Source: Plumapathes pennacea (Eukaryota > Cnidaria > Anthozoa > Antipatharia > Myriopathidae). Taken from it: a stretch of DNA of 64,000 bases. Positions 1 through 64,000 of the stretch are shown here, piece after piece. The DNA lies in contig OZ038464.1 in the NCBI GenBank assembly GCA_964036295.1, positions 16,910,443 through 16,974,442 on the forward strand, written 5' to 3'. A program made the position numbers and the translations under genes. Positions within the stretch are counted from its first letter, which is position 1, and every line of letters starts with the position of its first letter. The notes under the pieces were generated by a model, which did not search any database, was not told the origin of the DNA, and worked only from the letters and a program-made list of their open reading frames with translations.

Positions 1-193
1 TTGACAAGTAATTATTGTCAAATCTGTGTTTGAGTTCCTCAGCTCTGTAGTCTTTTCACCTTGGTAATATTGTGGGTGTTGATCCAACCCCACCATTTGT
101 TTGTTGATCCCACAAGGACAAAGGGAAGAAATTATTTTTTCTCTAATAAATTAAAGAAATGCTATTATGATATGAATTACAAGTAATTATTAC

Positions 194-3100
194 CCGATCT
201 CCTTTCACTCCTCGCAAGCCAATTGCTCCAGTAATTCCTTGAGGACCCTAACAGCAGACAAATGAAAAAATAGTCACTTTAGTCCATACAATCATTTTTA
301 TCACAGTAAAAGTCACTAGTGTTACTGTAATTACAAAACAACTTATTTCCAATTTAATTCTTTCATTTTAGTTGAGATTTGATACAGTCAGACAATATCA
401 TTGTTCGACAGTCCCAGTGTACCAACGGTTATGCTAACGCAAATTTCTGCAAACTTCTACATTACGCAGAAAAACCTGGCTGTATGCAAAATCATTAAAG
501 CAGTGCGTACGGCATACGCAAACTGTGAGTGACTTGACAGAAGTCTCATGTTATGAGACATTAACAAAAAATTGATGAAGAATGTGCAATGAAATACCTT
601 GTGGCGTGGGAAAATATCGTTGGTAATGTGTATCGAATGCCTAAGGCTAACTAGATTTAATGATTATGAAGTCCGATTTGCACATCAGTTCAGTCTGTCA
701 TCAGGTCGGAGGCTTTTATTCTGGGCTTGCTCAATCACCTGGTTAATTCAATTGCCCAGTGTGAAGTGACTGCATTTGCAAACTACAATCAGGCAAGTTT
801 CCCAATGCAGAGATCGTTTTTTTCTTTTGTATCGCCATCTCAATCTGAGAAAGGAAGCCGAAATTAAAAAGAAACAGGCCGTAATAGCACCATTGTAGAA
901 TTCATGTCTGCCAGTGAAAATTTTAATTCACCAAATTATGTAAATTGGTGGCCAAGCAGTTGTTTATGTTCGACAGAAAGCTTTGCTGCTTTGCCTATGG
1001 ACTATCACTAACCAGCTTCCTAATTTTCCCAATTTCTCTCTGATAACGTTCCAAAGTAAGTTGTTTTGTTCACTTACTATAAATTATTATTATAACTATT
1101 GCAGTTCTTTGTCACGCGTTGCAAAATTGAATTTACGTAAAAACCCAGCAACTTGTATTTCTGGCAAAAGTTGGCTCTGCATTAATTAATTGCTACAATA
1201 AATGTAGTAAATGTAGGAAATCAAACTGCTGACATTTCTGTAAGCGTACACAGACAGTTTTGAGGGGTGAGATTTGGATTTTTTGTGTGACAGGGTCGTA
1301 GAGCATATTTTTTTGTATTTTTATATTTCTATTTCCATACTCTAAAACCTGCAGTTAATTATTATCACTTAGAAGGTTCTAGAATGTTCCAGATTATTGA
1401 GCAATGCAGCAGTTTCAGTTGTTTAAACTTGTTTCAGCACTTGCTAGGACCATATTTAGATATGTTTAGTCACCATTTGCTGGGAATTTCGTAATCACTA
1501 GCTATCACAAAGCCAGCACATGTAGCTCTTACTGTAGTCAGTGTTCAATCAGCTCTCTACAGAGGAGGTTCACTCCTGGTTGTACTGTGCAAGACATATG
1601 GGAATATATAATTTGTTAATCAAGCATATTGGAGCACAAGGTACAATTTAGTTTATTCTCTCTCACTACTGGTTTATACAATTTGTAATTTGTAATTTGA
1701 GTTGCTTAGGTTCAGTTTCTAGCTCAGTCAATGTGCACGTTTCTCAGTTCAGTAGTTACGCCTTCAGCAATTCTATTTTTCAATCTGCATAAGCACATGG
1801 TTCAATTCAAGTTGTATCAAGCTCAGTTGTTATTTAGTTGTGTTTCGCCACTTAACCTTTGCCCTTGGTGAAGCAAGTATGTCAGTACACAGATTTTACG
1901 TCTATTGTTGCATCCAAATTGATTTGCTCACCTTTGCTGTGTTAGCATCCTGTGCATTTCTTAGTCGAGTATAGTTTCATCTGTGTCCTTATTCTGTTCA
2001 GTTAGTCAGTTCAATGCTACAATCACTAGCCATGTTTTTCAGTATTTCACAGCAAGATTTGCACATCAGCTTTCTGTTTAGTCAAGGATTACTTTATTAG
2101 TCATTGAGTCATTTCCTGTCAGTTAGCAATTTCTATTGTTGTAAATACAATGTTTATCTTTGTTGTCAATAAGCTAAACAGCAGTCTTTTAGTATCAGTG
2201 CTACTTTTTTAGTTAGGATAATCAAGTTAGGTTATATTCTTATAGTATTTTGTTGTATTTGCTTTGCTTCCTAGCACTGTTACTCATTTTCTTTCAGACC
2301 ATTTCGCTGTTTTTATCTGTTTCATTAAAGTGTTTTGTCAGTCCACTCGCTGCATCCCTATTTAATTATTCACGGCAAAACCGCTCATGCCGTCCAGTTC
2401 CATTTGTAAGCGGACAGTTACAGTTATGGACACTTCCATTTCCTGAGTGTCTGCTTACGGGAACTTTGACTGCAGCTAACAACCACACTCACCTGTGGGC
2501 CTGCATTTCCTGAAATCCCTGATTCTCCAGGCTCTCCTGGTATGCCCTGCAATGTTTGAACAAAATGTCTGGTCATCAACTCTTGATGTTGACTCTGATT
2601 CAAAACAGTAATGTATGCTGCTTTGAATTCTTAAGTTCTATATATCAACTAAATCAACAAAGCTGCTTGAGCAGGTTCAGGTACATATAGGTAGGTAGGT
2701 ATAGATAGATAATAGGTATATATATTAAGTAGGTAGGTATACTGTAAATCCTCAAATAAGCACCCCCCTCCTTGAATAAGCATCCCTTATCTCAGTCAAA
2801 ATATGAAACAAGCACTTCCCCTTGAATAAGCGTCCCCTCCCCTCTACGAGTGAGCAGGCGAGCAAGTGAGTGAAATTTACCCCAACTGCTATAGAACTAA
2901 TTGCTTTCGCATTCACAAGTTCAAAATGATCGTTCTTCTATACCTGAGACTTAACCCTTTCAATCCCAAGTTCAAAGTACAGATTCTCCAAACTTTTTAA
3001 TAGGGAAATGGGTAATTGTGAACAAGTTGAACTGTCGGTAAGTGGTCGGTATACGATTTACCGACCACATACCGACCACGCGATTGACTTTACCGACCAC

Positions 3101-5279
3101 ATACCGACCACTCAAAAACTTTTACCGACCACTTACCGACCACACTTTTTGCTACGAATTTTTTTTCCTTTCTCTTTTATTTTTTAACAATTGAAAGCAA
3201 GAAAGACCGTTTGATTTATTTGCGATGTGATTTGCACGTGTGCTGTAATTGATGTGCGTGAGCGAAATCAGTCTGGTTGTCGAAGTGAAGTTGTCATTGA
3301 ATTTTATTGAACTTGGTGGCTCCTAAAGGAGCCGTTGTTTTCGAGGCGAATCTCACTCAAAGAAGTTGAAAATTGAAAATTACTCGTCCAAGCTCGTGAC
3401 TGACTGGACGCGCGTACGTATGAATGTGAGCCAAAAATTTACTCGTATTTATACATTCACAATAAACTTGGCGGATCGAAATGCACTTACTTTTATTGGT
3501 CTAAAGAATCTTGTTTGTTCTATTCATGGATAAAAATACACCGAAATACACTAGCGTTTAGAAAAGCTTTTAAAAGGATTCATTGTTTACGCAATTTGAC
3601 ACCTCAACACGTCAACGCCTGAACGCCTCCTTTGGCTCATTGGTCCGGCTCATTAGCACTATAAACGTCTATTGAAACAGATTATTTGTGCTTGTGCTTC
3701 TTATGAGTTTGTGCTGCTAAAACTGAAGGAGAAAATTGAACTTGATCACTCTTGGTAGTGAAAGGGTTAAAAAGGGACTCTTTTCAGGTGGAGCCTCCCC
3801 ATATATATAGCTGATAATAGGGAGTGACACTTACATCATGTCCAGGTTGGCCAGCTTCACCTCGGGCTCCTGTTTGTCCTTTAGCTCCCTGAGAATGAAC
3901 AATACACTCAACATGTGCTCATCTTTCTCCACACAGCAGAAAACTATAAGACAGACTAAGCATTTCCTAGGGACAATAAAAGTTTTTACCACAACACACT
4001 AGTTTCTCGCCCTCTGATTGGTCGATTAACCGTGGTAAATAAGAGTCCAGACAACGATGTGACGCCAGCGTGTCACGTTTTGCAACGAAATACAGTGAAA
4101 TTTTCTTGTATATTTCTAAATAGTGTGGTAAAAAACAAATTTCCAGTGGTTTGCCGTGGTGTGGACTCTTATTTACCACGATTTACGCCATCTCAAGGTC
4201 AAAATTTGTTGTGGACTCACTTGGCGAAGCGCCTTGCGAGTCCACAACATTTTGACCATGTGATGACGTAAATCGTGGTAAATAAGAATCCACACCACGG
4301 CAAACCACTGGAAATTTATTAAATATCCTTTAAGGTGTTCAAGCAATATTTCTACCTTACAACATTTTAACAATTAACAAACTACAGTCGAACCTCGCTT
4401 AATTTCGAAGTTACACAGGACATGAAAAAAAGTTCAGCCAATAGTAAATGACTGAAAACATAAATCCAAGGGGATTCAGCTTGACTTTGAAATAACAGGG
4501 ACTTTGAATTAACCGAGTTCGAAATAGTGAGGTTCGACTGTAATCTGCACACTGAAACTAAATGACAGCTGATGACAGAAGACTTTGAACTTGAGTTAGT
4601 TAAAGCTGTCAATATTGGTATACTGTATAAATTTGGCTTTGGCCTAACTTTATTTCATTATTACTATAACTTGTCTCCTGGTTAACTCACTGGAATTCCA
4701 GGGGGACCAACAATGCCACTTTCTCCAGCACTTCCTCTTTCTCCCTGAAAATATCAAACTGCATTTCACAATAGATACTGCAATATTTATTGCTATCACA
4801 CTAAAAGTCAAGAAAAAGCTCTTAATTTAGCAATTCAAAAATGCAAGTTTAGGAAAAAATTGTTTCAATCTATAACATGTAGGAGCTACCAGTTACATTG
4901 CATATACCTGAGGATCAAGGGAAGATTTACACCAAATTACATGTACTGGGTAATGGCAGCAGAATTCGATGAATTTTGACAAAAACTCATGAAAAGTATT
5001 GAACTATTTTCAAAGAAATGAAATATGGATGAAAATTCAGCAATTTTCGGAACAATGTAAAATGTGAAAGTTGATTTGGATTTGTGAAATTTTGATTGAA
5101 TTTTGCGTATTATTTTTATGTATTATTTTGTCTATAATAACTGCTCTTTGATTGCATATACCATTATTTATTTATACATCTGAAAGATCTCATAAGTATT
5201 TGTTTCTCAATATAAAAATTATCAAAATACTCACATCTGGACCTCTTGCACCGGCCCTTCCTGCAGGGCCACTGTCACC
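194..5279 (-). CDS. Collagen A exons 8-12: start of the major triple helix
   Basis: Five exons are pure Gly-X-Y: 5235-5279 (45 bp), then 4691-4744, 3835-3888, 2493-2546 and 194-247 (54 bp each). Each starts with a complete Gly codon in phase 0, the hallmark exon design of fibrillar collagens. The last visible exon contains GAIGLRGVKGDR, almost the same as [12 protein letters not shown] in the exon at 46355-46408 of the paralogue, so the five exons align one to one with 47650-46355. Confidence 0.93.
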
Positions 5280-8200
5280 CTAGAACACAATCACATTTGA
5301 AGAATAAAAAGAGGTTATTACACGGGAAGGAGTGCAATACGGCGAAGTATTTTTACGAGTCGGTTTTATTTTTTTGAGCCTGCTTCAGGCGAGAAAAAAT
5401 AAAACTGACGAGTAAAAATACAGCCGTATTGCATGACTTTTCGTGTAATAAATTGTTTATTACACGACAAACAAAGCAGGGCAAACATTCTCACCGCGCG
5501 CAAAATGGAACAAAAAAATGGCACGTCCGTAAACTGCTTGCGAAAACTGATCATGTAAGCTAATAAACCAGTTGATCTGGTTCCTGACGAGTGCAATACG
5601 CTCCCATCTTTGCACTCGTTTTGGCCCGTATTTGCACTCGAAAATGTGAAGTCGTGTAATAAGAGAAATATAACTGCACATGACACAATGTCATAGAACT
5701 TCCTTACTAACCCAACTCCCCGAGAGGGAGATAAATATTTCATAGAAACAACCATGGCTACACAGCTTCAAAGTGACAGTTCTAAAGGAACAGTGTACTT
5801 ACAGGAGGACCAGCATCTCCACGAATTTCCCGGATTTGGGTGACTGGACCCTTAAAATCTGGACTGGATACAAGTTCCTGTTGGGTGTGAAATCAATATT
5901 TTACAGCCAGCAAATAAATTATAGCTTATTTTATCTTCAGCTGAGTTGAGTGAAAAGTATTGGGCTCTCCAAAACGCTGCATTTTCTGAGACTGAGAACT
6001 AAAATAAAAAAATTTGACTAATTTTCTGTAAACCAGTGTAAACCTGTCTGGGTCTGTCCCTGATAATAGACATATGGCAAAGTAAAGAGAACCTGCAGAC
6101 CTGTATGTAATGATTGACACTTTATCTATAAACATTGTGTGTATAAACATGTAGTTATACAGTTCTATACTTACACCAAGTTCTATTGGGTCCACCTCAC
6201 CCCCTTCATCACCAGCTGCTCTTATTGGGCCAGGAGGTCCAGGAGGTCCTGGCGGACCAGGGTGACCTGGCTCACCAATCACGCCATTAGTACCAGGAGC
6301 TCCCTGCCAAATAAGAATGACATACAATGACATTGTTATACAGTACAGGTCAAATGTCAATAAGTTATATTAGCTTCTCACATTAGACAAGCCACTTAAA
6401 ATCTCACGGAGGCATGACTTCTGTCCCACACAAAAACCAGACCTGATGTTGGAGGCAACATGCATTGCACACATCAATTAATAACTTGATAAAGTCTAAG
6501 CTGTGTGGAATCCATGTGTTCTTTTAAGAAGTTTAACCTCTACATTTGTACTAAGAGATTGAGGTGCTACATGATTACTCTTGTAAGTGAAATTTATACA
6601 GGTTAGCATCAACCTCACATCATGCAAAACTTAACTTTATAATATTATTTTATAGTTTCACATGCATGGTTCATTAACAGTATGCATGCTCATCTCAATA
6701 AATGGAGTTAACCTTACCGGCTCTCCTCTGTCTCCAACGGGTCCCTTTCGTCCAGGGGGACCTTGAGGTCCCTAAAAAAATGACTGATCAATTCATTGAT
6801 GGACACAATGTGAAGCAAAGATCCTTAGAGCCCTCATAACTGAACACTCAACTCTTTTCAATGACTAGAGTGTACAAAATGACTGACTTTTGTTGTGCAA
6901 ATATATTCCACTGTTATGTTGGATGTAAGGAAGTGGACCCATATTGTGATGTAGGTGTAAAACATACCTGGTCACCAGGTTCTCCTCTATCACCTGGTCT
7001 GCCAACCTTTGAAGAAAGAAGCCATCATTAATAGGGTAAAGTAAGTCTACCACATGGCATGAAATTTTCAGAGTTTAATTTCACGGATTGCTGAATTTTT
7101 GTGTTTCGCGGGGGAGAAATTTTTGTGAATTAGCATGGTTTCAGATTTTGTTGGAAACAAATTTTCGTGGATCTCAGGCAAGTTTCTGTCTGGTATTTCA
7201 TGTTCGGCACTGGTACATAGCAACAAGGGGTTAAATAAATGGAGTAAATTTTTGCAGATTTTTTTTTCACACAGGAGTTTATTTTTGCAACTCGTGAAAA
7301 TTTCATGCCACACGGTATGCATAATAACATGACAGGCTTAATCCTTTCACTCCTTTTTTCATTAAGTCTCTCACTAGAAATATGCCATATACAAAGTATA
7401 GAGAACTTGCTCAGATGACAGCCAATTTAATTAAAAATTCTATCAATTCTCACTACATCACTCCAACAATTCCCTCAAATGGTTTTGGATAATCTGTAAT
7501 TTATTAATTTCAAAGTGAAAATTTGCTGGCTACATATACCTACCCTCTGTACAAGTACTGGCTGTACTACCACATCTGCAATGACAAAAGAATTAGTAAA
7601 ATTTTGTTTAATTGAAACCTTATCAAAATCTTCCTTGGGATCTCCAGGTAGGCCCCTTTATAGTGCACTCCCACGTTTAAGGTACTGATACGCATTTAAA
7701 TAGTGTCATAATTCTGGGGCGGATCCAGGATTTTGTGAGAGGGGGTTCAAGTGCAGAAGGCGCTACACACCAGAGGGGGTCTGGGGGCATGCTCCCACGG
7801 AAGAGTTTTGAAATTTGGCCTCTAAAATGTCATTTCCTGCATTCTAGAGAATGAAAAATGGCTTTCAATAGAGCATACTTATAACGACCTAAAATGTTCT
7901 TTACATGTCTTATCACAACAATTCCATCTATGTACTGGATATTTCGTAAATACAGGAGTGCTGCCAGGGGGAAAGAATGGTTCTCACGCTGAAGGCCCTC
8001 TGGAAAGTTTGGAAGTTTATGCTGCATGGTAAAGGGTTTTCTACAAATTAAACTTTTTCGCTATCTTTTTTTTTACAATAACACGTCAGTTTCTCGCTTT
8101 GTGATTGGCTAATTTTCATTATCAATAAGAGGACAGACACATAAAATCAAGTGCTGATGACAGTGATTTGGACGAAGAAGGTGAATTCAGCTTCAATTTT

Positions 8201-11200
8201 ACCTCAGTTCTTGCAAAAGCGACATTCGGCATTTGAAATAGAGAACTAGAAGTGTTCAGAGGCGAATTTCCTTGGGCTTTGTCTTGAAATTGTCGAGAAA
8301 ACCGCAGCAGAAAAGCGTCTAGTTTCATTTCTTTCCAACTTTCTTTGACAAATTTTTTTTTTGCACGCGCGAAATGCTCTTGTCAAACTGTCACTTTTTG
8401 GCCAATGAAATGTCTTGAATTTTAACCTCGACCAATTAGAAAGCGGGAAAAGTTGTTGACAACATTTCGGTCAAATCGAACAAAATCCAGTTTTCTTGTG
8501 TGTTTTCCCCGCGTCGTCGCTTGAGTTTTGTTATTGTAAAAAACAAATTGATGCCAGTTTTTTATGTGTCTGTCCTCTTATTGATCATGAAATGTGTCAT
8601 AACATTGTCAAAAAGTTGCGGATCCACTCGGCTCTATTCAATTTACCGCGACACTGGGGAGGGGCAAGGCTACATTTGTATTAACCTTTGTGTATCGCAT
8701 GAAGAACTATGACAATTAGGCTTTGAAAACATCTCGGAAACAGCAACATCTCAAAACGTCAACAAAAACATTTCTCGGCTGGGTGAAAAGCCGGCATCGC
8801 TCCTATTGGCCTGCGCGAGACAATGGTTGTGACAATAATCCTCCCCTGGAGCCCGGGGTTCGTTTCAAAATCCGACTACAAATGTAGCCTTGCCCCTCCC
8901 CGGTGTCGCGGTAAATTGAATTAGCATGCGAAAGAGGCAGCGAATCAGAGCTCGACATGAAATTCAAACGCCATTTCCGTGGACCAAGAGTGGGCCTCAC
9001 GGCTTGTCAGAAACCATTTTGACGGCCGATTTCGGCAATTTCTTCGGACTCAACTGGCGTTTTCGAAATGTTTTTGCGACAGTCTTATGGGAAAAGGATT
9101 CAACTCGACATATGTCTGGGTTTTGTGGCCATACGGAGGTTGAAAGGCCGCATTTGAGAGACTTTTCTGGAGCCATTCTGGATGCCAGATCGACCGAGTT
9201 TCCAGCCTTGAAATTTTTTCTGTTAGAGAGGAAAAATTCAGCGAGACACGCTGAAATCGCTACAACAGCAAGAAAACCACCACAACAACAAGGTTAGCAA
9301 GTCTAAGCTTTATTCTCGCAATATTTTTCGAGTTATCGATCGACTAAAATATCCCATACATTTGCTTATAAAACTCGACCGTGACGTCACACAGTCAATC
9401 AGCTTGGGCCGCCTGTGGTTTCATGATCAATAAGAGGACAGACACATAAAAAACTGACGTCAATTTGTTAAACTTATGAGTGAGCCAGAAAAAAGGGGGC
9501 TTGACCAACCCCCCCCCCCCCCCCTGGATTTGTACCAGTAATTTGGCTATGATGCCTGATAGCTTCGATATAAAATTTGGGTTACAGTCTTTCCAGTGTG
9601 GATTTAATTCTGAACCTCGGGAAATGGCCAGTGTTGTATCCAGAGCGCGTCATTGCGTCCTGGGACGCACAAATCTCAATTTGGACGCAAAAAATTCCAG
9701 CAAGTGTGTCCGCTTGGACGCACTCGAAAAATTAATTGACAAGCGACTCTTTTCGGAACGCGACCCGCTAAATGGAAAGCCGACACTGATCCTTCACCAC
9801 CGATAGCGCGTCGGTAAAGCCCGATTTACGCGTTGCAACTTTCGCTTACGACACGAATAAAAAATCACTCCGTGATTTTGTTTTCTGTCGCATACGACAC
9901 GAAAAAAGTAGTACAATTTCTAAGGGTTAAATCCTGGAATGCGTGCACACCTTTTATCGATCACGACGACACCGCTTTTAATATGTCAAACGGTCGAAAT
10001 CTGTCTGCATACAAATCTTAAAACATTGACCTGTAGTCTTGCACATCGACTGAAAATCAAGCTGTCAATTTTTCGCGTAGCGTGGTGAAATTTGATAACC
10101 CAAAGAACTGAGTTCAGATTTGCATAAATATGTTTTGTGCGTATGGCGGACGTCAATAAAATACTTTTAGCCGAAAACCTCCTCGAAAGAGAACAAAATG
10201 TGGCAGGAACATAAAAATGTCCTATTGGCTTGTTATTTGTTTGGTACAAAAATAAGCAATGTGAATAATGACGTGCCACGAATATTAATATTAAAAATGA
10301 ATATTAATTAGTTGGACCCCACAAAATCCTACTTGGACCCCTAAATTTTGGAAGAGGGGGTCCTTTTGGACCCCCAGTTTTGAAATCCTGGATACAACAC
10401 TGAATGGCGTTTTGGAGACTGAGCCAAATATCAAAATATTCCAAGCTTTCTCCTGGTTCCACCTCCTGGTGCAGGTTTCCTGGTGCAGGTTTGGAGAATC
10501 CTGACAGACGCCATTTCCTGAGCTTCAGAATAACACCAGACATATACAGTACTTACCTCTGCATCCCATAAAGCATTGGTATCGGCAACATTTCTTCCCG
10601 GCTGAACAAGGAGCTTGTCCGGACAAACCACATGTTGACTCATCATCTTCGCTCCCTGATTCATACACTGGGCACTCTGGAGGGTCCTCTGAAGCAGGAC
10701 AATCTAAAAGAGGTAGTATGTTGAACAAAAGGCTTAATTATCTGTAACCATTACATGGACTAAACGACGAAAACCTTGGGCGCCTCGACGTGTAATGAAT
10801 CTGCAATGCTGTTGCACAGCAGATTTCAAAGATAGAAAAGCCTGGGGCGAGCTGAAATCTGTGCGTGTTTCCCACTTTCAAAACCGTCGGCCAAAAACAC
10901 GGCCGGTGTACTGTGTTGTCAAAAATGATCCGTTTTTTAATCAAAGTCAATCGTTTACATTGATTCGTTTTCATTGGGACACGCATCATTTTCGAAAACC
11001 TTCACTTGAGAGTTGTACGCCTTTCATCGTTTTGGTGTAATAGAAAACGCAAACGCAGCCCTAATCCTCACTGAGGCCACACGGATGCGTTTCGTTTGAA
11101 AACACAAACATTTTGGCCCCGTCGACACGAAAACGACAAAAACGCTGTATCGAATCCACTGAAAACGCCTAAACTGAGTTATCGAAAGGATGTGTGGATC

Positions 11201-12334
11201 ACGCAATAGTCAATGAAATGAAAACTTTTGAATGCGTATTCGTGTGGGCGGGCTGTAATCGAAACGGGGAATTTCGCTATTTCTGATCAATTTTAACTAC
11301 ATCTGATCGAATGGAGGACAAGCGATCTCTGCCAAGAGTTTTGCTGTTTTAAATCATCGTGAAATTGTTTCAGAAAATATACTTATTAGACAGATCGAAA
11401 AAGCCAGAATACTTTCAACGTCGGCGCAACTTGATAGCGACCACACCACGTGCGTTACATTTCGTGTCGTGACTGGCTTGCGTGCAAGGCAAATAAAGCT
11501 TCTCTTGTTCACATGAAATGCGTGGTATTCCTCCAATGTCCCGACGAGAACTAGCGCTATCTTGCCTTCTCCTTTTGAATAAGTAATACACACAACCTAA
11601 TACGAGAGTTTCAACCTGTTTGTGTGTTTTTTTTTTCGGCATAAAAGCTGCTAAACTAAAGTTGTCTGCATGAATTTTGTGGACACTGCTCGACAGTGTC
11701 TCGGTGACAATAGACGTATTGTTTGCACCGCTGATCCGACGGCGAAGGAACGAAACAAAAAAATGGCATAAATAGCTTTTGGCCACAGTTTCCTCGCATT
11801 GTGTATGCAATGAAGAAAGACCTGTAGGCGAAGATATTTTTTCTCCAGTATAGCGCAACAAATGAAGTTTGACTAATTCGTTGGGACATACCAACATAGG
11901 AAACTTGCACGGAAGAAATTAAATTTCTGCACGCAAAGACCACAGGGCAATCCGTTTAAAACTAGATGTTTCTCAACTAAAAGCTGGGCAATTGCGTGTT
12001 TGAAATACCTAAAGAAGGTTTCGAGTAGGGCGATCTCAGATGAAAGATATTTCTCGGACGGTAACTTTGGGGCTTCTTTAAATTTGGGCTGCACCGAAAA
12101 CCGGGGAGGGTTCTGCATGTTAAATATTTGAGTGTTGTCTTCATAGGGCAAAGCTTCGTTGTGTCAGTTGCAGGTAAGACACCGCCATGCTCATGCAACT
12201 CGAACGTTTAGCGGGTTCGCACACCCTGAAGACACGAACACGAAATATTTGAACATACCTTGAGCATACACCCCGCCCAACATCCCAAGCAGTACTCCGA
12301 GTAAGCCAAGGGAAAGTAGCCGGGTAAACGCCAT
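194..12334 (-). CDS. Fibrillar collagen A with N-terminal WAP domain (5' part, 12 exons, runs off left edge)
   Basis: This is the 5' portion of a fibril-forming procollagen alpha chain. Twelve exons splice in one frame with GT/AG borders: 12259-12334, 10557-10703, 7544-7575, 6968-7006, 6718-6771, 6175-6303, 5803-5877, 5235-5279, 4691-4744, 3835-3888, 2493-2546 and 194-247. In order they encode a signal peptide, an eight-cysteine WAP module, a short linker ending VQR, a minor Gly-X-Y helix, a non-helical segment with FKGPVTQIREIRG, and the start of the major helix in 45/54-bp exons. WAP modules are known in N-propeptides of some cnidarian fibrillar collagens. The rest of the helix and the C-propeptide must lie left of position 1. 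It is the downstream tandem paralogue of the collagen at 13.9-55.2 kb and matches it exon for exon. Expected role: a secreted chain of the extracellular matrix. The family call is firm; a symbol cannot be assigned. Confidence 0.93.
248..2492. other. Large collagen A intron, nothing recognised
   Basis: AT-rich sequence with short ORFs only and no inverted-repeat ends that I could pair. A stretch at 1370-2260 has an interspersed-repeat feel, but I could not define borders. Confidence 0.5.
2688..2745. repeat. (GGTA)/(GATA)n microsatellite
   Basis: Interrupted GTAG and GATA units in a collagen A intron. The next ~110 bases (AAATCCTCAAATAAGCACCC and similar AATAAGC repeats) look like a piece of an interspersed element. 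Confidence 0.7.
3034..3143. repeat. TACCGACCAC repeat cluster
   Basis: TACCGACCAC occurs seven times on one strand, and once or twice inverted at the left (GTGGTCGGTA), inside an interrupted MITE family 1 copy. Confidence 0.6.
4137..4317. mobile_element. Near-perfect 181-bp hairpin (MITE), intron of collagen A
   Basis: The arm AAATTTCCAGTGGTTTGCCG and about 60 further bases pair with the inverse at the right, leaving a tiny loop at the GGCGAAGCGCC centre. A related half-arm (GTGGTAAATAAGAGTCCAGA) lies at ~4034, so a second copy may have been partly lost. Confidence 0.7.
4383..4542. mobile_element. Short TA-flanked element with CAGTCGAACCTCG ends
   Basis: TACAGTCGAACCTCG at the left and its near inverse CGAACCTC...GACTGTA at the right define a 160-bp element, with TTCGAA-type repeats inside. 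TA flanks and this end type are typical of mariner/pogo-like non-autonomous elements. A relative lies at 25950-26127. Confidence 0.55.
5315..5662. mobile_element. Two abutting hairpins with TTATTACACG ends
   Basis: Both start with TTATTACACG and end with CGTGTAATAA (5315-5452 and ~5452-5662). The first contains a GCCTGCTTCAGGC centre. The same terminus type occurs at 37820 and 25613. Confidence 0.55.
5803..7575 (-). CDS. Collagen A exons 3-7: N-propeptide minor helix and junction
   Basis: Exons are 7544-7575 (32 bp, linker ending LVQR), 6968-7006 (39 bp, VGRPGDRGEPGDQ), 6718-6771 (54 bp, starting GPQGPPG), 6175-6303 (129 bp) and 5803-5877 (75 bp). The 129-bp exon carries a Gly-Pro-Pro-rich stretch and then leaves the helix in an acidic tail (DEGGEVDPIELG). 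The 75-bp exon holds the non-helical FKGPVTQIREIRG segment and restarts the helix at GDAGPP. This minor helix, gap, major helix order is the usual layout of fibrillar procollagens. Each exon has a counterpart of similar length in collagen B. Confidence 0.9.
7712..7812. mobile_element. hAT-like fragment
   Basis: TCTGGGGCGGATCCAGG is followed by GGGGGTCTGGGGGCATGCTC, the inverse of a block found in the element at 60701-61373. Only one end is recognisable. Confidence 0.45.
8544..9467. mobile_element. 0.92-kb inverted-repeat element, intron 2 of collagen A
   Basis: Arms of ~48 bases include TTTTATGTGTCTGTCCTCTT at the left (8544-8592) and the inverse at the right (9420-9467). A third, partial copy of the arm is at 8121-8146. 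A nested inverted pair (TACCGCGACACTGGGGAGGG near 8643 and inverse near 8900) lies inside. Confidence 0.65.
9629..10402. mobile_element. hAT-like element with 6-bp flanking repeat, intron 2 of collagen A
   Basis: The ends are CAGTGTTGTATCCAG and its exact inverse CTGGATACAACACTG. AATGGC lies directly outside both ends (9623-9628 and 10403-10408). The right part contains TTGGACCCCC blocks typical of short hAT-like elements. It has no transposase ORF. Confidence 0.65.
10557..10703 (-). CDS. Collagen A exon 2: WAP four-disulfide-core domain
   Basis: The 147-bp exon begins and ends in phase 1 and encodes a single module of about 49 residues. It has eight cysteines in WAP order: DC, EC, TC, PC, the adjacent pair KKCC, QC and GC. 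The KKCC doublet and the spacing of the last two cysteines are diagnostic. WAP modules are often protease inhibitors, but in a collagen N-propeptide the role is not established. Because the exon is phase-symmetric it can be lost or skipped without breaking the frame, and the paralogue to the right appears to lack it. Confidence 0.88.
10704..12258. other. Collagen A intron 1, nothing recognised
   Basis: This intron separates the signal-peptide and WAP exons. It contains short ORFs on both strands with no exon-like borders or domains and no clear transposon ends. First introns often hold enhancers, but no motif can be supported. Confidence 0.5.
12259..12334 (-). CDS. Collagen A exon 1: start codon and signal peptide
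   Basis: The ATG lies at 12334-12332 and the exon encodes MAFTRLLSLG followed by a leucine/glycine-rich hydrophobic core and a VYAQ end, a classic secretory signal with likely cleavage near A-Q. The donor is CAAG/gtatgt, leaving phase 1, which matches the phase-1 start of the WAP exon. The exon contributes 25 codons plus one base. This start was chosen because it opens directly on the signal peptide. Confidence 0.9.
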
Positions 12335-13908
12335 GGCTGCGACTTCTACCGACGAGATCCCCAACGGTGCAAAATGCGCAACGCACTACACACCAGTATG
12401 AACAGGACCTGAAGTCGAAGCTCAGAAACACACAGTAACTCAATACTGCTTGGGGTCATCCGATGACGCGTACCAATGAATGCTCCCTTCACACAAGGTG
12501 AAATTTAAGAAGAACCAATTCCTCTGACAATTCATTCAGGCTCGTCTAGACATAAGATAGGCTGGAGAGCTGCACCCGGATTGGCTGAAAATTATGTAAA
12601 GAATCTTTGAAGGGCTGTGATGAAGAGCCTTCTGTTCTGCGCCAAGTCACAATCGTGTCCTTTATTATTGCTTGACCGTAAGATATTTTTTCGCATTTTC
12701 TTGAGGAAGCGAACACAATTTTAATCTCACGTTCAAAAGTGTGAGTTCTTTTTTTTTTTTTTTTTTTTTTTCAGGCGTGCGTTAGCGTTCATTCGTTCAT
12801 TCGATGAGTTTAATGATTTCGTTTTACTCGTCGAAAATGAGTGAAAATGCATGCACAAATGAATCGTGACCGTCGCAAATACATTTTGTATGATCGCTTT
12901 GTTTTCGCCAAGGCACGCAATGATAAAGCGATCAGCATACTAGATGGTTGTTTCACTTTTCTCTTCAATTTAACCATTACCAAGTCAGTTGTGAAAATCA
13001 GATATTAACATCCAGAGGTGATTTCTGAAACATTCGTCAAATAAATTTTCTCAATAAATCACGCGACTCTTCTGATGCCGGCGGTCGCGTCATGGTTAAC
13101 GCTCTTATTGATCTGGCTTTTTAACTGCAGTTTCGGTGAAAAACAAGCATGTTTCTCAGTGTAAATCAAAGTATCTGTCAATGAAAGCATAAGAATTTCA
13201 AAATATAACAATATGTTAAAAAAAGTATTAGACACTGTTTTCTGTTTATGGTGGTATACCGCTGATCTTGAACTGATTGGCATAAATGCAACCGCACTAC
13301 AATTTACCCTGGAGGGGAAGGGGAGCGAGTCATGTCGTCGGAATGGGTGGGGTGGGGGGTGGGGAGGGGCCAAGAAGTTTCACTTCCAGGTTCAAAATGG
13401 GGATTCTCCAAACCCTTGAAGAAGAAAATATTCGAGTGATACGAAAGTACTGTAGTGAGAACTGATACTTGGCTTTCATCTAAGTAAGATATTAAAAGCC
13501 AAGTTCTCACAACTGTGTGATATATATGTTAGAAACAAGGAGAAAATCGAAGTTGATAATTCTCGGGAGTAAAAGGGTTAAACAGTACAAACTCACATAA
13601 ATAAATGAATGAATAAAGGAAAAATGTGTAATCGGAGTTTCGACATTAGAGACTGGTAACGAGTTAGCGTCAGCGCATGCGCGGCAGAGAGGAATCCAGG
13701 ATGGCAAAATAAACGTGTTCGTGTTTATTACTGAGTTAAATCTGAGTCCATCCCAGCGACTAGCCCGGAGGCGATATAACAATTAGCACTATGAAAAGAA
13801 CTTTAAAAAAATAATAATATAAAAATAATGAAAATATAAGAGCACAACGCTCAGTTTTTGAATTTACAGTCAGTTCTGTGAACAAGAACATGTGAGAGCA
13901 TTGTTTCT
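12335..13908. other. Intergenic stretch between collagen B stop and collagen A start
   Basis: This 1.57-kb interval must hold the 3' UTR of collagen B and the promoter and 5' UTR of collagen A. I see a long poly(T) run near 12750-12772 and a copy of the CCCTTTCACTCCC MITE family near 13386-13580. No TATA box, initiator or other control site could be supported. Confidence 0.6.
13724..13729 (-). terminator. Candidate poly(A) signal of collagen B
   Basis: On the minus strand this reads AATAAA (context TAATAAACAC), 180 bases after the stop codon. It is the first canonical hexamer downstream that I found. No downstream element or transcript evidence was assessed. Confidence 0.4.
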
Positions 13909-14058
13909 TCAGAACACGAAGCAAACAGGCCCGAGCTCAATTCTAAACCTTTGACTGTCTTGTCCTACATCATACGGGGCCACATCGACCACAGGAAGAG
14001 AATCTTTGTGTTTTGTCGTGATTTCCAGGATTGTCTTGTGCCATGCGTTATCTCTTGT
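13909..14058 (-). CDS. Collagen B last coding exon (C-propeptide end and stop)
   Basis: This 150-bp exon encodes [20 protein letters not shown] and then [12 protein letters not shown], ending ELGPVCFVF and TGA. W-x-KT-x-LE, LP-x-x-DVAP-x-DVG and the terminal GPVCF are all conserved at the C terminus of fibrillar collagens. The last cysteine (family Cys 8) is present. With this exon the C-propeptide has seven cysteines. Confidence 0.95.
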   Translation of the reverse strand, partial: TRDNAWHKTILEITTKHKDSLPVVDVAPYDVGQDSQRFRIELGPVCFVF

Positions 14059-17000
14059 CTGCAGAAAATAAGATGACGCAAGCCTTGTGTTTAGTACTTA
14101 CAGATTGAAAAGTATGTATATAACAGAGCCGTTTTCGGATGACTGTAAAACCAAAGTAAGTACACAGCCAGTCACAGAGGCTGCAAGAAACACTTTCAAC
14201 CAATCAGAAGTCAAAGCATTCCTGTTTGGTTTTACCGTGAAGAAGAAACCAATCAGCAGTGAAAGAAAAAGCCATCGCCACTTGCTGGTTTGCGTGAGAG
14301 TATCGCAATCAGGTTTTGCTCTTGCTCCTGATTGGCTGAGAATGCTGTTAAACTTGTTTGGGACCGAAAGTGTAGCAAACGCAAAACCAAAGCAATCATA
14401 CGATTACAGTTGAAGCTCTCTGGGCGGACACTCTCGTAAGTGGACAGCTGGGCCCGGTTTCTCAAAGCACGATTAGGCTAATCCTGGATTAAGTCTAAAC
14501 TTTCTTGTCATTTATAAGCCTGAAAACGTGAAAATTTCGTCCACAACGACTTTCTTGCTGACGTTTTAAGCTGGGACAAGCTTTCTAATCCATCTTCGAA
14601 CAAAACCCTGCAGTTTATTGGGAGAGAGGTCGAGAGAAAGAATTTCGTTAATCCTGGATTAGCCTAATCGTGCTTTGAAAAACCGGGCCCTGTACTTACG
14701 GACGCCTTTAAAAAATCCCGTTTAAACTCTAGCTCAGTCAAACTCTGTGTTTACACATTCTCGTAAGCGGACGGTTCCAGTTATGGACATTTTATCTGCT
14801 TCCCAAGGATGTCCGCATGCGGGAGCTTTAACCGTACTTTCGTCACTAATCCAAAAACGGCTCTAAACCAGGGCCCAGTTTTTCAAAGCACGATTAGGCT
14901 AATTCTGAATTAGGTGTAAACTTTCTTGTCATTTATAAGCCTAAAAACGTGAAAGTTTCATCCAGAACAACTTTCTTGGTAACGTTGTAAGCTGGAACAA
15001 GCTTTTTAATCCATCTTCGAACGAAATCCTGCAGTATATTGGCAGAGAGGTCGAGAGAAAGAATTTCGTTAATCCTGGATTAGCTTAATCGACTTTCGAA
15101 AAACCGGGCCCTGCACATTAACTGTAGTTCTTGGTGACAGGTATGTGGCTGTACGGATACGATACTACAGGCACCATATATATTTGAACAACTATAGTTG
15201 TTATCTGGGTTCGCCCACAGAAACAAGAATATTCACACACACCTGACATTCGTTCTTGAGAACAGTGGGTTTGGTTTTGCTGGAGGTGGTCAACTCCATC
15301 TCGTTGTCGCCTTTGAGTTTGATGGACTGTCCGTCGTCCCACGCACGCGAGTTGTAACAGTGATACGTCACGTTCTGAGTGACGCGCTTGCTCAGAAGAC
15401 GAAGGAACTTCATCTGCACCGGGTCGACTGAGTATTCAAAGAGCTTTGGAGCGAGAAGAACTGCATGAGAAACCTCATGTCATGTGCGCGTGCGTACTAC
15501 TTGATGTGTGGACAACGAACGCTTGATACACTATATATACAGGGCGCAGAGGAGTTCGTTTGCCTACCATTATGTAAAACCCTATATATTGACCCACCGC
15601 GTTTGCGCGCCCGCGATGTAATCGTTCTGCGGTATCCTTCATGTAGGTCAATATATAGGGTTTTCCATAATGGAAAGCAAGTGAAGTCCTCTGCGCCCTG
15701 TGTATATATTTAACGTTCGTTTGGTGTGCACTTTCGGTAGCGTCCATGTGCAATTGACGTGCATCAACGCCATCGCCTTCAACCTCTAACAAAAATCCCC
15801 CAGCCACTTACCAGTCGATCATCAGGCTGCGCCTGGCTCATGTAAGACCCGGATGTTATATCGTCAACAACTATCTGCAAAAAATAACATAAATAAATAA
15901 TAAATAATAAACTAGGAGTTCCAGAATAGACGTGAAACGCAGCCTAACCGCTCTTGCTAGATATATACGCATCCAATATACAGCATCTTGCTGTATTTTC
16001 CATTCTTTTCATTAGCGCACTCTAAATAATCTGAATCTATAAAACGATTGCGCAAGGCTTCGTTACTCTATGCGGTCAGAACACATCGGTTATTTTGCCT
16101 GCATGAGACCGCCTCGGGTTAGTTGGCTAAAAGGCCACTGAGTACAATGATGCAGTTTGAAGGTTTTGAGTCCACACTGGGTCTGCGGGGTTTCAACCCT
16201 TTCACTCCCAAGAGTGATCAACTTTAATTTCTTCTTCAGTTTCTACCAGAAATATATCATATAGTAAGGAGAACTTGGTTTTTGATACCTTGCTCAGATG
16301 ATAGCTGATTTAATTATCAATTCTCACTAAATCACTCATACATTTTCCTCTTAAAAGGTTGGGAGAATCTGCATTTTGAACTTGGGAGTGAAAGGATTAA
16401 GAAACTGAAAACTCCGTAATTTCCGGCCCAGACGTAACTTCCAAAAAACGGCGGAGGGGTAAAAAAGGGGAAGAAGGAAAAAAGCTCGTTCATCCTTCCC
16501 CTTTTCTCCAACTCCCCCTCCGCCGTTTTTTGCCCGCCACCCACGATCTGCCCCAACCTCGTTCCCAGGCTCTTTCATCTCCCGACCTCTTCGGGGGCGG
16601 GGGCCGAGAGATGAAAGAGCCTGGGAACGAGGTTGCGATCTGCCCCTGGGTCTCCGAGGATGCGCGCGTCCGCCTACCTGGGCGTTCTTGGGGCGGACAC
16701 ACGTGGCATTCTTGTGAAAGTCACAGAACACTTCATGGGCGTCGCCCACGCATCCTCCATTGGGATCGACCCAGTAATAACCTGTAGAGCGAGAGAGAGT
16801 GAGAGCTATTCATGAGATCATTAGTCATCACAATGGCTCCAAAAGAGCCAATCACAAGACCACTTCCTCTCCCCCGAAAAAACGCCGACCAATCAGCAGC
16901 TGAGTAAAAATAAGTAACTGATGATTCGTCACGAAACTGACTCATAATCGTTTGTTGTTGTTGTTGTTGTTGTTGTAGTTGTTTTGCACCTGGTTGGACC

Positions 17001-18642
17001 GGACTGGAGCCATACAGAATTATTTTCCACAAGCCCACAAGGTATGTGCTCAAAGCCGAATAGGATAAGGAGGTAGACAATGTGATTCTGGGGCAGTGTT
17101 TAAAGTTACGTTCTCCCTACACGTCCCATGTAACGTCTTGCTGTCGGCTGTGCCGATTGTCTATAATGATCACTTACCACTTGGGGAACTTGGTCGTTCG
17201 AGGTGCAAGTCTCTGCAGGACCTTGCGGGGTAGTCATTGGAGCCTATCTGCAGCTTATAATTCTTAATCTTGTTTCCCAACAAATCCTCAAACATTTGGT
17301 AATCCTGTTTAAGAGGCGACGGTAAAGTGCGGAACATAATTAATTGAATGCAGGCACAAACACTAAAGCAAAAGCACTTTTATACAGTCGAAGCTCTTGT
17401 AAGCGACCACCTCGGGAATTCGAAAAAGTGGTCGTAACTAGAGCTGGTCGCTTACGAGGATGGGCTATCGTAAGCGACCAAACGATGAAACAATAGAGGA
17501 TGGTCGCTTACAAGAGCTTTCAGCATAAAGCCGCTCGGATGCTCCACCAGAAACTTATTTGAAATTGGAATTCGAAATCTTATCAAACGAACCATTAGCG
17601 CCATATGTCATATCATTACTGGAAATGCGATCAAGTAGTGTTTACTTTCAGTAAAGTGTTGACTAATACGAGTCAGGCCTTTTGAGTGGTCGCTTACGAG
17701 AGCTTAAAACAAAGGAAAAGACCAGTTGGTAATTCCTACAAGTGGTCGCGGTCGCTTATGAGAGCTTTAAATTAAAGAGTTTGAGTGATAATTAAGCGGG
17801 GTTTCACAATGGTGGTCGAAACTAGAACTGGTCGCTTACGAGAGAGGTCGCAAGGAGAGCTTTGACTGTATGCACAAAAAAAAACATTATTACAACTAGT
17901 GAATTTAAAGTCAAACTGATGAATATTGGCAGAGAAATACTTGTACGAGGTGGTAAAATGATTCGTCAAATCGGCCATTTAGGAGAAGGAAGCTATACCC
18001 TTTGCATTTTTCGGAAATTGCTCAGTTTTGGCCTATTGTCAGACTCGCATGAAACATTCAGGAAGCCTTTCTAATGCTATAACGAGAATGCCTGTATGCA
18101 ATCTTTGACATTGTAGACAACCGACCGCAAGAAATAAGAGCAGATCATCGACCAACACTTAACGCTTTCTAAATGGAAGAGGTTTAAACCATGCGTAGTT
18201 TCCTTGCTATATCTCCATAAATCATTAGTTTCCACTAAAAAACAACTGAAAATCCCCTGAAGTTACACTGGAAGTACACTGAAAAAACCACTGAAAGTAC
18301 ACTGAAGAGCCATTGAAAATCACTGAAAAATCACTGAAAATCCATTAAAAATCCACTGAAGTTCCACTCGAAAACCACTAAAAAACCACTAAAAAATCAC
18401 CTGAAAACCAGGTTTTTCAGATTTATGTTTGTCAACCTCTCTTAGTGAATTTCAGGCCAAACTGATGAATACTGGCAGAGAAGTTCTTGTTACGATGTGG
18501 TAAAATGATTCGTCAACATCGGCCATTTTTAAGAAGAAAGCTATAGCAGCCTATGCAGTTTTTTTTGGAAAATGCTCCTTTTCGGCCTAAAATTTGATTC
18601 GCGTGAAACTTTCGTATAACAGTAAACACAAGTTAAGCCCGG

Positions 18643-18674
<32 letters not shown>

Positions 18675-21600
18675 TCAGGGAATACTCGGTATAAAGTAAT
18701 TCCTTTTTCACTGTTTCTTTGTGCAATCAATGACTCCTCTTTCCTTTTCCTACTTAGAAGTGCAATTTCGAAGAGTATTCTGGATGTGATATATGGTGCG
18801 TTCACACATGGTGCCCGAGCACTATTCTCGCCGTGCACTAATGTGAACACACCAATTTTTCAAGCACTCACGCCAGAATTCCGTGACTACAAGGTCTAGA
18901 CTTTGGGCCCGGTCGCACTGGGAAATTTAGTCGATAATAACTCAGCATCGAGAGCACTACGACGACTTCTTAAATGTTTGGTAGCAACTTGCTGACATTT
19001 ATTTCTGGTGGCAAGCGCTGTTTGCACTTCAAATGTTGCAAATATCGATATTTATGTCTTTGAAGTTACGAGTGCGACCGGAGCCTTAGTCAACACCTTG
19101 TACTCGGGCACTAAAGTAGGATTCGCTTCGCAGTGTGAACGCGTTTTACTTTGTGCCGGGCACTTTTGCTTCAGCACCCAAGTGTGAACGCGCCAGTAGC
19201 ATTCATTGTGATGTCAATATGAGGGCCTAGGGTTAGCTTTCGATAAAAACTTGGAAAATGTCGATAAAAACAAAAAAGTCGCCAAAGTGACAGATCACAA
19301 CGAACCATAGCAGGCTAACCCTGCATGGGAAAGAGCTCAAATAAATTAAACGGCAGATTCGGTTGCTTGCTTTGGTTATAAGTTTCCGCTAGACCGGCTC
19401 TGCCACAGTAGCGAGAGTCGGAAACGAACAACACTTGGGGTGATAAACACCAAGAATATTGTGTTAATCCGCACAATTTCACCATTGTTCACTCACTGAA
19501 AGTACGATAAAGCTTTATCCTATCAGTTCAATTAGTGATCCTGCGAACAACTGAAATTTGAATACATCTCTTGTCACAGTCACAATCGAAAATAAAAAAC
19601 CAGAAGCGCATGCGCTGCCATCATAGCTTGCAAGCCTATTGACGCATTAAATATATAAACTCTGAGTGCAAAAGTCGGATATTAAATGATTCTGGGATGT
19701 GATAGGAGCTAAAGCAGGGTTATTATGAGCGGCCGTTGCAATTATTCGTAACGGAAGGAGCGACGATAAAAAGGTACATCCCATATGGATGAAGGGCCTG
19801 GTGTCTCGGAACCTATATAGCTGATTAGATACATATGACTAATAAGTCGGCTAACATCTATCGCGCTCTTCCGGGCAAGGGATAATTCACTATGGCTTGG
19901 GGGCCGAATTATCTCTCCCCGTTCGGTCTGGAAGCTAGGCGTAAACGGAAGTTAGCGGGTTGCTCCTCGAACTGGCTTGGGGGCCGGCAACTCTCCCCCG
20001 ACCACGGTGCGGTGTCATCGGGCCGGGTTAAATACCCGGTTTTCCTTTTGAAACTTTCACTGTCCTTTTTTTGCGACCAAACCTTCTCTTCTTTTCCTTT
20101 TTAAAAATGCAATTCCACATCCAAGAGTATATTGGACATACTGCACAGTCAAGTAAAGTCAAGTGTGCCAACTTCGACATAAAATTGCGTCATCCAGTCA
20201 CCACACGATTGCACAACTCGGCGATGAATCGACATCAAAATCTAGTGTTTCTTTCTTTCTTTTGTTTCTTCTTCTAAAATCCGGCCATAGTAGATCAATA
20301 TACAGAAATCTGACAGCTCATATTCTCTTTCTAAACTCATTTATTGTCAATCAAGCAAGCTGCCATTTCAAATTATATTCTGTATGGCGTCATAGATGAG
20401 GCCTGAGCGTAATACAGGCGGATAGACGGAACGCCTATTATTAAAAAGATTTTGAACTAGGAAGGCAACCAAAAACACTCACATCTTCCCTTAAGATTCT
20501 TAACTATTTTCGGTGTTACTCATAGATAATCATCTTACATAGTCAAACTTGGAAGTCACCATAAATCACAGAAATAGTGCTTCTTTGTCTGGTACAGACT
20601 TTTTGCGTGCATTGCTCGAATTTACAGATGTGGCCTGTGTTCCAGCCTGAGGCTGCGGAATTTATGCGGCCTGATTGTCCCAGCCAAGGCTTGTCCGCTA
20701 AAACCGAGGCTTTTATTCCTTTAAAAATTGAGATGCTGTCAAAACAGGGCAAATTATGTGCAAAAATGCACTTGAATTAGCTGTCGTTTCCACAGTTTTG
20801 TGCATTGGACCTGACTCAAAAATGAGGTGCTCGTGTTCGAAACACGTATTTCTGCGGTGTCGTTTACTCTGCATGCCTAGAAAACTCACTTTTACTATTC
20901 AGCAACAGCCCAGTTTCCAGGACTACTAATCATCTTATGAACAAAATCAAACATAAAGACAAACCTCAGGAGACTGTTGCTCTACCGCCATGTTCTCCTG
21001 GGGAACAAAATATAGATGAGAAGAGGAAAGAGAAGAGAAGAGATGGTGTAGACAGAAACAGAAGCGAAGAAAGAGCAGGTTCTCTTTCGACAGGATCTCA
21101 CCTTGTTGCTCGAGTACAATCTACGATATGGTGGTGGGCCTTTGTCCTGGCCTCCTGACTGCAGTTGTAATAATGATAAAAAAAAGACTTTCGTAAGGCT
21201 ACAACACCAACTACAGTCAATTCTAAGGCGGAAACCCTCGCGACTAGATTTAGTGTCCGCCTTAGAGAGATGTCCGCCTTGGAGAGAGTTCAGTTACAGA
21301 GAAACAAGTGAAAATCGGCAAGGACCAAATCTGCATGCTGTCCGCCTTAGAGAGGTGTCCGCTTAGAAAGAGTTGACTGTACTCAAAATATAACGAATAT
21401 GATGTTACACGACCTATATTACTGTGTAGATGATGTGATAAAAACAATCAGCAGTGCGAGGAAATGTCATCGCCACTTGCTTGCTTGCCTAAGAAGATCT
21501 CAATCAGGTTTTGCTTTTGCTGCTGATTGGCCATGAAATGCTATTAAGATTGTTTGGACCAATCCAAAAGCGTAGCAAAACCCAATTATTTTCGACAGTT

Positions 21601-22035
21601 ATCCGAAAACGGCTCTATGAAGAATGGCATGCCTTACAAACAAAGACTCCCACAAAGTAAAATCTAAACCCGTTCTTAGTTCTCTGTGGGTTACTCACCA
21701 CTCGGGTGTAGATGATTTTTCCAGGAGGGCCCTGCGATAAAGTAGGGTGAGAATTAAAAACAAAAAAACAAAAACAAAAAACAGACACACAACAGAGACA
21801 AGAGAACAGTAAAAAAAAAAAAAAAAAAGAGCCAACAGCGCTGTTCCGCCGCATGACGTAATTATCCCAGACTGCATGGCGAGCCCTCAGACGCTCAGTA
21901 CACCACTTACCTGTGCGCCAGGAGAACCCCTTGGTCCTGGATCGCCCTGAAAAGAAGTAATTCACATATAAGTTAACAGACAAGCCAAGCTTATAACGGC
22001 ACTAGAAATAAGGAGGACGCACTAAAATCAACATC

Positions 22036-22069
<34 letters not shown>

Positions 22070-25000
22070 GCAACAAAAACTCGGGTATGTATACATAATT
22101 ATACGTTTTCAGTTGATACTTACTTTTTCCCCATCACGACCCTACAAAAGAAAAAAAAAGACAAGTCATAATACGGCAACTTTGCTTTTTTCGACAGCGT
22201 TAACTGCCAAGTTCGTCTGTTTAAGTTAAATTTATAAACGTAAAATAATAAACTCCACTCAACAATGTAAACATTGCTATAAGAAGGCCCGGTTGAGAGC
22301 TTTGATTTGAGTGGTTTCATTTGACAGTCCAGGATTTAGAAGTGGACGTTTCCATTATAATGTACTCTTAAGAAGTTTCATTCGAGTGGTCACACCTTTA
22401 GGTTTCATTTGACAGTCCAGGATTTAGAAGTGGACGTTTCCATTATAATGTACTCTTAAGAAGTTTCATTCGAGTGGTCACACTTTCTATTGTTTCTTTT
22501 ATGGTTCAGGAATGGGACGTTCTCCATTGGTGATGAAACGTTTTAACTGGTTGCTTCAATTTCCTAGAACCGTAGCAGATAAGGGACGTACATTCTTTTC
22601 TCCCAAGAAGCGAGAAATGATTCCAAGAACAAATGAAAAGTAATGATTTTCGAATGCAAAGAACAGGGACCTTGTGACACATTACAAGAAAGAAAACAAT
22701 TTCTATTCGACACTGAAGCTTACCGGAGGTCCACGCTCACCCTGTAAAGACAAACAAACAAACAAACAAACAAACAAAAATAACGAAAATGAAACAAAGA
22801 GATTGAACTTGTAGTTTGGTGTGCGAAACAAGATACCAGTAATTTATGTAAGGCACTGGGATCCAGGGCATACCTCAAACTAAATACACGAGGGATCAGT
22901 GTTCTTTGCGCGCTTTTTTCTTTTTTCGTATAACGTTCAAGGACTGAATAAAGGGGCGAAATTATATAAAATAGGTTCAAATCGTGACAAATTCCACGTT
23001 TGAGTAATACCAAAAAACGGGGTACAAAAAAATTATCCTACTTATGGTAGTCTCGATTAAAGACAAATTTTAACCAAAATTTCCAGCATTAGCCAACCGT
23101 GTTATCAAAGCTTTTAAAACTTTAATTTTCCTTCTGGATCAGCTGCCATTCCATAGGCTCCTACTCACTGGTTTCGTACCAGATGTTTTATAGTGATCTT
23201 ACCATAAACGTAACCTAAACATAGAAATTATTTCTGCCGCCCAGTTCCCTCATTACTGCGATTGTTTTCGTTCACTTAGGACCGATAAAGAGGGAGTCTG
23301 GAGAGAAGGTCTTACCGGGCTACCACGTGCTCCTTGCACTCCAATCGGTCCCTGAAAAAGAATCAAGACATGGGATTAACTTCACAACAACCAGAGCAGG
23401 CAAGGGAGACAGAGTAGACAGACAGACAGACCAAACGTATGCAGATAGATATATAGATGTAGATAGATACAGATTTGCATCTATATTGAGACAGAACGTA
23501 ATTTGTAGATAAGACAAAAAAGACAGGCTGACTGAATCAACTTACCTCGTCACCAGAAGTGCCTTGATCTCCCATACTTCCCTCACGCCCTTGCTCTCCC
23601 TAAGACAAAGCAAATCTTCACTGTCAGCAAGTAAACAACAGGCAGCGTTTGAAAAATAAACCATACATAATGTACCTTGTTTGAATATTAGATCAAACAT
23701 ATTTAACCGCAACAGAGATGTTTTCGGATGACTCTAGTGATCGCAGATGTTGCGTTTGCTACGCTTTCGGATTGGTCTAAGCAAGTTTAGAAGTTTTCTT
23801 GGCCAATCAGAAACAAAAGCAAAACCTGATTGCGATATTGTCACGCAAGCCGAGCAAGTGGCGACAGCGTTTCCAAGAGCTGCTAATTGGTTCTTTCTCC
23901 AATGTAAAACCAATCGCGAATAACTTTGGTTTTTGATTGGTTGAAGTGTTTCTTACAGACTCTTTGATTGGCGGTGCACTTACTTTGGTTTTCAAATCAT
24001 TCGAAAACTGCTCTGTCAATGAATATGTTTAATACAATTAAATCGTAAACCCGCAACACTAGTGGTTTTTCATTCCATATAAAGTACTAGGAGAGACGCC
24101 CTCCAAGCTGTGTTTAAGCACAATCTTGCATCCTCGGTGGTTTTAGGGGGAGTTTTAAACATTACGCCAGGGTAAAGCTTGTAAAGGCGAGAATAACGGT
24201 GCTGATCGGTAAAATTGTTCGGTTTTGAGTAGACTTGAATCGACCATGGTCGGGAAACATGTCTGACCATGAAACTCGATGGTGTTTGATGGGCCTTTAT
24301 GGGCCTTATGGGCCACGATTGGCTGCGATGGTCGTAAATGGGCTGAGATGAACCTCGATGGACCTCGATGGACCTTGATGGGCCTAGATGGCGCCAATCG
24401 TCACGGGTGGGCCTGGATGAACCTGGATTGGTCTCTATTGGCCTTGAAGAAACTGTATGGCAGCGGCTATCAGGTCTCGCAAACTGAGTACCCCCACCCC
24501 CCCCCCCCCCCTCCGAAATATTTTTGTTCCTACCAAAAGCGGTTTGTACAGAAATTCTGACCATGCCTGGGTGCCCAGGGTGCAAGGGGACGCATGGCCC
24601 CGGGTATCCCTCCTTCATATAGATATAAGCCCTTTGCAACTGCTTAAGTTGCTTCAAAACTGATCAATATTTCACTTGCAACGTTCATATATAACATCGA
24701 TAAGAAATCAATAGATTGCACTTACAGGAAGTCCTGTATATCCAGTTTCTCCTTTAGGGCCTGGTTCTCCTTTCTCGCCCTGAAAGAAACACAAGCATAT
24801 CAGGAAACGACAACATCACGAGCACACGAAAACATCAATGCGTTGCAAATATCCAGAACTTGAAGAACCAAGACTCGCACACCGCGGAACATCTTTTCTT
24901 CACTTGTCACTAGTTCCTACTCAACTTACCGGCTGTCCAACGGAGCCGGGTTTTCCCGGTTTCCCTCCATAACCTCGATCTCCCTAGGATCAGAATAAAA

Positions 25001-28000
25001 ATATGTTGGGCAAGGAAATCTGTAAGCCCCGCTAGTTCTGCTCAACTCATGTATGAGCTATTGGCAGCAAGGAAAAACTGTGAAAATCAGAAAATCTTAT
25101 CCAAAAAAAAAAAACAAACAAACAAACAAATAAAAACAAACAAACAAATGAGCAAATGAAGCTCCACAACTGTTCCAATAACAACAATATTCAATACAAA
25201 GTGAAATCAAATTCTTTAATGTCTCACCTTCTGCCCAGTGGGTCCTCTATCCCCAGGCTCCCCCTCTTCTCCAGTAATACCCTGTAGAAAAAAAGGGCAA
25301 ATATGCAAAGTACACTATCGTGGAAATATCAAGGTTACTTCCAGTTCTAAGGAAAAAAATTATTTTCATCGCGCATATGAAAATATTTTCATCTTTCACC
25401 AGGCGTTTGGTGACAGCTTTGTTGCTATGACTACTGAAAATTACAGCCCAACAACAACAGAACTGTGAGATAAAACAACAAACTTACATCCGGGCCTTGC
25501 GCACCACGCTTCCCCTGCGCACCATCAGCACCGTTGTCTCCCTGGAAACAAAACAGTAAGATTTCGTCCAGTCCACTCCCGGCAACAAGGCAAATAGTAT
25601 TTAAGAAAAATATAACGCGTCACCGTGTAATAGCCTCATCTAAACATGCGGGAAGATGGGAGAAAACGAGAGTAGCGTAAAGGAACCACGAGGCCGCCGA
25701 GTGGTTTCCAGCGCTACTCTCGTGTTCTTCCAACTCCCCAAGTGTTTGGATAAGGCTACATTACACGGGAACGCGTTACATATTTCTTTTATAAAATAAT
25801 TAGTCAAGTAAAATACATCACGTATCGCGTCAGCGTGTAATATACGCTCATGTTATACGGTTATTTAGCCAATCAGGGCGTGCGTACTATCATAGTTATT
25901 TTATAATTAATTTTATCAAAAATCTAATATTTATTATATGTTATTTATATACAGTCGAACCTCGCTATTTCGAACTCGGTTAATTCGAAGTTCCCGTTAT
26001 TTCGAAGTCAAGCCGAATCCCCTTGGATTTATTTTTCAGTCATTTACTATCGGCTATTTCGAAACCCCGCCATTTTGAACTTTTTTTCGTGTCCCGTGCG
26101 ACTTCGAAATAGCGGGGTTCGAATGTATTGCCTTTACGTACGTGTTTTAACGAGTTATTATTCCTAAAGTTGGTTAAATAAACTAGTGTATTGTATTGTA
26201 GAGCATTTGACAAATGGTATACGAACATAAGAGGTCTCCTATTACTATTGATACTGCAGAGCGGAGTTGCGACTTTTTTCTGTACCACCCGGCGCTCTAT
26301 GTTCATACCGCCTGTTCTTTCGTTCTTTCTATATTCTTTCAAGTTGTTCATATGACTGTTGTTGCTGATGATTATTATTTTTTCATTATGGAAGTGGGTG
26401 GAGTAAATAGCTCACTGACTCAATACAAAATGTCGTGAAATATTCAGCACTCCGCGCACCTCGTCTGACGACATGCGTGGGAAAAGACAACACGCGCAGC
26501 TCATCGCACAGGGCACAGAAGGCAGTGTTTGTTTTTCCCGTACATAACACAAACAGCCGAGCTCCACCGTAATACCGTAGCGGTTTGATTGCGGGCGCTC
26601 GAGCGGCCTTATGCGCGCCCACGGTGACACTGTGGTATATTTGGTTTTACATAAACGGCAAACGAGCGAACTTCTCTGCTCCCTGTGTTCATCGTAGAAC
26701 GGCCATTTTCGAACGACGTCCCACTAACTTGGAAAGCTTACAGTATTTTTAATAAGGTTGTACGGGAGAGAGTACAACGAACTCATATTACTCACGGGTG
26801 CTCCTTGGATGCCGCGCTCTCCTTTAGGACCTGTTGAACCCGCATTCCCCATTGCACCTGAGGGGCCTTTTCTTCCATTTCGACCAGGGGGGCCCGGGTC
26901 ACCCTACAGAAGAACTTCACTGTTACATTTCAGCAGCTACATGCTTTGAAATCGGTTCATACGTCACGCTTTGACACAATTGAAGTCAAGTTTAGCAGCC
27001 AAGAGCAGCTCAAGCTTTGGTGACATTCATGAGATACAATTTGACACGACACAAATGCGAATTGTAACACGGACGGCTGGCTGTTGTAAGTAAAAATAAT
27101 AAAGCTGAATCTTACGCTCTTTGCCTGTATATTGTACTGCTGCTGTTGCAATGTTAACTGAAAGAATTGGTAAGCCGTTCACGATCGCACCCCCCCCCCC
27201 CCCCCCCCCCCCCCCCACCCCCTTTCCGGGGCTACAAACATACACACATATCTTTCTTGATGCTCCCCTCAAGGGACTTTTCAGCAACAATTAAAACAAT
27301 ACTTGCCCAGGTCATCAGAGCACCTTACCGTTTCTCCAGCTTCGCCCTTAACTCCGTCTTCGCCGTTAATGCCGTCACTACCCTGTACAGAGTGGTAAAA
27401 GCGTTACAATTAAATCACATTGATCAGGTACAGCGAAACATGAAGTAAACAAAAAAAAAAAAAAAAAAAAAAAAAAACGCTGCTCGAGTAAAAAGGGAAT
27501 GAATAGCAGATAAGCAGAAGAGAGTGATCAGAGTGTGTGTTCTATATGTGTCTCGTACGCCTGAGTGGTCATGCCAGTCGATAACCGAGGACCTTCAGAT
27601 ATTCATGAAAGATGTGGATAAAATCTCACAGCTACTCCTGCAGGACCGAGATTCCCTGGAGCTCCTTTTGGACCTTGATCTCCCTACAAAGAAAGCCAGC
27701 GGTATAACAAACCACTTTAACCTCATAACTAAACTAAAAACAAGACAACCAGTCACGTCTAACGAAATACAGGAAGTTGACTTTTGACCGATTTAATATT
27801 GATCTAAAACTGGGAGACTCGATAAACATTTGAGAACTCCCACACCCCAGCATATACTAAATACAAGAGATGAAATGGACAACATTGACGGTACAAAGAA
27901 GCATCTGTTATCAAAGACTATGACGATAGTACCTCATCAACGAGCTTAGTTTGCAATGAAAACAAATGACGGGTACATACGGGTTCTCCTTTGCGGCCAT

Positions 28001-28871
28001 TGAAGCCATTAGATCCACTGGTGCCTTTGCTCCCCTGTGAACAGAAAAGTAAAGAGTTTCCATTGTTCTACTTTGGCTCGCACATCATAACGAAATAATC
28101 AATCAATCAATCATCAGTGCGAACAATGTAATCGCTACTTGATGTGGGTCAAAGGCCATAGATCACACGTGGCCTGGTCAAGGGTCACTTACGGTATCTC
28201 CAATTGGACCGGGTTCCCCACGACTTCCTGGCGCCGCCGGTAAACCCTGCGAGATCAAGGTAGATATGTATAACAATCCATGGCAAGTACGCAGGTTGAA
28301 GATACACATCCGCACATACACATTGTGTAGTAATAATATAGTCGTTCATCCATGGAAATTTCGTAAAATGCGTAAATGGAATGTACTGTACTGCAATCAC
28401 TTTGTAAATGTATCAACTTATTGAGACAATAAACATTATTGAAATACAAAAAAAAAAAGGTAGATATGTATAGCAATCCATGGCAAGTACGCAGGTTGAA
28501 GATACACATCCGCTAGTTGGTCCACCAGTCTGCAAAGGTCTCTTACAAGGTATACACCCACCGTCCACGCCATACGCCTATATTGAAGACTAATGTTTTC
28601 ATATAAAGCTGAACTAACGGTTCACTGTGCTGCCTTGAGTACAAGGTTGGATACTGATGCATTTTGTGTTAGCAGTGAAGCGATACCTTCACGGAACTTC
28701 ACACGAAGGTGCGTTAATTTAGTTGTGTGAATTAACGGTCTGTGGTAAGAATGGTAACTTGTTTCTACTTACGTAAGCGCCTTTGTGTCCGTTTTCACCT
28801 GCAGGTCCCGGGAGCCCCTGATGCCCCTAAACAATATACGAAGAAAGAACAACAACATAAGAATACAAATG

Positions 28872-28907
<36 letters not shown>

Positions 28908-30774
28908 ACATCAACTGACGTATCCTGCACAGTTAACATACCGGGCGTCCGTCATCACCAGGAGAGCCCCTGTAGCCATTACGACCCGGCATACCCTAAA
29001 TGATTTGAAGGAAAGGGCGGCACAGTTGGGTTAGGTGCAAAATAAAGTCCCAGGACGGTCCTTGTATTACAGTGCCCCTCCAGTCCATTGTTTCTTCTTG
29101 TTCATGTTCTCATCCTTCCTTCCTTCCTTCTTTCGACGTATTCCTTATTTTTCCCCCTTTTCATTTTTTCGTTAAACCAATAAAACAAGGTAGTTTGAAC
29201 AACAATTTCTGAACAGCTTTTCTATCGGATAGTAATTGTGAAATTCTGTGACATTACGAAAACATTGTCGATAAAGACATGCATGATATTGACGCTCGCG
29301 TGAGTAAGTTCACTCTCTCTTCTTTGTTATTCCTGTTTAAGCACCTACCCTAGCGCCGGGGCTTCCGGGTCGACCTGCTCTGCCTGTGGTGCCGCGGCGT
29401 CCCTGAAAATAAAGTTTCATTCATTAGAAACAAAACGCATTGGTGAGCAGAAAAACAACTTGCTATGTACATGCCATTAGTGTCATAGTGTACACGTACT
29501 GAACTTTGCACCCACCAAAAAAACATGTTAGTTCTCCTTGATTTAGCTGTACAGCGCGTTACTCATTTAGAGAAACTTCATTTCTGAGAATATTTACTAA
29601 AGTCAAATAACAGTCCTCCGGCGTAAAAAGCATTGAGAGTCGAAAAAAGTTCCAGTTCGACCCAGTTCAAAAAAAGTTCCCCTCCGCCCCCAGCTCTACG
29701 TTAGTTCTGTGCTTTCGTACTGTTGCAAATATTCCTGCACACGGACTCATCAAGTAGCAGCAACAATAAATGTGAGAAAGTGCAGATAACTGTAAGTGCT
29801 TTATGCAGTGAAAAGTTGTTGCTAAGTTTCCCATGCACAGAGTCCCTAAACTTAGTCACGCAATCTTGCCCTTTTGCAACACACGTTCATCACCTATTAC
29901 CCTTTGTAATGCAAACGTTCTTTCTACAATCGTCTTTCTGTCAGAGAAACATTATATCGACACTCAGATTTAAAATTTGTCGAAACACTCCAATGCTGAT
30001 TTAACAAATAGTAGTCTTTTGGAGGAAGATTAGAGTCGAGTTTTCTTTATTAAGTTCTGAACCTGTTACGCTTCAAGGAGTTGGATTACCTTGGAACCTG
30101 GCCTTCCCGGCATCCCCGATGGTCCTGCAGGACCGGTTCTTCCCTAAACATATGGAAAAAGCAAATAATCGACTATTAATATAGTCACAAATACATACAC
30201 ACGTAGATATCGTAGATGTAAACACACAACTGTTTAAGAACACTGAAAGATTCAGACAAAGCAATACACTGGCAAGCACGCATACATACATGCATACATT
30301 TTATTACAGACAGACAGACTGTACATACATGAATACAGACAGACAGACACTAAGGCACACTTACAGGAAGTCCTTGAGATCCTGGACGGCCTAGAGTGCC
30401 ACTTGCACCTCTACGTCCCTACAGATTGTAAAAATGACTTGTGTCACGTTATTCACAGGTGTTTCACTACTACTTCACTGGAAACGGAAAATCGTTTGGA
30501 CTGAATTCTCCTCGTCACTTCTTGAATAAATGAACACAAACAGACTTAGAAGAGGTCTACACTTCAACCAAGAGAGTTCGGAAACAAAACTTAGACACCT
30601 GGTTGTTTTTATCTCTAGGTGGGGTGCTCTCTCAAGCAAAGTTACTTCGATCGTTTTTAACTGAAATAAATCAAATTCATACACCGCCAATACGTCGGGA
30701 GAAAAACGGTTAATTTTGAGTTAGCTTGTGGACTTCATAATATAATAATTGTAATAATAATAATAATAGTAATA

Positions 30775-30813
<39 letters not shown>

Positions 30814-30844
30814 TAATAATAATAATAGTAATAATAATAATAAC

Positions 30845-30905
<61 letters not shown>

Positions 30906-33544
30906 GATATACAATATAATAACTTCGAGCTTCGAACAAGTCAGTGGAGCCAGAATGTTTGGGTCAAACTTTTCAAACTTTGGGTCAAACCGTTAGATTT
31001 ACAAAATAAACCAGACAGTAAATCAGTGAGACACTGTACATTTCGTTCTCTATACTCCTCACTAAAGGACTTTACCGGGCCAAGTGACACCGCGGAAATA
31101 CACTCTTGAAGTCACTTCCGTTAGTCAAACTCGAGATCAAATTTAACCTGGTGTGCCCCTTTTTCTTGCTCATAAATATCATAGAAAATGTAATGAACTA
31201 ACCGGAGTATCCCGTTACAGAGTTTCTCATTCTTGAGGTTTTACGAGCATCACACTGAACTACAAAATCTGCACTTCAGGAACCCACAATTTTGTGCAAT
31301 GACCGCTGACTTAAAAAGGTGACCGCACGGCCAAAAAGCGTATTTCCGCGTTGTCACGCCCAGTAGTCCAAACATAATCATTCACGAGAGAGGAGGATTT
31401 AGTTCAATCCTGAATTTCGTCTAATCGGCATTTGAGCAACAGGGCCTTGATCTATAAGTCTCAGCTTTAAAGTGCAAGGTATTTACCGGGTCGCCATCAG
31501 GTCCACTGCTACCCTTTTCTCCTTCTCTACCTGGTGTTCCCTGAAACGAGAGAATGAAATTGTTGGAAACCAAAAAAACAACTTTCAATTGCCTGCCAAC
31601 CACTTAAAGATTGAGTAAATGTACTGTGTGTTCATATGACTCTGTATTAGCAAAAACAGACATCTAACTACAGCCTTACTATTTTTCCTGGCTGTCCCTT
31701 TGATCCCGGGCCTCCACCATCTCCTTTCGAGCCCTAAACAACAAACAAACAATCAATATGATACACGGTACGACAAACCTCACGAGTGAGCAGGCAAATA
31801 GATGTTCTGCGGGTTTGAGGAAGAGGAGACTGAATCTAAATCACTTTCCGTCTAATTCAAAGTCACACAGTTTACGGACGAGACGACTAAACCACGTGGT
31901 ACTGAGCAAGATCTGCACATGCCTATCATTTGCTAACTCCAAATAAGGATCGCTTGCTACCGGCAACACAAGGATGTGGATCAAGTACTTTTAATGATAC
32001 GACTTTAGCACTGGCGCAACGTTAAAGAGATGGGTTTCTCTACTTTACTTAAAAGCTAGATAGCTAGAAAGTTAGAAAGCTAGCATATTGGATAAATGTT
32101 CATTTGACCGAAAAGGAACATCCCTTCTTAGGTTAAATGTGTAGTGAACAGTGTAAACGAACCTTTGACCCTGTTTCACCTTTAGGTCCGGTGGCTCCAG
32201 TTGGCCCAGGGGAACCCTGAATAAAAGAGAGAAAAAGAACGGACATTTCAGGTAAAATACTAAAAGAACAAAATGCTCAATGAGAGCTTTCATTTAGGAG
32301 GTCAGACCTCTCAGTTTTCATTGGACAGTTTCTTTTTACATTAAAAAGTTGGAAGCATTCAGAATCCGTCAAATTAGGAATTAGGAAACTCTTAAGTGTC
32401 AAGTACAGTCACTTCGAAAGTTTGCCATTCGAAACTTGGTACAGTTGCTACAATCGTGGTAAAAAAAATTTCGGGGACGCTTTCTGTGGAGAATCAATGC
32501 GCACCACAATTCTTCACAATTCCTCATAATCGTCGATTCAGCTACTCCTCTCGTGACTGTGCAAGTTACGTGGTGGCTCTCTATTCTACAATGGCCAATA
32601 CATTTTTTCGTTTTCTAGGTATTTATACATTGCTTGTCTGTGCAACTTACCGGTTGGCCATGCCTTCCTGGAGTTCCCCGTTGACCAGGTTCGCCGGGCT
32701 CACCCTAGCAAAAAAAAAAAAAAAGCATCAACAGCTTCACTGATAAGACGAAAAATAAGTGTTAGATCTGGTAATCAGTAGGTTTAGACGTCGCGAAACA
32801 AAACAGATAGAATTTATAATAGATGGTATGACAGCGCAGGTCGTACATTCTTACTGGATTTTGAGAATGCTATTTCAATTGACTCTGAAGATGAGTCCGC
32901 GGTCGAAATATCAGTCACCAGCACACTCATCCGGACAATCACAATACACGAGCAACAGGTATTACTATGTACTATACAGGCAAATGCGATAATGGCAAAC
33001 TGACCACACAACGAATTAGACAATAAGAAACAAATTAACATGTCATAGTTACCACAGGTCCGCGTTTGCCATTTACACCTGGTTTTCCCGGCAGACCATC
33101 AATACCCTGCAACGACAGCAAATCAAATGTGTCCTCAATAATAACAATACAAGCGAGACGGCAGCAACGAAAACCTAAAACACTGAGCTATGAATTGACA
33201 CATAAGTAGAGGAATGCTCCCCTTATGCCACTAGGTCTGCTGCCACTAGGGCAACATACCTTCGGCCTACTCCGGGATAGGAATAGCACAGTAAATCAGT
33301 AAAATATTTCTGTTCGGAGCTGTCTCCATGACTGATGTATCAGGTACTGTTTACAGTGTCTCAGTGAAGGCTAAGACAATCTGGACTAAACAAGTTCTGG
33401 AACAAACAAACGTTTAATCTGTTCTGCCTGTTACTATTTCTGAAATCTTGGGTGCTTTGATTTTGGATGTTAAGGTTCACCCAACATGGCCGCCATGACG
33501 TCACATGCAACCCCCCCCCCCCCCAAAAAAAATAAAATAAAATA

Positions 33545-33582
<38 letters not shown>

Positions 33583-36500
33583 TGTGCCCTCAGATTTGCT
33601 GTTTGCTAAAGGAGATTAGAGAGCTTAAGCACCAGGACGGGAGAGGACGACGGCAACGTCGGTAAAACAATAAAACTCATTGCAGAAGACTAAAGGCGCA
33701 CGAATATGTGAAATTGACATGATCTCGGGGTCGTCGTGCTCTCGCGTGCGACTCCAAATGCTTCTTTTCCAGTTTGCTTGAGCTCCCCATTGTCAAATTT
33801 TAATATATGTTCATTGCCTTGTAACACATTGTCAACGAACGTGTCCAGTACTCACCTTGGGCCCAGGTCTCCCCGGGATACCAATATACCCAGGGTAACC
33901 ATCAAACCCCTGAGAAAATAGAAACAGAAATTAAGGCCACGTCACGCAAGACAACATTTCTTGCAACTTGAAAAGCAACGCCATTGTGAAACAAGTTGAA
34001 GAAGAAATTGCGCGCGTGGCACCCTTTCTTTGCAACATGCGACGCAACAATAATTAAGAGACAAGTTGAAGGGAAAGTTACACAGTCTTCTACTTTTCGT
34101 AACATTGCGAAGTTTTGTTGTAGCGTATGACATGTACTTTTCAACGTCACAGCAAAAATTGGCAAAAATTGGAACCGCACGTAAAGTGAACGTTGAGTTT
34201 CCCACTAGTGATCCAAACACGCTCGTTGAGCGGGACAAAAATGCATACTGGTTCTCCGTCCCTTCCGTCTTTGCCAGGAAATCCAGGTAATCCTCTCACA
34301 CCCTGTCAAGGCAAAACAAACATACGAAAAGACGGCTACATTTCTGATAAAAAATGTTGGGACACTAAGTCAAATTCTTCTAATTTTGAGATTTTTCGCT
34401 CCACCTCGACCTCCTGCCCCACTTCAATGTTGAATTGCGCATTTTCCAGCCCTAAACCAACATTGATCTAGGGAAGGAGAGGGCGGGTGCCTTTTTGGCT
34501 AACTAGGCCAGCCAAAGTGGGTAATATCAACGAAATAGCACTATGATAAGAGACTTTTGTCCAGTATGTTCATTACATGATCTTCCAACCACACTTTACA
34601 ACCTGTTTCAAAAGAACTTGCAAACCTAGAGACTTCCAACTGAAAGTTAACCTCACAATTATCCACCAACATGTTTACGATTTCCGCCCAAACTCACCCG
34701 TTCTCCTTTTTTTCCAGAGAAACCAGTCCTTCCCATCGGCCCTGGCATACCCTGTAACAACATTACGTCGTTTAACTCAATAACCCCACGAATTGGACCT
34801 AGGACAATGAAACTGTGTTCATGTGTTGTGTTATGTGGTGTATGTTGCGTGATGTTTATTAGAGACTCTATACCGGAGAGCCTCTTAAGCCACTTGGTCC
34901 GGGGGATCCCATGGGGCCTGTGGTTCCCTAAGAACGGAACAGAAAGTCAAAGTTCAAATTGTCCACAAGGACGATGTCAAAAATCTCCATACAGGAAAGG
35001 AATATTGAGCCTAATAACTTACTGGAGAACCATCGATCCCAGGCCTTCCTCGCAGACCAGGTCGTCCAGGGTAACCCTGAAAAACAACCACCGGAAACAT
35101 TCAGTCATTACTTGCATCTATTTGTATTCTTTGAAACTATGCTTTGACGAGATGTCCGCAACTGTAATGACAATTCAATCTGGTAGTTCACAGAAATAAC
35201 TTCAGAGTTTAGACTGTATAGATTCTGTACGGAGAGAGAAAGAAAGAGAGATATATCCCAGTGAAAATGATGTTTTGCTGACCTTTCTTCCCTGTGTGCC
35301 TTGTTCCCCTGTTATTCCTTGTTTGCCCTGTGAGCACAAAAACATGAACTAGAGCAGCTGCTTTTGGTGACTCAATCAAAATGCTCCATCATGAAGTCGG
35401 GACTCCATGTGACAAATAAAGGTTCATGGCGAAACAGATAATTTCCGAGACGCCTGCTGCCCCGGCTCCAAAACAAAGCCTAGAGCAAAACCTTTGTTAT
35501 GAAATGAATTTGCGTGACAATCAACATGCGAGTAAAATCCGTTTTCATATAAAAAAAGTGGTTTCGCACTTGGCCTCGTTTTGAAACTGAGGCAACAAGC
35601 ATGTCGGAAATGGCCGATTGGGACGATAGCACAATTTTTAGTAGACGCCTCAGAGAAAAAGAATAGCATGTCAAATTGATACCAAGTGCTTCTGTTTCTT
35701 ACGATACTTTACCTCCGTTCCCGGACTGCCATCCTTGCCTCGAGATCCAGAAGGGCCCTAGGAAAAGATCAACAGGCAAATAATCGAGGGTACAATCAGT
35801 GACAAAAGTCTTGGGACACCCGCACAGTTTCAGTAATTTCTCTACTGTTTCAGTTGAAAGACAACCCCCCTCCCACCCCCCCCCCCCCCCCCCCCGCTCA
35901 ATGTTGAAGTGGCCTGAACTTGTTTTCCCAAACACACGCAACATTGTACAGAGGTGAGGGGGGAGAAAACTGGTTTCGCGCCTTTCAGTACGCTTAGTCA
36001 GTGACTTGTGTCTGAGATACATCAATTTTTGAAAGCGTCCCAAGAACTTTTGTCACTGATTGTAGCTTGTCACTCTCCATTATTTAAAGCCGTTTTTGGA
36101 TAACTGTCAAAACTAACTGTGATTGCTTTGATTTTGCGTTGGTACGCTTTCGGATTAGTCCAAAACAGGCTTAATAGATCTCTTGACCAATCGGAGGGGG
36201 GAAGGGGGAGGGGGAAGGGGGAGGGGAAAGGGGGACGGGGAGGGGGAGGGGAGAGTAATGGAAATACAAGGAACTCACTTGGTTTCCAGGTCTTCCGGGA
36301 GGTCCTGGGGGTCCCGGCAGCCCGGCCAGACCCTATCATCCCAACAAACGCCATCAGTTAACTACAACCCGATCAGCCGCTATCAATACAACACACTCCA
36401 TCAGGGAGAGCCGTGTGGCTTTAACAATAGGATGCTGGTCACGCGCATAGTTTCAACGGAGGGTCAAGTGGAAAATAAGAAGATACTAAAGTTTTATGGT

Positions 36501-38759
36501 ACAATAAGCTTGCCTGCACTGGCCAGGGACTTAAGATAGTTTAAGTTATATAATCACAAAAAGGTTAACATCAAGTCATTTGAAAACTTTTAGGTTCGCC
36601 ATTTTACCTGTTCTCCTTGAACACCTGTAGATCCCATTTCACCCCTACGACCCCGTCGGCCCTGCAGAGAAGAAAGAAAGGCTCACGCTGAATACTTAGG
36701 TTTGACTAGAAATACGATAATCGCAGATATTCCATTGCCCTGTAAATGGGTTTTCGGGTTGCGCGATTCTTGTTTATTTTCTGCCAGGAGATTATTAATC
36801 GCTTACCACACGGAGGCCGCTGGTTAATTAATATTGGTGGTTGTAGCGCGAGGTCACGCAGCGTGACCACTGAAAGCCGGTTTGTCGCACGGCGTTTAGT
36901 TCAAACTATTTGCACAGTGATGCGTTTTCAAGTTTTCGTGGACAAGCTAAATTTCAAACCTCGCTGAGGCAACTTTCTATACGCAACTACAGAATACTCC
37001 GAGACAGGAAAAGCTTAATTTAGAATCATAAATAATTATCTTCCTTTCCCATTTCATTTGCCTCTATTTCCACAAGCAAAAGAACTTACCAAGTCCCAGC
37101 GCATATCCTAAATTAGTTACAAAGCAGTTAGGAGACGACCCTATCGGCTTGTAAAGTATGTTTACAGCTGCCACGGAAGAATGTAGAAATCGATAATCGC
37201 CGATACCCCTCGCCCTGGCATAGAGCAGCCTCTGTTTTAATCAGTGAAGTTTTGACACAAACACTGCGGCTCAGCCTTCTTTAGAATTAACTACACATGA
37301 AAGCTGCCGCTCTCATCCACCGCAATTTAGAAATACATTTGCAGTTAACACATGGTCTGAAAAGACAAATTGACTCCTTGCAGCCTTTAGAAGATCGTTC
37401 TCCCTCTCCCATGGTTTAGTTGCGTTTCTCAACTGTATTTACCGAGCGTCCAGGGGAGCCCGCTGATCCTGCAGCTCCTTTGACGCCATTTGCTCCCTGC
37501 AAAGTAAAGCAAGTCGACTAGTTTAAAAAATAAAAAAATACAGTCGACTAGTCTCAATGCCGTATATTTCCTCTGTGCTTCAGTGTCATTTCGAAACATA
37601 AAATAAAGCACTAGTTCTGCTCAACAAAAACTTGGACACTGCTACTAGAATGCGCTCATTGAGAGCTTTCATTTGAGTGGCCACTGTGGTTTCATGTGAC
37701 AGTTCAAGAGTTGCAAGATTTCCTAGATTTTGCCTATACCCCAGACAGCACATTGATTTCACCGTTACTCAAACATGCATTTCTTCAAACAGTCCAATAA
37801 GCAATTGATATATAGAGGATATTACACGGCGGCGCGAAGATATGAATTTTATTTTCGAGTGGTAACAACAATATTTTACGAAGGAGCGCTTCGCGAGTGA
37901 GTAAAATATTGTTTTAACCACGAGAAAATAAAATCCATATCTTCAAGCCGCCGTGTAATTTTCTTTTTATTATATTAGACACGAGTGTTTTACGAGAAAT
38001 TGCACAAACAACCGTGCAAAAGCGGGAAATGATGCCAACGATATCCTCACTAGTGAGGATATGGAAAATACGCCACTCGGGTCCCGGATGTAGTTTCGTA
38101 TGGATTTTACGCACGGTATATTTTCCAGTAAAACACTCGTGTCTATATAATAATAAGCGTTATCACATAAATAAATCCCATGAGCCTCTCATTCCCAAGC
38201 TCAAAATACAGACCCTACCAACCTTTTAATTAGAAATGCATGAGTGATGTAATGAGAATCGATAATGAAGTCACCTTTTATCAGAGCAAGATACCAAAAG
38301 CCAAATTCTCATTACTGTATGACATATTTATGGTGAGAATCTGAAGGAGAAAATTGATGAAAGGGGCCCGGCTCTCAGCCTCTACAATGTTTTTGTTTAC
38401 ATCTGGAAAATTCAAGGCTGAAGTTGGTTCCCAACACGAAAGAACGAAATTAATCAAAAGAAAAATAAGTTAGTAGCAGTTTATAGATTAAGAGAAACTA
38501 ATCTTCTCCTCAAACGAGTCGGATGGAAGTGGATTGCTGCTCGTCTTTCGACTTTCGAGGGCCCCAAAAATGGCGGAACCAAGGATTTCGGCGCGCAAAG
38601 GACTGTGGTTGAAAGGGCCACTTTAAAGTGGTCACTCTTGGGAGTGAGGGTTAAGCACTGTTGTGCAGACGTACCTTATCTCCTTTGACGCCTTTGCTCC
38701 CTCGTGCACCGTCAAGTCCTGGAGCTCCCTGAGAACAAAAAAACACGCACCCAATCAGA

Positions 38760-38790
<31 letters not shown>

Positions 38791-41700
38791 AAAACAGAGT
38801 GACAGTAACGAGCTTCTCAGCTCTTCATACCATTGATACCTTGCTCTCGCTTGTAACTTCAAACGATAGGTTTTCATTAGAACGCGAAGTGGCGGAGGGG
38901 CGGAGGGGGGGGGGGGGTGTTAGACATTTGGCTTCATGAAGTATTCAAGCTAACAAACGTGCAGATTCGCTCTTAACTAAACTATACACGTAGCATTGTA
39001 CAAATGCAGATACTTACAGTAGCACCACGTGGACCACTAAATCCCATACTTCCTCTGATTCCAAGGGGTCCCTGAAATAGAAGACAGATTGGCTGCTTGT
39101 ACAATTCTACCATTTACGAACTAGACGTATTCATCAGACATTCCACAATGCGTTGAAATCGGGGAGTAACTGTTTATCACTAAAATCATATACTAGAAAT
39201 AGAGTCACTATGGTACAGTTAACAGAAAACTTCAAGGTTTCTTGCATTTACTGGCTATCCTTAGTCTTTTCCTTGCCTACAAATGAACACAGGGTACGAC
39301 TTCTTAAAACCTCGAAAAATTGTTTCAAAGGCAAAGGGTTGAAGTTCTTACATGTTCTCCTCGTCTTCCGGGTTCTCCATCATCACCAGCGACACCCTAA
39401 CGAAAACAACAACAGCAACAACAACAACAACAAAGAATGCTGTGAGAAACAATCAGCAACAGTAGTAGGTTCCAGTTTTCTTTCCTTATAGGTTTAACGT
39501 CTCAAAAAAGTCAAGCATGACACAACAGCAAACCTTTGAACCAGGGGCGCCTGATTTTCCCACTCTTCCTTTGGGTCCAGGAAGTCCCTGAAGACAGAAA
39601 AACGGAAGCATTCAGGGCGGAAATAAAGAAGGGTAAAGAACGCATCACAGTACCAACCTTCAGCCCTGTCCTGCCACGACCTCCGGTTGCTCCTTGTTCA
39701 CCCTGATGAAAAAAAAAAATAGGGGGGGGGGGGGGAGGGGGGCACAGACTGTCAACGTGGGGTTGGAGTGGATGTGTTGAACGGCGTTAAGAATAAACTG
39801 GCTGACGTTTCGAGTATTAAAACCCGTTCAATAGCTGACCAATTACGAGGATTACAGAGACACGTACGAGAAGATAGCTGACCAATTACGAGGATTACAG
39901 AGACACGTACGAGAAGATAGCTGACCAATTACGAGGATTACAGAGACACGTACGAGAAGATAGCTGACCAATTACGAGGATTACAGAGACACGTACGAGA
40001 AGATAGCTGACCAATTACGAGGATTACAGAGACACGTACGAGAAGATAGCTGACCAATTACGAGGATTACAGAGACACGTACGAGAAGATAGCTGACCAA
40101 TTACGAGGATTACAGAGACACGTACGAGAAGATAGCTGACCAATTACGAGGATTACAGAGACACGTACGAGAAGATAGCTGACCAATTACGAGGATTACA
40201 GAGACACGTACGAGAAGATAGCTGACCAATTACGAGGATTACAGAGACACGTACGAGAAGATAGCTGACCAATTACGAGGATTACAGAGACACGTACGAG
40301 AAGATAGCTGACCAATTACGAGGATTACAGAGACACGTACGAGAAGATAGCTGACCAATTACGAGGATTACGGAGACACGTACGAGAATAACAGGACAAT
40401 TACAGGTGATTAAGTGATAGAGTAGTTTACGTATGTATCTAAAGGCAAGAAAAAGTAAAGAGCCCTGACCAATTAACAAACGGTGCAATGCTAATCTCCC
40501 AAAGAACTGAGCTACTCTCTGTCGGCGTTAAAGTGAAGCACGGACAGTTTATTTGTTTTCGTAGATATATAAGTGTATATTGTAAATTATCACGTTTAAA
40601 CCAGCTTCGCGCTTTGTACACAATTTGTGTAGACGTGAACAAATATAATTGAACTGGCACTAAAGTATCGCGCGTGAAGTCCTGGTCACTTTTAATTGTT
40701 AGAGTCGAGTCTACTCACAGCGTCGCCCTTTGATCCTGGGAGGCCCGGTTGTCCTGGCTTGCCACTGTCGCCCTACACAACAAAAGAATGAAATGTGATA
40801 TCTGATACAAGGCCAGAACAACGAAACCTTCCTGTTGGACGAACCTTTGCTCCTGTTCTGCCGAAAGCACCTCGATAACCTCTGCTGCCATAGGAACCCT
40901 AAAATTCAAGCATATATTCTATTAGTTAATAACGTGACCCATTTACCGTGATTTGCTGGGTGATCTGGTACTCGCAAAGACTTTTCCCAATTATTTGGAG
41001 CTACAACATTTGCGTCAAAAGGAACTCGCAACAGTGTTGTTTATTTTTTGGAAAATGTTTTCTCAAAACGGACAGATTAACGAAACTATTTTTGTCAACC
41101 TCTTGGCCAACAAACGGCGGTGATTTAACCTTTTAACTCCCAGTGATCAACTTTAATTTTCTCCTTCAATTTCTCACCAAAGATATATCATTACAGTATA
41201 GAGAAGTTGTCTTTTGATAGCTCGCAAAGATAACAGTTGATTGAAGTATTAATTCTCCCACATCTCTCACACATTTTCTTCTGAATGGTTGGGAGAATCT
41301 GCACTTTGAGTGTGGGAGTGAATGTCCTAGCTCAAAACAGCAAGGAAGTTGTTTTGTGAGCGAAATCTTCTCGTTTCTCAAGCTAAAACATGCACAAGAA
41401 CAAAGTTTAGACCTAATCCAGGATTAGCTAAATCGTGCTTTGAACAACCGACCGGCCCAGGAGAGCAGGCACACGTACCTTTGTTCCGGGTGCACCTTGG
41501 GGTCCAGGGGAACCGGGGCGTCCGCGCTTGCCCTGCAAACAAATGTGCACAACATCAGTAACACTCGACCCAAATGATTGGTGTGCACAGTCAGGTGGTC
41601 AGTCAGTTGTTCAATCAATTAGTCAGTCAGTTGGTCAGTGAGTCAGTCCGTTAGTTGGTCATTTGGTCAGTTAGTCAGCTAGTTGGCCAATCAGTCGGCC

Positions 41701-42425
41701 AATCAGTCAGTCCATTGGCCAGTTAATCAGTTTGTCAGCCAGTCAGTCAATCAGTCAATCAGTCAGTCAGTCAGTCAGTCGGTCAGATGGTCAGACAGAC
41801 AGTAGGTCAGTTGGTTTATTAGTAATTCAGTCGTTGTTTCGCTCGCTTAGTCAACCAATGAGTTGGTCTATCATTCAATGACCATGTGAAGCCAGCCAAA
41901 TTAAGTTAGTCAGAAAGTCCGAAAATTAAACACAGTCAGATATCAGCAGGTTCAGTCAACTGATGCAACATACATCCTTTCCAGACAGGCCAGGATCCCC
42001 TGGGGGTCCAGGAGGTCCAGTTGGACCCTGTAAAACATAAACAAATATGAACGAATTGATAAGGAGATTCCACCCTATCGAAACAATCCACCACTAACAA
42101 ATGAGGTAAAAATATAACAAACAGGCAACTAATGGGACGAAAAGATAAGCTGTAAAACTAACAAAGAAGCCTACACAACAATAAATAAACAAGCCCTCGA
42201 TCACTCACACTTGGGCCAGGACTCCCCACAGCTCCTTCTGGTCCCACTGGTCCGGGTTTACCCTGAGAAACAACAGGCGTTTAGTAGGTAAACGTGACGA
42301 AAATGACTCTAACAGGTAAACGTCTTCAGTTTGACTTCCGTTTCAGCACCAGCAGGTTTATGGGAAAACTACGGCAGGAAGAACAACAAAACTGTTGTTG
42401 CTGTTGTTGTTGGTGTTGATGTTGC

Positions 42426-42465
<40 letters not shown>

Positions 42466-45400
42466 GCCGTTGTTGTTCAGTCGCATGTCTGAGTTCCTCT
42501 TCTTTGGATCAGTAATTTGCTTTTATTTGTGACCAGCTTTATTAAATCCTAGCTCACATTAACCCTTTCACTCCCAAGTTCAACATGCGGATTCTCCTAG
42601 CCATTCAAGAAGAAGATGTATGAGTGACGTAGTGAGAATCAATAGTTCAATCAGTTTTCATCTGAGCAAGGTGTCAAAACAACAGTTCTCCATACTGTAT
42701 GATAGAACTCTAGTGACTTCAGTGAAACTTTGATATAATAGAACTAGTATAATATAACTGGTAAAACTTTGGTCGCTTTTAGGAGTGAAAGGGTTTAAAA
42801 ACTTTTCTTGTACGAGAGATGATTGGAAACGACGTGCTTTTGTCTCGGCAAGGTATCAGTTGGTAAAGGTTCTCCTTACCGTACCACAGCTCTGAGGGTG
42901 GGTTTTAAAAGAAGAAAATATATTGTATCAGAAGTAGGAGTTGCAGTACTCCGCTCACCCTTTCTCCAGGTGCACCGTTGAGTCCAGGAGCGCCAGGACC
43001 TCCCTAGAGAACAAAAAAGATACAAAAATACAGAGAGCAAAATAACATACAGCGGTGTATACATATCCGATGTTAATACAAACCATATAGATGGTGTTGA
43101 CGTTCATTGGAGCGGTTTTCAAATGACTGTCGAAAGTAATCGTGTGATTGTTTTGATTTTGAATTTGCTGCCCTTTCAGATTGGTCCAAACAAGTTCAAG
43201 GCAGTATTCTCGGACAATGAGAAATAAAAACCAAATCTATTTTCGATCTTCTCACGCAAGCAAGCAAGTGACGATGGTATTTCCTCGCACTGCTGATTGG
43301 TTTCTTCTTCAAAGTAAAACCAAACGCTTATTACATTGGCTTCTGATTGGTTGAAAGTGTTTCTTCCCGCCTCTATGATAGGCGGTATAATTACTTTGCT
43401 GTTTGGTTTTCGAAAGTAAACCGAAAACCACTCTAAAAGGGCCTGAATGGGGTTTACTGTTAAGTGTTATGGGCCTGAATTTTTTACTGTTAAATGTTAT
43501 GAAGCCCAAAAAAATTAATGTTTAAGTGTTATGTAAAAAACAGTTAAGTGTTACAAGACTAGATATTTAATAAAACAAGACAAGAGGGCCTAGATGGGGT
43601 TTACTGTTAAGTGTTATGGGTCTGAATGTTTTATTGTTGAGTGTTATGCAGACCCCCCCCCCCCCCCCAACTAGGCCCTCCTAAAAGGAACATGTAAAAA
43701 CAATCTGCGACTGCAAGAGAATGTGTGTGTGACTATTTTACTCACAGGTTTTCCCCGCCGTCCAGGTGGTCCGGGCGGTCCCATGAAGCCTATCGGTCCC
43801 TACACAGTGTTTCAGCAAAAGGATAACATGATTCAGAGGCACATTAAATTCCAACCGGCTGTCACGAACGCTTCCACATTCTTGAGTGCAATAAAGTTCA
43901 GAAAAACCTCTCACGAAGAAAATAAATCAGGGACCAATAAAAAATTGTTGAAGTGGGCTTCGTCTTTCGTCTTTCTCTCGTTGTTTTGAGTAACAACTAC
44001 ACACATACCTGGTCACCCTTCGGCCCTTCAGCACCTGGCGCACCGTTTTTCCCGCGCGCACCTTTTTCGCCGGTGTCGCCTGTGTCTCCCTTGTCACCAG
44101 GCTCCCCTTGAGAACCAGGATCACCCGGTGGGCCTGTAACACCAGTTGCTCCCTTAAAGCCTACAGCACCCATGGGACCTTCAATACCGGTCGCACCAGG
44201 ATCACCCTGGAAAAATACATCTCGGGAAGTTTTATACCTTAATGAACCACGATTGCAGAACAAGAATTGGCAATATGGGTAACGAATATGACTGTACATT
44301 TGAAGAAAAACAAACACGAGAAAGTTGTTTTTAAAGAGCTAACAAGCTAAAACATTAATTTTGTAGACATTTATTTTTGTGTGTGCTGGTTGTCTGTCTT
44401 CCCCGAAACTACTCATAATCAATTAATCAATCTCTGTCTGTCTGCCTGCCCGCCTGTCTGTCTCACACACAAAGTAGCATACCATAGAAATTCAATAAGT
44501 GACTGTTATTCTTTTCTATCGTTTTGCTCCAAATTAAAAGAGTAGAAAACACAGTAAAGAGTGAAGAATGAGACATACACACACAGAACTAAGACATATA
44601 CAAACAGAAAATCAATAGTTGACTGTTACTTCGTCCATCTGTGTTTGGTATAATACCTTATTCTTTTCTATCGTTTTGCTCCAAATTGAAAAAGTAGGGA
44701 ACACAGTGAACAGTAAGCAATGAAGCAAACTTAACAAACAAACAAACAAACAAACATGGCATTAACAAGGGGGATAGCGTCGTCAACCTTGCAGTTACAG
44801 AGAGTTTAAGATTGCCGTATTCTGCAGCCCGCAAACCTTAAACCTTAAACTGCAAGAAGTCACACGCCATATCTGCCGTATTTCTGTTGTTTTCAACACC
44901 AGGAAGCATTTCTTAGGTAGGTCAAATACCGTAGCAATAAGCTCCAGTTATTTCAGAACTTGCTCCCTTTAGCAAAACGACAAGTGTATGTTAGGTCACG
45001 TGAATTTTTGCGGTTCGCGAGCTGCAGTATACGTCAATCTTAAACTGCCTAATAAAGAAAACTTACCGGTTCTCCCTGATTTCCGCGTCGCCCTCGTCTG
45101 CCTTTGTTTCCCTACCAAACGAATGTACGCGAAATGTAAGAAAGGTCTGATATAGTGCCACCGATACAAGTAACACTTGAAATAATCTCAACACTCCTTA
45201 AATGTGAGGCAACACCTACAGGTCTTCCCGGTGCACCAATCGCTCCAGGAGCTCCCTGCAGACCCCGCTCTCCCTGAAAGAGTAATTAATAAAATCCATA
45301 ACAACAACTTTGCTATACTGTTCCCGCTACAACAGATTTGTTTCAAATCAGTCCACCACGGCCCCTACAGAACTGTTGTTGAAAAATGACCTGGTTAAAG

Positions 45401-48400
45401 TCGAATTCTGTCATCCATTCGCTAAAATTAGCAGTTTCTTTTAGACTAATTTCTCAACGTTGAGCACAGTCCAAGCTCGACAAGCGGCACTGCAACCTTA
45501 AGCTTTCTCTTGTAATTATGTGATCACGCCAAAATATCATATATATCGAGTTGATGTGCAAGCCATCTTGGTAAATCAGTCAATGGATCACGGTAATATG
45601 TTTTGGGTAGGCAAAAACGCCGTTTCGTGTTTGATGGTTGATTAAACATGTTTGCTTCGTTTATATCAAACGCGCCATGATAATGGTTTGTAAACTTACT
45701 GGACCACCGTCTCTTCCATTTCTGCCGTCTTGCCCAGGTTCTCCCTTAAAAAGTAACACAAAAGTTGATTAAAAATGATAACTTTAACAACATCAATTCA
45801 AGATGACAAATGAGAACCAAAATCAGTGACAGTCAAGTTTCAAGTGAGAGCCATATTGTTGTTGCAGTTTTATCTATTCTATGTACAAAATAAGAAACTT
45901 GCTTATCTGTCCATAACTCTCTACCCCAAGGCCTTCCGGGCCAGGAATTACGATCGCAAGAGAGTTCAAAAACTCGTCACATTACCTGAAATCCAGCAGG
46001 TCCTTGTTTGCCTGGCTCTCCAATATTTCCCACTTCTCCCTTGGAACAATAGAACGACACACTTTATACTGGCACCGCGGAAATACGTTTTTTGACCGTG
46101 CAATCACCAGGCTTAATTTTGAGTCAGCGTTCAAGCGTACAAAACCATGGAAACAACAGCAAATTCAGGTGCAACTCTCGTAGTTCGTGCAACACTTAAC
46201 TCGAGACGCAGTTCAATACTTAGCTAGCCAAAAAACTCAAAACTTAGACTGGTTATTCAAGTATGAGATAGTTCACTGCATTTTCTATAACTTTAATTGC
46301 GCACGAGAAAAACTGAACATGACATGTCTCAATGAGCAGCACCGAATGACTTACCCGATCACCCTTTATTCCTCGCAGACCAATGGCGCCAAATATACCT
46401 GGAGGGCCCTTATAACAGAACACACGTTATCAGATACAGGCGGCTGTGGGACGGCAAGAACATTTCCTGATAGAAGCCTGCTGCATACCTGTACACCTGG
46501 TGTTCCCGGTTCACCCGGTTCGCCCGGTTGTCCCGGAAGTCCCTGAAAATTAGCAGTGACATATTGGCGTGACTTGTGACATCGTAGTGCGGGTCTCCCG
46601 CAGTTTCATTTGAGTCGTTAGGCAGTGTCCCGGGGAGGGCTATACTTTTTTCCGCGTTTTAAGGTCCCGTTTACACTAGAGCGATTTATCCGGATTTAAG
46701 GCATTTCTTTGCGGATTCGTGAAAGCGTTTACACTAGTTTTTTGTGAATCCGTGGTTATTTTTAGTGAATCCGGAATCGAAAGTGGGAATTCTGTATCCG
46801 GATATTTTGTATCCGAAATAGTTTAAACAGTTCCGCAGCCCGAAGCCCGCAAACCGCGAAACATCACATGGTCTCACGTTTGCTAAAGGTAATAACTCTG
46901 AACTAAGAGCAGCAGCCAGCTTCCAGCTACGGTATTTGAGTAACCTTATTCTTCCTGGCTTCGAAACACAGCAATTATTAAATGATGCCTATTTTAGCGG
47001 CGCGCCCGATCAACAACATGCAACTTACGTCATCTCCGTTCAGACCAGCTTCGCCTCGTGGGCCCTTCTCTCCAGGCGCGCCCTAACAAAAGAGAGCAAA
47101 ACTTAAGTTACACTGATGCTCTTCAAGCCTCGATATAAAAAATCACATCGAATTTGAGTGGCCTGTAACAACTGCTGTAAAAACGTTTGACAATGTAAGT
47201 GTTTACATAAGCTGTTCTTGGTCGTTTCGATTCGGCTTTACCAAATACACTCAACCTTACCCCTTTTTTCAACTGGGGGCTCGAGTGTGGGTCTGTTTGG
47301 CCACTCTCAGCGAGACCGTGCTACCTTGCGTAACATGGGGATGCTTACTTTTTTTACCTGTGAGAGGGAAGGGATGGGACTCTCTTACCTGTTGTCCTGG
47401 GGGTCCCACGGGTCCAGACTCCCCTCTTTCTCCGGGGTCTCCCTAAGAGAAAAGCTTGGGTTAGTCAAAATTTACGACTTGTAGCGTTCATTGGCTCTTT
47501 TCAGTCTCTCACGGGGGACGTTTCTTACAGTAAGGAGAACTTGGCTTGTAATAGCTTGCTTAGATGAAAGCTGATTTAACTATCAGTTCTCAACACATCA
47601 CGTACAGTTTCTTCTCAAAAGGTTGGGAGAATTTTTATTTTTAACTTACGTCTGCGCCTCTTTGTCCTGCTCGACCGGAAGGTCCATCCGCACCCTGAAA
47701 ACAATCGCAACTCAATACAAACGACTTACTCTGACAAACAGCAATATATAGAAAGCACGACCCCGTTTAACACTGATCGCTCATCAATTGAAAGTACGGT
47801 CAGAATTATAACGGCAGTGACAATGATTACCACTGGAAGGCGACACAACACAGTTTAAAAGAAAAATACCAACCCCTGCACCCGGATCGCCACGGATTTC
47901 CTGTATAGCTATCACAGGACCTTTAATATCGGGTGATCCTTGCTGTAGCAAAATAACCAGAATTCAAAAATTATTTAGAGAATCAAGATACATGTAAAGT
48001 GATTGCCTGTGAGTCGAGCCCACTCAAACCAAGTTTGCATTATATGATTGTGTGAGGGTGGCCAAACGGTAATCCCTAGCCGAGCCTAGTCACAAAAAGA
48101 CCATTCAATAACTACATGCAATCACCTTGCGGTGGCCTTGGTTTGACTTGGGTGAAATTTGAGCTTGATCTAAGTCAACCCAAGGCGAGTCAAGTGGATG
48201 GTCAAACGATATATGGAGTCCGTTTGGCCAGGGTTAAGTCGATGGTTCTTCAGTCTGTGAATTGATGGGTCGTTTTGTCAGAATGTTGAGTCGATGGTGT
48301 TTCAGTCTGTGAATCGATGGGTCGTTTTGTCAGTTTGTTGAGTCGATGGTTCTTCAGTCTGTGAACTGATGGGTGGTTTTGTCAGTGTGTTGAGTCGATG

Positions 48401-50412
48401 GTTCTTCAGTCTGTGAATCGATGGGTCGTTTTGTCAGTTTGTTGAGTCGATGGTTCTTCAGTCTGTGAACTGATGGGTGGTTTTGTCAGTGTGTTGAGTC
48501 GATGGTTCTTCAGTCTGAATCGATGGGTCGTTTTGTCAGTGTTTTGAGTCGATGGTTCTTCAGTCTGTGAATCGATGGGTCGTTTTGTCAGTGTGTTGAG
48601 TCGATGGTTCTTCAGTCTATGAATCGATGGGTGGTTTTGTCAGTGTATTGAGGCGATGGTTCTTTAGTCTGAATTGATTGGTGGTTTTGTCAGTGTGTTG
48701 TCAGTGGTTCTTCAGTCTGGAGTGTGGATCAATGGGTCGTTCTGTCAGTGTGTTGAGTCGATGGTTCTTCAGTCTGTGGATCGATGGGTGGTTTTGACAG
48801 TGTGTTGAGTCAATGTCTTTCTTTTCTTGTTCTTGTAGTCAGTCTGTGAAAAGGCAGTTGAGGTTCTTTTTCACTTCAAATCGTACTCTTCCTTCGTTTG
48901 GTGTTGTTCGTGTCGTTGTTAATAACCCTTACTGTGCCCACAAGCGTTAATCTCAAAACATATTACTCACCAAACCTCCCACTATTGGGTCTGCTGGATC
49001 TATACCTATAATGGGGCCAGGGGGCCCTGGTCTTCCGGGTGGACCTCTTATACCAGGGGGGCCTTCTGGACCTGTATCACCTTTTCCTCCCTACGTCCCA
49101 TCAAAACAAAAAATAAGAAGACCCACAACAACACACAACGTACCATGACACGAAACAACACACAAAACCCCGTAACACTGTGTCACCCTGTACTGTCGCA
49201 CTTTGTAATACCTGTTGCACTTTGTAATACACTCGTCGCACTATGTAATAAAATAACTGTCGCATTTTGTAATAACATGCTCTCGCACTTTGTAACCGAG
49301 CCGTCGCACTTTGTAATAACGTATTGTCGCACTTTATAACAAACTTTGATTGGTCAAATGTAAGTGACTTTGGGGAGTCCCGGTTATACATCTCGGGAGG
49401 ACGTCACATGTCACGTGACTTTTTTTTTTTTTTTTTTTTTGCTCTGCCGTACTTCACGAAGTACCAGTGGCCTTCGGGTGTACGTTTCGAGAGCTTGAGC
49501 CCTTCCTCGGAGCAAGTGGCTAGTTTTGTTCATGTAGTGTTTTGTTTCGGTGTTTTCTCGGAGTAGAACTTCACTCTTTCCCATTTAGTCATCACATCTT
49601 GCACATTTTTGTGGATTGACAATTTTTGCATTTTATACGCAACAAATTGGTTTCCGATTCGGGATGACTGACATTGTCTGCTGGGAACAAATTACTTTGA
49701 ATGTCCGATTTAGGCGAACATTAAATAGAGAGAAACATTTTGCAGAAAATTGTTTGGACAGTAGACTAGAAGGAGTACAACTTTGCGGAGAATAATTTGG
49801 TGAGAGTTTCGTTCCGCGTGATCTCTGTTTGTGAATTTAAAGCCAAACTGATAACATTGGCAGCAAAATCCTTGTACGAGGTGATAAAATGATTCGTCAA
49901 AATCGGCCATTTATGAGAAGAGAGCTAGAGCCTGCATTTTTCGGGAATTGCTCATTTTTGGCTTAATGTCAGACTCACATGAAACATTCAAGAAGCCTTT
50001 CTAATGCTATAACAAAAATGCCTGTTTGCAATCTTTTAAACAATTTAAACGACAGGCCACAAGAAATAAGAGCAGATCATCGACCAGCATTTAACGCTTC
50101 CTAAACAAAAAAGGTTCAAACCTTGCGCACTTTTCTTGCTATATCTTCATAAATTATTAGTTTCCAATCAAATCCATAAGTCATTGCACAGATCTATGCT
50201 TGTCAACTCTTCTTACTAAATTTCAGGCCAAATTGATGAATATTGGCAGAGAAATTCTTGTTACGATGTGGTAAAATGATTCGTCAACATCGGTCATTTT
50301 TGAGAAAAAACCTTAGCAGCCTGTGCAGTATTTTTGGAAAATGCTCCTTTTCGGCCTAAAATTAGATTCGCGTGAAACTTTCATATAGCAGTAAAACACA
50401 AGTTAAGCCCGG

Positions 50413-50444
<32 letters not shown>

Positions 50445-53400
50445 TCAGGGAATACTCGGTATAAAATAATTTCTTTTTCACTGTTTCTTTGTGTAACCAA
50501 TGACTCCTCTTTCCTTTTCCTTTTTAGAAGTGCAAATCAATTTCGAAGAGCATCCTGGATATAGTTTACAGTCATGTGTTCCAACTTCGACATATGGTGT
50601 GTTCGCACTTGGTGGCCGAGCACGATTCTCGCTGGGCACTAATGTGAAGCCACAATCTTTCAAATACCCACGCCAGAATTCGGGCACCGTGAGTACAAGG
50701 TCTAGACTCACTCGGGCACTACAGTGGGACGCTTCGCAGTGTGAACGCGTTTTATTTTGTACCGGGCACCCAAGTGTGAACACGCCAATATCATTGTGAC
50801 GTCAATATGAGGGTCTAGGGTTAGCTTTCGATAAAAACTCGAAAAATGTTGATAAAAACAAAAAAATCGCCAAGTGACAAATCAAACGAACCATAGCAGG
50901 CTAACCCTGCATAACGAAGAGCTAAAATATTAAGTTTTTGGTTAAGTTTCCGCTGGACCGGCTCTGCCACAGTAGCGAGATTCGGAAACGAACAACACTT
51001 GGGGTGATAAACGCCAAGAATGTTATGTTAATCACACAATTTCACTCATTGTTCACTCGATAAAGCTTTATCCTATCAGTTCAATTAGAGATCTTGCGAA
51101 CAACTGACATTTTGCCGAACACGTCTTGTCACAGTCACAATCGAAAACAAAATACCATAAGCGCATGCGCTGCTATCATAGCTTGCAAGCCTATTGACGC
51201 ATTAAATATAGGGTGCAAAAGTCGGATATTAAATGATCCTGGGATGTGAAAGAGCTAAAGCAGGGTTATTATGAGCGGCCGTTGCAATTATTCGTAATGG
51301 GTGGAGCGACGATAAAAAGGTACATCCCATATGGATGAAGGGCCTGGTGTCTCGCAAGCTATATAGCTGATTGGATACATATTACTAATAAGTCGGCTGA
51401 CATCTACTGCGCTCTTCCGGGCAAGGGATAATTCACTATGGCTTGGGGGCCGAATTATCTCTCCCCGTTAGGTCTGGAAGCGTAGACGGGTGTTGGCGGG
51501 TTGCTCCTCGATCTGGCTTGGGGGCCGGGCAACTCTCCCCCGACCACTGTGCGGTGTCATGGGACCGGGTTCGATACCCGGTTTTTCTTTTTGACTTTTT
51601 GCGACCAAAAGTCCTTTTCTATTCCTTTTCGAAGCGCAAATCACTGTCGAAGAGTATTTTGGTTACAGTCAAATGTGCCAACTTCTACATAGAAGTTGTG
51701 ATGAAGTTGCGTTATCCCGTCATCAAAATCTCGTTTTTTTCTTTCACCGGCCCTAGTACTCCAATATACAGTATGCTGACAGCTCATCATTTATTCCCAA
51801 ACTCATTTGGTTTACTACCCAGTAACAAGGATTTCTCTGTAAACATTCACTAGTTTGGCCCGAAAATCACTGTGGAGAGTTGACATGCATAGTCAACGAC
51901 AACAAAAGGCACGTGACATGTGACGTCATAACCGTGATCCCATCCCCCCACCTCCCCCCCCCCCCCCCCAAAAAAAAGTCACTCACATTTGCTTGAAGGT
52001 CAATCAAAGATTAATACAAAGTGCGACAATACGTTATTAAAAAGTATGACAGCTCGGTATATTACAAAGTGCGACAGTTATTTTATTACAAAGTGTGACA
52101 GCTATTCTATTACAAAGTGCGACAGGTATTATAAAGTGCGACGCTATTACAAAGTGCGACAGTACACACCCTACACCACACAACACAATATAAGAAACTG
52201 TCGAAACTCCCATTTCACCACACTAAACCACATAACACACAGATCCCGCCACATTAAACTCCCCTGTACATTCTATAACACGACACAACTTAATCTATTA
52301 TAAATGAACAACGGCAAGCTGAAAAAAATCTGCAATGGATCACGGATCGTCATAAATGATCAACACAGATGACCAACCTTCTCTCCCCGGTCTCCATCGG
52401 GACCTTTACCGCCTGGGGGTCCCTGAGGTCCCTACAAAACAAGGATATAGCTCTCAAACCAAGAATACACGTAAAGCAAGGATTCCACCAGCTTGAACAC
52501 GCAAACGAACAGCTCCCGTTATTCTTGCTTGAGTGTCATTACGGCAGACTGGGCTATGTATAGTCGACCTGATCCTTCACCACTAAGAACTGGCACAAGC
52601 AACAAGCTGGCAACGGCAACGAAAAAGTGTCTGGAGAATGATTTGATTTTAGCATTATTTTAATTTTTTGTTTGAGAACAGCACAACAATCTACAGCACA
52701 GACGTGCCAAACAAATGCAAGGGAACGAGAAAATATGCGACATACCTGATCCCCTGGAGGTCCTGGATCACCTGGAAGACCTATCTACGAACAAGAGACA
52801 AAGTGCATTAAAACAGAAATCACCTGGAAGACCTATCTACGAACAAGAGGCAAAGTGCATTAAAACAGTAAAGCAAGGATTCCACCAGCTTGAACACGCA
52901 AACGAACAGCTCCCGTTATTCTTGCTTGAGTGTCATTACGGCAGACTGGGCTATTTATTAAAATGTTAGGTTAGATAGATATGTATAGTCGACCTGATCC
53001 TTCACCACTAAGAACTGGCACAAGCAACAAGCTGGCAACGGCAACGAAAAAGTGTCTGGAGAATTTATGATTTGAGCATTATTTTAATTTTTTGTTTGAG
53101 AACAGCACAACAATCTACAGCACAGACGTGCCAAACAAATGCAAGGGAACGAGAAAATATGCGACATACCTGATCCCCTGGAGGTCCTGGATCACCTGGA
53201 AGACCTATCTACGAACAAGAGACAAAGTGCATTAAAACAGACTGAAATGAACTGTCATTGGTGTTATATCATCATTCTGTATATGATTCTAATAAGATAC
53301 TATAAACTCTGGACACTTCACAATTCCCCAAAGGTGCTGCTCGATGCTGGTTTGACTATATAAATACGTGTGCGTACTTGTGTTATGTATGTGTATGTGT

Positions 53401-53517
53401 ATCTGCATATACTTTGTGTATGTGTATGTACTAAGAACCCGTGGTTGACTGTGAAGACTAGTTATTTTATATTACAGATTTATTGTTCGTGTGTATGTGT
53501 GTGTGCATTTACGTATG

Positions 53518-53548
<31 letters not shown>

Positions 53549-55232
53549 GTGTAGGTGTATTTGTGTCACTATGTGTATGACATGATGTCGAGATACAACT
53601 TAACTCATCACTTACCCTTTGTACTGGATAAGGAGAAAGCAGAAAAAGAAACACATTAGAAAATATACCAAGACCATAAACCAAAATAAAAGAACAAGTG
53701 GGAAATAGCTACTACAAACCGACACTACAGGTTACTTCCTTTCAAGTGTAAAACAACCAAACGCGTCTCGTTCGTTGGTACGCACTCGTGTCCGTCCGTC
53801 CGTCCGTCCGTGACCTCTACCCGGACATAACCGGGAGCTGTAACTCTATCATGTTACAGCCTCACGAAAATCAGTCGGCTGAATATGCCTTGTAACGCTT
53901 TTCTGCAGATTTTCCCGAATTACAGTCAGGGGCACAAACCGAGTTTACCAGTGGACATGTAAAAAAAAAAAAAAAAAAAAAAAAAGTACCCTTCGTACTT
54001 CAAGAGTTTATCGACATGCAATGCTGGGGGCCCGTTAGGGGGGTCGTGATTAATTGAACATCATTTCATCTGTTATCACTGCCGACAGTGAAGTTTACTG
54101 AACCTCTTGCAGCTACTGAACTGTCAAATGAAACCTAAAGTGCAACGAGAAAATGTTGATAGCAGTGTTCACTCCCAGCTCCTGAACTTGCGTTTTACAA
54201 TCAGCTCATTTTTCGGATTTCTTTCATTACTTGAGACGCAGAAGAGCTATTAACTGACTGATTCAGTAAGAGTGTCACTTCCGATGCTGCGTTACCCACA
54301 AGGTCAAAGTGGTCACCCATCGCGTGACCTTAGACGGAAAATGCATCTTCAGACGTCTGGTGAAGCCGACGTTATTAGTATTTCGGCCACTTAAAGTGTA
54401 CGTGATTTCCAGAGTGCCGTAAACACTCACCAAACGAACACGAGTTCACAGAGAGAAGAACAAACACTACACTAAGTGATGAAATTGGAGAAACCATCAC
54501 TAACATGTGAAGCATCGGCTGAAATGGTCGTGGCGTGACATATTTTGTAGCGTTGGTTTATGCCACAAAAAAAGTTTGTAGTTCATTTTAGACAAAGCCA
54601 TCAGCCTGACAGCATATGCGAAAAATTTGCTTTGTAATCACGAGGAACAGCATGTGCTGCTATATAAATCGTTCACATACAAACATACAAGCTCTACACA
54701 TAAAGACGCTGCTCTTGTCTGCACCATCGATGTGAGACATTCTGTTCGAGACATTCTCTCGCCCCTGTGCTGAATTAAAGCACACAAAAGCAACACAACC
54801 CGAACAAGGACGGAACTTTTACACGAAAAATTTCGCTCTCCACATGAAGCATAAATGGAACCATGAATGGGCCCTTTGTCACAAATGTTCGAGCGGCTTT
54901 CACTGAACAGAAATGCAATGAATCTGCTGATGTTGTCAAACACTGCCGGACAGAAACGACTTCGCCTACTTGAAAATAAACGTGTTAGCAGGAGAGTTAC
55001 AAGGAAACCTCGACCAGGTTTGTAGCCAGCTTCAAGTATGAAGGTCAACGGTATTTCGCAGACAAGATACTTCTACAGAGAGAGGAAAAGAAAAAAACGG
55101 AACGGAGAAAAGAGACCAGCCGGGGAATTCAGTTAAGAAAAGCGTACCTATTGACTGGGCAAGTGGAGTAGAAAGCACACATGCCAGGATAAGCACGCAC
55201 AACAGATGTGTTTGCCTAACAGCCTTTGTCAT
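13909..55232 (-). CDS. Fibrillar collagen B, complete procollagen alpha chain (~70 exons, ~1,383 aa)
   Basis: This is a complete fibril-forming procollagen chain. Domains in order: signal peptide (55148-55232), 8-bp microexon (53616-53623), minor helix (53208-48971), a short non-helical junction, a major helix from 47.9 to 21.7 kb, a short C-telopeptide (21102-21158), and a COLFI C-propeptide in five exons ending in TGA at 13909-13911. By hand count the major helix is 341 Gly-X-Y triplets (about 1,023 residues) with one Gly-to-Ala exception, very close to the ~338 triplets of vertebrate fibrillar chains; this suggests no helix exon was missed. No WAP exon is visible between exons 1 and 2. One 39-bp exon is duplicated. 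The protein should be secreted, trimerise from the C-propeptide and form fibrils. An 18-bp non-collagenous exon candidate at 37090-37107 is left out of the main model. Confidence 0.95.
14450..15111. mobile_element. Two copies of a palindromic MITE (GGGCCCGGTT ends) in the last intron of collagen B
   Basis: Copy one is 14450-14690 and copy two is 14871-15111; both start GGGCCCGGTT or GGGCCCAGTT plus CAAAGCACGATTAGGC and end with the inverse. The interior (TCTTGTCATTTATAAGCC) is shared. The 180 bp between them contain GTAAGCGGAC-type repeats from another element. Confidence 0.65.
15243..15443 (-). CDS. Collagen B C-propeptide exon 4
   Basis: This 201-bp phase-0 exon encodes [20 protein letters not shown] and then [12 protein letters not shown], followed by a charged strand and ending [15 protein letters not shown] and QNVTYHC-x-NS are hallmark COLFI motifs; NVT is the conserved N-glycosylation site. 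It carries cysteines 6 and 7. The donor is CAG/gtgtgt. Confidence 0.95.
15515..15722. mobile_element. Hairpin element between C-propeptide exons 3 and 4
   Basis: TATATACAGGGCGCAGAGGA and AAAACCCTATATATTGACC at the left pair with their inverses at the right. The centre is CG-rich (GCGTTTGCGCGCCCGCGATG). Confidence 0.65.
15812..15874 (-). CDS. Collagen B C-propeptide exon 3
   Basis: This 63-bp phase-0 exon encodes [20 protein letters not shown] plus Leu between a consensus acceptor (tttgcag) and donor (gtaagt). It sits where vertebrate chains have the region around W-F-G-E and the chain-selection stretch, but it is shorter and not clearly alignable. It is retained because it splices in frame on both sides and no other candidate exon is seen between 15875 and 16677. 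Confidence 0.75.
16195..16400. repeat. Dispersed MITE family 1 (CCCTTTCACTCCCA ends), best copy
   Basis: It starts CAACCCTTTCACTCCCAAG and ends CTTGGGAGTGAAAGGATT. Related copies or parts are at 2951-3770 (interrupted), 7338-7500, 13386-13580, 38184-38655 (interrupted), 41128-41325, 42560-42797 and 47490-47645. All lie in introns or in the intergenic gap. Confidence 0.65.
16440..16634. mobile_element. Two adjacent hairpins beside C-propeptide exon 2
   Basis: The first (16440-16536) pairs AAAAAACGGCGGAGGGG with CCCCTCCGCCGTTTTTT. The second (16555-16634) pairs AACCTCGTTCCCAGGCTCTT with its exact inverse around a CCTCTTCGGGGGCGGGGG loop. The second ends only 44 bases from the exon donor. Confidence 0.65.
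16678..16781 (-). CDS. Collagen B C-propeptide exon 2
   Basis: This 104-bp exon (phase 1 to 0) encodes [20 protein letters not shown] and then [15 protein letters not shown]. It contains the COLFI calcium-site loop in the form DPNGGC-x-x-DA, with the acidic, Asn, Cys and second Asp ligands in place, and cysteines 3, 4 and 5 of the family. NAT is a potential N-glycosylation site. The end of the exon is followed by a hairpin-rich intron. Confidence 0.94.
17178..17304 (-). CDS. Collagen B C-propeptide exon 1 (COLFI domain start)
   Basis: This 127-bp exon (phase 0 to phase 1) encodes [17 protein letters not shown] and then [21 protein letters not shown]. The PARSCRDL motif matches the conserved PARTCRDL of fibrillar collagen C-propeptides. 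The position that is Cys in most vertebrate chains (DLK-x-CH, cysteine 2) is not Cys here (DLHLERP). The amphipathic stretch before it corresponds to the trimer-initiating base of the propeptide. Confidence 0.93.
17383..17870. mobile_element. TA-flanked element with GTCGCTTACGAGAGCT subterminal repeats
   Basis: TACAGTCGAAGCTCTTGTAA at the left matches the inverse of AAAGCTCTCC...GACTGTA ends at the right. At least six copies of GGTCGCTTACGAGAGCT-like units, in both orientations, lie inside. It sits in the collagen B C-propeptide intron, just beside repeat copy 1. Confidence 0.6.
18232..18415. repeat. Short-period minisatellite (CACTGAAAATC-like) in repeat copy 1
   Basis: Degenerate 10-12 base units built on CCACTGAAAATC recur about 15 times. 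The matching position of the other repeat copy has only one or two related units, so this is a local expansion after the copies separated. Confidence 0.65.
18630..18690 (+). ncRNA. 5S rRNA-derived segment (copy 1)
   Basis: It is identical in its core to the segment at 50400-50460: AAGTTAAGCCCGGTCGGGC through GGATGGGTGACCG and GGGAATACTCGG. The internal promoter boxes of 5S are kept, the 5' half is missing, and the flanks match the other repeat copy. Confidence 0.8.
18905..19085. mobile_element. Nested MITE in repeat copy 1
   Basis: The ends are inverted (GGGCCCGGTCGCACTGG and its near complement ending CGAGTGCGACCGGAGCC). The segment is absent from the collinear copy at ~50700, which gives an empty-site comparison. 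Confidence 0.6.
20023..20039 (+). ncRNA. tRNA T-arm-like segment (copy 1)
   Basis: The stem CCGGG/CCCGG is intact, but the loop is TTAAATA in place of TTCGATA, so the B box has decayed. A T-rich run follows. It is the counterpart of 51565-51581. Confidence 0.45.
21102..21158 (-). CDS. Collagen B C-telopeptide exon
   Basis: This 57-bp phase-0 exon encodes [19 protein letters not shown], linking the end of the helix to the C-propeptide. The acceptor is taken as aactgcag/TCAGG because the alternative AG four bases further in breaks the frame. The linker is short compared with vertebrate chains, which have a longer acidic telopeptide and cleavage region. The next intron (17305-21101) is the largest in the 3' part and is filled with repeats. 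Confidence 0.8.
21212..21381. mobile_element. TA-flanked element with CAGTCAA ends and TGTCCGCCTTAGAGAG repeats
   Basis: The ends TACAGTCAA and TTGACTGTA are exact inverses. GTCCGCCTTAGAGAG recurs four times inside. It resembles the element at 17383 in design but not in sequence. Confidence 0.55.
21699..35757 (-). CDS. Collagen B major helix, C-terminal half
   Basis: Exons: 35713-35757, 35283-35327, 35023-35076, 34874-34927, 34698-34751, 34249-34302, 33856-33909, 33053-33106, 32651-32704, 32163-32216, 31680-31733, 31487-31540, 30365-30418, 30090-30143, 29349-29402, 28942-28995, 28773-28826, 28193-28246, 27981-28034, 27630-27683, 27329-27382, 26796-26903, 25488-25541, 25228-25281, 24930-24983, 24726-24779, 23546-23599, 23316-23351, 22724-22741, 22124-22141, 21911-21946 and 21699-21731. 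All are phase 0. One exon is 108 bp and four near the end are 36, 18, 18 and 36 bp. The last exon starts GPPGK and leaves the helix as IIYTRV. The exon at 28193 has Ala in a Gly position (GLPAAPGSR). Confidence 0.94.
22317..22488. repeat. Tandem duplication of ~85 bp
   Basis: CATTTGACAGTCCAGGATTT through GAGTGGTCACAC occurs twice in a row with almost no differences. It lies in a collagen B intron between two 18-bp exons. Confidence 0.85.
24285..24455. repeat. Degenerate GATGGGCCT repeat
   Basis: Units such as CGATGGACCT and TAGATGGGCCT recur roughly every 10-12 bases. Adjacent is a poly(C) run at 24500-24513. Confidence 0.55.
25613..25778. mobile_element. Hairpin with ACGCGT...GTGTAATAG ends
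   Basis: AACGCGTCACCGTGTAATAG at the left pairs with CATTACACGGGAACGCGTT at the right, and CGAGAGTAGCG with CGCTACTCTCG inside. Confidence 0.55.
25950..26127. mobile_element. Short TA-flanked element with CAGTCGAACCTCG ends (second copy)
   Basis: It starts TACAGTCGAACCTCGCTATT and ends GGGGTTCGAATGTA, with internal ATTTCGAAGT repeats. It is clearly related to 4383-4542 but has a degenerate right end. Confidence 0.55.
27190..27216. repeat. Poly(C) tract
   Basis: It is one of many C/G homopolymers in introns (others near 9509, 24500, 33511, 35873, 38908, 39722, 43651 and 51958). Long A/T runs are near 12750, 27450, 38761, 49422, 53960 and 55387. Lengths in assemblies of such tracts are unreliable. 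Confidence 0.85.
28257..28513 (+). mobile_element. Retroposed poly(A)-tailed fragment flanked by ~57-bp direct repeats
   Basis: The sequence starting GGTAGATATGTATA and ending ACACATCCGC occurs at 28257-28313 and 28457-28513 with one mismatch. Between them 143 bases end in AATAAA (28428-28433) and an A-run. This is the signature of an mRNA 3' end inserted by target-primed reverse transcription with a long target duplication, here into a collagen intron. Confidence 0.6.
30745..30905. repeat. (TAA)n microsatellite
   Basis: About 160 bases of TAA units with rare TAG and an A-run. It creates a false polyleucine/polytyrosine ORF on the minus strand. Confidence 0.9.
36195..36256. repeat. Purine tract (GGGGGA)n close to a collagen donor site
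   Basis: About 60 bases of pure G/A units on the plus strand, so C/T on the transcript, starting about 23 bases past the 5' splice site of exon 36279-36332. It could form triplex DNA; no functional claim is made. Confidence 0.7.
36279..47694 (-). CDS. Collagen B major helix, N-terminal half
   Basis: All exons are phase 0 and start with Gly: 47650-47694, 47389-47442, 47029-47082, 46489-46542, 46355-46408, 45986-46039, 45700-45744, 45220-45273, 45067-45111, 44009-44206, 43746-43799, 42959-43003, 42209-42262, 41974-42027, 41479-41532, 40845-40898, 40719-40772, 39658-39702, 39534-39587, 39352-39396, 39018-39071, 38675-38728, 37443-37496, 36608-36661 and 36279-36332. Lengths are 45 or 54 bp except the 198-bp exon at 44009, which encodes 22 uninterrupted triplets and looks like four ancestral exons fused by intron loss. 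Gly-X-Y is perfect throughout this half. Confidence 0.94.
37090..37107 (-). other. Candidate 18-bp exon encoding a non-collagenous insert
   Basis: An acceptor (actaatttag) and a strong donor (gtaagttc) bracket 18 bases coding DMRWDL in phase 0, between helix exons 37443 and 36608. It would break the triple helix by six residues if included. It may be a cryptic or regulated microexon, or chance. Confidence 0.3.
37820..38144. mobile_element. Two adjacent hairpin elements, collagen B intron
   Basis: The first (37820-37961) pairs ATTACACGGCGGC with GCCGCCGTGTAAT and AATATTTTAC with GTAAAATATT. The second (37977-38144) pairs AGACACGAGTGTTTTAC with its inverse and has a perfect ATATCCTCACTAGTGAGGAT centre. 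Confidence 0.6.
39833..40391. repeat. 43-bp tandem repeat, 13 copies
   Basis: The unit starts AGCTGACCAATTACGAGGAT and ends GTACGAGAAGAT; copies start every 43 bases from 39833 to 40349. They are identical apart from one G and a changed end in the last copy, so the array is very young or homogenised. It lies in the collagen B intron between exons 39658 and 40719. Confidence 0.92.
41585..41830. repeat. Degenerate (AGTC)n tract
   Basis: About 240 bases are built from TCAGT/CAGTCAGT units with interspersed TTGG. It is an old tetranucleotide microsatellite in an intron. Confidence 0.8.
42385..42473. repeat. (GTT)n microsatellite
   Basis: A run of TTG units with a few substitutions. Shorter trinucleotide (CAA/TTG) tracts are at 16951-16976, 22035-22069, 28872-28914 and 39408-39432. 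Confidence 0.85.
43112..43437. repeat. Dispersed MITE family 2 (GAGCCGTTTTCGGATGACTG ends)
   Basis: The ends are GGAGCGGTTTTCAAATGACTG and the inverse CGAAAACCACTC. Internal landmarks are TTTCGGATTGGTCCAAACA-like and CCACTTGCTTGC-like motifs. Other copies are at 23716-24020 (full length), 14124-14405, 21437-21617 and 36089-36192 (partial). Confidence 0.6.
43439..43660. repeat. Degenerate TTACTGTTAAGTGTTATG repeat
   Basis: GGTTTACTGTTAAGTGTTAT or close variants recur about five times, ending at a poly(C) tract (43651-43669). Confidence 0.6.
47874..49090 (-). CDS. Collagen B end of minor helix and N-terminal junction
   Basis: Exon 48971-49090 (120 bp) starts with eight Gly-X-Y triplets ([13 protein letters not shown]...) and then leaves the helix with [14 protein letters not shown]. 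Exon 47874-47942 (69 bp) holds the non-helical [17 protein letters not shown] and enters the major helix at GDPGAG. These correspond to exons 6175-6303 and 5803-5877 of collagen A; the IREIRG/IQEIRG core is shared. N-propeptide processing is expected around here in fibrillar collagens, but I cannot point to a cleavage site. Confidence 0.9.
48236..48815. repeat. 52-bp minisatellite, about 11 copies
   Basis: The unit begins GTCGATGGTTCTTCAGTCTG and ends TTTTGTCAGTGTGTTGA. Copies vary by point changes and small deletions. It is in the intron between exons 47874 and 48971. Confidence 0.88.
50400..50460 (+). ncRNA. 5S rRNA-derived segment (copy 2)
   Basis: About 61 bases read AAGTTAAGCCCGGTCGGGC, then GGTTAGTACTTGGATGGG and TGACCG...GGGAATAC, the 3' half of animal 5S rRNA including the box A, intermediate element and box C of its internal promoter. 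The 5' half of 5S is absent, so it is not a functional 5S gene. It is a 5S-derived part of a repeat, as in SINE3-type elements. Confidence 0.8.
51565..51581 (+). ncRNA. tRNA T-arm-like segment with B box (copy 2)
   Basis: CCGGG-TTCGATA-CCCGG is a perfect five-pair T-stem with a canonical seven-base T-loop that contains the pol III B box GGTTCGATACC. A run of T follows within a few bases, a pol III terminator. I could not fold a full cloverleaf upstream, so this is a tRNA-derived relic within the repeat and not a tRNA gene. Confidence 0.55.
52378..53208 (-). CDS. Collagen B minor-helix exons, including a duplicated 39-bp exon
   Basis: Exons are 53170-53208 and 52746-52784, identical 39-bp copies coding [13 protein letters not shown], and 52378-52431 (54 bp, [18 protein letters not shown]). 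Collagen A has one copy of the 39-bp exon. Each copy has intact splice sites, so a transcript may use either or both; using both inserts one extra residue (Ile) into the Gly register. A third, broken copy without a donor lies near 52812-52840. The surrounding intron is duplicated as well. Confidence 0.85.
52470..53255. repeat. Tandem segmental duplication around the 39-bp collagen exon
   Basis: A unit of about 400-420 bp starting AAGCAAGGATTCCACCAGC (52476 and 52870) and ending at GTGCATTAAAACAG occurs twice, each including one intact copy of the exon. A short third piece lies at the join (about 52808-52866). The second copy has ~28 extra bases after GGGCTAT. Confidence 0.88.
53500..53550. 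repeat. (GTAT)n / (GT)n microsatellite
   Basis: A GT-rich stretch ending in at least eight GTAT units, immediately downstream (transcript sense) of the 8-bp microexon. A (TCCG)n tract follows at 53789-53811. Confidence 0.8.
53616..53623 (-). CDS. Collagen B exon 2: 8-bp microexon
   Basis: The eight bases TACAAAGG sit between an acceptor (ttatccag) and a strong donor (gtaagtga). Joined to the single G left by exon 1 they read Val-Gln-Arg, and the next exon continues in phase 0 with IGLPGDPG. Collagen A has the same LVQR ending at the same place (7544-7575), so the microexon looks like a shortened homologue of that 32-bp exon. Support is frame, splice sites and paralogy; no transcript was seen. 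Confidence 0.7.
53624..55147. other. Collagen B intron 1
   Basis: The interval where collagen A has its WAP exon. I found no eight-cysteine or KKCC-bearing frame on the minus strand. It holds (TCCG)n and poly(A) tracts and otherwise unremarkable sequence. Confidence 0.6.
55148..55232 (-). CDS. Collagen B exon 1: start codon and signal peptide
   Basis: The ATG at 55232-55230 opens [20 protein letters not shown] and then STPLAQS, a basic n-region, a hydrophobic core and an Ala-Gln cleavage region. The donor is CAATAG/gtacgc in phase 1. An in-frame upstream ATG at 55304 exists, but it would place about 24 non-hydrophobic residues before the signal, so the downstream start is preferred. The phase equals that of exon 1 of collagen A. 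Confidence 0.85.
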
Positions 55233-55777
55233 GACTTCAATCGACTCCGGAGATGTGGCAGAGCGGTCGAGACACAATTTGTGTAATCGACACCTTCCGA
55301 ACACGGACCGAATTAGCGAGACGGAGGAATTCCGGCAAACCTCGAGAGGGGCGGCAAAGAAGACATTTGGGAGCTTAGGCAGAGGATTTTTTTTTTTTTT
55401 TTTTTTTTCAGAAAAACTAAAACAACCAATGATGAACCAGACAGTCGAAGTGACCAGGAAAAGTTCAGGTGCTTTCGTTTATGCACACAGAACGATTCTG
55501 CTGTCGCTTGTATTAACATTTTGAACTGACTTCAAGCCACAAGACCGTCTCTATACTAAACCACCCATGACGCAAACGCAACACCAACGAAATTAGAAGA
55601 GTCTTTGCACGACGGTTGGAAAAATACATTTCCCTTTCCTGAAGTGATCAACGGAACTTCTGGAGGTCGAAGTGGCTGATTTCAACAGCAATCACCTGAC
55701 GATCCAGCTGTGTTAACTGTCGGTTTCCGGAACAATCATCGGCAATGTTGCCATTCTCATCATTTTCAGGGAATGTA

Positions 55778-55830
55778 TTAAGACAAAACAGGAAGTAAGA
55801 ACAACGCGTCAAAGAGCTGGGAGTAGAAGA
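55778..55830 (-). CDS. Possible terminal exon of the TSR gene
   Basis: A strong acceptor (ttcgtcttttcag) at 55831 is followed, in the phase left by the last TSR exon, by 17 codons rich in hydrophobics (FYSQLFDALFLLPVLS) and a TAA stop. It is the only well-formed acceptor I noticed between the TSR array and the collagen start. The tail is too short to be a clear membrane anchor. This is a guess from splice sites and frame only. Confidence 0.2.
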
Positions 55831-55988
55831 CTGAAAAGACGAACAAGAACATGGCAACGCGGCACAAATGAAGAGCGAACCGTACCAAATACTCGGTCCC
55901 CATATGAAGCGCATTATGTCATACTATGTAGGTTCGCTGTGGGCACATTACGAAACTCTTCAATCACAATCAAACCGCTTACAACTTA

Positions 55989-56210
55989 TGCCGCGTTTAC
56001 ACGACAGACATTTACCGCAGTAAAAATAGTACCGCGGTAAATTTGCATTTACCATGCCCTGCAAGATAGTAATTGGCATTTACTACGGTAAATTTTCTAT
56101 TGTTTTGAACTACTACCAAGGAGTTTGTAAATTGTCTACAAGCGTGGTGCGTTTACTGCAGTAAAGTAAATGCTTTCACCGAGGTAAACGTGCCTCGTGT
56201 AAACACGGCA
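55989..56210. mobile_element. MITE between the TSR gene and collagen B
   Basis: The ends TGCCGCGTTTACAC and GTGTAAACACGGCA are near-inverse, and several TTTACCGCAGTAAA-type palindromic units occur inside. Confidence 0.55.
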
Positions 56211-56361
56211 TTTCAGCCCAAGACAACTTTCACTACCTCAGAATGGCGGGAAAATGACTTTGCGCACAATGCATCATGGTTGTGAGAGATTCCATTACAG
56301 CCCATCCAGGTATTCCCCAGAGGAGGAGACCTGACCACGACATCCTTACATAGATACTTAC

Positions 56362-56529
56362 TACATTTCTCAGTATTACACGGCTGCGTTTCTTGGGGCA
56401 GACCAACACATTCCGCGCCGCCAAATTCAGGTTTTGGGTTGTCGCAAGCTCGGGTTCTTGTCCGCTGTCCGCCGCCGCAAGTTGCGTTACACTCCTGCCA
56501 CGGTTTCCAGGGCGACCAACTTCCATCAA
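56362..56529 (-). CDS. Divergent last TSR exon
   Basis: The exon is 168 bp, one codon shorter than the others, with DGSWSPWKPWQECNATCGGG and then FGGAECVGLPQETQPC. It keeps the six cysteines, the tryptophan ladder and the fucosylation motif, but differs at many codons. Its distance from the homogenised block suggests it anchors the 3' edge of the array. The donor is TGTA/gtaagt in phase 1, so at least one further exon follows. Confidence 0.85.
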
Positions 56530-59500
56530 CTACAACATCAAAAAAAATAGAGATCGTGAAAGTCAGCGCGCCATACTAGAAATCTCTTCAAATTCTAAAC
56601 TGTCAGATAAATCCAAAACAATTCCAAAGGATCTCCACATGTTTTGTTGGTATTTCGACACCAATGAAAAATTCCATAGAACAAAAGGGGGCAAAGCTAC
56701 AGAAATCGAAATTAGAATTCCTAAAATTAAAACTTCTCCTTCCAGAACATGTGTTTTCTAGACAATGCAAGATGTTCAGTTCTTCCAGTGTCATCTGATA
56801 AAAATTACTCTATTAATCGATACTTACTCGGACAAGGGTTTTCGTTGCACGATTGAGTTTGATTGGCTTCACCTAAGCAATCAGCTCCTCCGAACTGAGG
56901 AGGCGGGTTGTCACAAGCTCGAGTTCTCACTTGGTCTCCACCACCACATGTTACACTACACTCCTCCCACGGTTTCCAGGGCGACCAATTACCATCAACT
57001 ACAACATTAACAAGGTCACTCTTATTCACCGGGCGAACGTTCTCACAAAATCCACAACCTAACAGCCTTTGTACGATCATTTATTTTCTTCGATATAAAA
57101 GAGCAAATGAAAAACTGTCACGTCCGGTATTTTGCAAGGATAACATTTAAATCGGTACTTACTCGGACAAGGGTTCTCGTTGCACGACTGAGTTTGATTG
57201 GCTTCACCTACGCAATCGGCTCCTCCAAACCGAGGAGGCGGGTTGTCACAAGCTCGAGTTCTCACTTGGTCTCCACCACCACAAGTTACACTACACTCCT
57301 CCCACGGTGTCCAGGACGACCAATTACCATCAGCTACAACATTAACAAAATTTATTTTAAAGATTGTGAAGGTTAGCGCGTGTCATCTGATGACAATCAA
57401 TTTAAGAATCGATACTTACTCGAGCAAGGGTCCTCGTTGCACGACTGAGTTTGACTGGCTTCACCTAAGCAATCAGCTCCTCCGAACTGAGGAGGCGGGT
57501 TGTCACAAGCTCGAGTTCTCACTTGGTCTCCACCACCACATGTTACACTACACTCCTCCCACGGTCTCCAGGGCGACCAATTACCATCAACTACAAGATG
57601 AAGAATGAATTTAGTTCAAGGTAGCTCCGTCAGCCACCTATGTAGGCCCCCAGGCCCCCAGAGAACATATTACCCTCTATTACGTGTATTTTCATCCCGG
57701 ACTGGTCCCAAAAAAACGCGCCCTAAATGTAAACTAACATTACCATGCACATATCTCCCATGAATTATACAGAATAAAGACATCCTTGTAGAGTTCACTA
57801 ATGACAGGGAAAATCGCCGCACGATTTCTACGCCAGAGATTTTGGCTGCCAGTAAGTTCTGCTGTCATAAACAATTGACTAGTACAACCTGACCACATGC
57901 TCTGGGCGAGAATGTAGATGTTTCACTACTTATTCAGGCCATCTACGTCTCATGACTACTAACGCCGACGTTGGTGAACTTGAACAGCGAATTAACCAAT
58001 GACCAAGCACGTCGCTGTCAGCTGATACATCACGAGAAATAATGACCGCCGAAGCCGACCGGAGTTTGCGAACCATAGAGCAACTAGTCGGAAAATTTTG
58101 CGAAACTGATCATCAGGACAGTTAGCCATCAGGCAAATGTTGTCTCTTCCGACGTTAACCACAGCGCGGTATTTCGTGACAATATTACGATAAAATAAAC
58201 CCGACAGCCGATCATCCATTTTGTTTAGTATAACAGTCAGGAAAACATATCGAAACGCCACGCCCGCTATTTTGTAAGAAAAATCTTTAATCGATACTTA
58301 CTCGGACAAGGGTTCTCGTTGCACGATTGAGTTTGATTGGCTTCACCTACGCAATCAGCTCCTCCGAACTGAGGAGGCGGGTCATCACAAGCTCGAGTTC
58401 TCACTTGGTCTCCACCACCACATGTTACACTACACTCCTCCCACGGTTTCCAGGGCGACCAATTACCATCAACTACAACATTAACAAGGTCACTCTCAGA
58501 GATTGTAAATATCGTAATCCACCTGATAAACGATCAAGTTTCTTCAAAATAAAAGAGACCAATGAAAAACTATCATGTCGGGTATTTTGAAAGAATAATC
58601 TTGAAACCGATCACTTACTCGGACAAGGGTTCTCGTTGCACGACTGAGTTTGATTGGCTTCACCTACGCAATCAACTCCTCCGAACTGAGGAGGCGGGTT
58701 GTCACAAGCTCGAGTTCTCACTTGGTCTCCACCACCACATGTTACACTACACTCCTCCCACGGTTTCCAAGGCGACCAATTACCATCAACTAGAACATTA
58801 AGACCAGAAAGTGTCCAGCAGGGCACCCAAAAAGTAATTTATGTAAAATGTACGAGTAGCTCTGTCAATGCTAGTGATCATAAAACCTGTGTAGCTTTGT
58901 TGCCTCACAGTGCATAAAGAATGCTACACCATCAATATGTTACAGAATCAAAGAAATTCGACATCGTTAGACAATCCAGGTTTGCTGCTCCAGCGATAAA
59001 TAACACATCAAGTGTTTTACCTCATGTCGTGCTGAATCGCTTTTGGCGTGTTGTCGTATTCACAAATTTTAAGTTTCCCAGCGTATCATAAAAGTTATTG
59101 TGCCATACTCGATAAACCACAACTGTATTTCGTAAGAAGTTGATGACTAAAGCTCCAGATATCCCTGACAGCAAATCAACCATACTCTTCAATATAAAGT
59201 CAGCAAAACAGAAACTCCTCTTCAAATCGGTACTTACTCGGACAAGGGTTCTCGTTGCACGACTGAGTTTGATTGGCTTCACCTAAGCAATCAGCTCCTC
59301 CGAACTGAGGAGGCGGGTCATCACAAGCTCGAGTTCTCACTTGGTCTCCACCACCACATGTTACACTACACTCCTCCCACGGTTTCCAGGGCGACCAATT
59401 ACCATCAACTACAACATTAACAATGTCATTCTCAGATATTGTAAATATCAATATTCCACCTGATAAACGTTCTCTTAAAATCCAACAACATCGACACTGC

Positions 59501-60409
59501 GTACGATCAATTTTCTTCAATATAAAAGAAACCAATGAAAAACTATCACGTCGGGTATTTTGAAAGAATAATCTTTGAACCGATCACTTACTCGGACAAG
59601 AGTTCTCGTTGCACGACTGAGTTTGATTGGCTTCACCTACGCAATCAGCTCCTCCGAACTGAGGAGGCGGGTTGTCACAAGCTCGAGTTCTCACTTGGTC
59701 TCCACCACCACATGTTACACTACACTCCTCCCACGGTGTCCAGGACGACCAATTACCATCAACTACAACATCAAGACCAGAAAATGTCCAGGAGCAAGCC
59801 CAGAAATAATTTGGGTGAAACGTAGAAGCAGCTCTGTCAATGACGTATCTAGTGATCATAAACTGTCCAGCTTTGCTGCTTGACATCGGATAAACGACAT
59901 TATATGTTATACAGAATCGAATAGATTCCACATCGTTAAACAACCAGGTTTGCTGCTACGGCTACTATGTGCTTTACCTACTGATATCATGTTGAATGGC
60001 TTTTGTATGTTGTCGTAACATTGCTGTGAGGTACAAGCATATTATGCCGACAGTCACGACACTTATTTTGCCCCCTCAATAAACCACAACCGTATTTCGT
60101 GAGAACCTGATGATCAAAACTTCAGATATCCCTGACAGCAAATCATCCATATTCTTCGATATAAAGTCAATCCATCAAAAACAGAAACGCCATGCATGTC
60201 CACTATTTCGTAAGAACAATCTTTAAATCGATACTTACTCGGACAAGGGTTCTCGTTGCACGACTGAGTTTGATTGGCTTCACCTAAGCAATCAGCTCCT
60301 CCGAACTGAGGAGGCGGGTTGTCACAAGCTCGAGTTCTCACTTGGTCTCCACCACCACATGTTACACTACACTCCTCCCACGGTGTCCAGGACAACCAAT
60401 TACCATCAA
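56362..60409 (-). CDS. Multi-TSR protein (thrombospondin type-1 repeats), partial, nine exons visible
   Basis: Nine phase 1-1 exons each encode one thrombospondin type-1 repeat: 60239-60409, 59592-59762, 59238-59408, 58619-58789, 58302-58472, 57420-57590, 57163-57333, 56828-56998 and 56362-56529. Each repeat has WSPWKPW-type (or WSSW) tryptophans for C-mannosylation, CSVTCGGG matching the O-fucosylation consensus C-x-x-S/T-C-G, RTRAC, and six cysteines. TSR proteins are secreted or membrane-anchored and mediate matrix and cell adhesion. The 5' end with any signal peptide is not seen; a transposon occupies 60.5-63.9 kb. The 3' end is unclear: a possible last exon at 55778-55830 gives only a short tail. 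It could be a hemicentin-, coadhesin- or ADAMTS-like protein; TSRs alone cannot decide. Confidence 0.88.
56828..60409 (-). repeat. Tandem array of eight near-identical 171-bp TSR exons
   Basis: Eight exons differ at only a handful of positions, for example WSPWKPW or WSSWTPW, and ADCLGEANQ or VDCVGEANQ. The flanking introns are also related: the sequence before several acceptors and after several donors (cgatacttactcgg on the plus strand) is shared, and blocks around 58480-58830 and 59410-59800 match over several hundred bases. This shows recent unequal crossing-over or gene conversion. The ninth exon, at 56362, is clearly older. Confidence 0.9.
57591..58301. other. Longer intron in the TSR array, nothing recognised
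   Basis: At 711 bp it is longer than most array introns. The sequence near 58195-58300 resembles the intron ends before other TSR exons; the rest is unique in this window. Confidence 0.5.
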
Positions 60410-60700
60410 CTACAACATTAACAAGGTCACTCTTAGAGATTGTAAATATCAATATTTCACAGTCCAACAACATCGACACCGCGTACGATCAATTTTCTTC
60501 AATATAAAGGAGACCAAATGAAAAACTATCGCGTCGGGTATTTCGTCCCCGAACGAAGTGAGGGAAATACTCACGACGCTAATGCAGTAGTATTATCGCC
60601 TTATCGGAGACTCCAAGCGGGTCGCCATCTCGAAATCTAATGTTCGTCTGTCAGTCTGTCAGTCTGCCTTCAGAGTGCCAGTGTGTAAGATTTGCCCACC

Positions 60701-61373
60701 CAGGGGCGTAGCTGCCATATACGCACGTACGCACGGGCGTACAGCTGAAATCTGAGAATTATTTTTTTATCTAACAAAAATATAATTTTCTATTGCCTGA
60801 AGACGTTTTTATCATTAAATTGGCTGATTTGAATTGATTTAATATATTTTTTCGTATTATAGTGTACGTTACGCGAAAAAACGCGTCACGTATTTCTCCC
60901 TCGGTGTCAGCCCCACCAGACGTTAGTTAATCTTTAACTGTGAAGGAGAGGTTTCCCCGCCGTACGGCTTCAGAACTGAACAAAATTGCCTTCAACTGAG
61001 AGTAGGAATTAGTGAATATGTAATGCGTGTGAAGTCAGAGTGAAGTCCAAGAGGTCCGAGGGTCCGAAGAAACTGTTAGAGAACGCCTTCAAAATTTCTG
61101 TGAGGTGAAAGAGCGTAATTACTTGCGTGTTTACACGTATTAAAACGTGACACCGACCGCTAACATCACTGTCAATTTGTAATGGCTCGTTTTACTGAAG
61201 TATTTATTTATTCAAATATCCCACGGAAAATGTAGGAAATGGCATTTCCGAGAGCCAAAATTTAAATTTTTTCTGGGGGAGCATGCCCCCAGACCCCCCT
61301 AGCGAGGAGCGCCTCCGGCGCTCAAAATAGTCCCTTTGTGCGTACAGTTACAAAATCGCAAGCTACGCCCCTG
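60701..61373. mobile_element. hAT-like non-autonomous element nested in the larger transposon
   Basis: Its ends are CAGGGGCGTAGC and the exact inverse GCTACGCCCCTG. The right part contains GGGGGAGCATGCCCCCAGAC, a block common in hAT-type elements and also seen inverted near 7770-7795. No ORF of transposase size is present, and a flush 8-bp target duplication could not be made out. Confidence 0.65.
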
Positions 61374-63090
61374 CCGTCCATACGTATAATTATACTCAGT
61401 TTATATGGTGATGTCCTGGTGGCACAGTTGCCACATGGCGCAGCTTCCCGCCGGTACCGACCACTGTGTTCGCAGTTTCAATCCCCCACGTAAAACAATT
61501 CAACGTGGAAAACAATATTTCTTATTTCCTTTCCGTGGTGAACCTGACAACTAGCTGTTGTAGCTAAGATTATTTTACATTTACTTTTACATTGTGAATG
61601 CACGCGATCGTTCAAAGCAAAACTTTCCAAGACAGTTGAGTTTTAATACTGACGAACAAGACAGCGTATGCCTCACCTACTGGAAAACAGTACGACAATT
61701 TGTATCCTAACATCCACAAAATTTTACCGAGCAAGCGGTCCCGCGGCGGTCTACAAGAGCTTGGGGGTAGCAGCAGGGTCAAGCTCTGTCGTCCTCCACA
61801 AGCCAGCTTTGTGTTTCCAGTACTCATGTTATGAATATATTATGTGAATGTACTAGCGGAAACAACGAAAGTGTGCAGGTCTAAAATGTCCTATAGAAAA
61901 TGTATTTAAAAATATCTACAATATAATAGTTTTAGACTGGTTAAATAAGGATTTCTGTACAAAATCAATTGATCAACAGGATCACAGCGTCAGATCCTTA
62001 TTTAACAATTATGAAAGCAATATAGTGTTAAGATTTTATAAATACATTTTCTATCGGACATTTCAGCTCTGCACAGTTATTTTTTTCCGTTGGTATACAT
62101 TCAACGCTATGTCCTCTTACATGTTCGTTCGTGTCGTGTATACCTCTAAAAGGTGTGGTTGGGTTCGATTCCCAAGAACTGTTTTCGCTCTGGTGAGCCC
62201 TGTATGCCTGGTTGTCATCCCATGCTGGCTTGCCTGGCGAGTCACAGGGATTCCGAAATACAAAAAAAATTCAACGCATAACTGCACGCGCGTCTACATA
62301 TCCTCACGCGAACAACCGAGTGTTTGTTTTCTCGTTTCTTGCACTAAACTGCTGATGTACGGGTCGCCATTAATGTTGTTTTTGTACTAGAAATACGATA
62401 ATCGCATATACCCCCTCACTCTGCCATTGATGGGACTTTTACTTTGGTAACTCCCAATAAGAGTAGCCTTTGTTTTACCGAAATGTTGACTCAATCTTTT
62501 CTTCGAACTCAAGTGCTACACGCAAAGGAAGGAGAAAAAGAATGGTGTGTGTTATACTTTTGCGTTGAAAAAAGAATCGATTGCGTGACGAAGTACGTAT
62601 TTCCCACGGTCGGCACGTCAAATTAATTCATACAGTCTGCCAAGCACGTTCTCGAAATTTAATACTCAAAGTTTGAAGTTGGTCGGCCGTCGTAGTACGG
62701 GAACTGAAAGGAACACTGATTTTCCAATTTTGAATTCATAGGCAGTACAATTAAATAGGCTTCCTGTGCGATTTGTTTTTACTACCGCATGCACCAGACT
62801 CAGGCATGCATATTTAATAGGCTCGAATTGTTTTGTATGTGAACCCACTCAAAACAGCAAAATTTCTCCCAGAATCAAAGCAAAACTTGAACAGTTTACT
62901 TCAAATTATACACGGGCTTCAGACCCAGTAATACTTCTAAGGGCTTGTGAACAATTCTCGCTGCAATCACCGCGTGTCAGATTACAGAAAAATAAGACAT
63001 CTGACTAAATCATTCAAGACTCCAAGTTCCGATTGCTCTGAGCAAATACGGTAGCCGAAACTGGCAACAGAAGCGTAGTAAAACAATACT
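61374..63090. other. Interior of the 3.4-kb transposon, no gene recognised
   Basis: Several short ORFs occur on both strands, but none shows a recognisable domain or exon-like borders. The sequence is unremarkable in composition. Confidence 0.5.
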
Positions 63091-63598
63091 TCAAGGGAAA
63101 ATGATCAGCATACAGATTTTAATACATTCTTGAAGTGATCGAGTTACAAAATATATATTTGTCACGGTGATTGTTCGATTTCCACTGACTAACCTTTGTT
63201 GCTTGTCCTTTCTAAATAAGTATCTGAGTTTAACACAAAACGGCGTCTGAAGCTCCCGATTTGCTTTCAAGCGCTGTTCCCTTTGCGGAGTTGTCTGTGT
63301 TACCCGCTTCTGTTCATGTCGCTTTTGGTCGGCATTCATGCGCTGTTGTCTTAACTTGCGGAGTCTTCTCTTCGGCCCGCTTTTTCTCCTGAAGTTTCCG
63401 ATTTGCGTTCAAGTGCTGTTCTCTTTGCGGAGTTGTCTGCGTTACCCGTTTCCGTTCATGTCGCTTTCGATCGGCATTCATGCGTTGTTGTTCGCTCGTT
63501 TCACGATTTCGCCTTGCTCGTGCCTGTTCCCTTCTCATTTGAAGACGAGCTTCGCGAGACTGTTGTGTTTCAAGTTTTTCAGTTTTTAAGTTTTCCAT
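63091..63598 (-). pseudogene. Fragment coding STPR-like repeats (transposon-derived)
   Basis: An ORF at 63314-63598 begins MENLKTEKLETQQSREARLQ and continues with Arg/Glu/Gln-rich units of about 22 residues (for example ETSEQQRMNADRKRHERKRV). A second ORF at 63091-63339 repeats the MNADQKRHEQKRVTQTTPQ unit in another frame. STPR-type repeats occur in proteins of some animal transposable elements, often with helicase genes; no helicase or transposase domain is left here. The frame break and short length indicate a decayed or truncated gene. Confidence 0.5.
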
Positions 63599-64000
63599 TT
63601 TCGTGAACGCAGCTTCGATATATTGTTGCTTCGTTCAAATCTAAATGCTTCGTTCAAACCTAATTTCTCTTATTTCGGAGTAAAACAACATTGCTGAGTA
63701 AAACTACAGGCCAGGGCACACGTGATCGATCCGGCCTTTCTTATTGGTTAGCAGGGTAACCGCGCCTAAAGTCGTACGACAGACTGACTGACAAACTGAC
63801 AGACAACGTTAAATTTCGAGATGGCGACAGGCTTGGAGTCCCCAAGTAGGCGGTATAATATTACTGCATTAGTGTCGTGAGTATTTCCCTCACTTCGTTC
63901 GGGGATTATTTCTTCAGTTTCAGGCGTGGATAGCAACAAGGAAGGAAACCTATTAGCTAAACAAAACAAATACGCTCCAAAACATGTGTATATCGCGGAT

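Follow-up and report, generated by a model that had tools for sequence, protein, structure and literature searches.

The inverted-repeat element and its surroundings

The window analysed here is the whole 64-kb stretch of DNA, C3:16910443-16974442 of a 290-Mb assembly. It contains a 2978-bp element (window positions 49189–52166) bounded by CACCC on the left and on the right. The element, its ends and the coding sequence on either side are as follows.

48960–49095, minus strand: collagen-like G-X-Y coding, left flank (translation by eye)
49184–49188, no strand: left target-site duplication CACCC (flank letters)
49189–52166, no strand: whole element, non-autonomous (termini; six-frame Pfam without a transposase domain)
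49189–49210, plus strand: left terminus TGTACTGTCGCACTTTGTAATA, a perfect inverted repeat with 52145–52166
49400–49426, plus strand: inner inverted block, 93% complementary to 51901–51927
51901–51927, minus strand: inner inverted block, partner of 49400–49426
52145–52166, minus strand: right terminus, a perfect inverted repeat with 49189–49210
52167–52171, no strand: right target-site duplication CACCC (flank letters)
52380–52435, minus strand: collagen-like G-X-Y coding, right flank (translation by eye)

A preliminary description of this DNA had proposed a transposon with terminal inverted repeats and flush CACCC on both sides, and this was borne out: the 22-nt terminal repeats are 100% complementary between the two ends, with CACCC at 49184–49188 and 52167–52171. 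The inverted alignment of the ends extends inward over ~185 bp, with 84% identity over 169 bp. Since collagen-like coding on the minus strand lies on both flanks, the element is probably located in an intron. Two distinct tandem repeats with 52-bp units are found near the element, at 48500–48815 and 52767–52868. The window also contains a histone 3′ UTR stem-loop (RF00032) at 3296–3338 on the minus strand.

Site arrays at the two ends

A search with the motif TCGCACTTTGTAATA, allowing up to three mismatches, yielded 14 matches in the 64-kb window against 2.57 expected; none of 100 shuffles reached 14. Seven matches lie on the plus strand at 49196–49341 and seven on the minus strand at 52012–52159, all pointing inward. 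No match with up to three mismatches was detected in the window outside these two arrays.

49196–49341, plus strand: left array of seven sites, start-to-start spacing 19, 21, 24, 23, 21 and 23
52012–52159, minus strand: right array of seven sites, spacing counted from the end 18, 19, 24, 24, 25 and 23

Motif arrays in opposite orientation at the two ends had been described before, with five or six copies each. The arrays and their orientation were recovered, and the matches give seven sites per end rather than five or six. Folding of the left-array DNA revealed no special structure, as 200 of 200 shuffles folded no worse. When the motif was compared with viral contigs, 13 stretches had a single match each, which we take to be fortuitous, and zero matches were obtained with plasmid sequences. 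Two 12-letter strings of the motif had one match in the portions of the literature searched as text, in a fish feeding study, which we attribute to chance; these portions held no other mention, and the families described below may already have Repbase or Dfam entries.

Inserts inside the element

Two sequences resembling pol III genes lie within the element.

50379–50467, plus strand: weak, shortened 5S rRNA-like sequence (RF00001 match)
51478–51589, plus strand: tRNA-like repeat, widespread in the genome and also present in the contig C1 relative

The closest relative read, L031 on contig C1, is 82 to 89% identical to the window copy in its interior, in blocks; its second end was not found. 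It carries a version of the tRNA-like repeat at the same place (86% over 103 columns), and the interior around this stretch is 83% identical between the two copies over 664 columns. The tRNA-like stretch is thus about as diverged as its surroundings, which suggests that it entered before the window and contig C1 copies split. The 98% identity of the repeat to a copy elsewhere counts against early entry, as an old insertion should differ more. ARAGORN found no tRNA. We take the repeat to be a probable tRNA-derived SINE, from a reading of its boxes by eye.

A genome search gave 681 first-look candidates. Scoring covered 40 of them, namely the window place itself and 39 others at 90 to 98% identity. 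All 40 correspond to the tRNA-like part of the query. They cluster in one 0.3- to 2-Mb zone each on contigs C1, C3, C4, C5 and C6, and a single one lies on C2; the clustering may mark a chromosomal region or reflect the choice of scored candidates.

The 5S-like piece matched RF00001 with an E value of 3.3e-4 and 32.7 bits, below the gathering score of 38, and L031 lacks it at the corresponding position. There, at L031:8660-9010, inspection by eye revealed a further inserted element, whose ends resemble CCTGGCAAAACGAG and CTCGTTTGGCCAGG, in place of the 5S-like piece of the window. The element had been thought to have captured a 5S/tRNA-like repeat. Since the tRNA-like repeat is widespread and has a same-place version in the contig C1 relative, it is better regarded as a nested repeat than as cargo, and with a weak 5S-like part "nested repeats" is the better name.

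Three families with a common half-site

Searches with the core of the site left open revealed at least three related families, A (that of the window element), B and C. All three have TGT...ACA ends and the half-site TTTGTAATAA in common, and they differ in the other half. The family A site is bipartite and ~19 bp long, consisting of CTGTCGCAC and TTTGTAATAA, and the family B site reads CTGTCGTGA-TTTGTAATAA. The core CAC of family A (C, A and C in 61, 62 and 61 of 64 sites) is replaced in family B by TGA (18, 17 and 17 of 20 sites). In L051, a 2447-bp family B element with 4 + 10 sites, the core is changed at both ends. Family C starts with TGTTCTG and has GCAT preceding TTTGTAATAA, with two alternating left contexts. 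Counts per site, taken from 13 A, 4 B and 3 C ends with the terminal-most sites left out (64 A, 20 B and 23 C sites), revealed a constant right half and a family-specific left half. Neighboring pairs of motif sites had 59 matches in the genome and none in the control; with the core left open, there were 139 matches, again against none in the control.

The family C terminus TGTTCTGCGGCATTTTGTAATAA matched 23 places with up to two mismatches and 38 with up to three, the latter including some A ends or inner sites; the control gave 0. The family C element L072 is 1505 bp long, is flanked by the duplication CTCCT and has inner inverted-repeat blocks of 141 and 122 nt that are 95 to 96% complementary. 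Another copy, L073, is 96.75% identical to it over 800 bp. Together, these two values indicate that family C is fairly young. By the same measure (84% over 169 bp between its ends), the family A copy in the window is older than family C. Among the single-ended family C loci L073 to L076, inspected 400 to 1200 bp inward from the end, one of four was an ordinary C copy and three had no match to L072 in this interval.

Genomic copies and target duplications

The family A terminus had 104 matches in the genome with up to three mismatches, some of them inner sites, against 7 for a reversed-pattern control. Homology among the copies did not stop at varying positions, the outcome that had been set as evidence against the element: other copies end at the same TGTA...TACA base. 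Among the matches listed, at least 28 matches to the family A end, all on the same strand, lie on contig C2 at 13.7 to 14.6 Mb. The four of these that were read (L044 to L047) have an identical left flank, tttttatgtg, and so look like parts of a tandemly duplicated host segment, not separate insertions. Coding sequence with PAN and F5/8C domains adjoins these ends. The array in L044 has grown to 20 sites and has a repeat unit of 22 bp. A higher-order repeat is present in the array of a copy at 4.7 Mb of contig C2.

Target duplications were assessed in 13 two-ended copies, counting the window copy. Exact duplications of 5 or 6 bp were seen at 8 copies and near matches (5 of 6, 4 of 5 and 4 of 5 letters) at 3, and no duplication was found for 2 (L032 and a contig C2 copy of family C). 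As a control, flanks were paired wrongly; 1 of 156 such pairings matched, between two copies with common flanks. The exact 5-bp duplications are CACCC (window), CCGCG, GTATG (family B), and CTCCT and CACGG (family C); those of 6 bp are AACGTG, TACGTG and CACGTA. All three 6-bp duplications contain ACGT, a number too small to speak of a target preference. Two of the copies, L036 and L049 (C5a and C5b), have common flanks and may represent one event. L032:500-603 is a 104-bp copy in which both family A ends stand face to face.

The length of the duplication is therefore not constant: it is 5 or 6 bp in family A and 5 bp in families B and C. The suggestion of a family defined by the motif and accompanied by target duplications in other copies holds, and its 5-bp length applies to some copies, with 6 bp in others. 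Tandem repeats are frequent in this DNA, and chance inverted satellite arrays with no transposon involved might be considered; copies dispersed through the genome, with fixed termini and with duplications on their flanks, make such an origin extremely improbable.

Conservation of spacer order between families A and B

The spacers between sites follow a loose order in family A arrays. Counted from the end, they read acg, cctg, acacttg, aaatagctg, acatgctg, aaccaagctg and acgtattg. In the longest family B array they are atcg, cctg, aacttg, cctg, aacctg, aaaaagctg, cacctctg, taaaaaagctg and tta. The A-B match in spacer order was 79.7, compared to 68.5 (SD 2.7) for shuffled arrays, and none of 1000 shuffles scored as high. 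This test used 21 A and 4 B arrays, without the expanded L044 and L045 arrays and without ends of one to two sites; among the 4 B arrays, one with just a single spacer contributed no information. Taken singly, the two longer B arrays were equaled in 1 and 5 of 1000 shuffles. In an earlier run with 8 hand-picked A arrays, the corresponding counts for three B arrays were 4, 7 and 156 of 1000 (the last for the shortest), and the left and right arrays of the window element were matched in 102 of 2000 shuffles. Related copies, and likewise the two ends of an element, do not count as independent, so these figures cannot be taken as strict probabilities.

Read plainly, the A and B arrays would be the same positions by descent, at nearly all of which, on either end, a new core took the place of the old one while the spacers were kept. 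Alternatively, no binding protein need be involved, and unequal exchange between tandem units might have changed the core from A to B by ordinary homogenization. Homogenization of units does occur in these elements, as the 20-site array of L044 and the higher-order repeat on contig C2 illustrate. However, it would move the spacers too, and the spacers of A and B keep their identity and order; the core change is moreover common to both ends of L051. We therefore consider homogenization an unlikely source of the change.

Search for a transposase

The preliminary description had proposed looking for a long copy encoding a transposase; none was found among the loci read. Pfam detected no transposase domain in the six frames of the window element. 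No transposase-coding copy was detected in 20 family A loci (L031 to L050; frames of at least 130 amino acids, the 45 longest of 83, at most 150 amino acids each), in the family B loci L051 to L053 (frames of at least 90 amino acids), in six-frame Pfam searches of L052, L097 and ~5 kb inside the ends of L034, L040, L041, L045 and L050, or in the three minus frames of L053 plus 10 selected frames. The domains found in the loci read were host-type (glycosyl hydrolase 9, forkhead, F5/8C, CUB, MFS, PAN and dynamin), together with Gypsy-type parts. These include an integrase zinc-binding domain in L033, taken by eye to be Gypsy, as was L046.

One lead was rejected. A frame with a 2A-like motif (DIEKNPGP) followed by a Herpes_teg_N peptidase-like domain beside the family B copy on contig C8 (L097/L052, C8:10097389-10098033) belongs to a very abundant, nearly identical repeat. 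Scoring 150 of 722 candidates gave 151 matches spread across contigs, many of them at 97 to 99%.

Comparison with known transposons

With fixed inverted-repeat ends in many copies, target duplications and a window copy lacking a transposase, the elements have the features of non-autonomous DNA transposons. We file them under no superfamily; their ends and duplications suggest an enzyme of the integrase type or of the hAT5/hAT6 type.

In the first case, they would be non-autonomous members of an integrase-type superfamily (Ginger2/TDD, GingerRoot or IS3EU) whose autonomous copy is missing from the assembly or was not reached, a possibility that we regard as real yet doubtful. TGT...ACA ends and 5- to 6-bp duplications fit enzymes of this type. 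According to excerpts of PMC2836005, Ginger ends read TGTNR, animal Ginger2 makes 4-bp duplications at RTATAY targets, and TDD-4/5 make 5-bp duplications; across these excerpts and those of PMC10045372, the length for Ginger2 is 4 or 5 bp. The elements thus resemble Ginger1, Ginger2 and TDD in their TGT start, and some copies resemble TDD-4/5 in the 5-bp duplication. They depart from the TGTNR rule, as families A and B start with TGTAC and family C with TGTTC, and their 5 to 6 bp compare with 4 bp at RTATAY targets in animal Ginger2. The same excerpts of PMC10045372 describe 6-bp duplications for IS3EU, with TA..TA ends, and for GingerRoot, with occasional TG..CA ends, as well as IS481EU duplications of ~4, 15 or 25 bp with TGT...ACA ends in H. 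meleagridis. Some family A copies are like IS3EU and GingerRoot in having 6-bp duplications; the termini are TGT..ACA, in contrast to the TA..TA of IS3EU. IS481EU of H. meleagridis has similar ends, whereas the duplications here are 5 to 6 bp. No integrase-type transposase was found inside any array-bearing copy read.

hAT ends usually begin with CA or TA, and subterminal motifs for binding are common among hAT elements. The elements are unlikely to be non-autonomous hAT5/hAT6-type elements. Subterminal motifs speak for such an origin; the TGT ends differ from the usual CA or TA, and the nearest of 17 genome matches to PF05699 (hAT) lies 33 kb from element ends, among the ends listed and by coordinates read by eye. 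The mixed duplications of 5 and 6 bp agree with hAT5 and hAT6, which are named for these lengths in the excerpts of PMC12730594, and the likeness to these two groups lies in duplication length only.

Coral miniature elements have been described as CMITEs of Acropora, which are piggyBac-type, ~100 bp long, use TTAA targets and in some cases form tandem arrays (excerpts of PMC2872659). They resemble the present elements as coral miniature elements with some tandem arrays, but the duplications here are 5 to 6 bp and not TTAA; the elements covered in those excerpts are different from families A, B and C. Galileo has long inverted repeats and internal tandem repeats with several transposase binding sites (excerpts of PMC3688188), and several, here putative, binding sites inside inverted repeats are a point of likeness. 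The Galileo sites lie ~70, 561–577 and 701–718 bp from the end, compared to ~7 sites here at 18- to 25-bp spacing, starting 4 bp from the end. In P-type transposons, the duplication measures 7 to 8 bp. Bacterial transposons of the Tn7/Mu type have TG...CA ends and 5-bp duplications, and at either end transposase sites stand in ordered arrays. The present elements are similar to them in their ends, in the 5-bp duplications of some copies and in the arrays of, here putative, transposase sites, and differ in that Tn7/Mu transposons are bacterial.

A model for transposition in trans

Our model starts from what was observed: the ends, the arrays, the duplications, the dispersed copies and three families with different left half-sites. 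From these we infer that a transposase binds the array, that changes in its DNA-binding domain are followed by the left half-site and that it belongs to the DDE class. Most probably, the element is a non-autonomous cut-and-paste DNA transposon, with a transposase acting in trans that binds the end arrays and joins the ends with a 5- or 6-bp stagger. The enzyme, made elsewhere, would bind the ~19-bp bipartite site, present ~7 times per end and pointing inward. The bound arrays would pair the two ends into one complex, cuts would be made at TGTA/TACA, and the ends would be joined to target DNA with the 5- or 6-bp stagger. The left half-site would track changes in the DNA-binding domain of the transposase.

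If the DNA-binding domain had changed and the sites had followed, the left half would be expected to differ at nearly all of them, as it does. The altered site, present at nearly every copy in related families, suggests that an enzyme not seen here recognizes it. The arrays could also have a role other than transposase binding. Since family C is fairly young, an active enzyme may have existed not long ago. More tentatively, and with low confidence, the elements could represent an undescribed lineage of animal DNA transposons that combines integrase-like TGT...ACA ends and 5- to 6-bp staggers with ordered, Tn7/Mu-like arrays in which one half-site was switched at nearly all copies and the spacer order kept.

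Provided that a transposase binds the arrays, the three families constitute a natural experiment in which one half-site is held constant and the other is family-specific at nearly all sites of an element, of which the window copy and L051 have 14 each. The three families would then show a joint change in the specificity of a transposase and of many sites, which is hard to see in elements with single-site ends. With the A, B and C termini as three clear queries, the autonomous element could be sought and the superfamily named.
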